Shown: positions 1 through 64,000 of the stretch, piece by piece
Layout: each line of letters starts with the position of its first letter
How positions within the stretch are numbered: position 1 is the first letter of the stretch
NCBI RefSeq assembly: GCF_023347535.1
Contig: NZ_CP094473.1
Location: 2,604,001 to 2,668,000, forward strand
From: Faecalibacterium sp. HTF-F
GTDB lineage: Bacteria; Bacillota; Clostridia; Oscillospirales; Ruminococcaceae
DNA length: 64,000 nt
Direction of reading: 5' to 3'
Notes under the pieces: generated by a model
The model's input: the letters and a program-made list of their open reading frames with translations, nothing else
Databases searched by the model: none
What the model was told of the DNA's origin: nothing
Program-made: the position numbers and the translations under genes

Positions 1-2
1 AC

Positions 3-347
3 CCCGCCGAGGTGGACAAATATCTGGCGGACGAGCGCTGCACCTTTACCTTCACGCTGAACGCCTACTACAGCATGTTCAGCGGCATCCTGCGCCTGCA
101 CGACCCGGCCTTCCTTGCAAAAATGCCCAAAGACCTGCCGCTGCTCTTCCTTGCCGGTGACGCCGACCCGGTGGGCGAACAGGGCAAGGGCGTGCGCCGC
201 GCCATCCAGAGCCTGAAAGACGCCGGAGTGCAGAACATTGAATGCAAGCTGTACCCCGGTGCCCGGCACGAGCTGCTGGTGGAAACGAACAAGCAGGAAG
301 TGTTTGCGGACATCGGTAACTGGCTGGACAAACAATTACAGCACTGA
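3..347 (+). CDS. Alpha/beta hydrolase (S33 / monoacylglycerol lipase-like), C-terminal part
   Basis: The reading frame is already open at the window edge, so only the last ~114 residues are seen and the start lies outside. The visible part holds two of the three catalytic-triad positions of serine hydrolases: the Asp in LAGDADPVG and the His in PGARHELL, followed by a C-terminal helix. The nucleophile elbow is not in the window. This pattern fits the Hydrolase_4/serine aminopeptidase S33 group (lysophospholipase or monoglyceride lipase-like); the true substrate is unknown. A 55-bp piece of this same region recurs at 1074-1128. A strong bidirectional hairpin follows the stop. Confidence 0.75.
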   Translation, partial: PAEVDKYLADERCTFTFTLNAYYSMFSGILRLHDPAFLAKMPKDLPLLFLAGDADPVGEQGKGVRRAIQSLKDAGVQNIECKLYPGARHELLVETNKQEVFADIGNWLDKQLQH

Positions 348-355
348 AAAAAATT

Positions 356-392
356 CCCCCATCAAGTGGCCGGAAAAGCCACTTGACGGGGG
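356..392. terminator. Bidirectional intrinsic terminator
   Basis: Arms 356-370 and 378-392 pair over 15 bp with one A-C mismatch on the plus strand that becomes G-U on the minus-strand RNA. T-rich tails lie on both sides. It sits between convergent genes (hydrolase + and lipoprotein -) and probably ends both. Confidence 0.8.
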
Positions 393-401
393 ATCTTTGT
401 T

Positions 402-917
402 TTACGAACCTCCTTCAAAAACCTCGCCCTCGACGGTCACGGCGCTGACGCGCTTTCCATTATGCTGGAATGTTGCCTGCATTTTAAATTCTTTTATAAT
501 TTCATTTAATTGCTCATTGGTTTTGATATCGGCATTATAGCCATAGACGAGAAAGTCTTTATCTCCCGTGAACTGGATCTCGTTCGGCACATTATTCCCG
601 TACTGAACATTTAAAGCATAATCTTTCAGTTCCGTTCCGTTGACCACTATCGTAAAATCATCTTTTTTCAATGTAATGGTCTGCGCGGCGTCTTTTGCTT
701 TTATTTTGACCGTGCAGCCGAACGCTGTACCATCTTCGGGGACTTGGATATAAAACGCTCTGGAAAATCTTATCCGCAGATCGCCCATGTCGATCCACTC
801 GCCAAATAAGGTCGGGTATTCTCTGCAGCAGCCGGTCATCATCCCGGCAGAAGTCAGCAGCAGCGCTCCGGCACCGGTCAGTTCCATAAATTTTCGGCGG
901 GAAATTTCTTGCAGCAT
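402..917 (-). CDS. Predicted lipoprotein with twin-arginine-like signal, function unknown
   Basis: 171 residues. The N-terminus carries ISRRKFMEL, a twin-arginine-like motif, then a hydrophobic stretch ending in a lipobox at MMTGC (Cys30), so the protein is probably a surface lipoprotein, possibly Tat-exported. The remainder is a small beta-rich domain (VKIKAKDAAQTITLKKDDF, LKDYALNVQYG) resembling DUF4352-type extracellular immunoglobulin-like domains, but I cannot assign a family with confidence. ATG at 917 is preceded by a good AAGGAGG. The gene is monocistronic, with its own promoter at 959-987 and the terminator at 356-392. Confidence 0.75.
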   Translation of the reverse strand: MLQEISRRKFMELTGAGALLLTSAGMMTGCCREYPTLFGEWIDMGDLRIRFSRAFYIQVPEDGTAFGCTVKIKAKDAAQTITLKKDDFTIVVNGTELKDYALNVQYGNNVPNEIQFTGDKDFLVYGYNADIKTNEQLNEIIKEFKMQATFQHNGKRVSAVTVEGEVFEGGS

Positions 918-958
918 GGTGTTTCCTCCTTTGGTCGTAAAGCGTTTCTCTTTTTTTC

Positions 959-987
959 AGTATAACAGCTCTTTTCTTTTTGCACAA
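959..987 (-). promoter_or_regulatory. Promoter of the lipoprotein gene
   Basis: On the minus strand TTGTGC (982-987), 17-bp spacer, TATACT (959-964), with an extended TGt in front of the -10. It lies 42 bp above the ATG. The same TTGTGC-N17-TATACT arrangement drives another lipoprotein gene at 9400-9428. Confidence 0.7.
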
Positions 988-1073
988 CGGACGTTCACGC
1001 CGTTTTCAGGGCCATTCACGCAGGGATGCCAAACTTTCAAGCCTTTCTTTGTACAGTTTCGCCAAAGCAAAAA

Positions 1074-1128
1074 CATCCACAGCCTGAAAGACGCCGGCGT
1101 GCAGAACATTGAATGCAAACTGTACCCC
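1074..1128 (+). pseudogene. Short remnant of a second hydrolase gene copy
   Basis: These 55 bp match 203-257 of the hydrolase gene with 3 mismatches. Within the core the encoded residues SLKDAGVQNIECKLYP are identical and the two differences there are synonymous (GGA/GGC, AAG/AAA). Similarity stops on both sides. This looks like the leftover of a tandem paralogue of the hydrolase rather than a functional gene. The long open frame that crosses it (787-1383) has no other recognisable content. Confidence 0.7.
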
Positions 1129-1206
1129 ACATCCCGAAACCGCTGCGCAGCGTTTTGTGCGGCGGTTTCTTTTTTCGCCGGTTTCCGGGCGCTCCGCACT
1201 TTTTCA

Positions 1207-1336
1207 CAAATGTTTCACATTTTGTTCTTCCGGCGGTTCTGCAACAGCACCGTCTCAAGCCGTCACAGCAGCATCACAGTACCGTCTCAGCACTGTTTCA
1301 TTACCGTTTCAAAAGCGTTTCAAACCGTTCCGTTCA
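1207..1336. repeat. Degenerate tandem 11-bp direct repeat array
   Basis: Seven consecutive units end in (T/C)CA at 1257, 1267, 1278, 1289, 1300, 1311 and 1322; six of the seven are 11 bp and one is 10 bp. Examples are GTACCGTCTCA, GCACTGTTTCA, TTACCGTTTCA and AAAGCGTTTCA. An outlying unit lies at 1207-1217 and a decayed one at 1323-1336. The period is not a multiple of three and no gene overlaps. An 11-bp direct-repeat geometry is typical of OmpR/PhoB-family binding sites; see findings. The rest of 988-1450 shows no gene. Confidence 0.7.
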
Positions 1337-1450
1337 AATTTCCATATTCTACCATTTTCCCGTCTTTTTGTGTCATTTGTTAGAATTATACCTGTACTTT
1401 TTAGGCACTCTGTCTAATTTTCAGCGTTTTTTCAAGCACTCTCCCCCTTG

Positions 1451-1479
1451 TTGACAGGCTCCCAAAAGTGTGATATACC
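1451..1479 (+). promoter_or_regulatory. Promoter of the surface adhesin gene
   Basis: TTGACA at 1451-1456, 17-bp spacer, TATACC at 1474-1479 with an extended TGa before the -10. It lies ~95 bp above the adhesin ATG and ~115 bp below the 11-bp repeat array. Confidence 0.75.
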
Positions 1480-1575
1480 CAAATCACAAGCATAAACTCC
1501 GGGATCGGTCAATGAGGGCCGGTACGGTTTATGTCCCTTTTATAACATGTGAAGATCTGGAAGGAGAGAGTGATC

Positions 1576-4500
1576 ATGACGAACAAAAAATTCAAGCTAG
1601 CGGCAATGTCTCTGGCTTTGACCGCCTGTGTTGCGGCAAGCCCTCTGGCAGCAAATGCAGAATCTGCGGGCACTGAGGCAACCAGCTCTGCTCCTGCGGT
1701 GGAAACACCTGCCCCTGCGGCTGAGCCTTCCGCTGAGAACGCTCCTGCTACCAACGAAACCAAGCAGGAGTCCACTAATGAGACCAAGCAGGAGTCCACT
1801 GACGAGTCCAAGCAGGAATCCACTGACGAGTCCAAGCAGGAATCCACTGACGAGTCCAAGCAGGAATCCACTGACGAGTCCAAGCAGGAGTCCACTGACG
1901 AGTCCAAGCAGGAATCCACTGACGAGTCCAAGCAGGAATCCACTAACGAGTCCAAGCAGGAGTCCACTAACGAGTCCAAGCAGGAGTCCACTGACGAGTC
2001 CAAGCAGGAGTCCACTAACGAGTCCAAGCAGGAGTCCACTAACGAGTCCAAGCAGGAGTCCACTAACGAGTCCAAGCAGGAGTCCACTGACGAGTCCAAG
2101 CAGGAGTCCACTGACGAGTCCAAGCAGGAGTCCACTAACGAGTCCAAGCAGGAGTCCACTAACGAGTCCAAGCAGGAGTCCACTGACGAAGCCAAGCAGG
2201 AGTCCACTGACGAGTCCAAGCAGAATCCTGCTGACGAGTCCAAGCAGGAAGTTGCCGTTGAGAATAAAGTCCTTGCAGAAGCGCCTGCAGCAAAGGCTCC
2301 GGTGCTGATGACTGCCGCGCTGGCAGCAGCTCCGGCTGCGCCCACTGCTCCTGCGGAAGACGACACTGTTGCCACCATTAACGGTCAGGGCTATAAGAGC
2401 TTTGACGAAGCCGTCAAAGCAGCCCAGAGCGGCGATATCATTAAAGTGACCAAAGACACCGAGACCGATGGAATGAACATAAGTAAAAAACTGACCATCC
2501 AGGGTGTCACAACCACGACCACCAAAACAAAGGATGACGGCACTGTAGAAGAGACCACCGTCAAGCCCAAGCTCACCTTTAAAAAGGATGGCATCGCTCT
2601 GTGGGGCACAGACCTGACCTTCAAGGATATGCAGGTTGAGATGAAGGGTGTCGGCAGCACACCGTATACTGCCGAATGGAACTGGATGACCATTAGCGCC
2701 AGCAAGAATGCTACCCTCACGCTGGACAACACCGTCATGACGATGGACGGCACAGGTACTGCCGATAATACCCATGCCATCTATTTCGGTTCCAACAATA
2801 AGCTGAACGTTCAGAACGGTTCCAACCTGACGATCCAGAACTATAAGCAGGATGCTTTGGAATGGGACGGCGGTGACGGCGGTTACAACTGCAATATTAC
2901 CGGCGGTTCCACCTTCACCTCCGACAATAACCGTTCCGGCTTTACCGGCACCTTCTATGTAACGGTAGATGACAGTGATGTAAAGGTCATCAACAGCACC
3001 GGCAGCGGTTCCAACGGCTCTTACTTCACGATTCAAAACGATTCTAATGTCCTGTTTGACAACAACAGTTATTGGGGCATCTCGGCATGGCGTATCGACA
3101 TGAGCGATGACTCTACCCTGACAGCTACCAATAACGGCTATAGCGGCGTCTGGACCCGCGTGCTCAATGTGGACAAGACCTGCACGCTGGATGTTGAGAG
3201 CAACGGCAAAAAAGCCGGCAGTGCCGCCACCAACCCCGGTATCTTCTTCCAGGGCAACGGCAAAATCAAGAGTACCATTGAAGAGGGTGCTAAGGTTACC
3301 ATCAAGGACAACGCCGGTTCCGGCATCTACACCAAACAGACGGTCTGTGACCTGACCATCGGTTCTGCCACTATCACCAACAATGGCTCCGGCTCTGTGA
3401 ATGAGAAGGGCATCGGTGCCGAAAATGGCGGCGGCATCTACAACATCGGCACCCTCAAACTGGGCAAGGGTGTAACCATCACCGGCAACACCGCCAAAAA
3501 TGGCGGCGGCGTATATACTAAGAGCGTTAAGACTAAGGGCGGCAAGGTCACTATCGACAACAGCACCATCACAGAAAACAAAGCCACGGGCAACGGCGGC
3601 GGCATTTGTGCCGAGGACAACAGCACTGTTACCGTAGTTGGCGGTGAAATCAGCAGCAACACATCTACAGGCGTTGAGCAGACGATTTCTGGCGGCGGCG
3701 GTTTGTATACCAATAATTCTACCGTAACGCTGGACAAGGTCACAATTACCGGCAATAAGGCTATCAACGCCCCCTCCAACGACGGTGGTGGCATCCTTGC
3801 TGCCGGCAGTGACCTGACCATCACAGGATCCACCATTACAGAGAACACCGCACCCGACTGCGGCGGCGGACTGTTTTTGTCTCACACGAATGCCAATATC
3901 ACCGGTTCCACCATTGAGGGCAATCAGTCAAAGCATGGTGCAGGCGTCTATTTGAATGATTCCTCTGACGTGGCCGAGGCCGATTGCACTGGCAGCCACA
4001 CTCATAACATCACCGACACAAAGATCAATCATAACACTGCCAGTTCTATTGGCGGCGGCATGTATGTGGGCACCAAGAGCAATGTGACCCTTACCGGTTC
4101 CACTCTGGACGGCAATGTTTCCACCGATAAGACTAACGGTCAGGGCGGCGCGATCGTTGCATACGGTGCGGGTGATATCACGCTGGATAGCACCACCATC
4201 ACGAACAACGATGCTGCAGTCGGCGGCGGTCTCTTCTCTTTGGGCGTCGCAGCCAGTGATACCCACATCACCCTGCGCAACAACACCAAATTCATCGGCA
4301 ATACGGCTGCTTCCGGTGCTGGCATTTATCTCATGCGTTCCTCCGGCAACAACATTTTGCTTGAACTGACGGATTCCGCTATTGATAACAACACCGCTTC
4401 CAACTTGGGCGGCGGCATCTTTGCCTACGATGGCGCACAGATCAATGCCAACAAGGCATCCTTCAACGGAAACAAAGCTGCAAATGGTGCTGGTATGTAC

Positions 4501-5643
4501 CTCTATGGCCTAAACAACAAGGTTATGGCTGAACTGACGGATTCCTTTATTGACAACAACATCGCTTCCGACTGGGGCGGCGGTATCTTTGCCTATAATG
4601 GAGCAGAAGTCAAGGCCAACAATACCTCTATTTCCAACAACAAGGGCGGCAATGCAGGCGGCCTGCTGGTGTGGAACAACAGCTCTGCTGAGCTGAGCAA
4701 CGGCAGCAAGGTCTGCGGCAATACCGCCACAAACGGAAACGGCGGCGGCGTATATGCTATCAACGGCACCGTGACCGCGACCGACTGCGACATCAGCGAC
4801 AATGATGCAGGCCAGTACAACGGCGGCGGCATCTGTGCACAGAACAGCGCTCTGACTCTGGAGAAGAACACCCTCAACCGCAACAAGAGCAAGAGCGGCG
4901 GTGCGATCTGGATGAATGCCTCCGATGCAGAGCTCTCGGGCAATACCATCACCCACAATACCGCAACGGGCAACGGCGGCGGCATCTACAGCGAACAGAG
5001 ATCGACCATTGATCTGCGCACCGGTGCCCTGTACAATAACCACGCAGGCACTGCCGGTGACGACATGTACCTGAACAACACGACCCTGATTCTGCGCCCC
5101 GTGGGCGATGACTGGATTCTGGACGACTGCGGCCACCCCATTGATGGCTGGTACCTTGACGGCAAGGATGCCCGCTGGGATGCGGACAGCCAAAAGAAGT
5201 TCGTCACCAATCTGGACGCCCTGCTGGAAGGCACGGACTACATGATTGAAAAGGGCGAAGACGGCTGCTATATCATCACCATCGACAGCAATGCTCTTGC
5301 CCTCAAGGCTGCGCATAACGCGCCGTCTGAGCCGAAACCCGACCCGGATGGTCCCGACACTCCCAACCCGAACCCCAACCCGAAACCGGAACCGAAGCCC
5401 GGCCCGGATACCTCCATCACCCCGGAAGACCCGCAGCTGCCTCCTGTACAGGACGCACGGGCCGATACGCCGGACTCCCCTGTTCTGCCCGCCAACACCA
5501 CTAATCCCGCTGTGCAGGACGCTCACGCCCTGCCGCAGACCGGCACCAGCCTGTTTGCCGCGCTGGCAATGGCTCTCAGCGGCTTTGCACTGACGATTGC
5601 CGGTGCATGGGCAAGCCTGCTGGGCAAGAACAGCAGACACTGA
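1576..5643 (+). CDS. LPQTG-anchored beta-helix surface adhesin with octapeptide repeats
   Basis: 1355 residues. ATG 1576 is chosen because AAGGAGAG sits 8-10 nt upstream; a GTG 27 nt earlier would place the RBS inside the gene. Order: Sec signal peptide (1 to ~30), Ala/Pro-rich stretch, ~22 octapeptides of the form ESTDESKQ (residues ~61-225), then about 900 residues of right-handed beta-helix repeats rich in NGGG(I/V)Y and GNTA motifs as in polymorphic/autotransporter-like adhesins, a Pro-rich PNPNPNPKPEPKP wall-spanning region, LPQTG at 1319-1323, a hydrophobic segment and a short charged tail. This is a sortase-A-type cell-wall protein; the ligand is unknown. The octapeptide region is probably a flexible stalk whose length can change by slippage. 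Confidence 0.93.
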   Translation: MTNKKFKLAAMSLALTACVAASPLAANAESAGTEATSSAPAVETPAPAAEPSAENAPATNETKQESTNETKQESTDESKQESTDESKQESTDESKQESTDESKQESTDESKQESTDESKQESTNESKQESTNESKQESTDESKQESTNESKQESTNESKQESTNESKQESTDESKQESTDESKQESTNESKQESTNESKQESTDEAKQESTDESKQNPADESKQEVAVENKVLAEAPAAKAPVLMTAALAAAPAAPTAPAEDDTVATINGQGYKSFDEAVKAAQSGDIIKVTKDTETDGMNISKKLTIQGVTTTTTKTKDDGTVEETTVKPKLTFKKDGIALWGTDLTFKDMQVEMKGVGSTPYTAEWNWMTISASKNATLTLDNTVMTMDGTGTADNTHAIYFGSNNKLNVQNGSNLTIQNYKQDALEWDGGDGGYNCNITGGSTFTSDNNRSGFTGTFYVTVDDSDVKVINSTGSGSNGSYFTIQNDSNVLFDNNSYWGISAWRIDMSDDSTLTATNNGYSGVWTRVLNVDKTCTLDVESNGKKAGSAATNPGIFFQGNGKIKSTIEEGAKVTIKDNAGSGIYTKQTVCDLTIGSATITNNGSGSVNEKGIGAENGGGIYNIGTLKLGKGVTITGNTAKNGGGVYTKSVKTKGGKVTIDNSTITENKATGNGGGICAEDNSTVTVVGGEISSNTSTGVEQTISGGGGLYTNNSTVTLDKVTITGNKAINAPSNDGGGILAAGSDLTITGSTITENTAPDCGGGLFLSHTNANITGSTIEGNQSKHGAGVYLNDSSDVAEADCTGSHTHNITDTKINHNTASSIGGGMYVGTKSNVTLTGSTLDGNVSTDKTNGQGGAIVAYGAGDITLDSTTITNNDAAVGGGLFSLGVAASDTHITLRNNTKFIGNTAASGAGIYLMRSSGNNILLELTDSAIDNNTASNLGGGIFAYDGAQINANKASFNGNKAANGAGMYLYGLNNKVMAELTDSFIDNNIASDWGGGIFAYNGAEVKANNTSISNNKGGNAGGLLVWNNSSAELSNGSKVCGNTATNGNGGGVYAINGTVTATDCDISDNDAGQYNGGGICAQNSALTLEKNTLNRNKSKSGGAIWMNASDAELSGNTITHNTATGNGGGIYSEQRSTIDLRTGALYNNHAGTAGDDMYLNNTTLILRPVGDDWILDDCGHPIDGWYLDGKDARWDADSQKKFVTNLDALLEGTDYMIEKGEDGCYIITIDSNALALKAAHNAPSEPKPDPDGPDTPNPNPNPKPEPKPGPDTSITPEDPQLPPVQDARADTPDSPVLPANTTNPAVQDAHALPQTGTSLFAALAMALSGFALTIAGAWASLLGKNSRH
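1756..2250 (+). repeat. 24-bp coding minisatellite (octapeptide ESTDESKQ)
   Basis: About 22 tandem in-frame copies of a 24-bp unit, mostly identical except for a GAC/AAC (D/N) toggle and occasional GAG/GAA. Near-identity between copies makes it prone to gain or loss of units without changing frame. Confidence 0.95.
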
Positions 5644-5702
5644 GCCTTTAGCTCCCTGTAATACCGCTATCCGCTTCATCCGTATCGCACATTTATAAAA
5701 GG

Positions 5703-5739
5703 CGAAAGGCCCCGGGACGCTGCGTCCCGGGGCCTTTCG
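5703..5739. terminator. Strong bidirectional hairpin terminator
   Basis: Perfect 18-bp GC-rich inverted repeat (5703-5720 / 5722-5739) between the convergent adhesin and flippase genes. T tracts are weak, so termination would rely on stem strength. Confidence 0.75.
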
Positions 5740-5749
5740 TTTGCACATT

Positions 5750-7231
5750 TTACCGTTTCAGCCAGCCATCCACAGCCGACACCAGCGCCTTGCCGCGGCG
5801 GCCCAGCAGGCGGGGCAGCAGGATGCGGGCCATGGCCCACACACCTGCAAAGTTGTACAGGATAACAGCCGCCGTGATCAGGCCGGTCCACAGGCCGTAG
5901 AGCGGCGTCTCAGCCAGCAGCACAAAGGCTTCTGCCACCAGTGCGGCCGCATTCACCAGCACGCGGCCCGGATGCACCTGCATCCCGATCATCCTGTGGG
6001 CATCGATGGCGCGCAGGGCGAACACCAGCGCAAGGCCAAGGAAGGAGGCATAGGTCGCACCCACCGGGCCCCACCACTTGATGAAGAAATAGTTCATGAT
6101 GCAGTTGCTCACAGCGCCCGCCATCATGGTGATCATGCTGCGGGTGGATTTTTTATTCACCACGTACACGCTGTTCATGAACTGGTTGAAGCAGCTGCAG
6201 GTGGACGCCATGACAAGGAAGGGCACAAAGTGCCACGCATAGTAGTAGTTGGACTTCATCACGTGCATCACCGGACGGCACAGCCAGATGATGCCGGCGG
6301 CACAGCAGAACAGCACGCTGGAATAGGTGCGGAAGATCTGGGTAAAGAACTTTGCGCGCCCCTCCTCCTCGGTCACAGCGGAAAGCTGCCATGCATCGTA
6401 GAAGATCAGGCCCAGCGTGGTCAGGATGGTGGGCAGGAAGTAGCCGGTGGAAAGCAGGCCGCTCCATGCGTCGCCGCTGTGGCCGTCCAGACCGCTGCAC
6501 ATTTCGCGCACAAAGAACAGGTCGGATGCGTTGATGATCCAGAAGCTGATCTGTGCCGGGATCATGGGCAGCGAGAAGCGCAGCATCTGCTTCCAAAGGT
6601 TTTTGTTGACGCCCTTCAGCTCCACATAGTTCCACAGCTTTCCGGTAACGGAGAGGAACAGCACACTGACAAGGTCACCGCTGATGATGGCCAGCAGGTA
6701 GCCGTTGGCACCCCACTTGAAGCCCACCAGATACAGCACGTAGAAGGCCATGGTGGCCACGGTGCACAGCACGCCATCCACGGCCACCAGCTTGTTCCAC
6801 TGGCGGCTGCGCACGAACTGGGTGCACAGGGTACGCAGGCAGCTCATGAGCACGTAGATGTAGATGAGCAGGCCGTACTGTGCCATATCGGGCAGAAACT
6901 GCGCAATGGGCCAGCACAGCACCAGAAGGCCAAAGCCGCCCAGAATGGTCAGCAGGCCGTTGGTGAACACCTGTTTTTCGCTGTTGCCCTTGTCCAGACC
7001 AAAGCGGATGATGGCGTTGGACATGCCCATGGACACGAACGGGATGAGCAGGTTCGCGTACTGGCTCAGGATCTTGGAAAGGCCCAGATCGGAAATTTCC
7101 GCCATTGCATAGGTCAGGAACGGCTGCACGATCAGGGTGAGCAGCTTTGACGAAAAGCTGGAAATGGCAAAGATCAATGTGTTGCCGGCAAGCTTTGAAT
7201 ATTTATCGCCGGACTTTTTTTCGTTTTCCAA
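5750..7231 (-). CDS. Oligosaccharide flippase family membrane protein (Wzx/MurJ-like)
   Basis: 493 residues with about 12-14 hydrophobic segments. The N-terminal region (KLAGNTLIFAISSFSSKLL ... PFLTYAMAEISDLGLS) has the layout of polysaccharide biosynthesis/MVF-type flippases of the MOP superfamily, which move undecaprenyl-linked glycans across the membrane. The start is TTG at 7231, supported by AGGAGGGGAG 7 nt upstream. No glycosyltransferase cluster surrounds it, so it may serve a glycan made elsewhere or lipid II-like intermediates. Monocistronic between the terminator at 5703-5739 and an upstream gap. Confidence 0.8.
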   Translation of the reverse strand: MENEKKSGDKYSKLAGNTLIFAISSFSSKLLTLIVQPFLTYAMAEISDLGLSKILSQYANLLIPFVSMGMSNAIIRFGLDKGNSEKQVFTNGLLTILGGFGLLVLCWPIAQFLPDMAQYGLLIYIYVLMSCLRTLCTQFVRSRQWNKLVAVDGVLCTVATMAFYVLYLVGFKWGANGYLLAIISGDLVSVLFLSVTGKLWNYVELKGVNKNLWKQMLRFSLPMIPAQISFWIINASDLFFVREMCSGLDGHSGDAWSGLLSTGYFLPTILTTLGLIFYDAWQLSAVTEEEGRAKFFTQIFRTYSSVLFCCAAGIIWLCRPVMHVMKSNYYYAWHFVPFLVMASTCSCFNQFMNSVYVVNKKSTRSMITMMAGAVSNCIMNYFFIKWWGPVGATYASFLGLALVFALRAIDAHRMIGMQVHPGRVLVNAAALVAEAFVLLAETPLYGLWTGLITAAVILYNFAGVWAMARILLPRLLGRRGKALVSAVDGWLKR

Positions 7232-7307
7232 GGGTACTCCCCTCCTGTTTTACAATTCGGATGCGGGCCGGTCTGTGACCGCCCGCATCCGCTTTCCCAC
7301 TATTTAG

Positions 7308-7862
7308 TCACTTTAAAAGCGCCCGCCGGGCTTTCCAGTCCGGCAGCAGCTTTGCCACCTCGGCCCAGAAGGCCGGGCTGTGGTTGGGCTGCAAAAAGTG
7401 GCAGTACTCATGCACTACCACATAGATCTGCGCCGCCGGGGGCATATGATACAGCTGCAAAGCAAAGGTGATCTGCCGCTTTGCCATAAAGCACACGCCC
7501 CACCGGCTGGTCATGCTGCGCACCTTGATGACGGGCTTGTGCCCGCCCAGCACTTCGGCAAAGGCCGGGTAGACCTCATCGCTCATGGCCGTAAAGTACG
7601 CCAGCGCGGTCTCCCTGTCCGGCAGGGGCTGTGCGTCCCGGGCGGCACGCCGCCGGGCACGTTCCCGGGCCTCCTGCACCCATTGGGCGCGCTCGGCCAC
7701 AAAGCGGTCCGCAGCTTCTGCGCTCGTGCGCAGCGGCACGCTCACCGCCACGGTACCGTCCTCCCGCACACGGATGTTCAGGTTCTTCACCTTTTTGCGG
7801 GTCAGCTCGTACCGGATGCCGCCTGCCGTGCGCAGCTGCGGCCCCGGCTGTTTTTCTGCCAT
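7308..7862 (-). CDS. YgjP-like zinc metallopeptidase (DUF45/WLM-type)
   Basis: 184 residues. HEYCH at 151-155 is the HExxH zinc motif, preceded by the family block SRWGVC (119-124) and followed by NHSPAFW, which carries the third ligand region. These features match the YgjP metallopeptidase-like domain (DUF45). The cellular role of the family is unresolved. It starts 3 bp after the DMT transporter gene ends and is the last gene of the 9325-7308 operon. Confidence 0.82.
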   Translation of the reverse strand: MAEKQPGPQLRTAGGIRYELTRKKVKNLNIRVREDGTVAVSVPLRTSAEAADRFVAERAQWVQEARERARRRAARDAQPLPDRETALAYFTAMSDEVYPAFAEVLGGHKPVIKVRSMTSRWGVCFMAKRQITFALQLYHMPPAAQIYVVVHEYCHFLQPNHSPAFWAEVAKLLPDWKARRALLK

Positions 7863-7865
7863 GGG

Positions 7866-8786
7866 TCAGGACGCCTTTTTGACCCGGCGCAGCATTTCCA
7901 GCGGCAGCTGGGCCAGCACCACGGCAGCAAAGATCAGCACGCAGCCAAAGACCTCCCGGGCAGAAAGGTTCTGGTGCAGCAGCATCCAGCCGCCCAGCGC
8001 ACTGAACACGCTTTCCAGACACATGATCAGGCTGGCAATGGCGGGGTTCAGGTCCCGCTGGCCCAAGATCTGCAGGGTGTAGGCCACGCCGCTGGACATG
8101 ATACCGCAGTAGAGGATCGGCAGCGCATTCTCCGCGAACTGCGCCGCGGAAGGTGCCTCGAACAGCAGAGCCGCAGCAGTGCTTTCCACCGACACCACCA
8201 GAAATTCGGCAAGGCTCAGCCGCACGCCGTCCACCTGCGGGGAAAAGTGGTCCACCGCAATGATCTGGAAGCTGAACAGCACTGCGCAGCTCAGCAGGAG
8301 CCAGTCGCTGGATTCGATGCTGCCAAAGCCGTTTTTCATGCACAGCAGATACAGGCCCAGCACGGCTACCACCATGCTGACCCACAGCTGCGCACTGCCC
8401 TTCCGGCCCAGAAACAGGCCGAACACCGGCACCAGCACCACATACATGGCGGTCAGGAAGCCGGCCTTTGCGGTGGACGGATTGATGGTAATGCCAATCT
8501 GCTGTGCAGCGGATGCAGCAAACAGAAGGGTGCCGCACACAAAGCCTGCCGCCAGCAGCTTTTTCTTTTCGGCAGCGGTCTTTGGCTTTGCATCCGTGCC
8601 GTTTTTGCGGCGGATGGCGTCAAATACCAGCACCGTGGGGATCAGCACCAGCACAGCCAGCCAGCTGCGCCCTGCCAGAAAACTGTAGGCACCCATCCCG
8701 GAGCCTGCGCTCTGGGCTACAAAGGCCGTGCCCCAGATAAAGGAGCACAGCAGCAGGAGCAGAGAGTTTTTAGTCTGTGTATTCAT
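7866..8786 (-). CDS. DMT-family (EamA) transporter
   Basis: 306 residues with ten predicted membrane segments in two EamA halves; the N-terminal signature LLCSFIWGTAFVAQSAG is typical of the drug/metabolite transporter superfamily. Substrate unknown; many relatives export amino acids or metabolites. The ATG overlaps the TGA of the upstream lipoprotein gene (ATGA-type, 1 base shared), and GGAGGG precedes it, so the two are likely translationally coupled. Confidence 0.85.
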   Translation of the reverse strand: MNTQTKNSLLLLLCSFIWGTAFVAQSAGSGMGAYSFLAGRSWLAVLVLIPTVLVFDAIRRKNGTDAKPKTAAEKKKLLAAGFVCGTLLFAASAAQQIGITINPSTAKAGFLTAMYVVLVPVFGLFLGRKGSAQLWVSMVVAVLGLYLLCMKNGFGSIESSDWLLLSCAVLFSFQIIAVDHFSPQVDGVRLSLAEFLVVSVESTAAALLFEAPSAAQFAENALPILYCGIMSSGVAYTLQILGQRDLNPAIASLIMCLESVFSALGGWMLLHQNLSAREVFGCVLIFAAVVLAQLPLEMLRRVKKAS

Positions 8787-9325
8787 CAGCCGACGCCCTC
8801 CACCTTCATCAGGCCGTACAGGTAGTAGCGGCTGGAATCATAGGAGATGGTCACACGGTACTGTGCCGCCGGGTCCAGCCCGGAAACAGTGCAGCGGTAG
8901 TTGGTGCCGTCGGTATGGATATAGTAGGTGCTGTCCGGCACATACTCCGCGCCGCCATCCACCTTTTTCCACAGTGCCACCTTGAATTTCTGGGTGCCCT
9001 CGGCGGTGCCGCAGGCCATGATGCTCAGGTTGCCGGACGGCGCAGTGAAATAGTCGGTACTGCGGCTCCAGATGCCGTTGAACACGGCGTACAGGCAGCC
9101 GTCTGCCGTGGCCGCGGCAAACTTGGCAGAGGAGTCTGCGATCCCCTGAATGATCAGCGGGTCGGCGGTCGCATCTGCCCAGCGGGTGGTGTCCTCCTCC
9201 TGCACCTCGTCCGAGGTGCCCGTCACCTTGTGCACGATGCCCTTCAGGACATCCTTGCAGCTGGTCAGCCCCACTGCCAGCAGGACCGCCAGCAGCAGCG
9301 CAATGATCCTTTTTTTCATCTTCAT
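8786..9325 (-). CDS. Predicted lipoprotein, unknown function
   Basis: Begins at ATG 9325 (GAGGAAA 5-6 nt upstream); a GTG 12 nt earlier would overlap this RBS. A short basic N-terminus and hydrophobic core end in the lipobox VGLTSC. The mature part contains Ala/Thr-rich and Tyr-rich beta segments (FKVALWKKVDGG, YRVTISYDSSRYYLYG), with no family I recognise. First gene of a three-gene operon with a DMT transporter and a metallopeptidase, read from the promoter at 9400-9428. Confidence 0.78.
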   Translation of the reverse strand: MKMKKRIIALLLAVLLAVGLTSCKDVLKGIVHKVTGTSDEVQEEDTTRWADATADPLIIQGIADSSAKFAAATADGCLYAVFNGIWSRSTDYFTAPSGNLSIMACGTAEGTQKFKVALWKKVDGGAEYVPDSTYYIHTDGTNYRCTVSGLDPAAQYRVTISYDSSRYYLYGLMKVEGVG

Positions 9326-9399
9326 ACGTTTCCTCACGAAGCAACGCGCTTCTCTTTGCTATTCATCCTTCTGCCCATTTTTCGGACAGATACAATTAT

Positions 9400-9428
9400 A
9401 GTATACCGCATTTCGCCGCACTGCACAA
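9400..9428 (-). promoter_or_regulatory. Promoter of the lipoprotein-DMT-protease operon
   Basis: Minus strand TTGTGC (9423-9428), 17-bp spacer, TATACT (9400-9405); a second TATAAT-like hexamer overlaps. About 75 bp above the first ATG. The TTGTGC hexamer also lies in a weak inverted repeat that could end the upstream GHL10 gene. Confidence 0.65.
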
Positions 9429-9466
9429 GACAGACGGCTTTGTTTTGTGCGGTTTGCCGCCCGATT

Positions 9467-10759
9467 TTACCCTTCTTTGCCGGTCAGCGCCCGCAGCGCA
9501 GCGCATTCGGCAGTGGCCTGCTCCGGTGCGCCCGCACCGAACAGACTGCCATACCGGTACAGCGCCCAGCCGCTCGCGTTCTGACCGCGCAGGTCCTGCA
9601 CCTGCCGGGCCAGCGCATCGCCGGTGCTCCAGCCGCTCACGCTGTCCGGGTTCGCGCCGCCGTCACCCACGCCGATACGGTACGCACCCAAGCCAAAATA
9701 GAGCGCCACGCCCTCTGCGCGCGGGTACGCCAGCCACGCGGGTACGATGTTCTCAAAGGCAAAGCGGGTGCTGCCGCTCTGCAACGTGTAGCCATAGCCC
9801 CAGTAGACCTGCGGACAGAGGTAGTCCACCACCTGCTCTTCGCCGCCTGCGGCCAGCCACGCGGTCACAGCGCTGTACTGGCTGTTGAGATCGTTGTCCG
9901 GATTACCCTGCGGACTGATGCCGAACCGCAAAGTCGGGTCTGCGGCTTTTACCGTGTCGTGCACCGCCTTTACCAGTGCAGTCACATTCTGCTGCCGCCA
10001 CGCGGCAAGGTCCACCGCACCGCTGGCCGCAAACTGCACCGCGTCGATGCTTTCCTCGGTGGTGGGGTAAAAGTAATCGTCAAAGTGGATGCCATCCACC
10101 GCATAGTTCTGCAAAAGTTCCGCCACGCCCTGCACCACATAATCCGCAGCGGCAGGCTCTGCCGGGTTCAGGTACAGCCCGTCGCCCACCGCACACACCC
10201 ACTCCGGATGGGTGTTGGCAAGGTTATTCTCCGCAAGGCTGGGCGGCATGGCGGCAGAGGACCGCAGCCGGTAGGGATTCAGCCATGCTTCCACCGAGAG
10301 TCCCCGCCCGTGGGCCTCCTGCAGGAGGATGTCCAGCGGGTCAAAGCCGGGGTCTGCCCCCTGCACCCCGGTGCACAGGTGGCTCCATGGGAACAGACTG
10401 CTGCGGTACAACGCGTCCCCGAAGGGCCGCACCTGCGCCAGCACCGTGTTCAGCCCAAGGCCCGCACAATCGTCCAGCATCTGTGCGCACCCGGCGCGGA
10501 AGGTGTCTGCCGTGGAGAAATCCAGCAGCGCCCATTCCAGATAGCTGATCCACACAGCCCGCCACTCGCCTGCAGGCAGGGCCGGGTTGTTAACGTTTTG
10601 TTGTTGTTTTCCTGTTTTATCCTGTTCGGAAAGCTCTTTGCGGCGCAGACACAGCCCCGCGCCCACGCAGGCGGCGGCACCGGCCCCCAGCAAAAAGCTG
10701 CGCCGACCAAAGCGGCGCGGCTCCACTTCCGTTTTTTTCGACCTGCGCCGCTGGGTCAC
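9467..10759 (-). CDS. Glycoside hydrolase-like (GHL10/DUF187) exported protein
   Basis: 430 residues. After a basic N-terminus with a twin-arginine-like GRRSFLLGAG (18-27) and a hydrophobic segment comes a TIM-barrel domain with GEWRAVWISYLEW, LNTVLAQVRPFGDALY, AWLNPYR, YAVDGIHFDDYFYP and FGISPQGNPDND, which is the layout of GHL10 (YngK-like) proteins. The family is thought to act on cell-wall or polysaccharide substrates; catalytic residues are not proven. The GTG start overlaps the upstream stop by 4 bp (GTGA) with AGGAGGAGA as RBS, so it is coupled to the membrane protein gene before it. Confidence 0.85.
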   Translation of the reverse strand: MTQRRRSKKTEVEPRRFGRRSFLLGAGAAACVGAGLCLRRKELSEQDKTGKQQQNVNNPALPAGEWRAVWISYLEWALLDFSTADTFRAGCAQMLDDCAGLGLNTVLAQVRPFGDALYRSSLFPWSHLCTGVQGADPGFDPLDILLQEAHGRGLSVEAWLNPYRLRSSAAMPPSLAENNLANTHPEWVCAVGDGLYLNPAEPAAADYVVQGVAELLQNYAVDGIHFDDYFYPTTEESIDAVQFAASGAVDLAAWRQQNVTALVKAVHDTVKAADPTLRFGISPQGNPDNDLNSQYSAVTAWLAAGGEEQVVDYLCPQVYWGYGYTLQSGSTRFAFENIVPAWLAYPRAEGVALYFGLGAYRIGVGDGGANPDSVSGWSTGDALARQVQDLRGQNASGWALYRYGSLFGAGAPEQATAECAALRALTGKEG

Positions 10760-11256
10760 AGGGTCTCCTCCTGAGTCTTATACAGGGTCAGCGCCGCCCA
10801 GCCCCGGGCACAGGCCAGCAGCACGAACATGATGTTCGTCCAGAAGGCAAGGCCGCTCATGCCCGCATAGCGGGTCAGCAGCCAGAACAAAAGCCGCAGC
10901 GCCTCCGAAATGCATACCAGCTGCAGCGGGCGCTGGATGGGCTTTCCGTGGCTGTACTCAATGGCAAGGAGGCCGGGCCACACCAGCGCCGAGCACAGGT
11001 CGCCCGCCCAGCCGCCTGCCGCCAGCTTGCTGAGCATCAGCAGCACGAACACCAGCGTGTAATTGCGCTTATCCTTGGCCGGTGCCCCTTTCTGCGCCGC
11101 CAGGAACAGTACTGCGATACCGGTGATGCAGAACACGATCAGTTCCAGCCCCGAAAAATCCATGCCGCTCAGCACGGCAAAGCCGCCCAGCATGGACACT
11201 GCCGCTGCCGCCAGCAGGAAAAAGTACCAGGTCTTGCGTGTGAATTTGAGCTTCAT
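10756..11256 (-). CDS. Small integral membrane protein, unknown
   Basis: 166 residues with four to five hydrophobic segments and no recognised motif. ATG 11256 has GGGAGGAA upstream. Its stop overlaps the GTG of the GHL10 gene, so the pair forms one transcription unit from an extended -10 promoter at 11319-11324. Confidence 0.7.
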   Translation of the reverse strand: MKLKFTRKTWYFFLLAAAAVSMLGGFAVLSGMDFSGLELIVFCITGIAVLFLAAQKGAPAKDKRNYTLVFVLLMLSKLAAGGWAGDLCSALVWPGLLAIEYSHGKPIQRPLQLVCISEALRLLFWLLTRYAGMSGLAFWTNIMFVLLACARGWAALTLYKTQEETL

Positions 11257-11318
11257 TGCGTTCCTCCCGCCCGCAGCAGAGTGCAGGCTCCTGACAAAAT
11301 TTTCAAAGAATTAAAAAT

Positions 11319-11353
11319 ATTATAGCACAAATGGATGCGAGTTGTGTTACAAT
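11319..11353. promoter_or_regulatory. Divergent extended -10 promoters
   Basis: Minus strand: TATAAT at 11319-11324 preceded by TGc, driving 11256-9467. Plus strand: TACAAT at 11348-11353 preceded by TGt, driving 11380-11799. No good -35 is visible for either. Confidence 0.5.
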
Positions 11354-11379
11354 AAGAAAAACTCTTTGGGAGGATCTTC

Positions 11380-11799
11380 ATGAACACTGCTGTTTCCATC
11401 GTCCTGCTTGCCGCCGTGCTGGGCGTGATCGTTTTTCTGCTCTCCCGGCGCGAGAACGGCCGCCGCAGCCAGTATGGGCCCTCCGGTCTGTCGGAGTTCC
11501 GCACCGACCTGCCCCTTGACGAATGCTTTGACCGTCTGGACGAGCACCCGGACACGGACGAGTTTTTGTATGAGTGCCGCCGGGAAAAGGACGGAGGGTT
11601 CCTTTTGCACCTGACATTGCACCAGCCCACCCAGCAGCCGCTGGATACCCTGTACTCCCTGCGGCTGGACCCGGGCCGTCAGACTGTTGTGACCCTGATC
11701 TTCATTCGCGAGGCCTTTGGCTACAAGGAGCCGCTGTTCCCGCAGGAGATGCTGGACAAATTCATGCAGCAAAAGCTGGCAGCCCACCGCACAAAATAA
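11380..11799 (+). CDS. Membrane-anchored small protein, unknown
   Basis: 139 residues: a single N-terminal membrane segment (AVSIVLLAAVLGVIVFLL) followed by a cytoplasmic or extracellular alpha/beta domain of ~115 residues without a family I recognise. The start has GGGAGGA 6 nt upstream. It stands alone between its own promoter and the tRNA gene. Confidence 0.7.
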   Translation: MNTAVSIVLLAAVLGVIVFLLSRRENGRRSQYGPSGLSEFRTDLPLDECFDRLDEHPDTDEFLYECRREKDGGFLLHLTLHQPTQQPLDTLYSLRLDPGRQTVVTLIFIREAFGYKEPLFPQEMLDKFMQQKLAAHRTK

Positions 11800-11837
11800 A
11801 CTTTTGCGGCAAAACGCTTTTCATTTTGCGCTGAATT

Positions 11838-11846
11838 TGGTATACT
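11838..11846 (+). promoter_or_regulatory. tRNA promoter (-10)
   Basis: TATACT at 11841-11846 with TGg before it; TTTTCA 17 bp upstream is a weak -35. TGGTATAC is directly repeated here (11838-11853). Confidence 0.5.
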
Positions 11847-11872
11847 GGTATACGCCGCAGCGCAGAATATGC

Positions 11873-11946
11873 GGGCTAGTAGCTCAGTTGGTCAGAGCTG
11901 GCGGCTCATAACCGCTTGGTCCCGGGTTCAAGTCCTGGCTGGCCCA
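11873..11946 (+). tRNA. tRNA with CAU anticodon (tRNA-Met, elongator-like; tRNA-Ile2 possible)
   Basis: 74 nt cloverleaf: acceptor GGGCTAG/CTGGCCC, D arm GCTC...GAGC, anticodon stem GGCGG/CCGCT around loop CTCATAA, T arm CCGGG-TTCAAGT-CCTGG, discriminator A. CCA is not encoded. CAU can be read as elongator Met or, if modified by TilS lysidine synthase, as Ile (AUA); I favour Met but cannot separate them by eye. An integrase remnant lies just downstream, so this tRNA is likely an integration site. Confidence 0.9.
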
Positions 11947-11950
11947 TAGA

Positions 11951-11985
11951 AAAAAGCACGAGATTTTGCTCTCGTGCTTTTCTTT
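11951..11985 (+). terminator. Intrinsic terminator after the tRNA
   Basis: AGCACGAGA / TCTCGTGCT (11955-11963 / 11970-11978) with a 6-nt loop, flanked by A and T runs on both sides, so it can also stop minus-strand reads from the integrase remnant. Confidence 0.85.
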
Positions 11986-12002
11986 TTGCATGAATAGGCG
12001 CT

Positions 12003-12209
12003 TTACTTGTACAATTCTTTGCTCATCTGTTTGCGAATCTCTTTGCGCCGCGTGTCATAAACCTGCGTGTAAATTGCAAGGGTCGTACTGGGCTGTGCGT
12101 GTCCGGCTTCTGCGGCCACCGTTGCCACACCGATATTGGGATTGGACAGCAGGATGCTCACGAAGGTGTGCCGGAACATATGCGGATGGATTTTCTCGAT
12201 TAGGGGTAC
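12003..12209 (-). pseudogene. Tyrosine recombinase (integrase), C-terminal stub
   Basis: The last ~68 codons of a phage/ICE-type integrase are readable on the minus strand. HPHMFRHTF holds the HxxR box, GHAQPSTTLAIYTQV holds the following His and the catalytic Tyr, and the frame ends in KELYK then TAA at 12003. Upstream of 12209 the frame closes at once with a stop and homology ends, so the catalytic N-terminal half is gone. An integrase with its 3' end against a tRNA is the normal layout at one end of an integrated element. Confidence 0.85.
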
Positions 12210-12375
12210 ATATCACAGAGCACATGATACGCTGGCCATTTTTGTTTGCCCCCATTGCGGCAGATCCTGCTTTCTGCCGCAAATTGCATCAGATCCCGCC
12301 GTTTGCTCAATGAGTATTTCCCGCCGTCCCGTTATACTGGGAGGGAAATGGAATTAAACGATGGAGGAACAGACC

Positions 12376-13245
12376 ATGAAATACGGTGTCATCGATGTGG
12401 GTGGCGGCCTGCGGGGCATTTACGGCGCTGGCGTGCTGGACCGCTGCCTGGAGGAGGACCTCCGCTTCGATCTCTGCATCGGCGTTTCGGCGGGCAGCGC
12501 CAATATGACGTCCTATCTGGCAGGCCAGCATGGGCGGAACAAGCCCTTTTACGATGAATACTCCTTCCGCAGGGAGTACATGAGCGTGCACAACCTCATC
12601 CGCAAGCACTCCTATCTCGATCTGGGCTATGTCTACGGCACCCTCAGCAATGCAGGCGGCGAGAATCCGCTGGATTACGCGGCGCTTGCCCGCAGCCCGG
12701 CAGAGCTCTACGTGGTGGCCGCTAATGCACAGAACGGCGAGGCGCAGTATTTCACCAAGGCAGACCTCCACCCGGACGACTACCGCATCCTCATGGCGTC
12801 CTGCTGCATCCCGGTCATCGACCAGCCCTGCGTCATCGACGGCGTGCCTTATTTTGATGGCGGCCTGGCCGACCCCGTCCCGCTGGAATGGGCCTTTGCC
12901 CACGGCTGCGACCGGGTGGCTCTCATCCTGACCAAGCCCATCGGGCTGGTGAGTAGTAATGCCCGGGACGAGCATCTGGCACACCTGCTGCAGTCGCATT
13001 ACCCCGCTGCAGCCGAGGGGCTGCGCCGCCGGGCATGGCGGTACAACACGGCTGTCCAGCGGGCGCGGGAGCTGGAGCGACAGGGCCTTGTCTGCATCAT
13101 CGCCCCGGACAGCACCGAGGGAATGTCCACCCTGACCAAGAACCGCGCCGGCCTTGAAAAAATGTACGCCAAAGGCAAACAGGACGCCGAAGCGCTGGTG
13201 TGGTGGATGCAAAACACCAAACAAGATGAATCGGTGGGCACCTAG
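12376..13245 (+). CDS. Patatin-like phospholipase
   Basis: 289 residues from ATG 12376, chosen because GGAGGA at 12363-12368 is correctly spaced; an ATG at 12361 would put this RBS in the coding region. Family features: oxyanion-hole glycine run VGGGLRG (8-14), nucleophile elbow GVSAG (Ser38) and the catalytic Asp in DGGLADP (161-167). Patatins are serine/aspartate dyad acyl hydrolases. The YjjU-like bacterial branch is most similar in layout; substrate not known. It sits alone between the integrase stub and a decayed regulatory region. Confidence 0.87.
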   Translation: MKYGVIDVGGGLRGIYGAGVLDRCLEEDLRFDLCIGVSAGSANMTSYLAGQHGRNKPFYDEYSFRREYMSVHNLIRKHSYLDLGYVYGTLSNAGGENPLDYAALARSPAELYVVAANAQNGEAQYFTKADLHPDDYRILMASCCIPVIDQPCVIDGVPYFDGGLADPVPLEWAFAHGCDRVALILTKPIGLVSSNARDEHLAHLLQSHYPAAAEGLRRRAWRYNTAVQRARELERQGLVCIIAPDSTEGMSTLTKNRAGLEKMYAKGKQDAEALVWWMQNTKQDESVGT

Positions 13246-13267
13246 AGATGAAACCCGTTCACTTCTC

Positions 13268-13314
13268 TTGACAATATCCGCCCCGGACATAATATCCGCC
13301 CCGGACATTATAAT
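13268..13314 (+). promoter_or_regulatory. Consensus promoter with an exact 18-bp duplication in the spacer
   Basis: TTGACA (13268-13273) and TATAAT (13309-13314) are both perfect, but 35 bp apart. The spacer consists of two identical 18-bp units (13273-13290, 13291-13308), each with the dyad TCCG-CCC-CGGA. Removing one unit gives exactly 17 bp. As it stands the promoter should be inactive. Confidence 0.75.
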
Positions 13315-13340
13315 ATGATATGTACATACAGACAAAGGAA

Positions 13341-13369
13341 CCTGGAGCGGTATCGCTCTGGGCTTTTTT
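13341..13369 (+). terminator. Intrinsic terminator close behind the duplicated promoter
   Basis: CCTGGAGCG / CGCTCTGGG stem (with G-U pairs), 4-nt loop, then CTTTTTT. A transcript from the -10 at 13309 would be only about 50 nt, so the unit could make a small RNA or be a leader whose gene was lost. Confidence 0.6.
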
Positions 13370-13381
13370 GCATTTTGTTGT

Positions 13382-13416
13382 TCTGCTGCGGACAGATAGA
13401 GGGGGTCCGCAGCAGA
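13382..13416. other. 12-bp perfect inverted repeat in a gene-free stretch (13246-13599)
   Basis: TCTGCTGCGGAC / GTCCGCAGCAGA with an 11-nt loop and no T run. Apart from this, the duplicated promoter and two terminators, I see no gene in 13246-13599. Confidence 0.55.
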
Positions 13417-13536
13417 GGATAGGAAACATCAGTCGGCCCGCCGCAGCGGAAACGTGTCCGCCGGGCAGGGTAAAAATGGAAAAGGGGCGTTTCAGTAGGA
13501 ATGTCAAAAAGTGTCGGATGCAGTTCATGACAAACA

Positions 13537-13587
13537 AAAGGCATCTGCAGCGGTTTCGGTCAACGAAACAGCGCCGCAGATGCCTTT
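13537..13587. terminator. Terminator of the opp operon (bidirectional)
   Basis: AAAGGCATCTGC / GCAGATGCCTTT outer stem with an inner GTTTCG/CGAAAC stem, T-rich flank on the minus side. It follows the oppF stop. Confidence 0.8.
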
Positions 13588-13599
13588 CTCATTTTGTTC

Positions 13600-14532
13600 T
13601 TATCTGCACCACTTGGCAAACTCTTCGTCGGTGCACTTGACATAGTGGCTGCCGCTCACAAGGTGATCGGTGCCCTTATTGTAGTCGATGCCGGAAGATG
13701 CGTAGTCGTAGGTCTCAGCCACGCGGCGTTTTTCCACCACCGGGTTCGGCAGCGGGATGGCCGACAGCAGGCTGCGGGTGTAGGGATGGATGGGGTTCTC
13801 GAAGATTTCTTCAGTGGTACCCGTCTCCAGCAGGTGACCCAGATGCAGCACGCCGATGCGGTCCGAAATGTACTTGACCATGGAAAGGTCATGCGCGATG
13901 AACAGGTAGGCCGTGCCGGTCTCCTGCTGGATATCCTTCATCAGGTTGACCACCTGTGCCTGAATGGACACATCCAGCGCCGAGATGCACTCATCTGCGA
14001 TGATGAGCTTGGGGTTCATGATGAGGGCACGGGCAATGCCCACGCGCTGGCGCTGGCCGCCGGAGAACTGGTGGGGATAGCGCTCAGCATGTTCAGGCGC
14101 AAGGCCCACCTTGGCCAGAATTTTCTCCACCTTTTCGCGGCGCTCTTCGCGGGTCTTGTACATGTGGTGGATGTCCAGACCCTCGCCGATGATATCCTCC
14201 ACCTTTTTGCGGGGGTTCAGGGACGCCATGGGGTCCTGAAAGATCATCTGCATCTGGGTGCGCAGGGTGTTGTTCTGGCTGTGGTTCAGCCTGCCGCTGA
14301 TATCCTGCCCCTCAAAGGTGATCTTGCCGGCAGTGGGGTCATACAGGCGGATGACGCTGCGGCCGATGGTGGACTTGCCGGAACCGGACTCGCCCACCAG
14401 ACCATAGGTCTCGCCGGGATAGATCTCAAAGCTGACATTGTCCACAGCCTTGACGGTATAGCTCTTGCTCACGCGGAAATACTGCTTCAGGCCCTCGACC
14501 TTCAGCAGCGGAGCAGCATTCTGTCCTGCCAT
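13600..14532 (-). CDS. oppF: Oligopeptide ABC transporter ATP-binding protein OppF
   Basis: 310 residues. ABC ATPase with Walker [10 protein letters not shown] (47-55), signature FSGGQRQR (156-163), Walker B ending ADEC (179-182) and the C-terminal oligopeptide-transporter extension with PHPYTRSLLSAIPLPNP-type sequence. The usual DEP of this family reads DEC here, an unusual but probably tolerated change. It pairs with OppD to power peptide import. The ATG follows the oppD TAA with no gap. Last gene of oppABCDF. Confidence 0.93.
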   Translation of the reverse strand: MAGQNAAPLLKVEGLKQYFRVSKSYTVKAVDNVSFEIYPGETYGLVGESGSGKSTIGRSVIRLYDPTAGKITFEGQDISGRLNHSQNNTLRTQMQMIFQDPMASLNPRKKVEDIIGEGLDIHHMYKTREERREKVEKILAKVGLAPEHAERYPHQFSGGQRQRVGIARALIMNPKLIIADECISALDVSIQAQVVNLMKDIQQETGTAYLFIAHDLSMVKYISDRIGVLHLGHLLETGTTEEIFENPIHPYTRSLLSAIPLPNPVVEKRRVAETYDYASSGIDYNKGTDHLVSGSHYVKCTDEEFAKWCR

Positions 14533-15630
14533 TTATTCCGCCTCCTTGATCTTTTCTGCCTCGGCACGCATGCGGGCGATGCGCTGAGCAAGCTCAGGCG
14601 GCATGTCCACCTTGGGTGCGCGGGGGTCCAGCAGCCATGTAGCTGCATAGTGGGTGTCGCTGATCTTGAACATGGGCGGGTCCACTTCGTCGTCGATGTT
14701 CAGGGCATAATGGTTGCGCGGCGCAAAGGCATCGCCCTGCTTCTCATGCAGCAGGTTCGGCGGCGAACCCGGAATGGTGTACAGACGGTCGTCTGCGGTG
14801 TCCAGATCGGGCATGGCGGAAAGCAGACCCCATGTGTAGGGGTGGCGCGGCTCGTAGAAGATCTCGTCGATGGTGCCGGTCTCTACGATCTTGCCCGCGT
14901 ACATCACGTCCACATAATCGGCCACCTTTGCCACAACGCCCAGATCGTGGGTGATGTAAATGACCGAGATGCCGCGCTCACGCTGGATGCTGCGGATCAG
15001 CTCCAGAATTTTGGCCTGAATGGTCACATCCAGTGCCGTGGTGGGCTCGTCACAGATCAGCAGATCGGGGTCGCAGGCCAGTGCAATGGCAATGACCACG
15101 CGCTGGCGCATACCGCCGGACAGCTGGTGCGGGTAGCTCTTCATGCGCTTTTCGGCATCGGTGATGCCCACCTCTTCCAGCAGCTGCACAGCCTTTTTGT
15201 AGGCGGCATCCTTGGGCATCTTGTAGTGCCACAGCATGCCCTCCATGATCTGCTTGCCGATGGGCATGGTGGGGTCAAGGCTGGTCATGGGGTCCTGAAA
15301 CACCATGGCGATGCGCTTGCCGTTGATGTGGCGGCGGATCCACTTTTTGTCCTTCTGCAGCAGGTCCACCGTCTCGGGGCTGCCGTCGGCGTGATGGTAG
15401 CTGAACTGGATGGAGCCGCTGTTCACAATGGCGTTCTGTGCCAGAATGCCCATGGCGGCCTTCATGGTGACGGACTTGCCGGAGCCGGATTCGCCCACCA
15501 GCGCCACCGTTTCACCCTTGTACAGGTCGATGTTCACGCCGCGGATGGCGTGCACCGGGCCTGCGGTGGTCTTAAAGGTGATATCAAGGTCTCGCACCGA
15601 CAAGACCTGTTCTTTTTTCTTTTCAGGCAT
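14533..15630 (-). CDS. oppD: Oligopeptide ABC transporter ATP-binding protein OppD
   Basis: 365 residues with Walker A GESGSGKS, signature LSGGMRQR, Walker [13 protein letters not shown] and the [13 protein letters not shown]-terminal extension of the OppD/DppD group. It forms the ATPase heterodimer with OppF on the membrane. ATG 15630 lies 13 bp after the oppC stop, within the operon. Confidence 0.93.
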
Positions 15631-15643
15631 GGGGTGTTCCTCC

Positions 15644-16747
15644 TTACATACTCTTCATCTTGGGGTCCAGAGCCTCGCGCAGGCCGTCGGCCACGAGGTT
15701 GAAGCTCATCATCAGCAGACTCATGACCACCATCGGCGGGATGATCTGATAAGGATGGGTGGTAAAGCTGTTGTACAGCTCGCTGATCAGAGAACCCAGC
15801 GAGCACTGCGGCACCGGGATGCCCAGACCCACAAAGGACAGGAATGCCTCGGTGAAAATTGCGGTGGGGATACTGAACATGACCTGCGTGATGATGGGTC
15901 CGATGATGTTGGGCAGCACTTCCTTGAAGATGATAAAGAAGCTGCCTGCGCCCAGCGTGCGGGAAGCCAGCACGAACTCCTGATCCTTCAGCTTGAGCAT
16001 CTCAGCGCGGGCAATGCGGCTCATGCCCACCCACTCGGTGAGCATCAGGGCAAAGATAATGGTGATCATGCCGGGCTTGAGCACCAGCAGAAGCAGCGTG
16101 ACGATCACCAGACGGGGGATGCCGTTGGCAACTTCCAGAAAACGCTGCATCATCATATCCACTTTGCCGCCAAAGTAGCCGGAGATCAGGCCGTAGCTCA
16201 TGCCGATGACCATATCGATGATGGCAGCGGCAACCGCGATGATCAGGGACACGCGGGCACCCTCCCAGGTACGGGTCCAGATATCGCGGCCATAGGTGTC
16301 GCTGCCGAACCAGTAGTAGACATCCTCCTTGCCCTTTTCCACATAGGCATTGACCGTCTTGGAACCGGTGGTGGTGCTCATTTTCTCGTCACCGTTGAAG
16401 ATGCCGAAGTTTTCCAGCACCTGCACGCGGGGCGCAAAGTTTTTCTGGCTCAGCTCCTGACCGGAGTAGGTATACTCGTTCATGCCGGGGCCAAATGCCG
16501 CCAGCAGCACGATAAAGACAACGAGGATCAGGCCGAGCACCGCGCTCTTTTTGCGGAAGAAGCGCACCCGCACATCCTTCCAGAAGCTCTGTGCGGCAAA
16601 GTTCGAGTCCATTGCGATCTCTGCGTCGTTATGCTTGAGCGCAAAGTCCTTCTCGTTGAAGGTATGCTCGGAATACATGGTATCCACTGCGCTGACGATG
16701 GCATCAGCCGTGGCTTCACCGCCCAGGTGAATCGCTTTTTCTGCCAT
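15644..16747 (-). CDS. oppC: Oligopeptide ABC transporter permease OppC
   Basis: 367 residues from ATG 16747 (AAGGGGG ~9 nt upstream); an in-frame start 78 nt earlier lies inside oppB and has no RBS. One N-terminal membrane segment, a large external loop (~95-195), then five segments with the binding-protein-dependent permease loop EWVGMSRIARAEMLKLKDQEFV. The N-terminal ~70-residue extension before the first membrane segment is longer than in E. coli OppC. Confidence 0.9.
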   Translation of the reverse strand: MAEKAIHLGGEATADAIVSAVDTMYSEHTFNEKDFALKHNDAEIAMDSNFAAQSFWKDVRVRFFRKKSAVLGLILVVFIVLLAAFGPGMNEYTYSGQELSQKNFAPRVQVLENFGIFNGDEKMSTTTGSKTVNAYVEKGKEDVYYWFGSDTYGRDIWTRTWEGARVSLIIAVAAAIIDMVIGMSYGLISGYFGGKVDMMMQRFLEVANGIPRLVIVTLLLLVLKPGMITIIFALMLTEWVGMSRIARAEMLKLKDQEFVLASRTLGAGSFFIIFKEVLPNIIGPIITQVMFSIPTAIFTEAFLSFVGLGIPVPQCSLGSLISELYNSFTTHPYQIIPPMVVMSLLMMSFNLVADGLREALDPKMKSM

Positions 16748-16748
16748 A

Positions 16749-17684
16749 TCAGTCGTCCCCCTTTGCCAAGCGGATGCGCGGGTCGATGATGCCGTACAGC
16801 AGGTCAACGACCAGCATGATGCCAATGTACATGGCGCTGTAGATGAAGCTCAGGCTGATGACCACATTGTAGTCGTTGGACTGGATGGCCGTCACCAGCA
16901 GGCTGCCCACACCGGGAATGGCGAAGATCTTCTCCACCACCAGCGAGCCGGTCATCAGGTCCACGATCAGCGGGGCCAGCACGGTGATAATGGGGATCAG
17001 CGCGTTGCGCAGCGCGTGGCGGAAGATCAGCGCCGGGCCGGAAATGCCCTTGCTCTCGGCCAGCAGCATATAATCGGAGTCCAGAACTTCGATCATTTCA
17101 CTGCGGGTAAAGCGGGCAATGGAAGCCATGGTGAACATGGACAGCGAGATGCTGGGCAGCACACTGGAGCCGAACACATCCTTGGCGGAGAACAGCATGG
17201 GGAACCACTTGAGCTTGAAGCCAAAGGTATAGCTCAGGGCCAGTGCGATCACGTAAGACGGCACCGACACGCCGATGACCGAGATGATGGTGGCCAGAGT
17301 GTCGAAGATGGTGTCCCGCTTGAGGGCTGCAATGATGCCGAGCACAAGGCCCACAATGGCACCCAGTGTGACAGCCATGCCGCCCACACGGATGGAAATG
17401 GGCAGACGGGACTGGATCAGCTGGGAGATGGGCGTGTTCTTGGAGATATTGTAGCTGACGCCGAAGTCACCGCGCAGCATGTTGGTCACATAGCGGAAGA
17501 ACTGTACATAGATGGGCTGATCCAGACCGTACTTTGCGTACAGGGATGCGCGCATTTCCGGCGTCAGCTTTTCATCGTTGAAGGGCGAACCGGGCATCAG
17601 CTGCATGAGGATGAACAACACCAGCAGGATGGCCAGCAGCGTAAACAACGAAGTGATGATACGCTTGAGCGTGTATTTTTTCAC
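16749..17684 (-). CDS. oppB: Oligopeptide ABC transporter permease OppB
   Basis: 311 residues, six membrane segments, EAA-type loop RFTRSEMIEVLDSDYMLLA contacting the ATPases. GTG start at 17684. The stop is one base from the oppC ATG. It is separated from oppA by 165 bp with a hairpin, the usual arrangement that gives more binding protein than permease. Confidence 0.9.
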   Translation of the reverse strand: MKKYTLKRIITSLFTLLAILLVLFILMQLMPGSPFNDEKLTPEMRASLYAKYGLDQPIYVQFFRYVTNMLRGDFGVSYNISKNTPISQLIQSRLPISIRVGGMAVTLGAIVGLVLGIIAALKRDTIFDTLATIISVIGVSVPSYVIALALSYTFGFKLKWFPMLFSAKDVFGSSVLPSISLSMFTMASIARFTRSEMIEVLDSDYMLLAESKGISGPALIFRHALRNALIPIITVLAPLIVDLMTGSLVVEKIFAIPGVGSLLVTAIQSNDYNVVISLSFIYSAMYIGIMLVVDLLYGIIDPRIRLAKGDD

Positions 17685-17796
17685 GTTGGGTAGACCCCCT
17701 TAAAGTTTCTCTTCTCCGCCCCGCACGGGGCAGAACTGCTCCCGCCTGCCGCAGTCAGCCGTGCGCCGCACGCGGACAGTGCAAAAGCCAAAAAGT

Positions 17797-17827
17797 CGCA
17801 CAGCGGCAATCACGCTGCCACTGTGCG
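17797..17827 (-). terminator. Intercistronic attenuator between oppA and oppB
   Basis: 12-bp stem with one G-U pair (17797-17808 / 17816-17827) followed on the minus strand by ACTTTTTGGCTTTT. A leaky terminator here would keep oppBCDF below oppA. Confidence 0.65.
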
Positions 17828-17849
17828 GCATTTCAGTTCTCGATCAGGA

Positions 17850-19547
17850 TCAGACGCTCTTCTTTGCGTCCTTGTAGACGCGGTTCAGAGCAACCGGGTG
17901 GAAGTCCACGCCGGTCACGGCAGAAGAGATCATCTCGGCGTTGCACTGACCATACAGCGGGAAGATGGCGGCCTGCTCCAGCACGATGGACTCAGCGTCA
18001 TACATGGCTTCCCAGCGGCCCTCGGGATCGGTGCACAGATCACCGGTGGTGCACTCTGCGATGATGGCATCGTAGTCAGCGTCGCTCCACAGACCGTAGT
18101 TGTTGGAGTTGCCGGTGACCCACATGCCCAGATAGGTCATGGGATCGGCGTAGTCGGGGCCCCAGCGGGTCAGGCCGATCTCAAAGTTGCCGTCCTGCAT
18201 ATCCTGCACGCGCTGCTTCTTGGGCTCTACCTTCAGCTCCAGAGTGAAGCCGGGCAGAGTGGTCTGCAGCTGCTCCTGAACGACCTGAGCGACCTTCTGA
18301 GGAGCATCGTCGGCATCGACGACCATGGTGAAGGAGAAGGAATCCTTGCCCAGCTCAGCCTTGGCCTGCTCGTAGTACTCTGCAGCCTTGTCGGGATCGT
18401 ATGCGCAGAACTCTGCAAACTTGGTCTGGTCGGCGCTGAAATCGCTGCCATCCGGGCCGGTGGCGAACTGTGCGGGCACTGCGGTGTAGGCGGGAGAAGA
18501 GCCGTCCTTCAGCACGTCATTGGTGATGGAATCACGATCCAGTGCAAAGGTGATGGCACGGCGCAGGTTCAGGTTTGCCAGCTCCGGCACAGCGTCCATG
18601 TTGGGGCTGATGTACCACAGGTAGCCGGCGCCCACGCTGGTGAACTCGGGGTCTTCCTTGACCTGCTCGACCTGCTCACCATTCAGCAGGGTGATATCCA
18701 GATCGCCGTTCTGATAGCTCATCAGAGCCTGCTGGCTGTCCTTGATGACCTGATAGTTCAGGCCGTCCAGAGCAATGCGGTCAGCATCGTAGTAGTCGGC
18801 GTTCTTCACCAGCTCAAAAGCGGTGGCGGCCGGCTCATAGCTGGTCAGCACGAATGCACCGTTGGACAGCACGGTGTCTGCGCTGGTGCCGTAGGTATCG
18901 CCGCAGCTCTCAAAGAACTTCTGGTTCATGGGGTAGAAGGTGGGGAAGTACATCAGGCTCAGGAAGTAGCTGACCGGAACGTTCAGCTCCACCTTCAGGG
19001 TCTTGTCGTCCACTGCGGTGACGCCCAGATCGGTGACGGGCTTGCTGCCTGCAATGATGTCGGCGGCGTTGACCACCTGACCGATATCGCTCAGCATGTA
19101 GGCATACTCGGATGCGTTTGCGGGGTCAACAGCACGCTGCCAGCCAAACACGAAGTCGGCTGCGGTAACGGCATCGCCATTGGACCACTTTGCATCCTTC
19201 AGGTGGAAGGTGTAGGTCTTGCCGTCCTCGCTCAGCTCATAGCTCTCTGCCAGAGCCTCCACGGCTGCACCGTTCGCATCCATCTGCATCAGGCCGTCGG
19301 TGTAGTTGGCGATGACCTCAAAGGAGGTGCCGTCGGTAGCCAGCTGGGGGTCCAGAGACTGGACTTCGGTCTCCAGCATGACGTTCAGCACACCGCCCTC
19401 AGCAGAGGCGGCTGCACCAGAAGCAGCGGTGGAGCCGGAAGCAGCGGTGCTGGAAGAGCCGCCGCAGGCAGTCAGAGCCAGTGCAGCAGCCGATACGCCT
19501 GCAGCAGCCAGGAAGCTGCGGCGAGAAATACGACGATCGAATTTCAT
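17850..19547 (-). CDS. oppA: Peptide ABC transporter substrate-binding lipoprotein OppA
   Basis: 565 residues, SBP family 5. The N-terminus has RRISRRSFLAAAG, a twin-arginine-like motif, and lipobox ALTAC (Cys28), then a Ser/Ala linker and the bilobed binding domain (DLDITLLNGEQVEQVKEDP, LRRAITFALDRDSI). It captures peptides for OppBCDF. ATG 19547 has GAGAGGG ~8 nt upstream, at the end of a structured leader. Confidence 0.93.
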   Translation of the reverse strand: MKFDRRISRRSFLAAAGVSAAALALTACGGSSSTAASGSTAASGAAASAEGGVLNVMLETEVQSLDPQLATDGTSFEVIANYTDGLMQMDANGAAVEALAESYELSEDGKTYTFHLKDAKWSNGDAVTAADFVFGWQRAVDPANASEYAYMLSDIGQVVNAADIIAGSKPVTDLGVTAVDDKTLKVELNVPVSYFLSLMYFPTFYPMNQKFFESCGDTYGTSADTVLSNGAFVLTSYEPAATAFELVKNADYYDADRIALDGLNYQVIKDSQQALMSYQNGDLDITLLNGEQVEQVKEDPEFTSVGAGYLWYISPNMDAVPELANLNLRRAITFALDRDSITNDVLKDGSSPAYTAVPAQFATGPDGSDFSADQTKFAEFCAYDPDKAAEYYEQAKAELGKDSFSFTMVVDADDAPQKVAQVVQEQLQTTLPGFTLELKVEPKKQRVQDMQDGNFEIGLTRWGPDYADPMTYLGMWVTGNSNNYGLWSDADYDAIIAECTTGDLCTDPEGRWEAMYDAESIVLEQAAIFPLYGQCNAEMISSAVTGVDFHPVALNRVYKDAKKSV

Positions 19548-19564
19548 ATTTTTTCCCTCTCTCT

Positions 19565-19671
19565 TACCTCAATGCTTTATTGAGGTAAAGCATTGAATGG
19601 TGAAAAATGCACAAAGGTTTTTTGCTCCTCCTCCGGAGCGCTGCACACCTTTGTGCGATATCCGCATTATA
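19565..19671 (-). promoter_or_regulatory. oppA promoter and leader with alternative hairpins
   Basis: Minus-strand TATAAT at 19666-19671 gives a leader of about 110 nt. It contains hairpin 1 (GCACAAAGGT / ACCTTTGTGC, 19609-19618 / 19647-19656, with an inner GCTCC/GGAGC) followed by ATTTTT. Then come two mutually exclusive perfect hairpins: TCAATGCTTTA / TAAAGCATTGA (11 bp, 19569-19579 / 19586-19596) and TACCTCAAT / ATTGAGGTA (9 bp, 19565-19573 / 19579-19587). The last ends ~10 nt before the RBS. No known riboswitch class recognised. Confidence 0.6.
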
Positions 19672-19926
19672 CGCTGTTCCGCCTAAAAAAGAAAGGCTTC
19701 CGGCTGTTTTTCTGTGCTTTGACCAATGGTCAGTGAAAAATATGTTTTTATTTTTGTGCAGATTTGAAGATGTTGTGTATTTCTAGAAAATACAGTTTCA
19801 TGAAAACATGAGTTTTTTGTGTTTTTCGGGAAAACAGATGAAGAGATTTCACCTGCGTATTTTCATTTTTCGTGCATAAGTCGTACTTTCAACCTGTTTT
19901 TTTGTGCACATACCAGACACAAAAAA
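19672..19926. other. Gene-free AT-rich stretch upstream of opp
   Basis: No open frame of note. Small palindromes TGACC-AAT-GGTCA (near 19718) and TGTATTT-N5-AAATACA (near 19784) could be operator sites for opp regulation. Confidence 0.4.
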
Positions 19927-19959
19927 TCCCTGCTGAAAACGCACCGTTCTCAGCAGGGA
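19927..19959 (-). terminator. Terminator of the lipoprotein gene
   Basis: TCCCTGCTGA / TCAGCAGGGA stem (19927-19936 / 19950-19959), then TTTTTT on the minus strand. Confidence 0.85.
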
Positions 19960-19978
19960 AACACCGTTTTTTCGGTTT

Positions 19979-20512
19979 TTAGGCAAACAGCGCCACCACA
20001 TAGGTCTCGCCGCCGTACTGGATGAACACGGCGCCCATCCGGCTGCAGCCTGCCGCGCAGCGGCTCAGGCTCCGGGCAGCCTGACCGGCAGCCGGTGCAT
20101 ACAGGTAGCCGGTAAAGGCCCGGCTCTGGTTATCCAGCACAAGACCGATGGTCACGCTGCTGGGGATATTGACCCAGATGTTGGAGGATATGCTGGAATG
20201 ATCGATAAAATCATTCAGGTTCGTATCCGTCATGTTGCCGGAGTCCGCTGTCAGCTCCACCTTGCGGGCAAGCAGCCCGGACTGGGTGCCCAGCTGTCCG
20301 GGTTCTTCCACCAGCCATTCTGCCAGACGGCTGGCCGCAGCTTCCAGCTCTGTGCTGTAGGCAAGACCGGTGTCGATCTCCTTCATCAGGGCCGCAGCCT
20401 GTTCCGTATCCTCGTGCACCGTACCGGCCAGCACGCTGCTGCACCCGGCCAGCACAGCCAGCGCCAGTGCCGCCGCCATCAGTGCCGTCAGGATCATCCT
20501 TGTGTGTTTCAT
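19979..20512 (-). CDS. Predicted lipoprotein, unknown
   Basis: 177 residues from ATG 20512 (AAGGGGAG upstream); the longer open frame has no better start. Signal peptide ending in lipobox VLAGC (Cys24). The mature part is helical then beta-rich, ending MGAVFIQYGGETYVVALFA, faintly like the end of CAP/SCP domains, but catalytic CAP residues are not evident. Lies behind RNase Y with its own terminator. Confidence 0.68.
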   Translation of the reverse strand: MKHTRMILTALMAAALALAVLAGCSSVLAGTVHEDTEQAAALMKEIDTGLAYSTELEAAASRLAEWLVEEPGQLGTQSGLLARKVELTADSGNMTDTNLNDFIDHSSISSNIWVNIPSSVTIGLVLDNQSRAFTGYLYAPAAGQAARSLSRCAAGCSRMGAVFIQYGGETYVVALFA

Positions 20513-20592
20513 GCGGTGGTCTCCCCTTTCGAGCTGTTTTTCTCCATGATACCCTTTTTGCAGCCGGATCGCAAGTGCTTTCCGCAGCAAAA

Positions 20593-20624
20593 AGGGCCGC
20601 TGCACCCAATCGTACAGCGGCCCT
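20593..20624 (-). terminator. RNase Y gene terminator
   Basis: AGGGCCGCTG / CAGCGGCCCT stem and TTTTTGC on the minus strand, 15 bp after the rny stop. Confidence 0.8.
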
Positions 20625-20638
20625 CTGATCCCAAATCT

Positions 20639-22213
20639 TTATTTTGCGTATTCCACAGCGCGGCTCTCGCGGATGACGTTGACCTTGATCTGGCCGGGGT
20701 AATCCAGCGTATCCTCGATCTTCTTGGCAATGGAGCGTGCCAGCAGGATCACCTGATCGTCACTGATGACGTCAGGCTTTACCATGATGCGCACTTCGCG
20801 GCCTGCCTGCACGGCAAAAGCCTGCTCCACGCCCTCAAAGCTGGAAGAGATCTCCTCCAGATTTTCCAGACGCTTGACGTAGCTTTCCACATTCTCGCGG
20901 CGGGCACCCGGGCGTGCAGCGCTGATGGCGTCGGCAGCCTGAATGATGAAGGCCAGCGGGGTCTTGGGCTCCACGTCGCCGTGGTGGGCCTCAATGGCAT
21001 GGATGATCTGGGTATTTTCCTTGTACTTGCGGCAGATATCCACACCGATCTGCACATGGCTGCCCTCGATTTCGTGGTCCAGTGCCTTGCCGATATCATG
21101 CAGCAGACCGGCACGGCGTGCCATGGTCACGTTCACACCCATTTCGCCTGCCAGCAGACCGGCCACCCATGCCACCTCCATGCTGTGGGTCAGGGCGTTC
21201 TGGCCAAAGCTGGTGCGGTACTTCAGTCGGCCGATCAGCTTGATGAGGTCGGGGTGCAGGCCATGGATGCCCAGCTCCATCACGGCACGCTCGCCCTCGC
21301 GCTTCATCTGCAGCTCCAGATCGTGGCGGCACTTTTCCACCGTCTCCTCGATGCGGGCGGGGTGGATGCGGCCATCGCCGATCAGTCGTTCCAGCGTCAT
21401 GCGGGCGACCTCGCGGCGGGTCTGGTCGAAGGAGGACAGGGTGATGGCCTCCGGGGTATCGTCGATGATCAGGTCCACACCGGTAGCCGTTTCCAGCGCA
21501 CGGATGTTGCGGCCCTCGCGGCCGATGATGCGGCCCTTCATTTCGTCGCTGGGCAGCGGCACCACGCTGACGGTGGTCTCGCTGCAGTGGTCGGCAGCGC
21601 AGCGGCTGACGGCCTGACCGATCAGATTGCGTGCAATATTGTCGCAGTTCTCCTTCAGGTCGGTCTCATAGGCGGCAACGCGCACTGCCTTTTCATGGGT
21701 CAGCTCCTCGTCCACCTTGTGCAGCAGCACTTCGCGGGCATCCTCCTGGCTCAGACCGGCCAGCGTTTCCAGCCGCTCCATCTCCTTGGCACGCAGGGCG
21801 TCGATCTCCGCCAGACGCTCTTCGGCCTCAGCGGAACGCTTTTTCAGCTCTTCTTCCTTGCGTTCCAGCGCCTCGGTCTTGCGGTCAAGGGCGGTCTCCT
21901 TCTGGTCGATGCGGTTCTCCTGACGGCTGATCTCCGCACGGCGCTGCTTGATCTCCTTATCGGCTTCTGCCTTCTGGGCATCCACCTCGGCCTTCAGCTT
22001 GAAGGCCTCGTCCTTTGCTTCCAGAACCGCTTCCTTGCGCTTCTGTTCTGCGGTCTTGATCGCTTCGTTCACCAGACGGGTGGCCTCGGCTTCCGCGCTG
22101 CCGATCTGGGCTTCAGCGGTCTTTTTACGGTTGTTGTAACCAATAAAATAGCCTGCACCGATGCCCGCAGCAAGCGCGACGATCAAGATCACGATCCAGA
22201 TGATCGTGGACAT
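20639..22213 (-). CDS. rny: Ribonuclease Y
   Basis: 524 residues. One N-terminal membrane anchor (5-25), a long coiled coil (~30-205), KH domain with [12 protein letters not shown] (227-238) and HD phosphohydrolase domain with [12 protein letters not shown] (HD at 372-373). Size and order are those of the membrane-bound endoribonuclease that starts mRNA decay in Firmicutes. ATG 22213 with AAAGGAGAG upstream. Transcribed from a consensus promoter through a ~265-nt leader. Confidence 0.97.
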
Positions 22214-22515
22214 CGCATTTCACTCTCCTTTGTTAAAATTCAAAATTCTGAATCATAAGCAGGAGACGCTGTAGGGCAGGTGTAGGCTGCAAACATTTTT
22301 TATAAGTGAGCTTTCAATGCAAAAAGTGGCAACAAGACCACACGCACGGCAAATGCCGCACGGACAGGCTGCAAGCTTTTCTATCTACGGTTCTATCTTA
22401 TATAAAAACAGGCAGGCTCTGCCTGTAAGGGACACGGGTCACGGGAACGACCTGCACACAGCGTCTTTTATTCCATACTACTATTTATATTACGAAACAA
22501 TCGTGCGATTGTCAA
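22214..22515 (-). promoter_or_regulatory. rny promoter and long leader with internal terminator-like hairpin
   Basis: TTGACA (22510-22515), 17-bp spacer, TAATAT (22487-22492) on the minus strand. About 70 nt into the transcript is ACAGGCAG / CTGCCTGT (22408-22415 / 22419-22426) followed by TTTTTATAT, a plausible attenuator or the end of a small RNA. The rest of the leader has no open frame of note. Confidence 0.65.
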
Positions 22516-22554
22516 GGGAGAAAGGCCTCCTGCAGCATCATTTTATGCAAAAAA

Positions 22555-22589
22555 ACAGGGCGGCATCCGCTGCGGAGCACCGTCCCTGT
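22555..22589 (-). terminator. Terminator of the LysR-phosphatase fusion gene
   Basis: ACAGGG-rich outer stem with an inner CCG/CGG stem, then TTTTTTT on the minus strand, directly after the stop. Confidence 0.75.
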
Positions 22590-22595
22590 TCTATT

Positions 22596-24353
22596 TTATT
22601 CCAGATACATCCTGCGCAGGCGCATCAGGCGCGCCGGGGTCAGGCCGTACTCTGCCTCCAGATAGTTCTCCGCGCTGCCAAACTGGCTGCGGATCGTATC
22701 CAGCACAAAGGGGGCTGCTTCCGGGCTGACGCCCGCCATCCTGTAGTAATGATTTCTGCAGGATGGGTCTGCCGCGATCTCATCGGCATGCTCCTGCATC
22801 ACAGCTTCGATCTCTGCCCTGCGGCAGACATTGGTCTGCGCGTAATCGGCACAAATGGTCTCATCGGACGCGCCCAGTGCCAGCAGGATGAGCATGGCCG
22901 CCACGCCGGTGCGGTCCTTTCCTGCCGAGCAGTGGAACAGGATGGGGGTCTCACCCGCTTCCAGTGCGCGGAACAGCTCCTTGAACGCCTTGTTGCCGGT
23001 CAGCATCCGGCGGTACATTACCCGCGGCACATTGTACCCTTCCGGAGCCGAAGCCATCAGCCTGTCGATGTCGCCGGGGGCAAAGGCGATCTCGTGCCCG
23101 TCTTCTGCGCACAGGCCGCAGATCTGCACAAGTCTTGCGCCGTCCGGCACATAGTCCGGTTCTTTTTTTGCCTCTTCGACGCTGCGCAGGTCAAGGATCA
23201 GCCGCAGGCCCAGCGCATCCAGCTTCGCGCGGTCGGCCTCCCCGGTGAGCTTGCAGGTAGGGATGCCGCGCCAGATCTGGCCCCACTTCACATGCTTGCC
23301 CTCGTCGGCTTCATAGCCGCCCAGCTCCCGGAAGTTGGTGCCGCCGGCAAAGTCCAGCTGGGTGCCGGGCACCGGGTGGGCCGGTGCAGCCTTTGCCGCA
23401 GCGCTGGACAGCACCGGGAAGTTGTAGAACGGCTTTGCGGGCCGTCCGCGGCGGGGCGGCAGGCTGGCCGAACCACCCAGCATCTCCATCAGGTAGCCGC
23501 GCAGCAGGTCGATGTAGGCAGAGGAATGATCCCGCCGCTGCACCAGAGAGACGCACAGCGGGGGCAGGTCTTCCAGCAGCACATCCCGCACGCGGTCCAG
23601 CTCTCGCCGGGCACCCGGCTCGTAGCGGGTCAGACAGGTGCACAGCTGCTCCTGCACAAGGTAATAGGCCTGATAGAAGCTGGGGCCGATCTCCGCATTC
23701 GGCGCAAAGCCCGCCCGGGCGCAGGCCGACCACAGCGGGCTGAACAGATCCTGCCGCAGGCTGGGCAGCAGCACCCGCTGACCCCGCAGCTCTGTCAGCG
23801 GGATGCTCTCCTTATCCCAGAACGCGTGCCCCCGGGGCACCAGCAGGCAGGCAGGGTCTGCCCGCAGGGTGGTGCGGGCCAGCACCGGCGCAGCGCAGCC
23901 CAGATCGATGACCAGACCTGCGTCCAGCTCCCCCTGCTCCACATCGTCCGCCACCGCATCGTTGTCCATCATGCGGAAGCGCATCTCCACATGGGGGTAC
24001 TGCTGGCGGAACTTGTCCAGCTGGGTCTCCAGCCCGGGCAGGTAGTCCGGCACCAGCGACACGCTGATGCCGATGCGCACCGGCTGTGCCGACTGGATCT
24101 CGGCCCGCAGGGATGCCTGCATCTGCTGGAACTGCTCCACCACCGGCGCGGCATGGCGCTGCAGGCTCATGCCGCGGTCGGTAAGGGTAAGCTTGTGGTG
24201 GGCGCTGAGGAACAGCGGCCCGCACAGCTCGGCTTCCAGCGCAGAGATGCTCTGCCGCAGTGCCTGCCGTGACAAAAACAGCCGCTGTGCCGCGCGGCTG
24301 TAATTCATTTCATCGCACAATACCAGAAAGTAGTGCAGCTGGCGGATATCCAT
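22596..24353 (-). CDS. LysR-type regulator fused to a protein tyrosine phosphatase
   Basis: 585 residues in one uninterrupted frame. Residues 1-60 are a LysR winged HTH (MDIRQLHYFLVLCDEMNYSR, AAQRLFLSRQALRQSISALE). Residues ~88-290 are a LysR effector-binding domain (VRIGISVSLVPDYLPGLE). Residues ~291-330 are a linker with an RGRP core (303-306, RRGRPAKPF) like an AT-hook. Residues ~331-585 are a Tyr_phosphatase_3-type domain (DFAGGTNFRELGGY, LDLRSVEEA) with P-loop HCSAGKDRTG (474-483, Cys475). ATG 24353 has GGGAGGAA. It has its own promoter and terminator, so it is not a read-through of two genes. Role unknown; a regulator that senses or acts on a phosphorylated compound or protein is an inference. 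Confidence 0.9.
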   Translation of the reverse strand: MDIRQLHYFLVLCDEMNYSRAAQRLFLSRQALRQSISALEAELCGPLFLSAHHKLTLTDRGMSLQRHAAPVVEQFQQMQASLRAEIQSAQPVRIGISVSLVPDYLPGLETQLDKFRQQYPHVEMRFRMMDNDAVADDVEQGELDAGLVIDLGCAAPVLARTTLRADPACLLVPRGHAFWDKESIPLTELRGQRVLLPSLRQDLFSPLWSACARAGFAPNAEIGPSFYQAYYLVQEQLCTCLTRYEPGARRELDRVRDVLLEDLPPLCVSLVQRRDHSSAYIDLLRGYLMEMLGGSASLPPRRGRPAKPFYNFPVLSSAAAKAAPAHPVPGTQLDFAGGTNFRELGGYEADEGKHVKWGQIWRGIPTCKLTGEADRAKLDALGLRLILDLRSVEEAKKEPDYVPDGARLVQICGLCAEDGHEIAFAPGDIDRLMASAPEGYNVPRVMYRRMLTGNKAFKELFRALEAGETPILFHCSAGKDRTGVAAMLILLALGASDETICADYAQTNVCRRAEIEAVMQEHADEIAADPSCRNHYYRMAGVSPEAAPFVLDTIRSQFGSAENYLEAEYGLTPARLMRLRRMYLE

Positions 24354-24383
24354 GGTTTCCTCCCTGAGAAAAGTATCGTATAA

Positions 24384-24412
24384 AGAATACCGCCTTTTTA
24401 CGCGATTGTAAA
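24384..24412 (-). promoter_or_regulatory. Promoter of the LysR-phosphatase gene
   Basis: TTTACA (24407-24412), 17-bp spacer, TATTCT (24384-24389), about 30 bp above the ATG. Confidence 0.7.
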
Positions 24413-24429
24413 GCCGTTGGCAGCAAAAA

Positions 24430-24460
24430 ACTGCCGCACGGCATTGCACCGTGCGGCAGT
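24430..24460 (-). terminator. nagB terminator
   Basis: Perfect 12-bp stem ACTGCCGCACGG / CCGTGCGGCAGT, then TTTTTTG on the minus strand. Confidence 0.9.
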
Positions 24461-24475
24461 CAGAGCGCGGAACGA

Positions 24476-25204
24476 TCAGATCAGGCTCAGAGCTTCCTCA
24501 TCGCCCACCAGCGTAAAGTCCGGATGCATCTGCAGGATGCTTGCGGGCACCTCCGGAGTGACGGGGCCAAAGAATGCCTTCTTGATGATCTCGGCCTTGC
24601 CCTTGCCGTTGGCCACCATGAGCACCTTGCGTGCCTGCATGATGGTCTTGATGCCCATGGTATATGCCTGCTTGGGCACCAGATTCACATTGCCGTCAAA
24701 GAAGCGCTTGTTGGCCTCGATGGTCTCGGCGGTCAGGTCCACACAGTGGGTCTCCAGCTCAAAGGCTTCGCCCGGCTCGTTGAAGCCGATGTGGCCGTCG
24801 TGGCCGATGCCCAGCAGCTGCAGGTCGATGCCGCCCACAGCGTGGATGATCTGGTTGTACTTTGCGCAGGCATCCTCTGCATCGGGGTTGGTGCCGTCCG
24901 GCAGGTTGATCTTTGCAGGGTCGATGTTCACCTTATCGAACAGATTCTTGTGCATGAAGCTCCAGTAGCTTTCCGGGTGCTCCTTGGGCAGGCCGCGGTA
25001 CTCGTCCAGATTGACGGTGGTCACCTCAGAAAAATCGATGTCGCCCTTGTTGTACCAGTCCACCAGCTGTGCATACGCGCCCACGGGGGTGCCGCCGGTC
25101 GCCAGACCCAGCACGCAGTTGGGCTTCATAATGACCTGTGCCGAAATGATATTGGCTGCCTTGCGGGACATATCCGCATAATCCTTTGCACGAATGATCT
25201 TCAT
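24476..25204 (-). CDS. nagB: Glucosamine-6-phosphate deaminase
   Basis: 242 residues from ATG 25204. LATGGTP near the N-terminus binds the phosphate; NLDEYRG (Asp67) and GIGHDGHIGFNEP (Asp136, His138, Glu143) are the catalytic set. It converts glucosamine-6-P to fructose-6-P and ammonia, the last step of amino-sugar use. Length is typical of Firmicutes NagB, which lack the allosteric tail of the E. coli enzyme. No nagA is adjacent; single-gene unit. Confidence 0.96.
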   Translation of the reverse strand: MKIIRAKDYADMSRKAANIISAQVIMKPNCVLGLATGGTPVGAYAQLVDWYNKGDIDFSEVTTVNLDEYRGLPKEHPESYWSFMHKNLFDKVNIDPAKINLPDGTNPDAEDACAKYNQIIHAVGGIDLQLLGIGHDGHIGFNEPGEAFELETHCVDLTAETIEANKRFFDGNVNLVPKQAYTMGIKTIMQARKVLMVANGKGKAEIIKKAFFGPVTPEVPASILQMHPDFTLVGDEEALSLI

Positions 25205-25391
25205 CACAAACGACCTCACTTATCATCTTTTTTTCCGCTCTGCACGGGCTGCGCAGAGCACTTCTGCGTTTAGTTTATCACATTTCACAGACAAGCGCCA
25301 GTCATCCCGGCCATCTTTTCGGCGTGTTTGCACAAAAAGATGCAAAGTTCCACCCTTCGGGCCGGCATTTCCGGTCACGAACGTGCAAAAA

Positions 25392-25420
25392 CGCCGCCGG
25401 ACGTTTCCACACCGGCGGCG
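25392..25420 (-). terminator. Terminator of the serine operon
   Basis: CGCCGCCGG / CCGGCGGCG stem then TTTTTGC on the minus strand, after the sdaAA stop. Confidence 0.85.
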
Positions 25421-25435
25421 CTGCATGTTGAAAGA

Positions 25436-26317
25436 TCAGTTTCCGCTGCACAGGCCGCAGGCGGCACAGGCGGCGGGGGTGGCGGCACAGCCGCCAAGGG
25501 CGGTCTCGCGCAGCTCGGCAGGCAGGCGCTTGCCCACGGCGTACATGGCGTCCAGCATCTGGTCGAAGGGGATCAGCTGGCGGATGCCGCTCAGGGACAG
25601 TTCCGCTGCAATGAGGGCGTTGGCCACACCGGCAGCGTTGCGGTTCTGGCAGGGGTACTCCACCAGCCCGCCTACGGGGTCGCACACAAGGCCCAGCATG
25701 TTCATCAGCACGGTGGAAGCCGCGTCCAGACACTGCTGCGGGTCGCCGCCCATCAGCTCCACGGCGGCAGAAGCTGCCATTGCGGACGCAATGCCCACCT
25801 CGGCCTGACAGCCGCCCACGGCACCGGCCACGGTGGCGTTGCGCATGGCAAGATAGCCCACGGCACCGGCGTTGAACAGGGCATCCACGATGCGCTGGTC
25901 GGAGATGCGGTAGCACTCCTGCAGCGCCAGCATCATGCCCGGCACCACGCCTGCAGAGCCTGCGGTGGGTGCAGCCACGATCAGGCCCATGGAAGCGTTC
26001 ACTTCCAGCACGGCCATGGCGTAGGTCATGGCCTTCTGCAGCACATCGCCGCAGATGTTTTTCTTCTTATTATAATGTGTTTCCAGCTTTTTGGCCTCGC
26101 CGCCAATGAGCCCGCCCATGGATTTGATGGGCTTTTTCAGCGGCTGGGTGGCAGAAGCGCGCATGATCTCCCATGCCTTTGCCATGCGGTGATCCACAGC
26201 ATCCCGGGGTACTTCGCCCAGAATGCATTCCCGCTGGCGCATCACTTCCGAAATGGGCAGTTGGTTTTCCTCGCACAGGTCCAGCAGCTCCTTGGCGGAC
26301 TTGAAATCCATGTTCAT
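25436..26317 (-). CDS. sdaAA: L-serine dehydratase, iron-sulfur-dependent, alpha subunit
   Basis: 293 residues. Family blocks VAAPTAGSAGVVPG and GGCQAEVGIASAMAA, and cysteines in LVCDPVGGLVEYPC that bind the [4Fe-4S] cluster. With the beta subunit just upstream it deaminates L-serine to pyruvate and ammonia. The AAGGAGGGA RBS favours ATG 26317. The C-terminal CAATPAACAACGLCSGN is Cys-rich. Third gene of the symporter-sdaAB-sdaAA unit. Confidence 0.95.
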   Translation of the reverse strand: MNMDFKSAKELLDLCEENQLPISEVMRQRECILGEVPRDAVDHRMAKAWEIMRASATQPLKKPIKSMGGLIGGEAKKLETHYNKKKNICGDVLQKAMTYAMAVLEVNASMGLIVAAPTAGSAGVVPGMMLALQECYRISDQRIVDALFNAGAVGYLAMRNATVAGAVGGCQAEVGIASAMAASAAVELMGGDPQQCLDAASTVLMNMLGLVCDPVGGLVEYPCQNRNAAGVANALIAAELSLSGIRQLIPFDQMLDAMYAVGKRLPAELRETALGGCAATPAACAACGLCSGN

Positions 26318-26330
26318 CGCTCGTCCCTCC

Positions 26331-26999
26331 TTACGGCTGCACGACCATTACATCGTTGATGTTCGGGTTTGCCAGCAGCAGCTGATCCACACCCTCGGGC
26401 AGGCGCTCATCCGACTCCACGATGGTGTAAGCCGTATGTCCCTTTCCCTCGCGGAACAGGCGCATGAATGCGATATTCACGCCGCGGTCGCTGAGGATCT
26501 TTGAGATATGCGCCACCACGCCGGGCTTGTCCTTCTGCACCACGATGAGGGCATTGTACTCGCCGGTAAAGTCCACCTCCACGCCGTTGATCCGCACGAT
26601 GCGCACCTTGCCGCCGCCCAGCGATTCACCGCGCACGGTCATGACCTGACCGGCCGCATTCTCCATGCGGATATCCACGGTGTTGGGGTGGATATCGGTC
26701 TCCGCCTCATTGGGGGTGAAGCTGTAGCCAAGGCCGCGGTCGGTGGCAATGGCAAAGGAATCCCGGATGCGGGTATCATCGGCCGAAAAGCCCATGATGC
26801 CGCCCAGCAGGGCGCGGTCGGTGCCGTGGCCGTGGTAGGTCTTGGCAAAGGAACCGTAGAGGGTAAAGTCCGCCCGCTTCAGCGGCGGGGCGATCATCTT
26901 CTGGGCCAGAAAGGCAATGATCTCCGCGCCTGCGGTGTGGGAGCTGGAAGGGCCGATCATGTTCGGGCCCAGAACATCAAAAACACTGATAAATGCCAT
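26331..26999 (-). CDS. sdaAB: L-serine dehydratase, iron-sulfur-dependent, beta subunit (with ACT domain)
   Basis: 222 residues. N-terminal SDH_beta block (MAFISVFDVLGPNMIGPSSS, HTAGA) and a C-terminal ACT domain (~147-222: ALIVVQKDKPGVVAHISKIL) that in relatives senses amino acids. Encoded 13 bp before sdaAA and 41 bp after the symporter, so substrate uptake and breakdown are co-expressed. Confidence 0.95.
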   Translation of the reverse strand: MAFISVFDVLGPNMIGPSSSHTAGAEIIAFLAQKMIAPPLKRADFTLYGSFAKTYHGHGTDRALLGGIMGFSADDTRIRDSFAIATDRGLGYSFTPNEAETDIHPNTVDIRMENAAGQVMTVRGESLGGGKVRIVRINGVEVDFTGEYNALIVVQKDKPGVVAHISKILSDRGVNIAFMRLFREGKGHTAYTIVESDERLPEGVDQLLLANPNINDVMVVQP

Positions 27000-27040
27000 G
27001 GGGTGTCACTCCTGTCAGGTCAAGAACCGCGCGCCGCGCA

Positions 27041-28261
27041 TCAGACGCTTGCGCTGCTCTTGTTGATGAACTTCTGGTAGATGGTCTCCACGATGACGCC
27101 GATGGCGTTGTCGCCGGAGACGTTGCAGGCAGTGCCGAAGGAATCCTGCGTGATGTACAGAGCCACCATGATGGCGCAGATGGGGCCATTGGGGTCACCG
27201 GCCTCAGCGCCAAAGATCATGTACAGGAAGGGCAGAGCGGTCATGATGGAGCCGCCGGGAGCACCGGGAGAAGCCACCATGGCAACGCCCAGCGTCATGA
27301 TGAAGGGCACCACGGTAGCAAGGCTGATGGGCAGCTGGTTCATCAGGCAGACGGCAGTTGCGCAGGCAGTAATGGTGATCATGGAGCCTGCCATGTGGAT
27401 GTTGGCGCACAGAGGCACCACGAAGTTGCGGATCTGCTCGCTCACGCCGTCAGCCGCAGCGCACTGCAGGTTGACCGGGATGGTGGCTGCAGAGGACTGA
27501 GTGCCCAGAGCGGTGGTGTAGCCGGGGATCTGGTTGCGGATCATCTTGAAGGGGCTCTTGTGGCTCACAGCGCCTGCAATGCAGAACTGCAGGAAGATGC
27601 AGACCAGATGCATGATGATGACCACCAGGAACACCTTCCACAGGATGCCCAGAATGGCGTAGGTCTTGCCGGACTTGGTCATGTCGATGAAGGTACCGCA
27701 GACGTACAGGGGCAGCAGCGGGATGATGACGCTGTGCAGCACCTGATCGATGATGCCGGAGAAGTCCTTCATGCTATTATAAAGTGTATCACCGATGGTC
27801 TTGCCGCGCAAGGTGGACATGCACAGGCCCAGCACGAAGGCCAGCACCACGGCAGACAGGGTGTCCAGCAGCGGAGGGATGGAGATGGAGATGTAGCTGA
27901 CCAGAGAGTTGTCAGCCGTGGCGGCGATCTGTTCCAGAGCGCCTTCGCTCATGAAGCTGGGGAACAGGCTTGCGGACACCAGATAGGATGCCGAGCCTGC
28001 GATCAGGGTGGAGCCGTAGGCCAGAGCCACCGTGATGAGCAACAGCTTGCCTGCGCCGCTCTTCAGGTCGGCAATGCCCATGGTGACGTAGGCCACGATC
28101 ATCAGCGGGATGATGAACTTCAGGAACGAGCTGAAGATGCTGGATGCCGTGACGACGACCCGGCAGAACCACACCGGGAAGAACTGGCCGATGATGATGC
28201 CCAGCACGATGGCGATGAGCAGCTTCGGCAGCAGTCCGAGCTTGAATTTTTTCTTTTCCAT
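27041..28261 (-). CDS. Dicarboxylate/amino acid:cation symporter (SstT-like, serine candidate)
   Basis: 406 residues, eight membrane segments plus re-entrant loops of the DAACS family. The serine-rich re-entrant motif appears as TQSSAATIPVNL, and the substrate/Na+ region as NIHMAGSMI and SPGAPGGSIM. Its linkage to sdaAB-sdaAA suggests serine (or serine/threonine) uptake; this is context inference, since DAACS members also carry Glu/Asp. First gene of the operon, divergent from a LysR gene. Confidence 0.87.
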   Translation of the reverse strand: MEKKKFKLGLLPKLLIAIVLGIIIGQFFPVWFCRVVVTASSIFSSFLKFIIPLMIVAYVTMGIADLKSGAGKLLLITVALAYGSTLIAGSASYLVSASLFPSFMSEGALEQIAATADNSLVSYISISIPPLLDTLSAVVLAFVLGLCMSTLRGKTIGDTLYNSMKDFSGIIDQVLHSVIIPLLPLYVCGTFIDMTKSGKTYAILGILWKVFLVVIIMHLVCIFLQFCIAGAVSHKSPFKMIRNQIPGYTTALGTQSSAATIPVNLQCAAADGVSEQIRNFVVPLCANIHMAGSMITITACATAVCLMNQLPISLATVVPFIMTLGVAMVASPGAPGGSIMTALPFLYMIFGAEAGDPNGPICAIMVALYITQDSFGTACNVSGDNAIGVIVETIYQKFINKSSASV

Positions 28262-28364
28262 AAGAATAAAATCCTCCTTTTCCTATTCTGACCTTTGTGC
28301 GGCACCTGACAGCGCTCTCTCCGCCGCAGCCCGCACGGCCAGCCTTTCACGAAACGTCAAATTT

Positions 28365-28420
28365 TTACTTGACGTGTTGACACATTTAGTTTAACATAGA
28401 CATATGCATGATTCAAATTC
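28365..28420. promoter_or_regulatory. Overlapping divergent promoters and LysR-type box
   Basis: Plus: TTGACA (28377-28382) -N17- ACATAT toward the LysR gene. Minus: TTGAAT (28411-28416) -N17- TAAACT (28388-28393) toward the symporter. GTCAA-N8-TTGAC and TATG-N13-CATA dyads overlap them and fit LysR T-N11-A sites. Confidence 0.5.
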
Positions 28421-28470
28421 ATAAAAATAAAGTTATAGTTTAAAAATCTTAATAGGAAAGGAGCTTTGCC

Positions 28471-29364
28471 ATGGAAGTGCGCCAGCTGAACACCCTGATC
28501 CGTGCCGCCCAGTTCCAGAGCTTTTCCAAGGCAGCGGAAAGTCTGGGCTATTCCCAGTCTGCCGTTACCGTGCAGATCAAGGCGCTGGAAGAAGAGCTGG
28601 GCGTGCGCCTGTTCGACCGCATGGGCAAGCGGGTGATCCTGACCGCACAGGGCCAGTGCTTTCTGGAATACGCCAACAGCATTCTGGACACCATCCACAA
28701 CGCCCGCCGCGCCCTGAGCGAGGACGCCGAGCTGGAGGGCTGCCTGCACATCGGCACGCTGGAATCTCTCTGCTTTTTCCGTCTGCCCGGCCTGATGCAT
28801 CAGTTCCGGCTGGAGCACCCCAAGGTCAGCCTGCGGGTCACTACCGGCTCCCCGGAGGAGCTCATTGAAAAAATGGAGCGCGGTCAGGTGGACCTGATCT
28901 GCATTCTGGACGAGCCCCGCTACTCCAACAGCTGGCACAAATGCAACGAGATCCCGGAAGAGGTGGTGTTTGCGGCATCGCCGGACATCGATCTGGGCCA
29001 CCCCGGGCCCTACCGGGTGGCAGAGCTTCTGGACAAGCCCTTTTTCCTCACCGAACGCAATGCCAACTACCGCCGCACCTTTGACCGGTTTCTGGCTTCC
29101 CGCCAGATCGAGCTGACCCCCAGCCTTGAGATCAGCGATACCTCCTTTATCATCAAGATGCTGGAGCGCTCCTCCGGCATTTCCCTGCTGCCGCGCTTCG
29201 CTGTGGCCGAGCCTGCGTCCAGAGGAGATCTGCGCATTCTGGAGGTGTCGGACTTCCGGCTGACCATGTACCGCCAGATGTTCTACCACAAGGATAAATG
29301 CTGCACCCGGGAAATGGACGCCTTTATCCAGCTGGCCTCCGGGCCGGACCTGCCTCTTTTATAA
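28471..29364 (+). CDS. LysR-family transcriptional regulator of the serine operon
   Basis: 297 residues. HTH at 1-60 (MEVRQLNTLIRAAQFQSFSK, AAESLGYSQSAVTVQIKALE) and an effector domain from ~88. It is transcribed away from the symporter-sda operon with overlapping promoters, the classic position for its own regulator. The inducer is probably serine or a product of its breakdown (inference). AGGAAAGGAG precedes the ATG. Confidence 0.9.
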   Translation: MEVRQLNTLIRAAQFQSFSKAAESLGYSQSAVTVQIKALEEELGVRLFDRMGKRVILTAQGQCFLEYANSILDTIHNARRALSEDAELEGCLHIGTLESLCFFRLPGLMHQFRLEHPKVSLRVTTGSPEELIEKMERGQVDLICILDEPRYSNSWHKCNEIPEEVVFAASPDIDLGHPGPYRVAELLDKPFFLTERNANYRRTFDRFLASRQIELTPSLEISDTSFIIKMLERSSGISLLPRFAVAEPASRGDLRILEVSDFRLTMYRQMFYHKDKCCTREMDAFIQLASGPDLPLL

Positions 29365-29373
29365 TACAGAAAG

Positions 29374-29413
29374 CAGCAGACCCCCGGGCGGTTCACCGCC
29401 CGGGGGTCTGCTG
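29374..29413. terminator. Very strong 18-bp palindrome between lysR and gntP
   Basis: CAGCAGACCCCCGGGCGG and its exact complement around TTCA. Followed by TTTC on the minus side; probably ends both converging genes. Confidence 0.8.
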
Positions 29414-29487
29414 TGCTGAGGAGATTTCAGGAATTTGCAAAGCATTGCGCAGACTGTGTGCAGGCACAGCCCCGCAGATGAGGATGA

Positions 29488-30843
29488 TTAAGCAAAGAAG
29501 GAGATGACCAGTGCCACCAGGAAGCCGACGACGCCCACCAGAGTTTCCATGATGGTCCAGGTCTTGAGGGTGGTCTTTTCATCCATGCCCACCAGGCTCT
29601 TCACCAGCCAGAAGCCGGAGTCGTTGAAGTGAGAGCAGACGGTGGAGCCGCCTGCAATGGCAGCGGTGACGCAGGCCAGATACAGCGGGCTCAGCTCGCT
29701 GAGGCCGGGCATGGCGGAGATGATACCGGCTGCCATGGTCATAGCCACGGTAGCGGAACCCACCGAGATACGCACCAGAGCAGCCACGATGAAGGCCACC
29801 AGCACCAGCGGCAGGCTGGCGTTTGCCACGGCGTTGCCGATGACATCGCCCAGACCGGAGTTCTGCAGCATATAGCGCAGCACGCCGCCGCAGGCAGTGA
29901 CCAGCAGGATCATACCGGTGGGCTCAAGGGACTTGGTCATGATCTTTTCCAGCTGGGCATTGTTATAGCCGTGACGGGTGCCCAGCAGATACATAGCAGC
30001 GATGGTAGCCAGCAGCAGCGCCATGAAGGGCTCGCCGAGGAAGGCCAGAACGGGCTGGATGCCTGCCAGTGCGGGCACTACCTTTGCCACGGAGTTTGCG
30101 ATGATGAGCAGCAGCGGGATCATGATGATGCCCACGATGGTGCCGAACTTGGGCAGCTTGCTCTCGTCAATGTCTGCCTGCTGTGCAACGTGCTCAGGCA
30201 CCGCGATCATATACTTCTTGCCGCAGATGGAGCCCCAGATGGGACCGGCAGCGATCATGGCGAAGATGCCGCAGAAGATGCCGATGAGGATGACCCAGCC
30301 AAGGTCAACGCCCAGCATGGTAGCCACCAGAACGGGGCCCGGCGTGGGCGGGATGTAGGCGTGGCCGACCGCCAGACCGGCCAGCAGGGGGATAACATAG
30401 TACAGGACCGAGCGCTTGGTGCGCTTTGCCAGCGAGAAGGCCAGCGGGATCAGGATGATCAGACCGGCGTCAAAGAACACCGGCATGGCCACCACCAGAC
30501 CCGTGATGCCCAGCGCCCATGCGGCTTTTTCGTCGCCGAACTTGCGCACCATGGTCACGGCCAGCGTCTGTGCGCCGCCGGATTCTTCCAGAATGGCGCC
30601 GAACATGGAGCCAAGGCCCACCAGAAGGGCGATACCCTTTAAGGTGTTGCCGATGCCTTCGTTGACCGAGCCGATGATGTCAGACAGGGGCATACCGGCC
30701 ATCAGGCCGATGCCCACCGCACCGATCAGGATGGAGATCATGGCATGCACTTTGAACTTGATGATAAGGATGAGCAAAAGGATCAGGCCCGCCACTGCGG
30801 CGAACACGAGCCGCGCGGCGTCCGGGGTTGCAACAGCTGTCAT
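29488..30843 (-). CDS. gntP: GntP-family gluconate/sugar-acid:H+ symporter
   Basis: 451 residues from ATG 30843 (GGAGG 8 nt upstream; an in-frame ATG 15 nt earlier contains that RBS). About 12-14 membrane segments; GSMFGAILEESGGAQ, PVFFDAGLIILIPLAF and HAYIPPTPGPVLVATMLG are GntP landmarks. It is followed upstream by a sugar-acid dehydratase and a FadR-type regulator, which supports gluconate or another aldonate as substrate. Confidence 0.9.
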   Translation of the reverse strand: MTAVATPDAARLVFAAVAGLILLLILIIKFKVHAMISILIGAVGIGLMAGMPLSDIIGSVNEGIGNTLKGIALLVGLGSMFGAILEESGGAQTLAVTMVRKFGDEKAAWALGITGLVVAMPVFFDAGLIILIPLAFSLAKRTKRSVLYYVIPLLAGLAVGHAYIPPTPGPVLVATMLGVDLGWVILIGIFCGIFAMIAAGPIWGSICGKKYMIAVPEHVAQQADIDESKLPKFGTIVGIIMIPLLLIIANSVAKVVPALAGIQPVLAFLGEPFMALLLATIAAMYLLGTRHGYNNAQLEKIMTKSLEPTGMILLVTACGGVLRYMLQNSGLGDVIGNAVANASLPLVLVAFIVAALVRISVGSATVAMTMAAGIISAMPGLSELSPLYLACVTAAIAGGSTVCSHFNDSGFWLVKSLVGMDEKTTLKTWTIMETLVGVVGFLVALVISFFA

Positions 30844-31051
30844 AAACATATCCTCCATTTTTGATGTTATGTTTGCTTTGGGTCTTATTTCAGCGCCGTC
30901 CCCGCAGACGGACGCCGGATTCCGATGGATTTTTATAGACGAAGCAATATCCGCTTTTTTATTTTTGGCGTAACTTTCACCAGACCGTTCAGCAAAGCAT
31001 CGCTGAGCAGTTGATTTTTGAGTTTGTGTCCAGCCTCCGCAGGAGCGTCTC
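30844..31051 (-). promoter_or_regulatory. Intergenic region with weak gntP promoter
   Basis: A TATAAA -10 candidate lies near 30930 on the minus strand without a good -35. No gene seen; gntP may be partly read from the dehydratase promoter. Confidence 0.35.
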
Positions 31052-32839
31052 TTACTCCATGTAGGCGCCCTTCATGGGGCTGACGGCGTGCTGAGAGTAG
31101 AGCTTCAGCAGGCCCTTGGTGTACTTGGGAGCCTTGGGCTTCCAGTTGGCACGGCGCTGGGCAAGGATGGCCTCCATCTCTTCGGGGGTCTTTTCTTCAC
31201 CGTTCACGCCCACGATGGCCAGCTGACGGTTCGGCACATCGATGCGGATGAGGTCGCCCTCTTCCACCAGAGCGATGGGGCCGCCCACTGCAGCCTCCGG
31301 GCTGACATGGCCGATGACCGGGCCGCGGCTTGCGCCGGAGAAGCGGCCGTCGGTGATGAGGGCTACGCTGGAAGCCAGCTTGGGGTCGGCGCAGATGGCC
31401 TCGCCGGTGTAGAACATCTCGGGCATGCCGCTGCCGCGGGGACCTTCGTAGCGGATGAAGATGGCGTCGCCGGGCTGGACCTGCTTGTTCAGAACAGCGC
31501 TGATGCACTCTTCCTCGCTGTCAAAGGGCTTTGCGCGCAGGGTGGCGTGGAACATGTTCCTGGGGCAGGCAGTGTGCTTGATGACGCTGCCCTCCGGGGC
31601 CAGATTGCCCTTCAGGATAGCGATGCTGCCGTCGGTGCCCTTGGCGTTGTCAAAGCTGTGGATGATGTCCTCGCGGGTGACCTTGATGCCCAGACCCTTG
31701 GTCTTTTCCTGCAGGATCTCGTCGCAGTGCTCGTAGAAGCCGTTCTTCTTCAGCTCTTCCAGATTTTCACCCAGCGTCTTGCCGGTGACGGTCATCACGT
31801 CCAGATGCAGCATGGACTTGATCTCTTCCATCACGCGGGGCACGCCGCCTGCATAGTAGAAGTACTGTGCGGGCCAGTCGCCGGAGGGACGGATGTTCAG
31901 CAGATAGTGTGCGCCGCGGTGCATCCGGTCAAAGGTGTCGGCGTCGATCTCAAAGCCGAACTCGTGGGCAATGGCGGGCAGGTGCATGGTGGCATTGGTG
32001 GAGCCGGAGATGGCGGCGTGCACCATGATGGCGTTTTCAAAACTCTTCATGGTAACGATGTCCTTGGCCTTGATGCCCTCGGCCACCAGCTTCATCACCT
32101 GAACGCCGGCGTCATAGGCGGCCTGCTTCAGCTCCGGGGCGGTGGCAGGCATCAGGGCGGTGCCCGGCAGCATCAGGCCCAGTGCCTCGGCCATGATCTG
32201 CATGGTGGAAGCGGTGCCCATAAAGGAGCAGGCACCGCAGCTGGGGCAGGCGTTGTGCTTGTAGTAGTCCAGCTGTTCGTTGGGGATGACGCCGGTCTTT
32301 TCCCATGCGTCGAACTTGCCGATCTGTTCCAGCGTCAGCAGGTCGTTGATGGCGCAGGCGGGGTCGTTGACCACGTACTTCTTGGGCAGGGTGTGGGCTT
32401 CCATCACGCCGCCGGTGACCACGATGGCGCTCATATCCTTCAGGCGACCAATGCTCATCAGCATGGCCGGCATGGACTTATCGCAGCTGGCGATGAACAC
32501 ACCGCCGTCGTACACGGTGGCGTTAGCCTGAGCCTCCACCAGATTCACGATGGCGTCGCGGTGGGGCAGCGAGTAGTTGATGCCGTCGTGGCCCTGTGCG
32601 ATGCCATCGCACATATCGGTTGCAAAATAACGTGCAGCCTTGCCGCCGTGGGTGTTGACTGCCTGTACAGCCTCCTTCACGAACTGATCCAGATGGGCGC
32701 TGCCGGGGTGGCTGTCGCCAAAGGTGCTCTCCACCATGATCTGGGGCTTGGAAAGGTCGTCCACCTTCCAGCCCATGCCGATCTTCAGCGGATCGTTTTC
32801 CGGTGCCAGTTTACGCACTGCCTGAGAACGCAGTTCCAT
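31052..32839 (-). CDS. IlvD/Edd-family dehydratase, probably sugar-acid (aldonate) dehydratase
   Basis: 595 residues from ATG 32839 (GGAGG 7 nt upstream). Iron-sulfur ligands are the likely Cys77 (DMCDGI), Cys119 (ASCDKSMP) and the CPSCGAC cluster at 198-204. The family holds dihydroxy-acid dehydratase (IlvD, ~555 aa), phosphogluconate dehydratase (Edd, ~605 aa) and sugar-acid dehydratases. The neighbourhood (GntP permease, FadR-type regulator, no ilv genes) argues for a gluconate/xylonate-type dehydratase giving a 2-keto-3-deoxy acid. KDG kinase and aldolase are not in the window. Confidence 0.85.
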   Translation of the reverse strand: MELRSQAVRKLAPENDPLKIGMGWKVDDLSKPQIMVESTFGDSHPGSAHLDQFVKEAVQAVNTHGGKAARYFATDMCDGIAQGHDGINYSLPHRDAIVNLVEAQANATVYDGGVFIASCDKSMPAMLMSIGRLKDMSAIVVTGGVMEAHTLPKKYVVNDPACAINDLLTLEQIGKFDAWEKTGVIPNEQLDYYKHNACPSCGACSFMGTASTMQIMAEALGLMLPGTALMPATAPELKQAAYDAGVQVMKLVAEGIKAKDIVTMKSFENAIMVHAAISGSTNATMHLPAIAHEFGFEIDADTFDRMHRGAHYLLNIRPSGDWPAQYFYYAGGVPRVMEEIKSMLHLDVMTVTGKTLGENLEELKKNGFYEHCDEILQEKTKGLGIKVTREDIIHSFDNAKGTDGSIAILKGNLAPEGSVIKHTACPRNMFHATLRAKPFDSEEECISAVLNKQVQPGDAIFIRYEGPRGSGMPEMFYTGEAICADPKLASSVALITDGRFSGASRGPVIGHVSPEAAVGGPIALVEEGDLIRIDVPNRQLAIVGVNGEEKTPEEMEAILAQRRANWKPKAPKYTKGLLKLYSQHAVSPMKGAYME

Positions 32840-32895
32840 GATCATACCTCCAAAATGCTCTTTTTTCTGCTTTGCAAATCGTCCTTTTGACTGTC

Positions 32896-32941
32896 GAACA
32901 TCTTACATGTTCATTCTAATCGAATCCCGCCTCGTTTGCAA
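32896..32941 (-). promoter_or_regulatory. Dehydratase promoter with operator at the start site
   Basis: TTGCAA (32936-32941), 17-bp spacer, TAGAAT (32913-32918) on the minus strand. A perfect dyad GAACAT-N5-ATGTTC (32896-32912) sits directly after the -10, covering the expected start, a repressor position. Likely bound by the adjacent FadR-type regulator. Confidence 0.7.
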
Positions 32942-33068
32942 GTTGTCGCAGTCAGAACCCACTTTATGACAATAACCGGCCCAGTTTTTCGTGCATACTG
33001 CTCTGAAATCTTGGATACATCATACAATCCGAACCATTTTCCAACTTTTCCGTGTCATTCGTCCTAAA

Positions 33069-33083
33069 AAGTCATCAGACAAC
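33069..33083. promoter_or_regulatory. FadR-type operator-like sequence
   Basis: GTTGTCTGATGACTT on the minus strand has the GTC-TGAT-GAC core seen in many GntR/FadR sites. It overlaps the stop codon of the regulator gene. Confidence 0.4.
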
Positions 33084-33845
33084 TTCAGACATAAAAAGTC
33101 CCCGCACAGCCCTTGCGCTGTGCGGGGACGTAAAATGCAGCGGCGTCAGGTTTCCCATTCGCCGTCGTAAAGCTTTCTTGCGGTTGAAATTCAGGTGCAT
33201 CACCATGGCAGACCGGGCACCAATGGGGTCATGCCGGGCAATGGCTTCGGTGATCATGCGGTGGGTCAGGATGGTCTCCTCCGTCAGCTTTTTGTGGGTG
33301 ACGTTCACGAACATCATGACCGCCGTATCGATAATGGGGATCAGCTGTTCCACCACCATGTTCTTGCTGCTCTCTGCGATGCAGGTATGGAATGCGATGT
33401 CGTCCTCAATGTACAGATCACCGCTGTGGATCTTGCTCTCCACCCGGTCGCACAGGCGCTGGATGCGCTCGATATCCTCGTCGGAAGCGTTCAGCGCTGC
33501 CATCTCGGCCATGCCCGGCTCCAGCAGCAGGCGCACGTTCACCAGATCCAGCGCCAGCGCGTTCTTGTCCTGCACGCTGCGCAGGTTCAGTGGGTCCGAA
33601 AGGCCCTTGGCGGTCGTGACCACATAGGTGCCAGAGCCCCGCCGCACCTCCACGATGCCCTTGCTGGACAGCAGCTTCACCGCTTCGCGCACGGTGCTGC
33701 GGCCCACGCCAAACTTTTCGCCCAGTTCAAATTCGTTGGGCAGCTTGGTGCCCGGTTCCAGCGGCGTGTCCAGAATATAATGGTAGATCTCATCCTCCAC
33801 CTGCTCGGCCAGAAGCTTGTTTTTCAGATGGGAAAATTCGCTCAT
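33075..33845 (-). CDS. GntR/FadR-family regulator of the sugar-acid locus
   Basis: 256 residues from ATG 33845 (GGGGAGGGAG upstream). N-terminal wHTH (LPNEFELGEKFGVGRSTVRE) and a helical FCD effector domain (~95-235) with the expected Asp/His metal-site residues (EDDIAFHTCIAE). The frame runs on through a 13-bp terminator hairpin (33098-33129) before reaching TGA at 33075, giving an unusual last ~20 residues; see findings. Probably represses dehydratase and gntP when no sugar acid is present. Confidence 0.88.
   Translation of the reverse strand: MSEFSHLKNKLLAEQVEDEIYHYILDTPLEPGTKLPNEFELGEKFGVGRSTVREAVKLLSSKGIVEVRRGSGTYVVTTAKGLSDPLNLRSVQDKNALALDLVNVRLLLEPGMAEMAALNASDEDIERIQRLCDRVESKIHSGDLYIEDDIAFHTCIAESSKNMVVEQLIPIIDTAVMMFVNVTHKKLTEETILTHRMITEAIARHDPIGARSAMVMHLNFNRKKALRRRMGNLTPLHFTSPHSARAVRGLFMSEVV
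33093..33129 (-). terminator. Terminator inside the 3' end of the FadR-type gene
   Basis: Perfect GTCCCCGCACAGC / GCTGTGCGGGGAC stem, 6-nt loop, then TTTTTA. The stop codon lies 16 nt beyond the T run. Confidence 0.8.
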
Positions 33846-33872
33846 GGGTGCTCCCTCCCCTTTTTTGAGCTT

Positions 33873-33902
33873 ATTATAAGGCAGCCGTGCAGGCAAAAGC
33901 AA
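33873..33902 (-). promoter_or_regulatory. Promoter of the FadR-type gene
   Basis: TTGCTT (33897-33902), 18-bp spacer, TATAAT (33873-33878). 28 bp above the ATG. Confidence 0.65.
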
Positions 33903-33999
33903 GGGCCGTCCGCTTTTTTCAGGGGAATCAACTTTCCGCATGAAGACTTCCCCCGGAAGGAACCAATGAGAGCGCAGGCGGACAGCCGCGATTGGTGAA

Positions 34000-34134
34000 A
34001 CCCTCTCAGTCAAAACCTGACAGTTTTGCCAGCTCCCCCGAGGGGGGAGCTTTTTGCCATCTTCCGGTCAGCACAGATAAAGCTCCCCCTTTCGGGGGAG
34101 CTGGCATCGAGCAAAGCGAGATGACTGAGAGGGT
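34000..34134. repeat. Symmetrical repeat element, copy 1 (135 bp)
   Basis: Starts ACCCTCTCAGTCA and ends TGACTGAGAGGGT. Inside: variable hairpin AAAAC-N6-GTTTT, CCAGCTCCCCC hairpin with GAGCTTTTT, a mirrored AGCTCCCCC...GGGGGAGCTGG and a second variable hairpin. Lies in the 477-bp gene-free stretch 33846-34322, which otherwise holds the promoter at 33873 and the inverted repeat at 34174. Confidence 0.85.
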
Positions 34135-34173
34135 CAGTCCTCCCCGGGAAGCTGGCGCGGCGTTTTTAGCTCC

Positions 34174-34203
34174 GGGTCAAATTGCAAAAATTGATTTCCG
34201 TAG
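34174..34203 (+). repeat. Inverted repeat flanking the ECF transporter gene, left copy
   Basis: Core TGCAAAAATTGATTTCC. It matches the inverse complement of 35025-35056 except for three transitions and a 2-bp indel. The pair encloses only the ECF S-component gene and its leader. Confidence 0.65.
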
Positions 34204-34322
34204 CTTTTTTGTTCCTGCGCAGCAGACCCGGCAGGCAGAAACACCACTGCCCCCGCCCGCCGGGGGATAGGAGAAGTCCGGCAGACGAGGGCAGCAGTGC
34301 TGTATCAGGATAGAGAGATCGC

Positions 34323-34973
34323 TTAGTTTTTGCCCTTGGGCAGCAGACCGGCGCGTTCCAGAGCCGGACGCAGGGCAAGGTACAGGATCACCACGCACAC
34401 GGTGGAAGCCACACTGTTCACAAAGGTGACACCGCCTGCGATTTTGGTCAGCGCCTGTGCCACAGTGTATTCCTGACCAAAGATGTACACATTGCGGAAG
34501 TAGCCAAGGAAGGGGTCGGTCAGCACGTTCAGCAGCAGGCCGGAACCGGCAGAGACGATCACCTTTGCCAGATAGCCGGAGCTGCGCCTGTCCAGCTCGC
34601 GCAGCTTGAAGACCTTGTGCGCCACAGCACCGCAGGTGATGCCGATGATGAACTTCAGCACAAAGGTGGTGACGGCGTAGCCCGGGTCACCGGCCAGGAT
34701 ATCGGCCAGCGCCAGACCAATGGCACCGGCCAGACCGCCGGATACACCGTCCAGCAGCAGTGCGGTCAGGGCGGTGAAGGTGTTGCCCAGATGGAACGAC
34801 GAACCGCCGTAGAACGGCACACGGAAGAACAGATAGGCCACAAGGCTCAAAGCGGCCATGACGCCGGTGAGGGCCAGTTCCTTGGTGGTGAAGGTGCGCT
34901 TGTACAGCACACTGCCAATGACGATGGCGATGACAACGACTGCCAGCAGCAGCCACATTGCAGTAGTAGACAT
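34323..34973 (-). CDS. ECF transporter S component
   Basis: 216 residues with an extra N-terminal membrane segment followed by the S-component fold: TTKELALTGVMAALSLVAYL, FHLGNTFTALTALLLDG, GGLAGAIGLALADILAG and a TFVLKFIIGI helix. S components bind a vitamin or other micronutrient and share an energising module (EcfAA'T) encoded elsewhere. The substrate is not evident; the divergent MocR-type (PLP-dependent family) regulator raises vitamin B6 as a possibility (inference). ATG 34973 with GGAGGG upstream. Confidence 0.85.
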   Translation of the reverse strand: MSTTAMWLLLAVVVIAIVIGSVLYKRTFTTKELALTGVMAALSLVAYLFFRVPFYGGSSFHLGNTFTALTALLLDGVSGGLAGAIGLALADILAGDPGYAVTTFVLKFIIGITCGAVAHKVFKLRELDRRSSGYLAKVIVSAGSGLLLNVLTDPFLGYFRNVYIFGQEYTVAQALTKIAGGVTFVNSVASTVCVVILYLALRPALERAGLLPKGKN

Positions 34974-35024
34974 GATTTACTTTCCCTCCAATTTTCCGTT
35001 CCCGCGGAGCCAAAGCCCTAAAAC

Positions 35025-35056
35025 CTACATGGAAATCAACTTTTGCAGTTTAACCC
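35025..35056 (-). repeat. Inverted repeat flanking the ECF transporter gene, right copy
   Basis: Inverse complement of 34174-34203 with transition-only differences plus a 2-bp insertion. Lies in the ECF gene leader. Confidence 0.65.
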
Positions 35057-35113
35057 AGAGCGAAAGCCTTCACCCCTTGGGGACAGATTTCCCCGTAAAA
35101 CCTACAATCCTAC

Positions 35114-35214
35114 TTGACATTTGGGTGTCCAGCGGGTATGCTCCTATTATACGCAGAACTGACACCATGAAAATACCCAGAACAAAGTTTTTTTATGGTA
35201 TCAGTTTGGTGCAA
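35114..35214. promoter_or_regulatory. Divergent control region between MocR and ECF genes
   Basis: Plus promoter TTGACA (35114-35119) -N17- TATGCT (35137-35142). Minus -10 TATAAT at 35146-35151. A dyad CTGACACCAT...ATGGTATCAG (about 35159-35204) and TTGGTGCAATACCCAA just after it are candidate MocR sites. Arrangement suggests autoregulation plus control of the transporter. Confidence 0.55.
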
Positions 35215-35237
35215 TACCCAAACAGGAGGGATGATTT

Positions 35238-36672
35238 ATGGTCCATCTGACCACAGCGCTGGACCCGTCTTCCAGCGTGCCGCTGTACGAACAGCTGTAC
35301 CACAGCCTTGCCGGAGAGATGCGCAGCGGTACGCTTTCGGCAGGCGTCCGGATGCCCGGCAAGCGGCGTCTGGCGGCAGAGCTGTCCGTCTCGGTGAACA
35401 CGGTGGACGCCGCCTATCAGATGCTGGCGGCGGAAGGATATCTGGAGTCCCGGGAGCGCAGCGGCTTTTATGTACAGGAGTATCTGGCCCTGCCCTCCCG
35501 CCCGGCCGGTCTGCCCCAGCCGCCGGCGCCGCCGGTGCCGCCCCCCCCCGCCGCCGGTGCGATACGACCTTTCCACCCGGGGCGTGGACCCGGGGCTGTT
35601 CCCCTTCCGCACATGGGCGCGGCTGCAGAAGGAGCTGCTGTACTCTTCGCCGGAGCTGCTCACCCACGGCGATGCGCAGGGCGACCCGGCCCTGCGGCGG
35701 GCACTGGCCGAATATCTTTCCGAATACCGGGGCGTGCAGTGCGGGCCGCATCAGATCGTGGTGGGAGCCGGTCTGGAATACCTGCTGAGCCTGCTGGCCC
35801 CGCTGCTGCCGGGCATGGCCGCAGTGGAAACGCCGGGCTACCCCCGCGCAAAACAGGTGCTGGAGAACAGCGGCGTGCACTGCTGCTGCCTGCCGGTGGA
35901 CGGCGACGGCCTCTCGGTGGAGGCGCTGAACCGGTCGGATGCGGCGGTGTGCTACGTCACGCCCAGCCACCAGTTCCCCACCGGCGTCACCATGCCGGCG
36001 GGCCGCAGAGCCGAGCTTCTGCACTGGGCGGCCCGCAGGCCGGGCGGGCGGTACATCATAGAGGACGACTACGACTCCGAGTTCCGTTTTGACACCCGTC
36101 CCCTGCCCAGCCTGCAGGGCATGGCGGGTGCAGACGGCCCGGTGGTGTACCTCTCCACCTGCTCCCGCAGTCTGGCCCCCAGCATCCGCATTGCCTATAT
36201 GGTGCTGCCGGAGCACCTTCTGCCCGCATGGAGAGAAAAGTACCGGCTCTATTCCGGCACCGTGAGCCGCTTTGAGCAGCAGACGCTGGCCCGGTTCATC
36301 ACAGAAGGCTATTTTACCCGGCATCTGGCCCGGGAGCGGGTGGCCTACAAGGCCCGGCGGGACGCACTGGCTGCAGCGCTGACGGCAGCCTTCGGGCCGG
36401 AGGAGCTGACCCTTGCGGGCCTGCACACCGGTCTGCATCTGCTGGCAAAGCTCAGGGACCCGCCGCCGGACGACGCCCTGCGCCGCGCCGCCGAAGCCGA
36501 AGGCGTGCAGCTGGGCCTGCTGAGCGACTATGACCTGACCGGCGAAGCCCCCTCGGCGGCGGGCACGCTGGTGCTGGGCTACGGCTCCTTGAAGGACGAG
36601 GCCTGTGCCTCGGTGGGCGAAACGTTGAAAAAGGTCTGCACGGCGGCGTGGGAAGCGTCCGTGACCGTGTAG
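35238..36672 (+). pseudogene. MocR-family (GabR-like) regulator with frameshift at a C9 tract
   Basis: The first frame (ATG 35238, GGAGGG RBS) encodes a GntR-type wHTH (VPLYEQLYHSLAGEMRSGTL, VSVNTVDAAYQMLAAEGYLE) and a Pro-rich linker. At nine C's (35541-35549) the frame is lost, and the fold-type-I aminotransferase domain (YDLSTRGVDPGLFPFRTWAR to GTLVLGYGSL) continues in the +1 frame to 36672. With eight C's the product would be 477 residues, the normal MocR length. IIEDDYDSEFRFD is intact, but the PLP-lysine box reads TCSRSLAPSIRIAYM, with Arg (~310) where GabR has Lys312. It may be phase-variable, decayed, or a sequencing error. Confidence 0.85.
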
Positions 36673-37493
36673 GTGCCGCTGGCGGCATCCCACCGGCCGG
36701 GCAGAGCCTGCGCTTCCACGGCGGCGCCGTTGTTGGCCAGAAATTCCAGCGTGCGGCCCAGCGCGTCGTAGTCCAGCGCGGTCAGGTCGGTAAGCAGCAA
36801 AGAGCTGACGCCCCGCAGCGCGTCCGGCAGGGTGGTGGGCAGCAGCTCTGCATTCTGCCGGAAAAAGGCGTCCCATGCGGCTGCACGGGCCGCCGCAGTG
36901 CGCTGGGGCGAAAGCGCAGTGTCCGCCTGCAGCTGGCACAGAAACGCATGGGCGTCCCCGGCAGAAATGCCCTGCACCGCCCGGCTGCGGCCATAGCGGG
37001 CAAGCTCGTCTTCGGTCAGTGCACCGGAAAAGCCGATCCGGACCGGTCCGTAGCGGCTGGCAATGCGCTCCAGCACATCGGGAGAGAAGGCCAGATACCG
37101 GGTATCCTCCGGCAGGGCAAGCACCTGCATCAGTGCTTCCCGGCAGCGGGCCGGGCCTGCAGCGGCATAGCACTGCGCAAGGGCCGCCTGCTCATCGGCA
37201 AAGGGCACTGTGAGCACGGCGGGCACGCTGAGCAGATGCACACAGTTCTGGCTGGCGTTCAGGTAGGCCAGCACGAAGCCGGGCTGATCGCCAGAGACGC
37301 ACAGCAGCACCGTGAGCTGATCGGTCGTCCGGGGCAGCTGAACGGGCACGCCGCTCTCGCTGCGGGCCGCCTGCCGCAGCTGGGCACGCAGCTGCTGGCG
37401 GGACAGCAGCACCGTGCCGCCCACCAGCGGGACCAGAACCAGCAGCGACGCCAGCAGCGATGTCCAGAAAGGTCTCCAACCTCCACTGCGCAT
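36579..37493 (-). CDS. Divergent LytR-CpsA-Psr (LCP)-like membrane-anchored protein
   Basis: 304 residues from ATG 37493. N-terminal membrane segment then a domain that follows the LCP outline: DQLTVLLCVSG..., VLAYLNASQNCVHLLSVPAV, LAQCYAAAGPARCREALMQVL and ISAGDAHAFLCQL. The Arg/Asp residues that bind polyprenyl pyrophosphate in true LCP transferases are not clearly kept, so activity is doubtful. Its 3' end overlaps the 3' end of the convergent MocR gene by 94 bp. Confidence 0.6.
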   Translation of the reverse strand: MRSGGWRPFWTSLLASLLVLVPLVGGTVLLSRQQLRAQLRQAARSESGVPVQLPRTTDQLTVLLCVSGDQPGFVLAYLNASQNCVHLLSVPAVLTVPFADEQAALAQCYAAAGPARCREALMQVLALPEDTRYLAFSPDVLERIASRYGPVRIGFSGALTEDELARYGRSRAVQGISAGDAHAFLCQLQADTALSPQRTAAARAAAWDAFFRQNAELLPTTLPDALRGVSSLLLTDLTALDYDALGRTLEFLANNGAAVEAQALPGRWDAASGTYTVTDASHAAVQTFFNVSPTEAQASSFKEP

Positions 37494-37572
37494 GGTACAT
37501 ACCGCCTTTCGATTTTTGCATAAAGCTTTGGCCCGCAGGCAAGACTTTATGCAGAAAAGGAGGCGTTTGCAG

Positions 37573-37824
37573 ATGAAAAACAACAAAGAGACCACACCGA
37601 TCACAGAGAAAGAGCGGGAGGACTTCTGGCTGGAGATCGGCCCGGCCAGTGCCTATTACGGCACAGATTCCTATGAAACAGCCAGAGAAAACGGCGATGC
37701 CAGCCCGGACGGGAAGCGTCTTGGCTTTGACGGCGCAGAGCCAGGCACCGGCCCCCGTGGAACTGCGCCGGATAGCCCCGCACTGGAACCTTGGGATGAT
37801 CTGCCGCCCATCGACCGGCCCTGA
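37573..37824 (+). CDS. Small acidic protein, unknown
   Basis: 83 residues, start ATG 37573 with AAAAGGAGG ~10 nt upstream. Sequence ITEKEREDFWLEIGPASAYY then Gly/Pro/Asp-rich, probably disordered. No family recognised. Divergent from the LCP-like gene with ~80 bp between starts. Confidence 0.6.
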   Translation: MKNNKETTPITEKEREDFWLEIGPASAYYGTDSYETARENGDASPDGKRLGFDGAEPGTGPRGTAPDSPALEPWDDLPPIDRP

Positions 37825-37896
37825 AAAGTCACACCAAAATAAAATTCATCTGTCTGCATAACAGATGAAAAAGCAGCATATGATATATAAAATGTC

Positions 37897-37925
37897 TTGC
37901 TTACAAGGACAGAATATGGTATAGT
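37897..37925 (+). promoter_or_regulatory. Promoter of the glycine riboswitch-AGCS unit
   Basis: TTGCTT (37897-37902), 17-bp spacer, TATAGT (37920-37925). Confidence 0.75.
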
Positions 37926-37986
37926 CTTTCTATCGCGCACAGCTGTGCGCCGAAAGAACTGAAAAAGACGTGTACGGCAGGCAGTG

Positions 37987-38086
37987 TCCGTGCACTCTGG
38001 AGAAGCCCGCGTTTCAGAGCGGCGGGTGCCGAAGGTGTAAGGCCGCAGGGAAAGGCGGCTGTATCTCTCAGGCAAAAGGACAGAGC
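37987..38086 (+). promoter_or_regulatory. Glycine riboswitch aptamer
   Basis: Matches the gcvT-motif core: CTCTGGAGAA, then GGGTGCCGAAGG, then ATCTCTCAGGCAAAAGGACAGAG. Only one clear aptamer is seen; a palindrome GCGCACAGCTGTGCGC (37934-37949) precedes it and a GC-rich stem-loop follows it. Controls the AGCS symporter below. Confidence 0.93.
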
Positions 38087-38163
38087 CATCGTCTTTGCGC
38101 AATGGGGCGCAGCCGGGAATGCGGCGCGCCCCGGCTGCGGAAAATGAGAGCGCTCCGAATTTT

Positions 38164-38203
38164 GCGGGCAGAGCCTTTGGCGGGTTCTGTCCGCTTTTGT
38201 TTT
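38164..38203 (+). terminator. Riboswitch expression-platform terminator
   Basis: GCGGGCAGAGCC / GGGTTCTGTCCGC stem then TTTTGTTTTG. Its 5' arm (GGCAGAGCC) resembles the aptamer 3' strand (GGACAGAGCC), so pairing with upstream sequence could decide whether it forms. Confidence 0.75.
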
Positions 38204-38225
38204 GTGTATAGGGGGAAAAGAAAGA

Positions 38226-39743
38226 ATGGTCGAGATGATCACACAGGTGAACAACGCCGTCAACGGTGTGGTGTGGGGGCCCTTTGGTCTGGCGCTGCTG
38301 TTCTGCACCGGCTTCTGGATGAGCGCCCGCACGGGCTTTTTCCAGTTCCGTAAAATGGGCTACTGGCTCCGGCACACCATCGGTGCGATCTTCACCAACA
38401 AGGACATCACCGCGCACACCAGCAAGGAGGATATGGCCATCAGCCAGTTCCAGAGCATGTGCACGGCGCTGGCGGGCACCATCGGCACCGGCAACATCGT
38501 GGGTGTGGCAACGGCCATCGTCTCCGGCGGCCCGGGTGCCATCTTCTGGATGTGGGTCATGGCATTGCTTGGCATGATGACCAGCTTTTCCGAGAATGTT
38601 CTGGGCGTCTACTACCGCCGCAAAAACGAAAAGGGCGAGTGGTCGGGCGGTGCCATGTACTACCTCACCGACGGTCTGGGCGCAAAAAAAGGCTGTCGGC
38701 AGATCGGCAGAGTGCTGGCGGTGCTGTTTGCCTGCTTCTGCATCCTTGCATCCTTCGGCATCGGCAACATGAGCCAGATCAATTCCATTGCCGGCAATAT
38801 GAACGCCGCCTTCGGCGTGCCGACCCTCGTCACCGGCCTGTGCCTGATGGCGGTCACAGCCCTCATCGTCATTGGCGGACTGAAGCGGGTGGCCGCTGTC
38901 ACCGAAAAGCTGGTGCCGCTGATGGCACTGTTCTACATTGCAGGCGCACTTATGATCGTGGTGCTCCATGCAGGCAATATCCCGGCAGCATTTGCCGCCA
39001 TCTTCAAGGGTGCCTTCAACCTGAACGCCGCAGGCGGCGGTGCGCTGGGCTACGGCATCAGCCAGACCATCACATGGGGCTTCAAGCGCGGTGCCTTCTC
39101 CAACGAAGCTGGTCTCGGCTCTGCCGTCATGGTCAACTCGGCCTCCAACGTCAAGGAGCCGGTGCATCAGGGCATGTGGGGCGTGTTTGAGGTGTTTGCG
39201 GATACCATCGTGGTCTGCACGCTCACCGCGCTGGTCATTCTGACCACCGGCGTTGTGGATCTGCAGAGCGGTGCGGTGCTGGTCGGCGTGCAGGACAACG
39301 CGCTGGTGGGTCAGGCGTTCACCGCAGCCTTTGGCAGCTTCGGCCCCAAGTTCATTGCCATCTCCATCCTGCTGTTCGCCTACTCCACCACGCTGGGCTG
39401 GAGCCACTACGGCACCAAGGCTGTGGAGTACCTGTTCGGCGCCACCGGAAGCCGCATCTACAAGGTGGTGTTCGTGTGCATGACCGTGGTGGGCGCTACC
39501 ATGAAGCTGGGTCTTGCGTGGGACCTCTCCGATACCTTCAACGGCCTGATGATGATCCCGAACCTCATCGGTGTGCTGGCCCTGTCCGGCACCGTGGTGG
39601 CCATTACCAGAAACTACTTTGACCGCAGGGTGAAGGGCAAGGACATCGAGCCCATGTGGTCGGCCTTCCCCGAATACCAGAAACAGGAAGAAGCGGAAGC
39701 CGCTGCAGAGGAAGCCGAGCTGGAAAAGGCCGCGAACAAATAA
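38226..39743 (+). CDS. Sodium:alanine/glycine symporter, AGCS family
   Basis: 505 residues from ATG 38226, ~11 membrane segments. Signature blocks ISQFQSMCTALAGTIGTGNI, GGPGAIFWMWVMALLGMMTS, FSNEAGLGSA and YSTTLGW are those of AGCS (AlsT/GlyP) carriers. The glycine riboswitch in its leader indicates glycine as a main substrate or signal. In relatives such riboswitches can turn transporters on or off; the direction here is not decided by sequence alone. Acidic Glu/Ala-rich C-terminal tail. Confidence 0.95.
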   Translation: MVEMITQVNNAVNGVVWGPFGLALLFCTGFWMSARTGFFQFRKMGYWLRHTIGAIFTNKDITAHTSKEDMAISQFQSMCTALAGTIGTGNIVGVATAIVSGGPGAIFWMWVMALLGMMTSFSENVLGVYYRRKNEKGEWSGGAMYYLTDGLGAKKGCRQIGRVLAVLFACFCILASFGIGNMSQINSIAGNMNAAFGVPTLVTGLCLMAVTALIVIGGLKRVAAVTEKLVPLMALFYIAGALMIVVLHAGNIPAAFAAIFKGAFNLNAAGGGALGYGISQTITWGFKRGAFSNEAGLGSAVMVNSASNVKEPVHQGMWGVFEVFADTIVVCTLTALVILTTGVVDLQSGAVLVGVQDNALVGQAFTAAFGSFGPKFIAISILLFAYSTTLGWSHYGTKAVEYLFGATGSRIYKVVFVCMTVVGATMKLGLAWDLSDTFNGLMMIPNLIGVLALSGTVVAITRNYFDRRVKGKDIEPMWSAFPEYQKQEEAEAAAEEAELEKAANK

Positions 39744-39750
39744 AAAAGAG

Positions 39751-39789
39751 ACGCAGGGGCCGTCCACGATTTGTGGACGGCCCCTGCGT
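39751..39789. terminator. Bidirectional terminator after the AGCS gene
   Basis: 17-bp perfect stem ACGCAGGGGCCGTCCAC / complement with a 5-nt loop; A and T runs at the ends. Confidence 0.88.
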
Positions 39790-39796
39790 TTTAGCA

Positions 39797-40645
39797 TCAT
39801 TCTTTTTCCAGCAGCAGGAACCGGAACGAGATCTCAGTCTCCAGCTCCGGCAGGGCGGCAAGACGTTCTGCACCGCCGCGGGGCGTTTTCCAGTAGTAAG
39901 GCGTCATGGCGAACAGGGCTTCCAGCTGGTCCTGCGGCACCGTGATGCGGCCCGACACCTCCCGCTCTCCAATGGCCCGGAAGCCTGCGTAGGCGATCTG
40001 CTGCACCGGGTTTTTATACGGCTTTTCGTAAAGCACCGCTTTCATCTGATAGAGGTGCTCCGCACCGGGCACCACGTAAATCATCCGCCCGCCCGGGCGC
40101 AGCACCCGCAGGAATTCCTCCTGCGCAAAGGGCGAAAAGCAGTTCAGCAGCAGGTCGGCCCAGCCGGTGCGCACCGGCTGGCTGAAGCTGGACGCCACCG
40201 CATACTGTGCCGTGGGCAGGGCCTTTGCAGCCAGACGCACCGCAGGCTTTGCGATATCAAAGCCCGCCAGCTGCACCCGGCTGCCCTTTTCGGCAAAGGC
40301 CTGTGCGATGCAGCGGTCGTACCAGCCCTCGCCGCAGCCCGCATCCAGCAGGTGCAGCGGCGCATCCGGCGCGGCAGGCAGGCCGTATTCCAGACACAGC
40401 TCTCCCAGCGCCCTGCCGAAGATGCCGTAGTATCCGGCATTCAGAAACGCGCGGCGGGCCGCCACCATCTCTTTGCTGTCGCCAGGGGCCTTGGTGCGCA
40501 TGCTCTGCACCGGCAGCAGGTGCCAGTAGCCCTCCTTTGCACGGTCGAAGCAGTGGCCCTTTGTGCATTTCAGGGTGCTGTCGCCGGTCAGTTTTTCCCC
40601 GCACAGCGGGCACTGCCATGGGGCAAACGGTTCATTTTTGCTCAT
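39797..40645 (-). CDS. rlmA: 23S rRNA (guanine-N1)-methyltransferase RlmA
   Basis: 282 residues. Zinc site from CPLC (12, 15) and CTKGH (27, 31), then the family block [13 protein letters not shown], and a SAM-binding domain with [12 protein letters not shown]. Matches RlmA-I/II, which methylate G745 or G748 in helix 35 of 23S rRNA; which one cannot be told here. The ATG overlaps the helicase TGA by 4 bp, suggesting a ribosome-related operon. Confidence 0.92.
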
Positions 40646-42537
40646 ACTTCGTCGCTGTGGTCCTCAATGGGGGCAGTTGCGCCGCCGTGGGCATTCATAT
40701 ATTCCTCAAAGTTGGTGAACTTCTGCTGCGGCGGCCGGCGGCTGATGAGCACCAGACCCGGGTCATCGTCCCGTACAGCGGCACGGCTGCGGCGGCCGGA
40801 CTCCGTTTTGGGTGCGCGGGCCGCTGCGGGCTGGGCGCTGCGGGGGCCGTTCTGACGGCTGCGGGGGCCGTTGTTTGCGCTGCGGCCCTGCTCCGCGTTC
40901 TGGTTCTGGGCGGCAGGCTGACCGTTCTGGCGTGCCGGGCGTTCATTGCGGCGGCCGCGTGGACCCTGACTGCCGCCGGACTGCTGTGCAGGCTGCGCGG
41001 CGGTGCGGATGGCCGGGGCGGCAGGTGCAGCCGGGGCCTTCTTGGCCGGGCGCAGCGGCGTGGCCTCCGGCGCACTGACAAAGTGCGGGTCAAACTTGGG
41101 CTGTGCATTGCTGCCGCGGGCAGGAGCATTCTGTTCCCGGCGCGGGCGGCTGCCAGTATTGGAACGGCGGTCGCTGCTGCGTCCGCCGGAAGTGCGCTTG
41201 GTATCATCCATGAGTGGTTCCTCTTTTTCGATTTTTACAGGCTTCGCCTGCACTTTGGGTGCGGGTGCGGCCTTTTTTTCAGGCTTTGCTTCGCTCTTTG
41301 CAGGCTTTGCCTGTTTTGCGGCCTGCTTTTCTGCCGGTTCGGCGGCAGCGGCCTTGGGCTTTTTGCCGCGCACGGGCGGCTCCGGGCGCACCGGCGCGGG
41401 CACGCCGTCCCATGGGTGGCCGCTCACCACAGGGATCTTGCGGCGGTTCAGCTTTTCGATGCCTGCCAGATACTCCTGTTCCTCGGGTGCGCAGAAGCTG
41501 ACCGCCGTACCGTCGGCACCGGCACGGGCCGTGCGGCCGATGCGGTGCACATAGGTCTCCGGCACCTCGGGCAGGTCGTAGTTGAACACGTGGGACAGCT
41601 CGCTGATATCGATGCCGCGGGCGGCGATATCGGTGGCTACCAGCACCTTGGTCTTGCCGGCCTTGAAGTTTTCCAGTGCGGCGACGCGGGCGGTCTGGCT
41701 CTTGTTGCCATGGATCGCCGCAGCCGGGATGCCCTGCTTGGTGAGGTCTTTTGCGATCTTATCCGCGCCGTGCTTGGTGCGGCTGAACACCAGCGCATTC
41801 ACCACCGGGGGCTGCAGGTTCTTGATGAGCCAGGGCAGCAGGAATTTCTTGTTGCCCTTTTCCACATGATACAGGCTCTGCTGGATGCGGTCCACGGTGC
41901 TGGACACCGGGTCCACCTTCACAAAGGCGGGCTTGCGCAGGATGCCGGCCGCCAGCTGCTCGATCTCGGTGGGCATGGTGGCGCTGAACATCAGGTTCTG
42001 GCGCTCCCCGGGCAGCTTTGCGATCACCTTCTTCACGTCGTGCACAAAGCCCATATCCAGCATCCGGTCGGCTTCGTCCAGCACAAAGATCTCAAGGTCC
42101 GACAGGTCGATGAAGCCCTGTCCGATCAGGTCGTTGAGCCGTCCCGGGCAGGCAATGAGGATGTCTACCCCCTTTTTGAGCGCTTCCACCTGCGGTGCCT
42201 GCCCTACGCCGCCAAAAATGACGGTGCTGCGCAGCTTGAGATACTTGCCGTAGGCGTCAAAGCTCTCGCCGATCTGCAGGGCAAGCTCACGGGTGGGGGT
42301 CAGGATCAGGGCGCGGATGGCCCCCTTTCTGCGGGGCGCATTGGCCGTGAGCCGGTCCAGCATGGGCAGCGCAAAAGCAGCCGTCTTGCCGGTACCGGTC
42401 TGGGCACAGCCCATCAGATCCCGGCCGGACAGCACCGGCGGGATCGCCGCCGCCTGAATGGGCGACGGGGTCTCATAGCCTGCTTCCTGCACAGCGCGCA
42501 GGAGCGGGGCGGACAGATTCAATTCTTTAAAAGTCAT
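40642..42537 (-). CDS. DEAD-box ATP-dependent RNA helicase with long basic tail
   Basis: 631 residues. Q motif [20 protein letters not shown] with SPIQ, Walker A AQTGTGKT (45-52), DEAD (154-157), SAT (FSATMP) and [10 protein letters not shown]. Residues ~395-605 are low-complexity: Lys/Ala/Pro-rich, then Arg/Gln/Asn/Gly-rich ([16 protein letters not shown]), likely an RNA-binding disordered tail. RhlE/CshA-type enzymes aid ribosome assembly and RNA decay. AGGAGA RBS. Upstream lies repeat element copy 2. Confidence 0.93.
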
Positions 42538-42579
42538 GGTTCTCCTAATTATTTCTCATGTGATTCGTTCGGCACACAA

Positions 42580-42717
42580 ACCCTCTCCGGCTCGCGTTCG
42601 CTCGCCAGCTCCCCCGAAGGGGGAGCTTTTACAAGAAGGATCACTTTTGTGCACATCCCGAAGAGCTCCCCCCTTTGAAGGAGCTGGCAAAACCGTCAGG
42701 TTTTGACTGAGAGGCTT
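42580..42717. repeat. Symmetrical repeat element, copy 2
   Basis: ACCCTCTC ... TGACTGAGAGGCTT, 138 bp. Variable hairpins GGC...GCC (left) and AAAACC-GTCA-GGTTTT (right); CAGCTCCCCCGAAGGGGGAGCTTTT terminator. Its right end overlaps the stop codon of the DUF1015 gene. Confidence 0.85.
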
Positions 42718-44008
42718 ATTCCGTAATTTTCCGGCACTCCACGTAGTACCGCTTTTCTTCGGCGTGGCCCATGCTGAAGGTCTTGCGGGGCAGCACGCCG
42801 CCCATCACAACGCCCTTGAACAGGTCGCTCTTGGCAAACGGCGGCATCAGAAAGGCCACAGCGCCCTTTTTGCACAGGGCGCGGACGGCAGGCTCATCGT
42901 GGACGTAATCCACCCGTGCCTCCGTGTGGCGTTCCATATAGTCCGCAATAAAATCGTCGATGGTGCCCACGGTCAGCGGCTCGGTGGGGTTCTCGAAGCT
43001 GAGCACGTTGGACATGTGCGGCCCTGCCAGCGTGAAGGGCTGCTGCTTGCCGCCGCCGAAGCAGCAGCCGACCATATTGGAGTCGCTCCACGTGATCAGG
43101 CTCAGCAGCACCGTGGCGCAGTCCACATTGAACAGCACCCGGTGGATGGGCTCGATCTCGATGGCGGGCGAGTGCACATTGCACACCTCGGCCAGACACC
43201 AGCGGGCGGGATGCACCGCGGCCTGCTCCGGCGTCAGGGTCTTTTTCAGCTCCTCCCAGCAGGCCTTTGCGGTGGCCAGCGAATGGTTGCCGTCGCCCAC
43301 GGCCAGCGTCAGCGGGTCGCGGCGGGTGGCATCCGGGTACTTTTTGTCAAACTCTTCCTGACTGCCCAGCACGGCCAGTGCATCCTCGATCTGCGCGATG
43401 AGGGCAGGGTCTTCCACGGCCCAGCCCGCAATGTGGCCGCCGTTCAGCATCAATTCGCCCTCGTATACCTTGGGCAGCTCCTGCTTGTGCGCTGCCACCG
43501 GCTCGATGAGGGTGCAGCCCGGGTCATCGGCCAGCATCATGATGTGAGGCGTTTCCAGGCTGGCGCCGGTGCGCACCTTCATGCGAGGTGGGATGCGGCT
43601 TTCCACGGTGCTCTCGCTGGGGCGCACCGTGCATTTCTCGCCCCGGCGGTAGCTGTAGGCTTCCAGATCCACCATGCCCACAAGGCCCTGCCGCACCTTG
43701 CCGCTCTGCTCGGTGCGCTCTACGTAGATAAAGCCGTCCACCGCGCGGGTAAGCACATTCTGTGCGTAATCGTCCATGGCGGCGTGAATCTTTTCAATGC
43801 GGGCGTCCGCATCGCCGTCCTCCAGATAGACCTCCGGCAGGATCAGGTTCAGGGTGCTGGGACTGCCCGCTGCAGCGGCCTCGGCCTTCTGCCAGTAATC
43901 CCGGTCACTGGTGAACTGGTCGCAGGCGATGCAGCCCCACTTTTCCAGCGGGATCTGTGCCGAAGGCAGAAGGATATGGGCCGGTGCAAAGCAGGATTTG
44001 GTATTCAT
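42716..44008 (-). CDS. DUF1015-family protein
   Basis: 430 residues. N-terminal ILLPSAQIPLEKWGCIACDQ and central LTLAVGDGNHSLATAKACWE match DUF1015 proteins, often found near serine or cell-wall genes in anaerobes; the biochemical role is not established. RBS GGGAGGAA. Stop codon abuts repeat element copy 2. Last gene of the rpe-to-DUF1015 run. Confidence 0.82.
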   Translation of the reverse strand: MNTKSCFAPAHILLPSAQIPLEKWGCIACDQFTSDRDYWQKAEAAAAGSPSTLNLILPEVYLEDGDADARIEKIHAAMDDYAQNVLTRAVDGFIYVERTEQSGKVRQGLVGMVDLEAYSYRRGEKCTVRPSESTVESRIPPRMKVRTGASLETPHIMMLADDPGCTLIEPVAAHKQELPKVYEGELMLNGGHIAGWAVEDPALIAQIEDALAVLGSQEEFDKKYPDATRRDPLTLAVGDGNHSLATAKACWEELKKTLTPEQAAVHPARWCLAEVCNVHSPAIEIEPIHRVLFNVDCATVLLSLITWSDSNMVGCCFGGGKQQPFTLAGPHMSNVLSFENPTEPLTVGTIDDFIADYMERHTEARVDYVHDEPAVRALCKKGAVAFLMPPFAKSDLFKGVVMGGVLPRKTFSMGHAEEKRYYVECRKITE

Positions 44009-44041
44009 AGCAGATTCCTCCCTCTTATAAAACCAGAGACG

Positions 44042-45121
44042 TTACTGGAAGATGTCGGCGCTGTGCAGCACCAGATGCTGCACGCCCTGTCCGGCGGCAG
44101 ACTGCTCCAGTGCGGTGCGGCTGTCGGCGTCCACCGCCTTGTCTGCCGTCACCAGCAGGTTGTCCATGCCCAGCGTCACAGCAGGCACATCCAGCGACAC
44201 GCTGTTGGTATTGCACTGATCCAGCGTGTAGCTGAACCACAGGGTCATGCTGCCCGCAAAGCGGCTCTGCAGGGCGGCGATATCCGCCTTGAGCTGATCC
44301 GCGCGGGAAACGCCGCTGGTCTCGCCGTAGTCCTGTTTGCGGCTGAGCTTCGGGAACTGGACATTGGTCAGGACCACCTGCTCAAAGCCCATGCCCTGCA
44401 CCTCGGCCACAAGGTCGCCTACATATTCCACTGCCGCAGCGGAGTAGGGGTTCAGCCATGCATTGCCGTCCTTCTGGGCGTCCAGCCACAGGCCGTCGCC
44501 GTAGTGGATAGCCATGCTGCGGTCGGTGCGGGAGGAGATGGGGTCCTTGAAGGCTGCAAGCTGGGCCACAGGGATCACGCCCTCTTCCCGGAAGATAGCC
44601 GCGATGCGGGCCGGGTCCACGGTGGTACCGGCAATGCTCTGGGCGGCAGCCGGCACCTGCGAAGCGTAGCAGATGCTGCCATCCGGTGTTTTCAGGGTCA
44701 CAAGGCCGTAGTCTGCCCCCTGTGCCTTGAGCTGCTGTGCCGCCGCACGGATGGATGCGTCATCGGCAAGGGCACTTACGTCCACCGCCGCCCAGCTGCC
44801 GCCGGTGACGGCCCTGCCGTCCAGCCCCTTGGGCTGTTCCGGCTCCGGCTGGGACGAGGCCGCTTCCTCTGCCGCCGCAGATGCAGCCGCTTCGGAGGAA
44901 GCCGCTGCGCGGGATGCAGATTCCGCTTCCAGATCCCGGTTCTTCACCACGGTGTACCATGTGTGCGTGGCCCAGTCCAGCACATGGGGTGCCGCCAGCC
45001 ATGCCGCGCCCAGCACCACCAGCACCAGCACCAGGATGCCAACGCCGCGCTTGATGCGGGCGCCCCGGCTGTAGAAGCTGCGGTGGTAGCGCTTGACCTT
45101 CTGCCGTTTATACTTTGCCAT
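44042..45121 (-). CDS. DUF4015/GHL13-like putative glycoside hydrolase, membrane-anchored
   Basis: 359 residues from ATG 45121 (GGGAGGAGGA upstream). Basic cytoplasmic N-terminus, one membrane segment (GVGILVLVLVVLGAAWL), Ala/Ser/Glu-rich linker, then a TIM-barrel-like domain (ADYGLVTLKTPDGSICYASQ, NAWLNPYSAAAVEYVGDLV, FEQVVLTNVQFP) resembling DUF4015. Substrate unknown. 24 bp below the rnfA-like gene. Confidence 0.72.
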   Translation of the reverse strand: MAKYKRQKVKRYHRSFYSRGARIKRGVGILVLVLVVLGAAWLAAPHVLDWATHTWYTVVKNRDLEAESASRAAASSEAAASAAAEEAASSQPEPEQPKGLDGRAVTGGSWAAVDVSALADDASIRAAAQQLKAQGADYGLVTLKTPDGSICYASQVPAAAQSIAGTTVDPARIAAIFREEGVIPVAQLAAFKDPISSRTDRSMAIHYGDGLWLDAQKDGNAWLNPYSAAAVEYVGDLVAEVQGMGFEQVVLTNVQFPKLSRKQDYGETSGVSRADQLKADIAALQSRFAGSMTLWFSYTLDQCNTNSVSLDVPAVTLGMDNLLVTADKAVDADSRTALEQSAAGQGVQHLVLHSADIFQ

Positions 45122-45145
45122 TGTCGATCCTCCTCCCTGCAAAAA

Positions 45146-45757
45146 TCACAGGATCACAGAATGTCCGGTAAAACCATAGATCGCCAGTGCCAGCACACCG
45201 ATGTACACCAGCGTGATGGGCAGGCCGCGGAAGGCTTCCGGGATGGCCTTGCTGCGCAGGCGGTGGCGGGCTTCCGTTACCAGCAGCACCGCCAGCACAT
45301 AGCCAAGGCCGCTGCCCAGACCAAACCCGAGGGACTGGCCCAGCGTAAAGCTCTGGGTGCGCTCCACCAGCACGGTGCCCAGCACACAGCTGTTCAGGCC
45401 CGCCAGCGGCACGATGCGCAGCAGTGCACTGCGGTGCGGCAGGCCCTTTGCCAGCCACAGCACCGCGTGTTCCAGCAGGCACACCACGGCGATGCTGGCA
45501 ATATAGACCAGCGGGCGCAGCTGGGCACGGTTTGCCAGCGGCGCGATCCGGCTGCCGGCATACCATGCAAAGGGCGTTACCAAAATCTGGGTGATGCACA
45601 GCTGCATGCCGAACAGCCAGCTGCTGATGCGGTCATCGCCCACCAGCTGCACCAGACGGGACACGCCCAGCGCACGGGTAAAGACGGCGTTCTGTGCGAA
45701 CACCGCCAGCAGTGCATAGTTGAAGAACACTGCACTGGTCGTAACAACATCTTTCAT
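45146..45757 (-). CDS. RnfA-like membrane protein lacking canonical Fe-S cysteines
   Basis: 203 residues, six membrane segments, Rnf-Nqr family. The C-terminal FRGLPITLVYIGVLALAIYG aligns well with RnfA/RsxA ([20 protein letters not shown]). In RnfA the motif LGLCPF holds a cluster Cys; here it is LGVSRL (Ser33). The second motif TTNCAVLG is GLNSCVLG here (Ser123, with Cys124 displaced by one). ATG overlaps the rnfE-like stop by 4 bp. Confidence 0.83.
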   Translation of the reverse strand: MKDVVTTSAVFFNYALLAVFAQNAVFTRALGVSRLVQLVGDDRISSWLFGMQLCITQILVTPFAWYAGSRIAPLANRAQLRPLVYIASIAVVCLLEHAVLWLAKGLPHRSALLRIVPLAGLNSCVLGTVLVERTQSFTLGQSLGFGLGSGLGYVLAVLLVTEARHRLRSKAIPEAFRGLPITLVYIGVLALAIYGFTGHSVIL

Positions 45758-46476
45758 CCTTCGCGGTCCGCCTCCTTCTGGGAATGCACATCCACAAGGT
45801 TGCCCGCCTCTTTGGTGAGATATGCCCTGCGCCTTGCGGCCAGCGCACGCCATACCGCGCAAAGCACGCCCAGCACGATAAAGCCGCCCGCCGGCATCCC
45901 GGCCATGGGCAGCACCGGGCGGCTGACTGCCACGCCGAACACAGTGCCTGCGGCCAGCCATTCACGGATGCAGCCCAGCAGCACCAGCAGCAAAGCATAG
46001 CCCACGGTGATGCGCAGGCCCTTGGAAACGGCCTTGCGCACCGTCTCCTGTACGCGGCCGAAACGGTAGGTCAGCAGCGGCTCCACCGTGAGCATGGGCA
46101 GATAGATGCCAAGGCTCAGCAGGCCGGTGCCGAACAGCATGTTCAGGATGGGGTACACCGCCAGATACACCACAGCAGTGCTGAAGCCGTACACCAGTGC
46201 ACGGGGCAGCAGCTTTTTCTGCAGCGTTTCCGGGGCAGGGTCCTCGTCGTACAGGGGCACAAGGCGGCTCAGCAGGCAGGCCAGCACGCGGGAGGGCACC
46301 AGCAGCAGCGCCACCGCCGCCGCCAGCATCACCGCATTCTGGCCGCTGGTGGCAAGCACCACCAGCGGGGCCAGACCCATGCCCTGCATGACCACCGGGT
46401 TATTCAGGAACACCCGGTCATGGTGGGCAAATTTGCCGGAGTCTTTTACGATCAGTTCAGCCGTTGCGCGTCTCAT
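45754..46476 (-). CDS. RnfE-like membrane protein lacking canonical Fe-S cysteines
   Basis: 240 residues, Rnf-Nqr family. FLNNPVVMQGMGLAPLVVLA aligns to the RnfE/RsxE block NNSALVQLLGLCPLLAVT, with Ala36 for Cys. The second motif PLIVTNCIVVGR is replaced by PMLTVEPLLTYR (Glu132, Pro133). LGCIREWLAAGTVF and MPAGGFIVLG match conserved RnfE segments. Overlaps both neighbours by 4 bp (ATGA). Confidence 0.8.
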   Translation of the reverse strand: MRRATAELIVKDSGKFAHHDRVFLNNPVVMQGMGLAPLVVLATSGQNAVMLAAAVALLLVPSRVLACLLSRLVPLYDEDPAPETLQKKLLPRALVYGFSTAVVYLAVYPILNMLFGTGLLSLGIYLPMLTVEPLLTYRFGRVQETVRKAVSKGLRITVGYALLLVLLGCIREWLAAGTVFGVAVSRPVLPMAGMPAGGFIVLGVLCAVWRALAARRRAYLTKEAGNLVDVHSQKEADREG

Positions 46477-47492
46477 TGTGCTGCCCCCTTTCCGGCATCT
46501 GCCTGCAGATGGGTCAGGTGATACAGCTTTGCCTCGGTGCGGTCGATCCATGCCGACACACTGTTGACCACCAGCAGCGCAAAGCATACACCGGTCTCAT
46601 ACACGCCGTAGTAGCGGAAGCCCATGCTCACAACACCCACCAGCACACCGTACAGGATGCGGCCCATGCGGTGATGCACACAGGTATAGGGTTCGTTGAG
46701 CAGGAACACTGCACTGAACAGGATCGCGCCGGTGAGCAGCTCGTCCCGCACGCACCGCAGGCGGGGCAGCACATTTGCCAGCACGGCACTGTCGGCCAGA
46801 CCCGCCTGCCGCGGGAAGAGGAAGGCGATCAGCGCACAGGTGAGCAGAAAGCTGACCGAGGCAGACATGTGGGCGTCCTTCTGGGTCCACAGAAACAGGC
46901 CGCAGGCCAGGATCACCAGCGCCGCGCCGGTGCCCATGGGGGCGGCATACTCGCCCAGACTCAGCACCAGCGAACGGATGTTCAGCATACCGCCGCTGCG
47001 CAGGGTGTCCTCAATGGTGCTGGACACCGGCACCATGGAAGCGTCCCACAGGGGGATGCTGGTGTAGGGCTGGGGGTAGCGGAACACCTGCTCCGGCCAT
47101 GACACCGCCGCCACCACATAGCCCACAGCGGCGGGGTTGAAGGGGTAGCTGCCGTAGCCGCCGAAGATCTCCTTGCCGATGAGCACACCGGCAAGCACCG
47201 CGGCGATCAGAACATAGATATCCACCGTTACCGGCATCAGCAGGGCAATGACGAGTGCAAAGCTCTCGTTGGAAAAGTCACCGGCCTGATACACGCGGCG
47301 GCGCAGCAGCGAAACAAGACGGTCGCACAGATTTCCGGTGAGCACCGCGATGCCGCACAGCAGCAGAGGACGCACACCGTACAGGAAGCAGGCCATCCAC
47401 AGCACCGGCACCGCCATAAAGCAGATATGCTTATAGTAGCGGCCGGTCTTCTGGAGCTGCGCTTCCTGTTCCCGGATCAAAGATTCATCCAT
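46473..47492 (-). CDS. RnfD-like membrane protein lacking the FMN-attachment motif
   Basis: 339 residues from ATG 47492 (AAAGGA upstream). NQR2/RnfB/RnfD-type layout with ~9 membrane segments, including FSNESFALVIALLMPVTVDI and GGYGSYPFNPAAVGYVV. RnfD carries FMN on Thr in (S/T)GAT; the corresponding stretch here (EDTLRSGGMLNIRS, ~161-174) has no SGAT. LSLGEYAAPMGTGAALVIL matches the segment after it. rnfC, rnfG and rnfB are not adjacent. Confidence 0.8.
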   Translation of the reverse strand: MDESLIREQEAQLQKTGRYYKHICFMAVPVLWMACFLYGVRPLLLCGIAVLTGNLCDRLVSLLRRRVYQAGDFSNESFALVIALLMPVTVDIYVLIAAVLAGVLIGKEIFGGYGSYPFNPAAVGYVVAAVSWPEQVFRYPQPYTSIPLWDASMVPVSSTIEDTLRSGGMLNIRSLVLSLGEYAAPMGTGAALVILACGLFLWTQKDAHMSASVSFLLTCALIAFLFPRQAGLADSAVLANVLPRLRCVRDELLTGAILFSAVFLLNEPYTCVHHRMGRILYGVLVGVVSMGFRYYGVYETGVCFALLVVNSVSAWIDRTEAKLYHLTHLQADAGKGAAQ

Positions 47493-47513
47493 AAATGGTT
47501 TTCCTTTCAAGGG

Positions 47514-48164
47514 TCAAAGGCTGGCGAGGTGCTGCACCGCTGCAGCAGGGTCTGCTGCACCGAACACCGCACTGCCCGCCACCAGAATATCGGCACCCGC
47601 TTCCACGCACTGGGGCGCGGTGGTGCTGTCCACACCGCCATCCACTTCCAGCAGGTAGTGTGCGCCGCGTGCCGCGCGCTCCGCCTTGAGCCAGCGCAGC
47701 TTGTCCAGCGCCGAGGGCATGAACTTCTGCCCGCCGAAGCCGGGCTCCACGCTCATCACCAGCACAAGGTCCAGCTGGTCAAGATAGGGTGCCAGCGCCT
47801 GCGGGTCGGTGCCGGGCTTGATGGTCAGGCCCACCTTGCAGCCCAGCGCCCTGACCGCATCGATGGTGGCCTGAATATCGTCCTCACACTCAAGGTGGAA
47901 GTTGTACAGGGTGGCACCGGCCTTGATGAAGGCTTCCGCATACTGCAGCGGGTGGCTGATCATCAGGTGCACATCATAAAAGGCATCCGGCAGGTTTTTG
48001 TGCAGGCTCTTGAGCACCGGCACGCCAAAGCTGATGTTGGGCACAAAGTGGCCGTCCATCACATCATAATGCAGCATCTGTGCACCGGCGTCCAGCACCA
48101 TGCGGCAGTCTGCACCCAGTTTGCCAAAATCAGCAGAAAGAATCGAAGGACTTACGATCGCCAT
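47514..48164 (-). CDS. rpe: Ribulose-phosphate 3-epimerase
   Basis: 216 residues, TIM barrel with SPSILSADFG, MLHYDVMDGHFVPNISFG, DVHLMI, VLVMSVEPGFGGQKF and LEVDGGV; metal and catalytic His/Asp residues are present. Interconverts ribulose-5-P and xylulose-5-P. RBS is weak. First gene of a run that continues into the Rnf-like trio 21 bp downstream. Confidence 0.96.
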   Translation of the reverse strand: MAIVSPSILSADFGKLGADCRMVLDAGAQMLHYDVMDGHFVPNISFGVPVLKSLHKNLPDAFYDVHLMISHPLQYAEAFIKAGATLYNFHLECEDDIQATIDAVRALGCKVGLTIKPGTDPQALAPYLDQLDLVLVMSVEPGFGGQKFMPSALDKLRWLKAERAARGAHYLLEVDGGVDSTTAPQCVEAGADILVAGSAVFGAADPAAAVQHLASL

Positions 48165-48380
48165 ATTCTATCTTTACGCTCCGTTATTTTATAGTTTATT
48201 ATTCCCCATTGTCCCACCATTGTGCCGGTTCACGGCCTTTGAAACAGCATGGACATGGTTATCTTTTAGTTTACATGAAAACGCCCAAAAAATCAAACCC
48301 GCCAACGGCTTTTTCACCGAAATGACGTATTTGGAAAGATCTGTCCATTTGCGAAGTAAACTCCCTCAGTCGCCGGGAAA
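48165..48380. other. Gene-free stretch upstream of rpe
   Basis: AT-richer, with a TATAAA -10 candidate near 48190 on the minus strand; no gene or other structure seen. Confidence 0.4.
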
Positions 48381-48560
48381 ACCCTCTCAGTCATCGCTGC
48401 GCGATGCCAGCTCCCCCGAAGGAGGAGCTTTTACGCATCTCACGGTCAGCACGAATAAAGCTCCCCCTGAGAGGAAAGACTTCCCCCGGCCGGGGGAAGA
48501 TGTCGCGCAGCGACAAAAGGGGGAATCTGACAAAGCCATCAGGCTTTGACTGAGAGGGTT
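48381..48560. repeat. Symmetrical repeat element, copy 3 (180 bp)
   Basis: ACCCTCTCAGTCA ... TGACTGAGAGGGTT. Left variable hairpin ATCGC-TGC-GCGAT, right AAAGCC-ATCA-GGCTTT. Carries an extra insert with ACTTCCCCCGGCCGGGGGAAG and TGTCGCGCAGCGACA palindromes also seen in copy 5. Confidence 0.88.
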
Positions 48561-48607
48561 CGTCCCGCGCAAGGCACCCCCAGCGGCAAAGGTTCCCCAC
48601 GCCAAAA

Positions 48608-48644
48608 CAGCCAGACCACCCCGCTCCATGGGACAGTCTGGCTG
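48608..48644 (-). terminator. Terminator of the two-component operon
   Basis: CAGCCAGAC / GTCTGGCTG stem then TTTTGG on the minus strand. Confidence 0.75.
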
Positions 48645-48649
48645 GAAGT

Positions 48650-50170
48650 TCATTCTACGGGCTTCATGCTGGCGGGGTCTTCCACAACGGGCTCTCCGCC
48701 GGCCTCATCCGGCAGGCGCTTCATGCCGCCGGGGTTCGGTGCCACGGTGGGCAGGGTGAACACGAACCGGCACCACTCGCCCTGCTGGCTCTCCACCCGG
48801 ATCTGCCCGCCGGAAAGGTTCACCAGCACCTTGCAGATGTTCAGGCCCAGACCCGCGCCCCGGGCATGCAGGCCGCGGGAGCGGTCCTCCTTGTAGAACC
48901 GCTGGAACACGTAGGGCAGCGCCTCCGGGCTGATGCCCTGACCGGAGTTCCAGATGGAGATCTCGGCTTCCGGGCCCAGCTTTTCCACCCTGAAGCGGAT
49001 GGTGCCCCCTGCCGGGGTGAACTTGATGGCGTTGTCCAGCAGGTTATACACCACCTGATGGATCAGGTCGGGGTCGGCGTAGACCAGCACCTTTTCGTCC
49101 ATGGTCAGGCCATCGATGTCGATCATGCCGTCGTTGATGCGCTGCTCTGCCGACAGCGCCACGCCGGTGATGGTCTCCCAGATGTTGAACATCCGGGCGT
49201 TCACCTGATATTCGCCGCTTTCCAGCTTGGAGAGATCCAGCATATTCTGGATGAGCCGTGCCAGACGGCCCGTTTCCTCGCTGACCAGCTGCAGGTAGTG
49301 GTTCTGCATATCCGGCGGGATGGTGCCATCCAGAATGCCGTCCACAAAGCCCTTGATGGTGGTCATAGGGGTGCGCAGCTCGTGGGCGATGTTGCCCATG
49401 AACTGGCCCCGGGAGTTGTCGTTCATCTGGATGTTGTCCGCCATGCGGTTGAAGGTGCGGGCAAGGTCTGCCACCTCGCCTTCGCCCTCCACGCCTTCCA
49501 CGCGGACCGAAAGATCCCCGCCGCCAAAGCGCTGGGCGGCGTCCGTCACCTTCTGCAGCGGGTCGGTGAGCTGGCGCATCAGGATCTTGGTCAGGATGCT
49601 GGCGCACAGCAGCATCACGCAGGCCGACAGCAGGAAGTTGGACCAGAACTGCTGCTTGAACTGGGTCAGCTGCTCGCCGGAAGAGCACAGGAACAGGTAG
49701 CCGCTGGGCTGGCCGTGCTCATTGCGCATTTCGCTGACCGTGATGTAGCTTTTCCCGTCCAGCATACCGTCCAGCGTGCCGAACACATGGTAGTAGTCCG
49801 CATCGGCAGTGCCGATCTTCTCCATCATTTCTTTCGGCACGGTCAGGCTCTCCAGCTTGTCCGGGCTGGAGGCGATCATCACCCGGCCGTCGTTGTCGGT
49901 AAAGAACAGATAGGCCTCTGCGCTCTCGCCGATGATCTCCAGCTTGGTGCTCAGTGCGTCCAGCTCATCGCCTTCCGGCAGCTCCGCCTGCTGGACCAGA
50001 TACTGGGCCGTGCGCTGGGTGACGCCCACCACCTGATCCAATGTTTCGTAGCGGTCCTTGGCGAAGTAGTTTTTGAACAGCACCCACTCCGAAGCTCCCA
50101 TCAGCACGATGCCCAGCACCATCAGGGTGGACACCAGCGAGAAGAACGCCACCGAGATACTTTTGCGCAT
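48650..50170 (-). CDS. Sensor histidine kinase (PhoR/WalK-like layout)
   Basis: 506 residues. Two membrane segments (~8-28 and ~178-196) flank an extracellular dCache/PAS-like domain; then HAMP (~198-250), dimerisation helix with phosphoacceptor His263 in NIAHELRTPMTT, and an HATPase domain with VYNLLDNAIKFT, SGQGI and GAGLGL. The ligand is unknown. TAATG overlap with the regulator gene shows coupled translation. Pro-rich C-terminal tail. Confidence 0.93.
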   Translation of the reverse strand: MRKSISVAFFSLVSTLMVLGIVLMGASEWVLFKNYFAKDRYETLDQVVGVTQRTAQYLVQQAELPEGDELDALSTKLEIIGESAEAYLFFTDNDGRVMIASSPDKLESLTVPKEMMEKIGTADADYYHVFGTLDGMLDGKSYITVSEMRNEHGQPSGYLFLCSSGEQLTQFKQQFWSNFLLSACVMLLCASILTKILMRQLTDPLQKVTDAAQRFGGGDLSVRVEGVEGEGEVADLARTFNRMADNIQMNDNSRGQFMGNIAHELRTPMTTIKGFVDGILDGTIPPDMQNHYLQLVSEETGRLARLIQNMLDLSKLESGEYQVNARMFNIWETITGVALSAEQRINDGMIDIDGLTMDEKVLVYADPDLIHQVVYNLLDNAIKFTPAGGTIRFRVEKLGPEAEISIWNSGQGISPEALPYVFQRFYKEDRSRGLHARGAGLGLNICKVLVNLSGGQIRVESQQGEWCRFVFTLPTVAPNPGGMKRLPDEAGGEPVVEDPASMKPVE

Positions 50171-50868
50171 TACTGACGCACCTCGAACTTATAGCCAACG
50201 CCCCATACGGTCTTCAGCTCCCATTTATCGGAAGCACCGGCCAGCTTCTCGCGCAGGCGCTTGACATGCACATCAATGGTGCGGCTGTCGCCGTAATACT
50301 CAAAGCCCCACACCTCGTCCAGCAGCTGGTCGCGGGTGTAGACACGGTTCGGATGGGAGGCCAGGCAGTTCAGCAGTTCCAGCTCCTTGGGGGGAGCCTC
50401 CACCACCTTGCCCTTGACCCGCAGCTCATAGCTGTTCATGTCCAGACGCAGGTTGTCGAATTCGATCACGCCCTCGGTGCTCTCGGCAGCGGCAGTGGTG
50501 GTCTGGCAGCGGCGCAGCACCGCCTTGATGCGGGCCACCACTTCCTTGGCGTCAAAGGGCTTCACCATGTAATCGTCTGCACCCAGTTCCAGCCCCAGCA
50601 CCTTATCAAAGGTCTCGCCCTTGGCCGTGAGCATCATCACCGGGGTGTTGCCCGCCTTGCGGATGCGGCGGCAGACCTCCAGACCATCCATCTTGGGCAT
50701 CATCACATCCAGCAGCACCATATCGGGCTTGACCTGATTGAACTTTTCCAGACCTTCTTCGCCATCGTTTGCCACCGTGACCTGATAGCCCTCCTTGGTC
50801 AGGTACAGCCGCAGCAGCTCGCAGATATTGGTATCGTCGTCCACAACGAGGATCTTTTCGTTGGCCAT
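50170..50868 (-). CDS. OmpR/PhoB-family response regulator
   Basis: 232 residues: receiver domain with DDD (10-12), phospho-acceptor Asp54 (VLLDVMMP) and Lys in VKPFD; C-terminal winged helix (ELELLNCLASHPNRVYTRDQ, DSRTIDVHVKRLREKL). This family binds pairs of 11-bp direct repeats; the array at 1207-1336 is a speculative target. RBS GGGAGGAAA. Confidence 0.95.
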   Translation of the reverse strand: MANEKILVVDDDTNICELLRLYLTKEGYQVTVANDGEEGLEKFNQVKPDMVLLDVMMPKMDGLEVCRRIRKAGNTPVMMLTAKGETFDKVLGLELGADDYMVKPFDAKEVVARIKAVLRRCQTTTAAAESTEGVIEFDNLRLDMNSYELRVKGKVVEAPPKELELLNCLASHPNRVYTRDQLLDEVWGFEYYGDSRTIDVHVKRLREKLAGASDKWELKTVWGVGYKFEVRQ

Positions 50869-51003
50869 AATGATTTCCTCCCATTTTATCGGATGCCCGC
50901 CGGGACGGGCAGAGCAGCAAAGTATTCCACTTCTTATTATACGGAAGAGTTATGACAAAATAAAGAAGGATTTGTATGATTTTTTCACGATTCCGGCCCG
51001 GCC

Positions 51004-52284
51004 TTACTCGATCATCAGCCGGATGATCTCCTCATTGGTCTCCTTCATGCCGTCCTTGCCCAGACGCCCGATGCCCTTGATGGTGGTCTCGATGTCCTTC
51101 ATCACGATGCCGTCGCCGCCCTTGAACTCCTGATGGCACTTGTACATGTTATAGCCCAGCAGCGCCGCGTCCACCGAGGATGCGATCTTTGCCGCGCAGG
51201 AGGCCTTTGCGCCGTCGCACACGATGCCGGACACGATGGCCAGCGCATTGACCACCGTGTGGATGGCGGCCTGATAGCCGTCGCCGCACAGATATACGAT
51301 GCCCGCGCCTGCGCCCGCACCGGCGCTGACTGCGCCGCAGTAGGCGGACAGGGTGCCGATGCCGGTCTTTTCGTGGATGGCCACCAGATTGGAAATGATA
51401 AGGGCACGGTAAAGCTTTTCCTTGCCGCTGTGCAGCTCCTTGGCGTATTCAATAAGCGGCACCGAGCAGGTGATGCCCTGATTGCCGCTGCCGGAGTTGA
51501 TGATGACCGGCAGCTCGCAGCCGTTCATGCGGGCGTCCGAACCGGCGGCCGCCTTGGCCTTGGCCCGGATGGACACATCATTGCCGTAAGTAGAAAGCAG
51601 CACCCGGCCGATGTTCGCGCCATAGTCGCCCAGAAGGCCCTCCTCTGCAATGGCGTTGTTGTAGCGGATCTGGCGTTCCAGCAGGTCCGCCACATCCTGC
51701 AGGTCGGCGGTCTCGGCAAAGTCCCAGATGTCCTTCATGTTCAGCAGGCTGCGGTCCGCCCGGCTGTCCCGCCGGGCCTCCTCGTTCAGCAGCGGCTTTT
51801 CGTAGAGCACCCGGCCGTTCTTTTCGATCAGGCAGATGTTGGTGTGAAAATCCGCAATGCGCACCTTTGCGTAGGAATCCCCGCTGCGCTCGGTAACGAT
51901 GATATCGAACACATGCCCCTGCTCGATGTGCTGGATGGAAATGGGCACCGTCTGCAGATAGTCCCGGATGGCAGCCTTCTTGTCCTCGCTGACCTCCGAG
52001 ATCACTTCCAGCTCCTTTTCTGCCGAGCCGGCGATGATTCCCGCCGCCACAGCGGCTTCCATGCCTTTCAGGTGGCCGGTGTTGGGCACGATGACGCTCT
52101 TCACGTTTTTGATGATGCTGCCGCTCACCTGCAGCTGCACGCTCTCGGGCAGTGCGCCCAGCACCTCGCGTGCCCGGGCCGCAGCATAAGCCAGTGCAAT
52201 GGGCTCTGTGCAGCCCATTGCCGGGATGAGCTCTTCTTTTAATATTTCTACATACGCCTGATAGCGCGGATCACTGCGTTCCAT
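51004..52284 (-). CDS. L-cysteine desulfidase / UPF0597-family protein (CyuA-like)
   Basis: 426 residues. PAMGCTEPIALAYAAA (Cys25), SGNQGITCSVPL and CDGAKASCAAKI carry the cysteines of a [4Fe-4S] cluster as in CyuA/YhaM, which splits cysteine to pyruvate, ammonia and sulfide. It is related in fold to the serine dehydratase alpha subunit. Substrate could also be serine. Single gene with terminator-less 3' end. Confidence 0.88.
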   Translation of the reverse strand: MERSDPRYQAYVEILKEELIPAMGCTEPIALAYAAARAREVLGALPESVQLQVSGSIIKNVKSVIVPNTGHLKGMEAAVAAGIIAGSAEKELEVISEVSEDKKAAIRDYLQTVPISIQHIEQGHVFDIIVTERSGDSYAKVRIADFHTNICLIEKNGRVLYEKPLLNEEARRDSRADRSLLNMKDIWDFAETADLQDVADLLERQIRYNNAIAEEGLLGDYGANIGRVLLSTYGNDVSIRAKAKAAAGSDARMNGCELPVIINSGSGNQGITCSVPLIEYAKELHSGKEKLYRALIISNLVAIHEKTGIGTLSAYCGAVSAGAGAGAGIVYLCGDGYQAAIHTVVNALAIVSGIVCDGAKASCAAKIASSVDAALLGYNMYKCHQEFKGGDGIVMKDIETTIKGIGRLGKDGMKETNEEIIRLMIE

Positions 52285-52460
52285 GACGGTTCCCTGCCTT
52301 TCCTGTCGATTCGATATTTACCAACAGGAGTAGTATACTATAGAACCCGCGCAATGTAAAACAAATTCTTCCCCGCCCGCAGGACCGGCTATTGCAAAGC
52401 GCAGACCGCAGAAGTAGAATAGGAGCATCCAAACCGATAAATCCACGGAGGTTCTTCCAA

Positions 52461-53777
52461 ATGATCGAAAAAGAAGTACAGGAACTGCTGTCCTTCATTG
52501 ACGGCAATCCTACCGCATACCACACCACTGCATCCGTCCGGAACATTCTGCTGAAGGAAGGCTTTTCCGAGCTGCTGGAGAGCCGCCGGTGGCAGCTGGA
52601 GCCCGGCAGGAGCTATTTCGTCTGCCGCAACGGCTCCAGCATCCTTGCGTTCCGCATGGGAGAGCAGCTGGAAAACTACAGCTTCAACGTGGCTGCTGCC
52701 CACACGGACTCCCCCTGCTTCCGCATCAAGGAAAACGCCGAGATCCACATGGGCCGGAAGTACACCAAGCTGAACACCGAGGGCTACGGCGGCATGATCT
52801 GCTCCACATGGATGGACAGGCCGCTGTCGGTGGCAGGCCGCGTGCTGATAAAGGAGAACAATGCCATCACTTCCCGCCTGCTCACGCTGGACCGCGACCT
52901 GCTGATGATCCCCAGCGTAGCTATCCACATGGATCGCGAAGTCAACGACAAGGCTTCCTACAACAAGCAGGTGGATATGCTGCCTTTGCTGGGCGGTGCC
53001 GCCGAGGAAGGCGTGCTGAAAAAGCTGATCGCCGCCGAGCTGCAGGTCGCAGAAGAGCAGATCCTTGGCAGCGACCTGTTCCTCTGCATCCGCGAAAAGG
53101 CCGCCGTCTGGGGCTGCAATGAGGAGTTCATCTCCTCCGGCCGTCTGGACGACCAGCAGTGTGTGTTCGGCATCCTGAAAGGCTTTCTGAACGCGCACTG
53201 CGCCCGCTCCATCAATGTTGCCGCCTTCTTCGACAACGAAGAAGTGGGTTCCGGCACCAAGCAGGGCGCAGCTTCCACCTTCCTGTACGATGTACTGCAC
53301 CGCATCGCGCAGAACGTCTGCCCCGGCGATGAGGACTTCCACCGTGCGGTGGCGTCCAGCTTCATGTTCAGCGCCGACAACGCCCACGCCGTGCACCCCA
53401 ACCACCCGGAATACACCGATGTGAACAACTGCACCTACATGAACGAGGGCGTTGTGGTCAAGGTCCACGCCGGCCAGAAGTACACCAGCGACGGCATGAG
53501 CATGGCCGTGGCAAAGGAGCTTGCCGCCCGCGCCGGTGTCCCGCTACAGTACTTTGCCAACCGTTCTGATAAGGTCGGCGGCAGCACGCTGGGCAACCTT
53601 GCCATGGCGCAGGTATCCATGAACTGCGTGGACATCGGCCTGCCGCAGCTGGCCATGCACTCCTGCTACGAGACCGCCGGTGCCCGGGACACCGTTTCTC
53701 TCATCCGGCTGATGGAGGAATTCTACGCCAGCCACTTTGAAGAGACCGCATCCGGCACTCTTACCATCAGCAAGTAA
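52461..53777 (+). CDS. M18-family aminopeptidase
   Basis: 438 residues from ATG 52461 (ACGGAGG upstream). Zinc ligands in AAHTDSPCF, AAFFDNEEVGSG and the C-terminal LAMHSCYE; LGSDLFL and SADNAHAVHPN are typical of aspartyl aminopeptidase relatives (ApeB/DNPEP). Cytosolic trimming of peptides, consistent with the Opp uptake system in the window. Confidence 0.93.
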   Translation: MIEKEVQELLSFIDGNPTAYHTTASVRNILLKEGFSELLESRRWQLEPGRSYFVCRNGSSILAFRMGEQLENYSFNVAAAHTDSPCFRIKENAEIHMGRKYTKLNTEGYGGMICSTWMDRPLSVAGRVLIKENNAITSRLLTLDRDLLMIPSVAIHMDREVNDKASYNKQVDMLPLLGGAAEEGVLKKLIAAELQVAEEQILGSDLFLCIREKAAVWGCNEEFISSGRLDDQQCVFGILKGFLNAHCARSINVAAFFDNEEVGSGTKQGAASTFLYDVLHRIAQNVCPGDEDFHRAVASSFMFSADNAHAVHPNHPEYTDVNNCTYMNEGVVVKVHAGQKYTSDGMSMAVAKELAARAGVPLQYFANRSDKVGGSTLGNLAMAQVSMNCVDIGLPQLAMHSCYETAGARDTVSLIRLMEEFYASHFEETASGTLTISK

Positions 53778-53803
53778 GGCCCGTACAACTCAAATTATAA
53801 GGA

Positions 53804-53850
53804 CCGCTCTTGGAAAAGCAGCACTGCTCTTCCGCGGGCGGCTTTTCGTT
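53804..53850 (+). terminator. Terminator after the M18 gene
   Basis: GGAAAAGCAG / CTGCTCTTCC with one mismatch inside an outer CCGC/GCGG stem, then CTTTTCGTTT. Confidence 0.65.
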
Positions 53851-53866
53851 TCCACTTAAGTGAGTA

Positions 53867-53895
53867 TTGAGAAAAAACGTCCATTGTGCTACAAT
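53867..53895 (+). promoter_or_regulatory. ychF promoter
   Basis: TTGAGA (53867-53872), 17-bp spacer, TACAAT (53890-53895) with extended TGc. Confidence 0.75.
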
Positions 53896-53958
53896 TATCC
53901 TGTTATAATATCGCTTTTTACCGCAGCGTAAAATCTTTTTCGCAAGGAGTATAATAAA

Positions 53959-55092
53959 ATGAAATTAGGTATCGTCGGCCTGCCGAATGTCGGCAAGTCC
54001 ACTCTGTTCAATGCCATCACCTCCACCAAGAATGCAGAAGCTGCAAACTATCCCTTCTGCACCATCGAGCCGAACAGCGGCATCGTGGCCGTGCCGGACA
54101 AGCGTCTGGACAAGCTGGCCGAGATCTGGCAGACCAATAAAAAGACCCCTGCCATCGTGGAATTCGTGGATATCGCAGGTCTTGTGAAGGGTGCCAGTCA
54201 GGGCGCGGGTCTGGGCAACAAGTTCCTGGGCCACATCCGCGAGTGCGACGCCATTGTGCATGTGGTGCGCTGCTTTGACGATGATAACATCATCCATGTG
54301 GTGGAGGATGTTTCCAAGGCCGAGGCCGTGGACCCCATTGCCGACATCGACGCCATCGACTACGAGCTGATCCTGTCCGACCTTGAGGTGGTGCAGAACC
54401 GCGCAGGCCGCATGGCAAAGGCTGCCAAGAGCGGCAACAACAAGGGTGCTGCCGCCGAAGCCGCATGGCTGCAGCAGCTGGCCGATCACCTGAGCGCAGG
54501 CAAGCCTGCCCGCAGCTTTGATTTTGACGAGAGCGATGCCGAGCAGCAGACCGTACTGCATGAGATGGGTCTGCTGAGCGCTAAGCCGGTGCTGTACGCC
54601 TGCAACGTGGGCGAGGATGACCTGATGGAGGGCATCGAAAACAACAAGTATGTCCCGCTGGTGGCCGCACGCGCCAAGGAAGAGGGCGCACGCTACATTC
54701 CCATCTGCGCCAAGACCGAGGAGGATATCGCCGACTATTCCCCCGAGGAAAAGAAAGCTTTTCTGGCTGAAATGGGCATTGAAGCCAGCGGTCTGGACAA
54801 CCTCATCACCGCCAGCTACGACCTGCTGGGCCTGATCTCCTTCCTGACCGACGGCAAGAAGGAGTGCCGCGCATGGACCATCCGCAAGGGCACCAAGGCA
54901 CCGCAGGCTGCCGGCAAGATCCACAGCGATTTCGAGCGCGGCTTCATCCGTGCCAGCGTCATTGGCTACAGCGATCTGGAAGCCAACAACTTCGATTATG
55001 CCGCCGTCAAGGCCAAGGGCCTGCAGCGCACCGAGGGCAAGGAGTACGTTGTCAACGACGGCGATGTGATCGAGTTCCTGTTCAACGTCTGA
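53959..55092 (+). CDS. ychF: Redox-regulated ATPase YchF (Obg-like)
   Basis: 377 residues. G1 GLPNVGKST (7-15), G3 DIAGLVKGA, the universal Ych[10 protein letters not shown] switch, coiled-coil insert and C-terminal TGS domain ending [22 protein letters not shown] replaces the NKxD guanine specificity motif, consistent with ATP use. Ribosome-associated stress factor. Start has AAGGAG. Confidence 0.97.
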
Positions 55093-55120
55093 TTTTCGGC
55101 AAAGATGCCGCTTCCGGTTT

Positions 55121-55238
55121 CGCCCCTTCCCGTGAAAAAGTAAGTTCCAAAAGCCCACAGGCTTTTGGAACTTACAAAATCAAAAATAAATTTCCGCTAT
55201 ATATGGCCAGAGCGCACGCGTCGGCCATTTAAAATCGT
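55121..55238 (+). repeat. Second repeat family, copy C (upstream of mtnN)
   Basis: CCCGTGAAAA, then a perfect 16-bp hairpin GTAAGTTCCAAAAGCC-CACA-complement (55140-55175), then an A/T tract AAAAATAAATTTCCGCT and ATATGGCCAGAGC...GGCCATTTAAAATCGT. Matches 59396-59511 in the flanks but not in the hairpin arms. Confidence 0.8.
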
Positions 55239-55252
55239 AAAAGAGGTTTCCT

Positions 55253-55936
55253 ATGATTTTCGGTATTATGGGCGCAATGCCCGATGAAGTCGATCAGCTG
55301 TGTGCAAAGCTGGAAAACGTCACCGTGGAGCCCTACGGCGGCGTGGATTACCACAAGGGCACGCTGGCCGGTAAACAGGTGGTGGTGTGCTGTGCCGGCA
55401 TGGGCAAGGCCAATGCCGCCGCCACCACGCAGGTGCTCATCACAAAATTCGGCGCGGAGAAGATCATCTTTTCCGGCATCGCAGGCAATATGACCTCGAA
55501 GATCGGCATTGGTGATGTGGTCATCGGCAAGACCGTGCTGTACCATGACGCCCAGCTGGACATGATCTGCCAGAACCCGCCGTTCCTCAAGGAATACACC
55601 GGCGACCCGGAGCTGATCGCCGCCGCCGAAAAAGCCTGCGCCGAAGCAGGTGTGAAGGCTCTGGTGGGCAAGATCGCCACCGGTGACCTGTTTGTGGGCG
55701 ACAGCGAGACCAAGGCTGCCATTGAAGCCAAATGCGCCCCCGACTGCGTGGAGATGGAGGGTGCCGCTGTGAGCCAGATCGCTGCCAAGAACGGTGTGCC
55801 CTGCGTCATCCTGCGCGCCATGAGCGACAACGCCGACGAGGACGGCCACGAGGTGCTGGTGGTGAAAAAGTTCAGCATTGCGGAATATGTAGCCACCGCC
55901 ACCAGGATCGTGGCAGCAATGGTGGAAGCACTGTAA
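55253..55936 (+). CDS. mtnN: 5'-methylthioadenosine/S-adenosylhomocysteine nucleosidase
   Basis: 227 residues. FGIMGAMPDEVDQL (catalytic Glu near residue 11), CCAGMGKANAA, FSGIAGNM, VEMEGAAVSQIA and LRAMSDNAD are MTAN blocks. Recycles the adenine of MTA and SAH in the methyl cycle and makes the AI-2 precursor with LuxS if present. GAGG RBS at the end of repeat copy C. Confidence 0.95.
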   Translation: MIFGIMGAMPDEVDQLCAKLENVTVEPYGGVDYHKGTLAGKQVVVCCAGMGKANAAATTQVLITKFGAEKIIFSGIAGNMTSKIGIGDVVIGKTVLYHDAQLDMICQNPPFLKEYTGDPELIAAAEKACAEAGVKALVGKIATGDLFVGDSETKAAIEAKCAPDCVEMEGAAVSQIAAKNGVPCVILRAMSDNADEDGHEVLVVKKFSIAEYVATATRIVAAMVEAL

Positions 55937-55941
55937 AAAAG

Positions 55942-56075
55942 AACCCTCTCAGTCAATGCTTCGCATTGCCAGCTCCCCCAAAAGGGGGAGCTTTTGACAT
56001 TCCGGAAACGTTTTCCGTTTTGCCAATGGCTCGCCCTTCGGGAGAGCTGGCGAACAAAGTGAGCCTGAGAGGGTT
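55942..56075. repeat. Symmetrical repeat element, copy 4 (134 bp)
   Basis: AACCCTCTCAGTCA ... CTGAGAGGGTT. Left variable hairpin AATGC-TTC-GCATT; terminator AGCTCCCCCAAAAGGGGGAGCTTTT; right GGC...GCC. Sits exactly between the convergent mtnN (+) and 56081 (-) genes and is the only visible terminator for both. Confidence 0.9.
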
Positions 56076-56080
56076 TTCTT

Positions 56081-56521
56081 TTACAAGAACTGCTCCAGCT
56101 TTACCCGGCTGTCCTCCTGAAACTCCTGCAGCCTTTGAGCAAGACGCTTTGCGCCGGGCGCGGCATTGGGGTAATCCTTCTGGGCCTTTACGCAGTCCAC
56201 CACCCCCATGCCGCTGCCCTGCGTGAGCATTTCGGCCAGATTGCGGGTGGATTTGTCCGTCAGGGTCTTGATGCCAATGCCCATTTTCGTGTTCAGCTTT
56301 GCCATGGCGCTCTGCCCCTGCGCGGTGCCGCCGCAGGCCTCGATGGCGGTGTGTGCTTCCTGATTGAGCTGGTGGTACACATTGCGCTGGCGCAGCAGCT
56401 CGGCCTTGAACTGCACATCATCGGTCATCGGCACGATCTGTTCCAACGTATTCTTGCCCATCTCCGTGTTCTGCACCACGGCTTCCAGCAGGTTCAGGTT
56501 GTCGTTCTTCTGGTTTTCCAT
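56081..56521 (-). CDS. Small helical protein, unknown (DUF2383/ferritin-like outline)
   Basis: 146 residues from ATG 56521. Predicted four-helix layout with LLRQRNVYHQLNQEAHTAIE; no cysteine ligand set, and I cannot assign a family with certainty. The RBS AGGGGGA is the 3' arm of the hairpin at 56526-56569, so translation may be masked unless that hairpin is open. Confidence 0.68.
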   Translation of the reverse strand: MENQKNDNLNLLEAVVQNTEMGKNTLEQIVPMTDDVQFKAELLRQRNVYHQLNQEAHTAIEACGGTAQGQSAMAKLNTKMGIGIKTLTDKSTRNLAEMLTQGSGMGVVDCVKAQKDYPNAAPGAKRLAQRLQEFQEDSRVKLEQFL

Positions 56522-56525
56522 ACAA

Positions 56526-56569
56526 AAAATCCCCCTTCTGGCCTTAGTCTGCGCCAAAAGGGGGATTTT
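56526..56569 (-). terminator. Terminator whose 3' arm is the next gene's Shine-Dalgarno
   Basis: AAAATCCCCCTT / AAGGGGGATTTT perfect 12-bp stem plus inner TTGGC/GCCAG, then TTTTTTG. Ends the GGDEF-like gene and, for read-through RNA, hides the RBS of the 56521 gene. Confidence 0.75.
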
Positions 56570-56580
56570 ATACACTGGTT

Positions 56581-57369
56581 TTATTCTGCACGCATCTGAT
56601 CGCCGCCGGCGTTCTGTGCCTCCCGCAGGCGTGCATCGCACAGCTCGTACAGCGCCTGCCAGTTCTTTGCGGAGACATCCTCCAGCCCGGCTGCGCCGCA
56701 GCTCAGGGTAAAGGGCACCCGGCGCATCATGCCGGTGGTGGTGATGCATTCCCGGGGCATCTGCTGATACAGGTTCCGCATCTCCTCTGCCAGCTGTTTG
56801 CCGTCGGTGTCCAGACAGCCCACCGCAAAGATGCTGCCGGTCAGGCGGCAGACTACGCGGGTCTCAGGGGTATCAAAGCTCTTTTTCCACTGGTTGCCCA
56901 CAAAGCAGTGCAGCTGGTCCATCACAGGCTGGCCGTAGGTGTCCCGCAGCTTCTGGCCGTTGTCGATGCTCACCAGCGCCACAGCCGCCTTGCGGCCCTG
57001 CGCTGCACACTGTTCCAGCTTTTGGGCAAACACCGTTTCCAGATAGCGGCGGTTGTACACGCCGGTAAGGAAATCGTGGCTCATATCCTCGCGGCACAGC
57101 TCCCGCTCCCGGGGCGTCATGCGCTCTTCCGGCAGCACATTGCCTGCCAGCGGTGCGCACATTTCCAGCTCCCAGCATTTGCCGTCCGCTTCCACTCTGC
57201 GGTGCAGCACACAGTCCACACGGCCATTGCGCAGCTCATAGTCCACCCGCAGGCCATCGTCCTGCCAGCCGTCACAACGCGGCGCTTCGGTCAGGGTCAC
57301 TGCCTCAAATACGGCCTGCGCTGAGCGCGCAAGTTCCCGCAGATCCTGCTCGGTACATTCTTTCTTCAT
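56581..57369 (-). CDS. Degenerate GGDEF-domain protein
   Basis: 262 residues from ATG 57369. N-terminal ~95 residues are a beta-rich domain of unknown type. Then HDFLTGVYNRRYLETVF (99-115) opens a GGDEF fold with ALVSIDNGQKLRDTYG. The active-site signature reads RLTGSIFAVG (175-184) in place of RxGGDEF, so cyclase activity is unlikely; it may bind nucleotide or act as an adaptor. Confidence 0.82.
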   Translation of the reverse strand: MKKECTEQDLRELARSAQAVFEAVTLTEAPRCDGWQDDGLRVDYELRNGRVDCVLHRRVEADGKCWELEMCAPLAGNVLPEERMTPRERELCREDMSHDFLTGVYNRRYLETVFAQKLEQCAAQGRKAAVALVSIDNGQKLRDTYGQPVMDQLHCFVGNQWKKSFDTPETRVVCRLTGSIFAVGCLDTDGKQLAEEMRNLYQQMPRECITTTGMMRRVPFTLSCGAAGLEDVSAKNWQALYELCDARLREAQNAGGDQMRAE

Positions 57370-57520
57370 GTAATTTTCCCCATCATCTGCGCACGCGGCG
57401 CTCCCGTATCCCGCGTGCAGTCGCCTGTTCCCCATATGTTCAGGAACCATCTGCCGCATTATGCATCCCGCGCCCGCCGCTCTGTTTCCGGGAATCCCGG
57501 GAACGCATCAGGTAAAGAAA
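57370..57520. other. Gene-free stretch between the GGDEF gene and malQ
   Basis: No gene seen. 57557-57651 is likewise empty. TATAAT occurs on both strands within the hairpin at 57521-57556 and could serve as a -10 for the GGDEF gene. Confidence 0.4.
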
Positions 57521-57556
57521 AATGGTATAATGCCGCTTTAGCAACATTATACCATT
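57521..57556 (-). terminator. malQ terminator
   Basis: AATGGTATAATG / CATTATACCATT perfect 12-bp stem, then TTTTTC on the minus strand; ~95 bp after the malQ stop. Confidence 0.65.
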
Positions 57557-57651
57557 CAGCTTCCGATTTTACCAGCAAAACGCACAATTTTCTGCCGGAG
57601 TTTTTACATTTTCGTCAAATTGCTAAGCGCCCACCGCTCTGTGCCTTCTGT

Positions 57652-59193
57652 TTATACGCGGCAGTACACACTGCACTCGTCGTGGATGGTCTTGGCCAGT
57701 GCCTTGGCGGCAAAGCCGCCGGCGGCGCGCCATGCCCAGTTTCCGCCCAGCTTGCCGGGCGTGTTCAGGTGTGCTTCCGCGCCCAGACCCAGCCAGTCGT
57801 ACATGGGGATGATAGCCCGGTCGGCCACCGACCCCAGCGCTGCGCGCAGCAGAGCGATGCGGACATCATCGGTCCGGATGGCCGCCAGCTCCTTTGCGGT
57901 GGGCTTTACGCCGGTCAGGTGCAGGTAAGCGGCAGCGGCAGCCTTTTCCTTTTCGGAAGCGCCGTTCTCCCACCAGTCGGTCAGGGTGGTGTTATCGTGG
58001 GTGCCGGGATACACCACGCTGTTCTTGACGTGGTTGTGGGGCAGATACTCGCTGTCCCCACCGCTGAAGGCGAACTGCAGCACCTTCATGCCCGGGAAGG
58101 TGCTGTCGGCCAGCAGCTTTCGCACGCTGGGGAACAGTTCGCCCAAGTCCTCGGCAATGATGGGCAGCTTGCCAAGGGCAGCTTCCAGCGCATCGAACAG
58201 CTCCATGCCGGGGCCGTTCTCCCACTTGCCGGTGCGGGCGGTGGTGCTGTCCGCCGGGATGGCCCAGTAGGTATCGAAGCCGCGGAAGTGGTCGATGCGC
58301 AGCAGGTCGTAGATGCCCAGTGCGTGGCGCACCCGGCGCACCCACCACGCGTAGCCGGTCTTTTTGTGGTAGGCCCAGTTGTACAGCGGGTTGCCCCACA
58401 GCTGACCGTCTGCAGAGAAGTAATCCGGCGGGCAGCCCGCTACACGGGCAAAGCCGCCGTCGGCATCCAGCTCAAACAGCGCGCCGCCCACCCATGCATC
58501 CACCGAGTCGGCAGAGACGTAGATGGGGATGTCGCCCAGGATCTGCACGTCCTTTTTGTTGGCGTAGGTCTTCACCGCCTGCCACTGGGCCGCAAACTTG
58601 TACTGCACGAACTTCCAGAAGCCGATCTCGTCCTCGTTTTCGGCGGCAAAGGCGGCAAGGGCCTTCTTGTCGCGCAGACGGTAGGGCTTGTCCCACTCCA
58701 CCCAGTTCTTCATGCCGTTGGCTGCCTTCAGGGCCATGTACAGGGCGTAGTCGTCCAGCCACTCCTCGTTGGCAAGGGTAAAGGCATAATAATCATCCGG
58801 GAAGTAATATGCACAGCCATGCAGCCCGGCGCACTGCTTGCGCCATGCGGCGTAAGCGGTGCGCAAAACCTTAAAGCGGCTCACGTACAGGGTGCCGTAG
58901 TCCACCTCTTTGGGGTTCGTGCCCCATTTTTCGGCCTTGAGCTGGGCGGCGGTGAGCAGCCCCTCTTCCTTCAGGGTGTCAAGGTCGATGAAATAGGGGT
59001 TGCCCGCAAAGGCCGAGCAGCTCTGATAGGGGCTGTCGCCGTATCCGGTGGGGCTCAGGGGCAGGATCTGCCAGATCTTCTGGCCCGCTTGTGCCAGAAA
59101 ATCCACGAACTCGAAGGCTTCCTTGCCAAAACAGCCGATACCGTAAGGGCCGGGCAGGCTGGACACCGGCATCAGGATTCCACTTTCACGCAT
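57652..59193 (-). CDS. malQ: 4-alpha-glucanotransferase (GH77)
   Basis: 513 residues. SGILMPVSSLPGPYGIGCFG at the N-terminus, LPLSPTGYGDSPYQSCSAFA, LLRIDHFRGFDTYW with the nucleophile Asp, IIAEDLG with the acid/base Glu and PGTHDNTTLTDW. Full GH77 length. Disproportionates maltodextrins in glycogen or starch metabolism. GAGGAAGG RBS. Confidence 0.96.
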   Translation of the reverse strand: MRESGILMPVSSLPGPYGIGCFGKEAFEFVDFLAQAGQKIWQILPLSPTGYGDSPYQSCSAFAGNPYFIDLDTLKEEGLLTAAQLKAEKWGTNPKEVDYGTLYVSRFKVLRTAYAAWRKQCAGLHGCAYYFPDDYYAFTLANEEWLDDYALYMALKAANGMKNWVEWDKPYRLRDKKALAAFAAENEDEIGFWKFVQYKFAAQWQAVKTYANKKDVQILGDIPIYVSADSVDAWVGGALFELDADGGFARVAGCPPDYFSADGQLWGNPLYNWAYHKKTGYAWWVRRVRHALGIYDLLRIDHFRGFDTYWAIPADSTTARTGKWENGPGMELFDALEAALGKLPIIAEDLGELFPSVRKLLADSTFPGMKVLQFAFSGGDSEYLPHNHVKNSVVYPGTHDNTTLTDWWENGASEKEKAAAAAYLHLTGVKPTAKELAAIRTDDVRIALLRAALGSVADRAIIPMYDWLGLGAEAHLNTPGKLGGNWAWRAAGGFAAKALAKTIHDECSVYCRV

Positions 59194-59288
59194 GCTATTA
59201 CCTTCCTCATTTTTAACATTTTATGGGAATATCGTTGTTTCTTATCATAACATATCCGCAGACTATTTTCCACAGGCAAAAAACGTGG

Positions 59289-59366
59289 TATACTTAATTT
59301 TACGGGATAACCGTCCTTGCCCTCTCCGTCACGGCTTGCGCGGGAGCGCCTGAGAGGGCGAGGACG
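59289..59366 (+). promoter_or_regulatory. alaX promoter and leader hairpin
   Basis: Extended -10 TGgTATACT (59286-59294) with weak TTTTCC -35. The leader (~245 nt) begins with a 15-bp stem CGTCCTTGCCCTCTC / GAGAGGGCGAGGACG (59312-59326 / 59352-59366), then TAAAGG/CCTTTA, then repeat copy D. No T-box core (AGGGTGGNACCGCG) seen. Confidence 0.55.
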
Positions 59367-59395
59367 CTAAAGGTTGCAGCGGCTGTTTCCCTTTA

Positions 59396-59511
59396 CGACC
59401 CCACCCGTGAAAATGGGATTCAGGAAAGTCCGCAGACTTTCCTGAATCCCGAAATAAAAATAAATTTTCCGCTGAATATGGCCAGAGCCTGCGGCGGCCA
59501 TTTTAAATCGT
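59396..59511 (+). repeat. Second repeat family, copy D (upstream of alaX)
   Basis: CCCGTGAAAA, perfect 16-bp hairpin GGGATTCAGGAAAGTC-CGCA-complement (59415-59450), AAAAATAAATTTTCCGCT and ATATGGCCAGAGC...GGCCATTTTAAATCGT. Same flanks, stem length and 4-nt loop as copy C, different arm sequence. Confidence 0.8.
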
Positions 59512-59544
59512 CAAACTGCACCCTGAACAGGAGGTACCCGCGCC

Positions 59545-60729
59545 ATGCAGCGCACAGAAAAATACTTTGAACCGGACGCCTTCCGCACCCAGTGCGAGAG
59601 CGTCATCCTTGCCGCAGAGCCGGACGAAAAGACCGGCGGCGGGCGCATTGCGCTGGACGGCACAGTGTTTTACCCGGAGGGCGGCGGTCAGCCTGCCGAC
59701 CGGGGCACCCTGACCCTGCCGGACGGCACCACGCTGAATGTGACCGATGTGCACGAGCGCGACGGCATCCTCTGGCACAGCGTGGACGCCCTGCCGGAAA
59801 GCGCTGTTCCCGGCACTGCCGTTTCCGGCTGCATCGACTGGGAATGGCGCTTTGACAAAATGCAGCAGCACACCGGTGAGCACATCCTCTCCGGCATCCT
59901 GCACCAGATGTTCGGGGCCGAGAATGTGGGCTTCCACATCGGTTCCGAGGCCGTGCGCATGGACACCAGCGTGCCCATTTCTGCCGAGGGCCTGCGGGCA
60001 GCCGAGCTTGCCGCCAACCGCATCGTGTGGCAGGATGTGCCGGTGCTGGTCAGCTACCCCACCCGGGAGGAGCTTGCCGCCCTTGTCTACCGCTCCAAAA
60101 AGGAGATCGAAGGGCAGGTGCGCATCGTGACCATCCCGGGTGCGGACGTCTGCGCCTGCTGCGGCACCCACACCCGCACCACCGGTCAGGTGGGACAGAT
60201 CAAAATTCTGGCATCTGAGAACTACAAGGGCGGCGTGCGGCTGAGCGTGGTGTGCGGAGCCCGTGCGCTGGAAGCGGCACAGGCCATGCGTGCCCGTCAG
60301 GCCGACATCGGGGCGCTGCTCTCCGCCAAGGCCGACCAGACCGCTGTGGCGGTGCATCGCGTCTACGACGAGTATACTGCGCTCAAGTTTACACACTTTG
60401 GCGTATGTTCTCAGCTGTTCGATGCACTTGCCCAGCTGGCAGGCCCCGGTGAGGACGCCATCCGCACAGTGCCCGGCCTTGACCCGGACGGACTGCACCG
60501 ACTGGCGGTGCGCCTGACCGAAGCCACCACCGGTCTCTGCGCCGCCCTGACCCCCACCGAAAAGGGCACCGGCTACTGCATCGCGCAGGCAGACGGCGAT
60601 GTGCGCGCCCTGACCAAAGCCCTGAACGCCGCCCTGAACGGACGCGGCGGCGGCAAGCCCGGCATCTGTCAGGGCAGCTGCGCCGCCGCACCGGAACAGG
60701 TGGAGGAATTTTTGCGGGAGCAGGAATAA
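59545..60729 (+). CDS. Alanyl-tRNA editing protein, AlaX-L type
   Basis: 394 residues. Editing-site zinc ligands HTGEH (His109, His113) and CCGTH (Cys205, His209), N-terminal GTVFYPEGGGQPADRG as in AlaRS editing domains, and a C-terminal DHHA1-like part ending GRGGGKPGICQG. Removes Ser or Gly from mischarged tRNA-Ala. GGAGGT RBS. The stop codon overlaps the first bases of repeat element copy 5. Confidence 0.93.
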   Translation: MQRTEKYFEPDAFRTQCESVILAAEPDEKTGGGRIALDGTVFYPEGGGQPADRGTLTLPDGTTLNVTDVHERDGILWHSVDALPESAVPGTAVSGCIDWEWRFDKMQQHTGEHILSGILHQMFGAENVGFHIGSEAVRMDTSVPISAEGLRAAELAANRIVWQDVPVLVSYPTREELAALVYRSKKEIEGQVRIVTIPGADVCACCGTHTRTTGQVGQIKILASENYKGGVRLSVVCGARALEAAQAMRARQADIGALLSAKADQTAVAVHRVYDEYTALKFTHFGVCSQLFDALAQLAGPGEDAIRTVPGLDPDGLHRLAVRLTEATTGLCAALTPTEKGTGYCIAQADGDVRALTKALNAALNGRGGGKPGICQGSCAAAPEQVEEFLREQE

Positions 60730-60971
60730 CCCTCTCAGTCAACGCCTGATGGCGTTGCCAGATTCCCCCTTTTGTCGCTGCGCGACATCTGTTCCTCTCT
60801 TTGTCACCTGCAGTGACATTTCTCCCCGGCGCGGGGAGAATCTGTCCCGACCGGGGGAAGTCTTTCCTCTCAGGGGGGCTTCTATTGCAAAATCGAATAG
60901 CTTTCCCTCTTATGGTCAAAAAGCTTCCCCTTTCGGGGAGGCTGCCGAGCGAATGCGAGGCTGAGAGGGTT
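60728..60971. repeat. Symmetrical repeat element, copy 5 (244 bp)
   Basis: AACCCTCTCAGTCA ... GGCTGAGAGGGTT. Left variable hairpin AACGCC-TGAT-GGCGTT; inner TGTCGCTGCGCGACA and CTCCCCGGCGCGGGGAG palindromes; GGGGGAAGTCTTTCCTCTC block shared with copy 3. Its right end is ~25 bp from the trmB ATG. Confidence 0.88.
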
Positions 60972-60997
60972 CACAACATCAAGGAGAACAACAAACT

Positions 60998-61768
60998 ATG
61001 AGAATGCGTTTCAAACCCTATGCCCACGACGAGCTGATGGCAGCCGACTTCCATGTGCATGAGCCGCTGATCTGGGGCGGCAAGTGGCACGGTCAGTACG
61101 CCCGCCCGGAGCAGCCCTTTGTGCTGGAACTGGGCTGCGGCAAGGGCGGCTTCATCTCCCAGCTGGCCTGCGCCCACCCGGAGAACAACTATCTGGGCAT
61201 CGATATCACCGATAAGGTGCTCATCCTCGCCAAGCGCAAGATCGAAGCCGCCTATCAGGCTGCGGGCCGCCCCATCGACAACGTGAAGATCATGAGCACC
61301 GACATCGAGCGCATCAAGGGGGTCATTACCGCCGAGGATACGGTCAGCCGCATCTACATCAACTTCTGCAACCCGTGGAGCAAGAACGGCTCTTCCCACA
61401 AGCACCGCCTCACCTACCCGCGCCAGCTCATCAACTACCGCGAGTTCCTCAAGGACGGCGGCGAGATCTACTTCAAGACCGACGACGATGATCTGTTCCG
61501 CGACAGTCTGGAATACTTCCCCGCTTCCGGCTACGACATCGAGTGGATGACCTACGACCTCCACGAGAACGAGCCGGAGTGGAACATCCGCACCGAGCAC
61601 GAGGGCATGTTCACCGAAATGGGCATCAAGATCAAGGCCCTGATCGCCCGCAAGAACCCGGACCCCGCCAGCGTGACCTGGATCGAGCCCAAGGTCCTCA
61701 AGCGTCAGGCCCGCGAAGCCGCCGAGGCCGAAGCCCGGGCTGCACAGGAAGGCGAAGGCAATGAATGA
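60998..61768 (+). CDS. trmB: tRNA (guanine-N7-)-methyltransferase (G46)
   Basis: 256 residues. SAM motif LELGCGKGGF (43-52), YLGIDI, IYINFCNPWSKNG and SSHKHRLTYPRQL, and FKTDDDDLFRDSLE, all TrmB blocks. Methylates G46 in the tRNA variable loop. AAGGAGA RBS. Glu/Ala-rich C-terminal tail is longer than in B. subtilis. Overlaps the next small gene by 8 bp. Confidence 0.96.
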   Translation: MRMRFKPYAHDELMAADFHVHEPLIWGGKWHGQYARPEQPFVLELGCGKGGFISQLACAHPENNYLGIDITDKVLILAKRKIEAAYQAAGRPIDNVKIMSTDIERIKGVITAEDTVSRIYINFCNPWSKNGSSHKHRLTYPRQLINYREFLKDGGEIYFKTDDDDLFRDSLEYFPASGYDIEWMTYDLHENEPEWNIRTEHEGMFTEMGIKIKALIARKNPDPASVTWIEPKVLKRQAREAAEAEARAAQEGEGNE

Positions 61769-61940
61769 CCCCTGCGAGATCTGCCTGAACAATGTGCAGG
61801 ACGAGTATGGCAGCTGGTACTGTGCTCAGGGCGGTTGTCTGGACGAGGACGAGATGGCCCGCTATCTTTCCCGCAGCACGGCCGCCTGCCCGTTCTTTGA
61901 GCCGGGCGACGAATACAAGATCGTACAAAAGCAGAACTGA
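61761..61940 (+). CDS. Small cysteine-rich protein, DUF6472-like
   Basis: 59 residues, starting inside the end of trmB (8-bp overlap) with AGGAAGG as RBS. CEIC (residues 5-8) plus later Cys at WYCAQGGC and AACPF, LDEDEMARYL and DEYKIVQKQN match the DUF6472 pattern I know from Clostridia. Likely metal- or zinc-binding; function unknown. Confidence 0.8.
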   Translation: MNDPCEICLNNVQDEYGSWYCAQGGCLDEDEMARYLSRSTAACPFFEPGDEYKIVQKQN

Positions 61941-61976
61941 CCTGCGCAGCAGCATGATTCTCACAGGAGGTGTTTT

Positions 61977-63080
61977 ATGCTCAACTTTCTCACGACCACC
62001 ACAGTGTGCGGCTTTTCGCTGTACCATGTGCTGGCCTTCTTCCTCATTTACTCCTGCACTGGCTGGTGTCTGGAGGTCATCTTTGCCGCCGCCACCACCG
62101 GTCAGCTGGTGAACCGCGGCTTTCTCAACGGCCCGGTGTGCCCCATTTACGGCTTTGGCATGATCATCGTGCTGTTCGCCCTGACCCCTCTGCAGGACAG
62201 CGTCCTGCTGCTGTACATCGGCGGCGTCATCCTGCCCAGTGCGCTGGAGCTGGTGGGCGGCTGGGCACTGTATAAGCTCTATCACACCCGCTGGTGGGAC
62301 TACAGCGACTTTCCCTTCAACATCGGCGGCTATATCTGCCTGCAATTCAGCCTGCTGTGGGGCGTGGGCACGCTGGTGGTCATGCGCATCGTCCACCCGG
62401 TCGTCGCCGGTCTTGTGGACATGGTCCCGCCCTTTATTGGCCTTGTCGTCATGTGTGTGCTCTATGCGGTCTACGCGGCAGACGTGGTCGTTACGGCCTT
62501 TGCCGCCTCCGGTCTGGCCCAGACACTGGACGCCATGGAACAGCTGGCCGACAGCATCCATGCCGTTAGCGATGCCATGACCCAGCTGCTGGGCACCACC
62601 GCCCTGAACGCCGACCAGAAGCTGGACGAGCAGCGCCTGCAGCTCAAGCTTGCTGCCGCCGAGGCCCGTGAGGCCGCACCGGAAAAGCGCGCCCTGCGTG
62701 AAACGCTGGCTGCCGTCCGCGCCAAGACCGATGAGGCCCGCGAGGCCGCAAAGCGTGCTTCCGAGATCGCCAAGCTCAACACGGCCGAAGCCGCCAAAGC
62801 CGCACAGCTGGCCGCCAAGGGCACGGTGGAGCGTGCTGCCGAGCTGCTGCGTCTGGAACAGCTGGCCGAGGAGCTGCAGGCCCGCAGCGACGAAATGCAG
62901 GCCCAGCTGCTGCGCACCCCCCGCATCGTGGGCCCGCGCCGCATGCTGCGCGCCTTTCCCGGCCTGAAGCACGGCGTGAAAAAGACCACCCTCAAGGCCC
63001 TGCGCCTTGGTCTTGCCCGCCGGGAAACCCCCAAAGAAGAACCGAAGAACGACGGCTCCGACACCCGCAGGGACGCCTGA
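61977..63080 (+). CDS. CmpB-like (PF06541, putative ABC transporter permease) membrane protein
   Basis: 367 residues; AGGAGG RBS. Residues ~15-180 hold five to six membrane segments with the family core IYSCTGWCLEVIFAAATTGQ, LVNRGFLNGPVCPIYGFG and YHTRWWDYSDFPFNIGGYIC. Residues ~195-310 are an Ala/Glu/Lys-rich coiled coil not usual in minimal family members, followed by a basic tail. Function of the family unproven. Confidence 0.82.
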   Translation: MLNFLTTTTVCGFSLYHVLAFFLIYSCTGWCLEVIFAAATTGQLVNRGFLNGPVCPIYGFGMIIVLFALTPLQDSVLLLYIGGVILPSALELVGGWALYKLYHTRWWDYSDFPFNIGGYICLQFSLLWGVGTLVVMRIVHPVVAGLVDMVPPFIGLVVMCVLYAVYAADVVVTAFAASGLAQTLDAMEQLADSIHAVSDAMTQLLGTTALNADQKLDEQRLQLKLAAAEAREAAPEKRALRETLAAVRAKTDEAREAAKRASEIAKLNTAEAAKAAQLAAKGTVERAAELLRLEQLAEELQARSDEMQAQLLRTPRIVGPRRMLRAFPGLKHGVKKTTLKALRLGLARRETPKEEPKNDGSDTRRDA

Positions 63081-63092
63081 GACCGCCGCCCA

Positions 63093-63127
63093 AAAGACCG
63101 CTGCATCCCGTGCAGCGGTCTTTTTAT
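63093..63127 (+). terminator. Terminator after the CmpB-like gene
   Basis: AAAGACCGCTGCA / TGCAGCGGTCTTT stem with 5-nt loop, then TTAT. Confidence 0.88.
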
Positions 63128-63189
63128 GCCCTGTCTTCCGGACCAGACCGGCGTTCCGTTCTCTTTTGTTATAAAGTTTTAAATATCTA

Positions 63190-63218
63190 TTTCCAAAGGT
63201 TTAAAATCGTGTTATACT
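63190..63218 (+). promoter_or_regulatory. Promoter of the GGDEF-EAL gene
   Basis: TTTCCA, 17-bp spacer, TATACT (63213-63218) with extended TGt. Confidence 0.6.
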
Positions 63219-63271
63219 GTTCTGCAGAATGACACATTTTGTCGAAAACGTCTAACAGCGAGGGGTTTACA

Positions 63272-64000
63272 ATGTCCGAAGAACTAAAGTTGAATAAAAA
63301 TGTCAGCGCACCGCAGCCCGATGCGCTTGCACAGATCGCTCGCAAAGACGACTTCCTGCAGCAGCTGCAGGAGTTTCTGGCGCAGCACAAAGGCGAGAAC
63401 TGGTGTGTTGCCGCCATCGATCTCGAGCATTTTAAACTGTATACCGAGCTGTACGGTGCTCCGCAGGCGCGCAACCTGATGCTGTCCCTTGCCGCCCTTC
63501 TGCTGGAGCACAGCAAGGTGACCGGTTCTCCGGTGGGCTACTTTGGCAGTGACGATTTTGTGCTCTGCCTGCCGGACGACAAGGAGCAGCAGCTGGCCAT
63601 CATCAGCCAGCTGCAGACCTGCGTGAACAACCACAGGCAGGACGTCACCTCCTTCCTGTCTTTTGGTGTGTGCCCTGTGGCCGAACATCCGGACGCAGAC
63701 GCACAGACCCTGTGCAGCTATGCGCAGATCGCGTCGGTAGACCCCTGCCCGGCCGTGGGCGGTGTGCACCGCTTTACGCCGACCATGCTCAGCCGGATCA
63801 AGGAGCAGCGCCAGCTGCTGAGCGAGCTGGAACACGGCCTGAAAAATCACGAGTTCTGTTTCTTTCTGCAGCCCAAGTGCAACAGCATGACCCGCGCCAT
63901 CGTGGGCATGGAAGCACTGGTGCGCTGGAACCACCCCACCCGCGGCTGCGTGCCCCCGTCTGAGTTCATGCCCCTGCTGGAAAGCACCGGCCTTGTGACC
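63272..64000 (+). CDS. GGDEF-EAL domain protein (cut by window end)
   Basis: 243 codons visible from ATG 63272 (GAGGGG RBS). A GGDEF-like domain (~20-170) with AAIDLEHFKLYTELYG and YFGSDDFVLCLP (GSDDF at 92-96 in place of GGDEF), then the start of an EAL domain with CFFLQPKCNSMTRAIVGMEA and LVRWNHP (EAL at 214-216). Probably a c-di-GMP phosphodiesterase with a weakened or inactive cyclase half. Soluble: no membrane segment seen. Confidence 0.9.
   Translation, partial: MSEELKLNKNVSAPQPDALAQIARKDDFLQQLQEFLAQHKGENWCVAAIDLEHFKLYTELYGAPQARNLMLSLAALLLEHSKVTGSPVGYFGSDDFVLCLPDDKEQQLAIISQLQTCVNNHRQDVTSFLSFGVCPVAEHPDADAQTLCSYAQIASVDPCPAVGGVHRFTPTMLSRIKEQRQLLSELEHGLKNHEFCFFLQPKCNSMTRAIVGMEALVRWNHPTRGCVPPSEFMPLLESTGLVT

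Follow-up and report, generated by a model that had tools for sequence, protein, structure and literature searches.

A conserved D-E-A paralogue of the Rnf membrane core, lacking its redox cofactor sites, in Faecalibacterium and related Clostridia

The genome of Faecalibacterium sp. HTF-F, 2.78 Mb in a single contig, holds two sets of Rnf-family genes. One is a canonical rnfCDGEAB operon (L007), its six genes consecutive at about C1:360616-365724, with the expected cysteines and flavin motifs. The other, a trio coding for homologues of RnfD, RnfE and RnfA, lies in the window analysed here, a stretch of 64,000 nucleotides (positions 2,604,001 to 2,668,000 of NZ_CP094473.1). The initial annotation of this stretch had asked whether a complete rnfCDGEAB exists elsewhere in the genome; it does, so the D-E-A set is a paralogue. 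Its identity as a cofactor-stripped Rnf paralogue is near certain. Consistently, PF02508 is found in four genes of the genome, two per locus, and PF03116 in two. But what would the membrane core of a redox-driven pump be doing without its cofactors? As the cofactor sites are lost and selection nevertheless keeps the module, this Rnf core paralogue probably carries some substrate through the membrane with no electron transfer involved.

The order on the minus strand is rpe, D-like, E-like, A-like, DUF4015 gene and DUF1015 gene (Table 1). Scores for the trio are well above the curated Pfam cut-offs, at 86.1 and 81.6 bits for PF02508 (cut-off 23.8) and 177.3 bits for PF03116 (cut-off 27.7), and none of D, E and A reaches the cut-off of an NCBIfam Rnf/Nqr subunit model. 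The D/E and E/A junctions are two 4-base ATGA overlaps, which together with the Pfam matches confirms the early description of three translationally coupled Rnf homologues; that rnfC, rnfG and rnfB are missing beside them also holds, the flanking genes being rpe and those for the DUF4015 and DUF1015 proteins. The gaps between rpe and D (21 bases) and between A and the DUF4015 gene (24 bases) are short, with purine-rich stretches before the start codons. Judged by these overlaps and gaps, the locus is likely to form one operon. According to its hydropathy, the DUF4015 protein has a single strong hydrophobic segment, located at the N-terminus. The closest named record to the A protein is from Faecalibacterium sp. 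I4-3-84 (98% identical).

Table 1. Genes of the D-E-A locus and key residues, in window coordinates
Feature	Position	Strand	Evidence or remark
rpe, ribulose-phosphate 3-epimerase	47514..48164	-	TIGR01163 E=1.3e-74; upstream neighbour, order kept in relatives
RnfD-like membrane protein, 339 aa, without flavin-attachment motif	46473..47492	-	PF03116 E=5.9e-52
RnfE-like membrane protein, 240 aa, both cluster Cys replaced	45754..46476	-	PF02508 E=3.7e-24; 7zc6_E/9eri_E alignment
RnfA-like membrane protein, 203 aa, both cluster Cys replaced	45146..45757	-	PF02508 E=9.2e-23; 9eri_A/7zc6_A alignment
DUF4015 protein, directly 3' of A	44042..45121	-	PF13200 E=2.1e-14
DUF1015 protein, next gene downstream of DUF4015	42716..44008	-	PF06245 E=3e-57; present in part of the relatives only
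A Ser33	45659..45661	-	column of RnfA Cys25 (A. woodii numbering)
A Ser123	45389..45391	-	column of RnfA Cys113; Cys124 next
E Ala36	46369..46371	-	column of RnfE Cys25
E Pro133	46078..46080	-	column of RnfE Cys108
E Glu132	46081..46083	-	column of RnfE Asn107; acidic in 23/23 loci of the window's clade

The loss of the intramembrane [2Fe-2S] site was originally proposed from an alignment by hand. In phmmer alignments to the solved RnfA and RnfE (9eri, 7zc6), the cluster cysteines of RnfA fall on Ser33 and Ser123 and those of RnfE on Ala36 and Pro133, exactly where they had been placed. In one alignment with canonical controls, both columns hold Cys in 30/30 RnfA and 29/29 RnfE sequences (29 because L070, a module row, is left out of this count), so all four ligands are indeed replaced in the window, where A has a cysteine, Cys124, directly beside Ser123. 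How general is this loss? Across 57 rows (56 related loci and the window) Cys is found at A33 in none, at A123 in 30, and at E36 and E133 in none. The named set (87 loci found, 80 kept), which shares genomes with these rows, gives 0/80 and 24/80 for the two A columns and 1/78 and 0/78 for E36 and E133. Thus, three of the [2Fe-2S] ligands are lost family-wide with one exception, and the fourth, at A123, is lost or kept by lineage; its presence in 30 of 57 module A proteins suggests that it was lost later or is dispensable.

D tells a similar story. The window protein contains no [ST][AGST]AT flavinylation motif, as the first description had it, and the canonical RnfD of the same genome has SSAT; the loose motif occurs somewhere in five other D rows of 56. 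Residues named for C. tetanomorphum RnfD in the available part of PMC9588780 are also replaced in the module: Arg130 by Tyr, Phe, Met, Val and others, Asn90 by Leu, Met and others, and Glu185 by Ala, Thr and others. Work on A. woodii, as given in the accessible text of PMC11889175, showed that cluster-cysteine mutants have no ferredoxin-dependent NAD+ reduction and no autotrophic growth. Taking the lost redox sites and these mutants together, the trio of the window should be unable to run the Rnf reaction, a prediction from its residues.

Is the trio then simply what is left of a normal rnf operon? A local deletion is ruled out by the tree and by the canonical operon elsewhere in the genome: module A forms its own clade (SH-aLRT 99), and A and E are deeply split from their canonical counterparts (L070 remains in this canonical/module tree and is the most likely cause of an extra change there). 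A decaying remnant would fit the absence of C on the window's side of the family, the failure to find G or B and the vanished cofactor sites. Yet D, E and A are full-length in 17/17 Faecalibacterium loci (16 fetched plus the window), the gene order is common to 56 relatives, and median dN/dS is 0.34 for D, 0.35 for E and 0.33 for A, next to 0.21 for rpe and 0.44 for the DUF4015 gene (pairs with dS of 0.05-1.5 only; 123, 130 and 121 of 136 for D, E and A). The three genes are under purifying selection, which bears out the earlier impression of a maintained set, and we give decay practically no credence.

The A protein was searched in 119 genomes of the family and 291 of the class, and 60 stretches were fetched, of which 56 hold the module; the remaining four (L128, L132-L134) hold canonical rnf and stand outside the module counts. 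The proposed search for the same Cys-less D-E-A order was productive: rpe-[C]-D-E-A recurs at all 56 loci, mostly with DUF4015. A module-D profile run on 391 class genomes gave nine matches of at least 296 bits, four in the window's own family and five in one other family of the same order, with the next at 258 bits, and a profile of the C-like protein run on 398 genomes of the phylum gave one match at 392 bits, with the next at 219. We read the lower groups of both profiles as canonical Rnf; inspection covered A proteins from 25 class loci (L048-L074 minus L067 and L070), and these have both cysteines. The module is thus old and, in the samples, confined to two families of one order, mostly gut Clostridia, although an even draw of genomes of this kind could miss rare lineages. 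Named carriers include Faecalibacterium, Gemmiger, Ruthenibacterium, Fournierella, Anaerofilum, Pygmaiobacter, Bittarella and Neobittarella. Many relatives have a gap of about 600-760 bases between rpe and C or D; the gene in it was rejected as a part of the module, being on the opposite strand, and its product presumably resembles a MecA-type adaptor.

Could the module borrow its missing partners? The initial annotation had pointed to rnfC, rnfG or rnfB linked to the trio in relatives as a sign of local deletion, and for C the linkage is real: an RnfC homologue lies upstream of D in 24/57 loci (two spurious matches, L100 and L123, left out), so its absence from the window looks like a later loss. 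C presence changes once on the A+E+D tree (SH-aLRT 97). Because canonical rnf and the other family of the order both carry C, the economical reading, on a root that is unproven, is a single loss leading to the 33 C-less loci on the window's side. A strong C-like match occurs in 36/119 genomes of the family, and the only C match in the HTF-F genome is the canonical RnfC, which rules out a C-like gene moved elsewhere. By eye, no correlation was seen between Cys at A123 and the presence of C. All 24 C-like proteins keep both [4Fe-4S] motifs (two CxxCxxCxxxC), and some redox role may therefore survive in those relatives. None of the 24 has the GGAGFP loop for FMN, found in 2/3 canonical controls (the third has GGAAFP); the canonical GLGGAGFP site is mostly D-E-x-D-G in them. 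For G and B the linkage fails: BLAST with one RnfG and one RnfB of the same genome gave no match at the 56 relatives or the 80 named loci, and because this search saw RnfG at 3/4 and RnfB at 2/4 canonical loci, it could have overlooked a divergent copy. D and E lie next to each other, leaving the usual place of rnfG empty. Since the C-like protein lacks the FMN loop and neither G nor B was found, no Rnf is restored in these relatives. FMN_bind, a source of candidates for the missing RnfG, has eight matches in the HTF-F genome, one inside the canonical operon.

Another possibility would be for D, E and A to serve as spare subunits that swap into canonical rnfCDGEAB. Both loci do occur in one genome, and the available text of PMC10781979 names two putative rnf operons, rnfDEA and rnfCDGEAB. 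However, the missing cluster ligands should inactivate such a complex, as the A. woodii mutants indicate, A and E are deeply split from the canonical proteins, and four family genomes (83-94% complete) have only the two module PF02508 genes and no canonical RnfA or RnfE; in the fourth, G102, too, the A protein lacks both cysteines. Canonical PF02508 genes were found beside the module ones in two comparison genomes, of which G101 yielded 3/4 expected genes (module A was missed; the canonical genes scored 189-225 bits). Since those four genomes appear to do without canonical partners, the module seems independent of them, with the incompleteness of the assemblies as a caveat, and an exchange of subunits is very improbable.

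What, then, would be moved, and by which route? RnfA and RnfE are pictured as an hourglass in which half-helices meet at the metal site (PMC9588780, available part). One model has RnfA/E working by alternating access, with Na+ bound beside the reduced cluster and gates at A-L22, E-L103, E-L22 and A-L108 (PMC11889175, likewise in part), and the Na+ path is instead placed in RnfD in PMC9588780. Among the kink residues, A N23, A N122 and E N26 are kept in the module and A G31 mostly so; three of the four gate positions are mainly Leu, Met or Ile, and the former Cys positions hold mostly small or hydroxyl residues. The A-L108 column is Leu in only 18/56 rows. At the column of A. woodii RnfE Glu115 the window has Gly, and Glu is kept in only 30/56 and 53/78 module rows. 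The column of window A97, which we take for A. woodii Glu88, has a Glu conserved in canonical RnfA and is charged in 9% of the named module rows. With the Glu115 column and the A-L108 gate poorly kept, the published Na+ route is not simply retained.

A new carboxylate appears beside the former cluster. The RnfE Asn107 column, next to Cys108, is Asn in 29/29 canonical RnfE; it is Asp or Glu in all 23 loci of the window's clade against 2/34 other module loci, and in the second C-less clade nine of 10 loci have Asn and one has Ser. The acid at E132 accounts for three changes on the tree, and a one-for-one tie to the loss of C was rejected (an independent-pairs test gave three pairs with no difference in C). 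With so few changes, and as the trait of one clade, the acid gives no independent support and is better taken as a lead for mutation. The mechanism that we tentatively favour would run as follows. The paralogue, an ancient one, would have given up electron transfer but kept the fold of the Rnf membrane core, and the E-A dimer, or E-A together with a channel in D, would work as a redox-independent transporter. The carboxylate of Glu132, in place of the reduced cluster, would bind and release a cation (H+ or Na+), so that permanent cation binding by a fixed carboxylate would replace binding on demand. The extracytoplasmic DUF4015 protein would be the partner in many lineages. In relatives that have C, this [4Fe-4S] protein might still act as a sensor or donor of electrons at the cytoplasmic face.

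How firmly can these steps be held? In the window's clade the module likely has a non-redox role, and the earlier idea of a maintained, Rnf-derived membrane module without electron transfer is supported by its retention at 57 loci, by dN/dS below 1 and by the A. woodii cysteine mutants. That D-E-A is the core of a redox-independent, cation-coupled transporter we would put at slightly under an even chance. In a fuller version, a redox-driven pump would first have shed RnfB and RnfG along with its FMN sites and [2Fe-2S] ligands, and later the RnfC-like protein, becoming a carboxylate-coupled transporter through Asp or Glu beside the cluster site; this loss series is conceivable and still rather doubtful.

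Two other readings compete with the transporter. A residual redox device would have D-bound riboflavin pass on electrons, supplied from the cytoplasm by the C-like protein in relatives and by some other protein in Faecalibacterium, to a lipid-soluble or external acceptor, or would have E-A bind a different metal through Ser33, Ser123/Cys124 and Glu132. Asp248 of RnfD is described as flanking riboflavin and perhaps marking a Na+ site (PMC9588780, available part); in the module this D column is acidic in 53/56 rows and in 72/76 of the named set, and the Asn124 column is Asn or His in 51/56 and 65/76. The kept acid could equally well mean riboflavin binding, and the paired [4Fe-4S] motifs of every C-like protein point in the same direction. 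Against this, the window's clade has no C at the locus and its genome no C other than canonical RnfC, the FMN residues of D are replaced, Ala at E36 and Pro at E133 offer no metal-binding side chain, and the search of the loci turned up neither rnfG nor rnfB; we consider the device unlikely.

The module could instead be a scaffold or assembly platform in the membrane that serves the DUF4015 protein and, in relatives, the C-like one, with no transport at all. DUF4015 follows A directly in at least 77/90 family genomes with PF13200, and the very different lengths of D tails from one lineage to the next, up to 656 aa (L205), speak for a platform. However, 13 of the 90 have DUF4015 without an adjacent A-type match among the matches listed, BLAST finds it at 44/56 module loci and none at the other 12, and a genome-wide PF13200 search gave no match in at least six genomes with such loci (G014, G017, G031, G041, G043 and G054). 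The coupling to DUF4015 first suggested thus stands as frequent and falls as strict. Moreover, a platform would have no need of the conserved kink residues and mostly hydrophobic gates, and we find this reading improbable.

Where does the cofactor-stripped core stand among known systems? With the Rnf complex (RnfABCDGE, ferredoxin:NAD+ oxidoreductase; 9eri from A. woodii, 7zc6 from C. tetanomorphum) it shares D, E and A homologues in one operon; it differs in having neither the [2Fe-2S] ligand set nor the RnfD flavin motif, no RnfB or RnfG that could be found, and a C-like protein that is absent or without FMN loop. In Na+-NQR (NqrABCDEF) the homologues of D, E and A are NqrB, NqrD and NqrE; NQR keeps the [2Fe-2S] in NqrD/E and the flavins in NqrB/C, whereas the module has neither ligand set, and no NqrF-type gene is among the annotated neighbours at the window locus. 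NqrA, described in the accessible text of PMC11889175 as an RnfC relative stripped of cofactors, is a precedent for cofactor loss in a C-type subunit. Partial NQR/RNF-like flavinylated systems built on an NqrB/RnfD homologue, with a fused NAD-binding domain and primarily from Actinobacteria and the candidate phyla radiation, are reported in the available part of PMC8238504; the module has no flavin motif and no such fused domain. Structure modelling covered D. To the AmtB/Rh ammonium and UT urea transporters there is at most a match in fold, at 7-12% identity. No description of cofactor loss in such a module was found in the literature searched, which covered few subscription papers.

For the biology of these bacteria the consequences begin with bookkeeping. 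The metabolic scheme of Faecalibacterium (F. duncaniae A2-165) in PMC10781979 counts rnfDEA as an energy-conserving Rnf operon. From its gene composition, as the available text gives it, we take that rnfDEA to be the D-E-A locus; judged by its lost sites, and in contradiction to that scheme, it ought to be left out of any count of Rnf operons that transfer electrons. The JGI annotation likewise calls a homologue, P0115, RnfA, and Rnf copy counts in these gut bacteria may therefore be inflated. The Na+ route through Rnf/Nqr, by the E-A dimer or by a channel in D, is disputed between PMC11889175 and PMC9588780, as far as their available parts go. A natural, selected D-E-A core without cofactor sites allows an ion or solute path to be studied apart from electron transfer, and its graded relatives, with or without C and with Asn or Asp/Glu beside the former cluster, are ready comparison points. 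If the reading of a carboxylate-coupled transporter reached by serial losses is true, the Rnf/Nqr family would gain its first member with a non-redox function, in abundant bacteria of the human gut.

How strictly do the module and its downstream neighbour, the DUF4015 gene (PF13200), occur together? Among the matches listed, 13 of the 90 family genomes with DUF4015 have no adjoining A-type match. In some of these the missing neighbour may reflect a contig break or a match absent from those listed, and in others the DUF4015 gene may be solitary. No DUF4015 match was found at 12 of the 56 module loci.

On the other side of the module, many relatives carry an opposite-strand gene between rpe and C or D, which reads like a MecA-type adaptor from its sequence; the window has no such opposite-strand gene between rpe and the module.

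The RnfC FMN region is replaced in most of the C-like proteins (24 loci) by a D-E-x-D-G plus D-D-E-P-Y signature. As for FMN_bind in the window's own genome, a 346-aa frame holds two matches, and six more were found elsewhere, one of them inside the canonical rnf operon. The module D protein bears a long charged C-terminal tail in several Oscillospiraceae, giving a total length of 511-656 aa versus 339 aa for the window D; some of these tails appear coiled-coil-like when the sequences are inspected by eye. A recurring short stretch resembling FSTxTID was seen at the tail end of four D proteins.

Features of the module and its surroundings, by locus (L) or genome (G; G000, the window's own)
Feature	Locus or genome	Coordinates
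Frame with two FMN_bind matches	L014/L015	G000:C1:2313266-2313907
C-like signature (example)	L107	5204-6346
DUF4015 without adjoining A-type match, among matches listed	G003, G005, G016, G026, G027, G028, G036, G040, G045, G055, G056, G077, G096	
Module without DUF4015 match	L080, L082, L089, L091, L100, L103, L108, L124, L127, L129, L130, L131	
Opposite-strand gene	L094, L101, L102, L106, L112, L114 and others	
Long charged D tail	L201, L204, L205, L206, L208; L096	
FSTxTID-like tail end	L099, L190, L193, L213	

In the homologue search, one cluster (P0004), 98% identical to the window A protein, represents 2317 member sequences, so the module appears to occur frequently among publicly available sequences.
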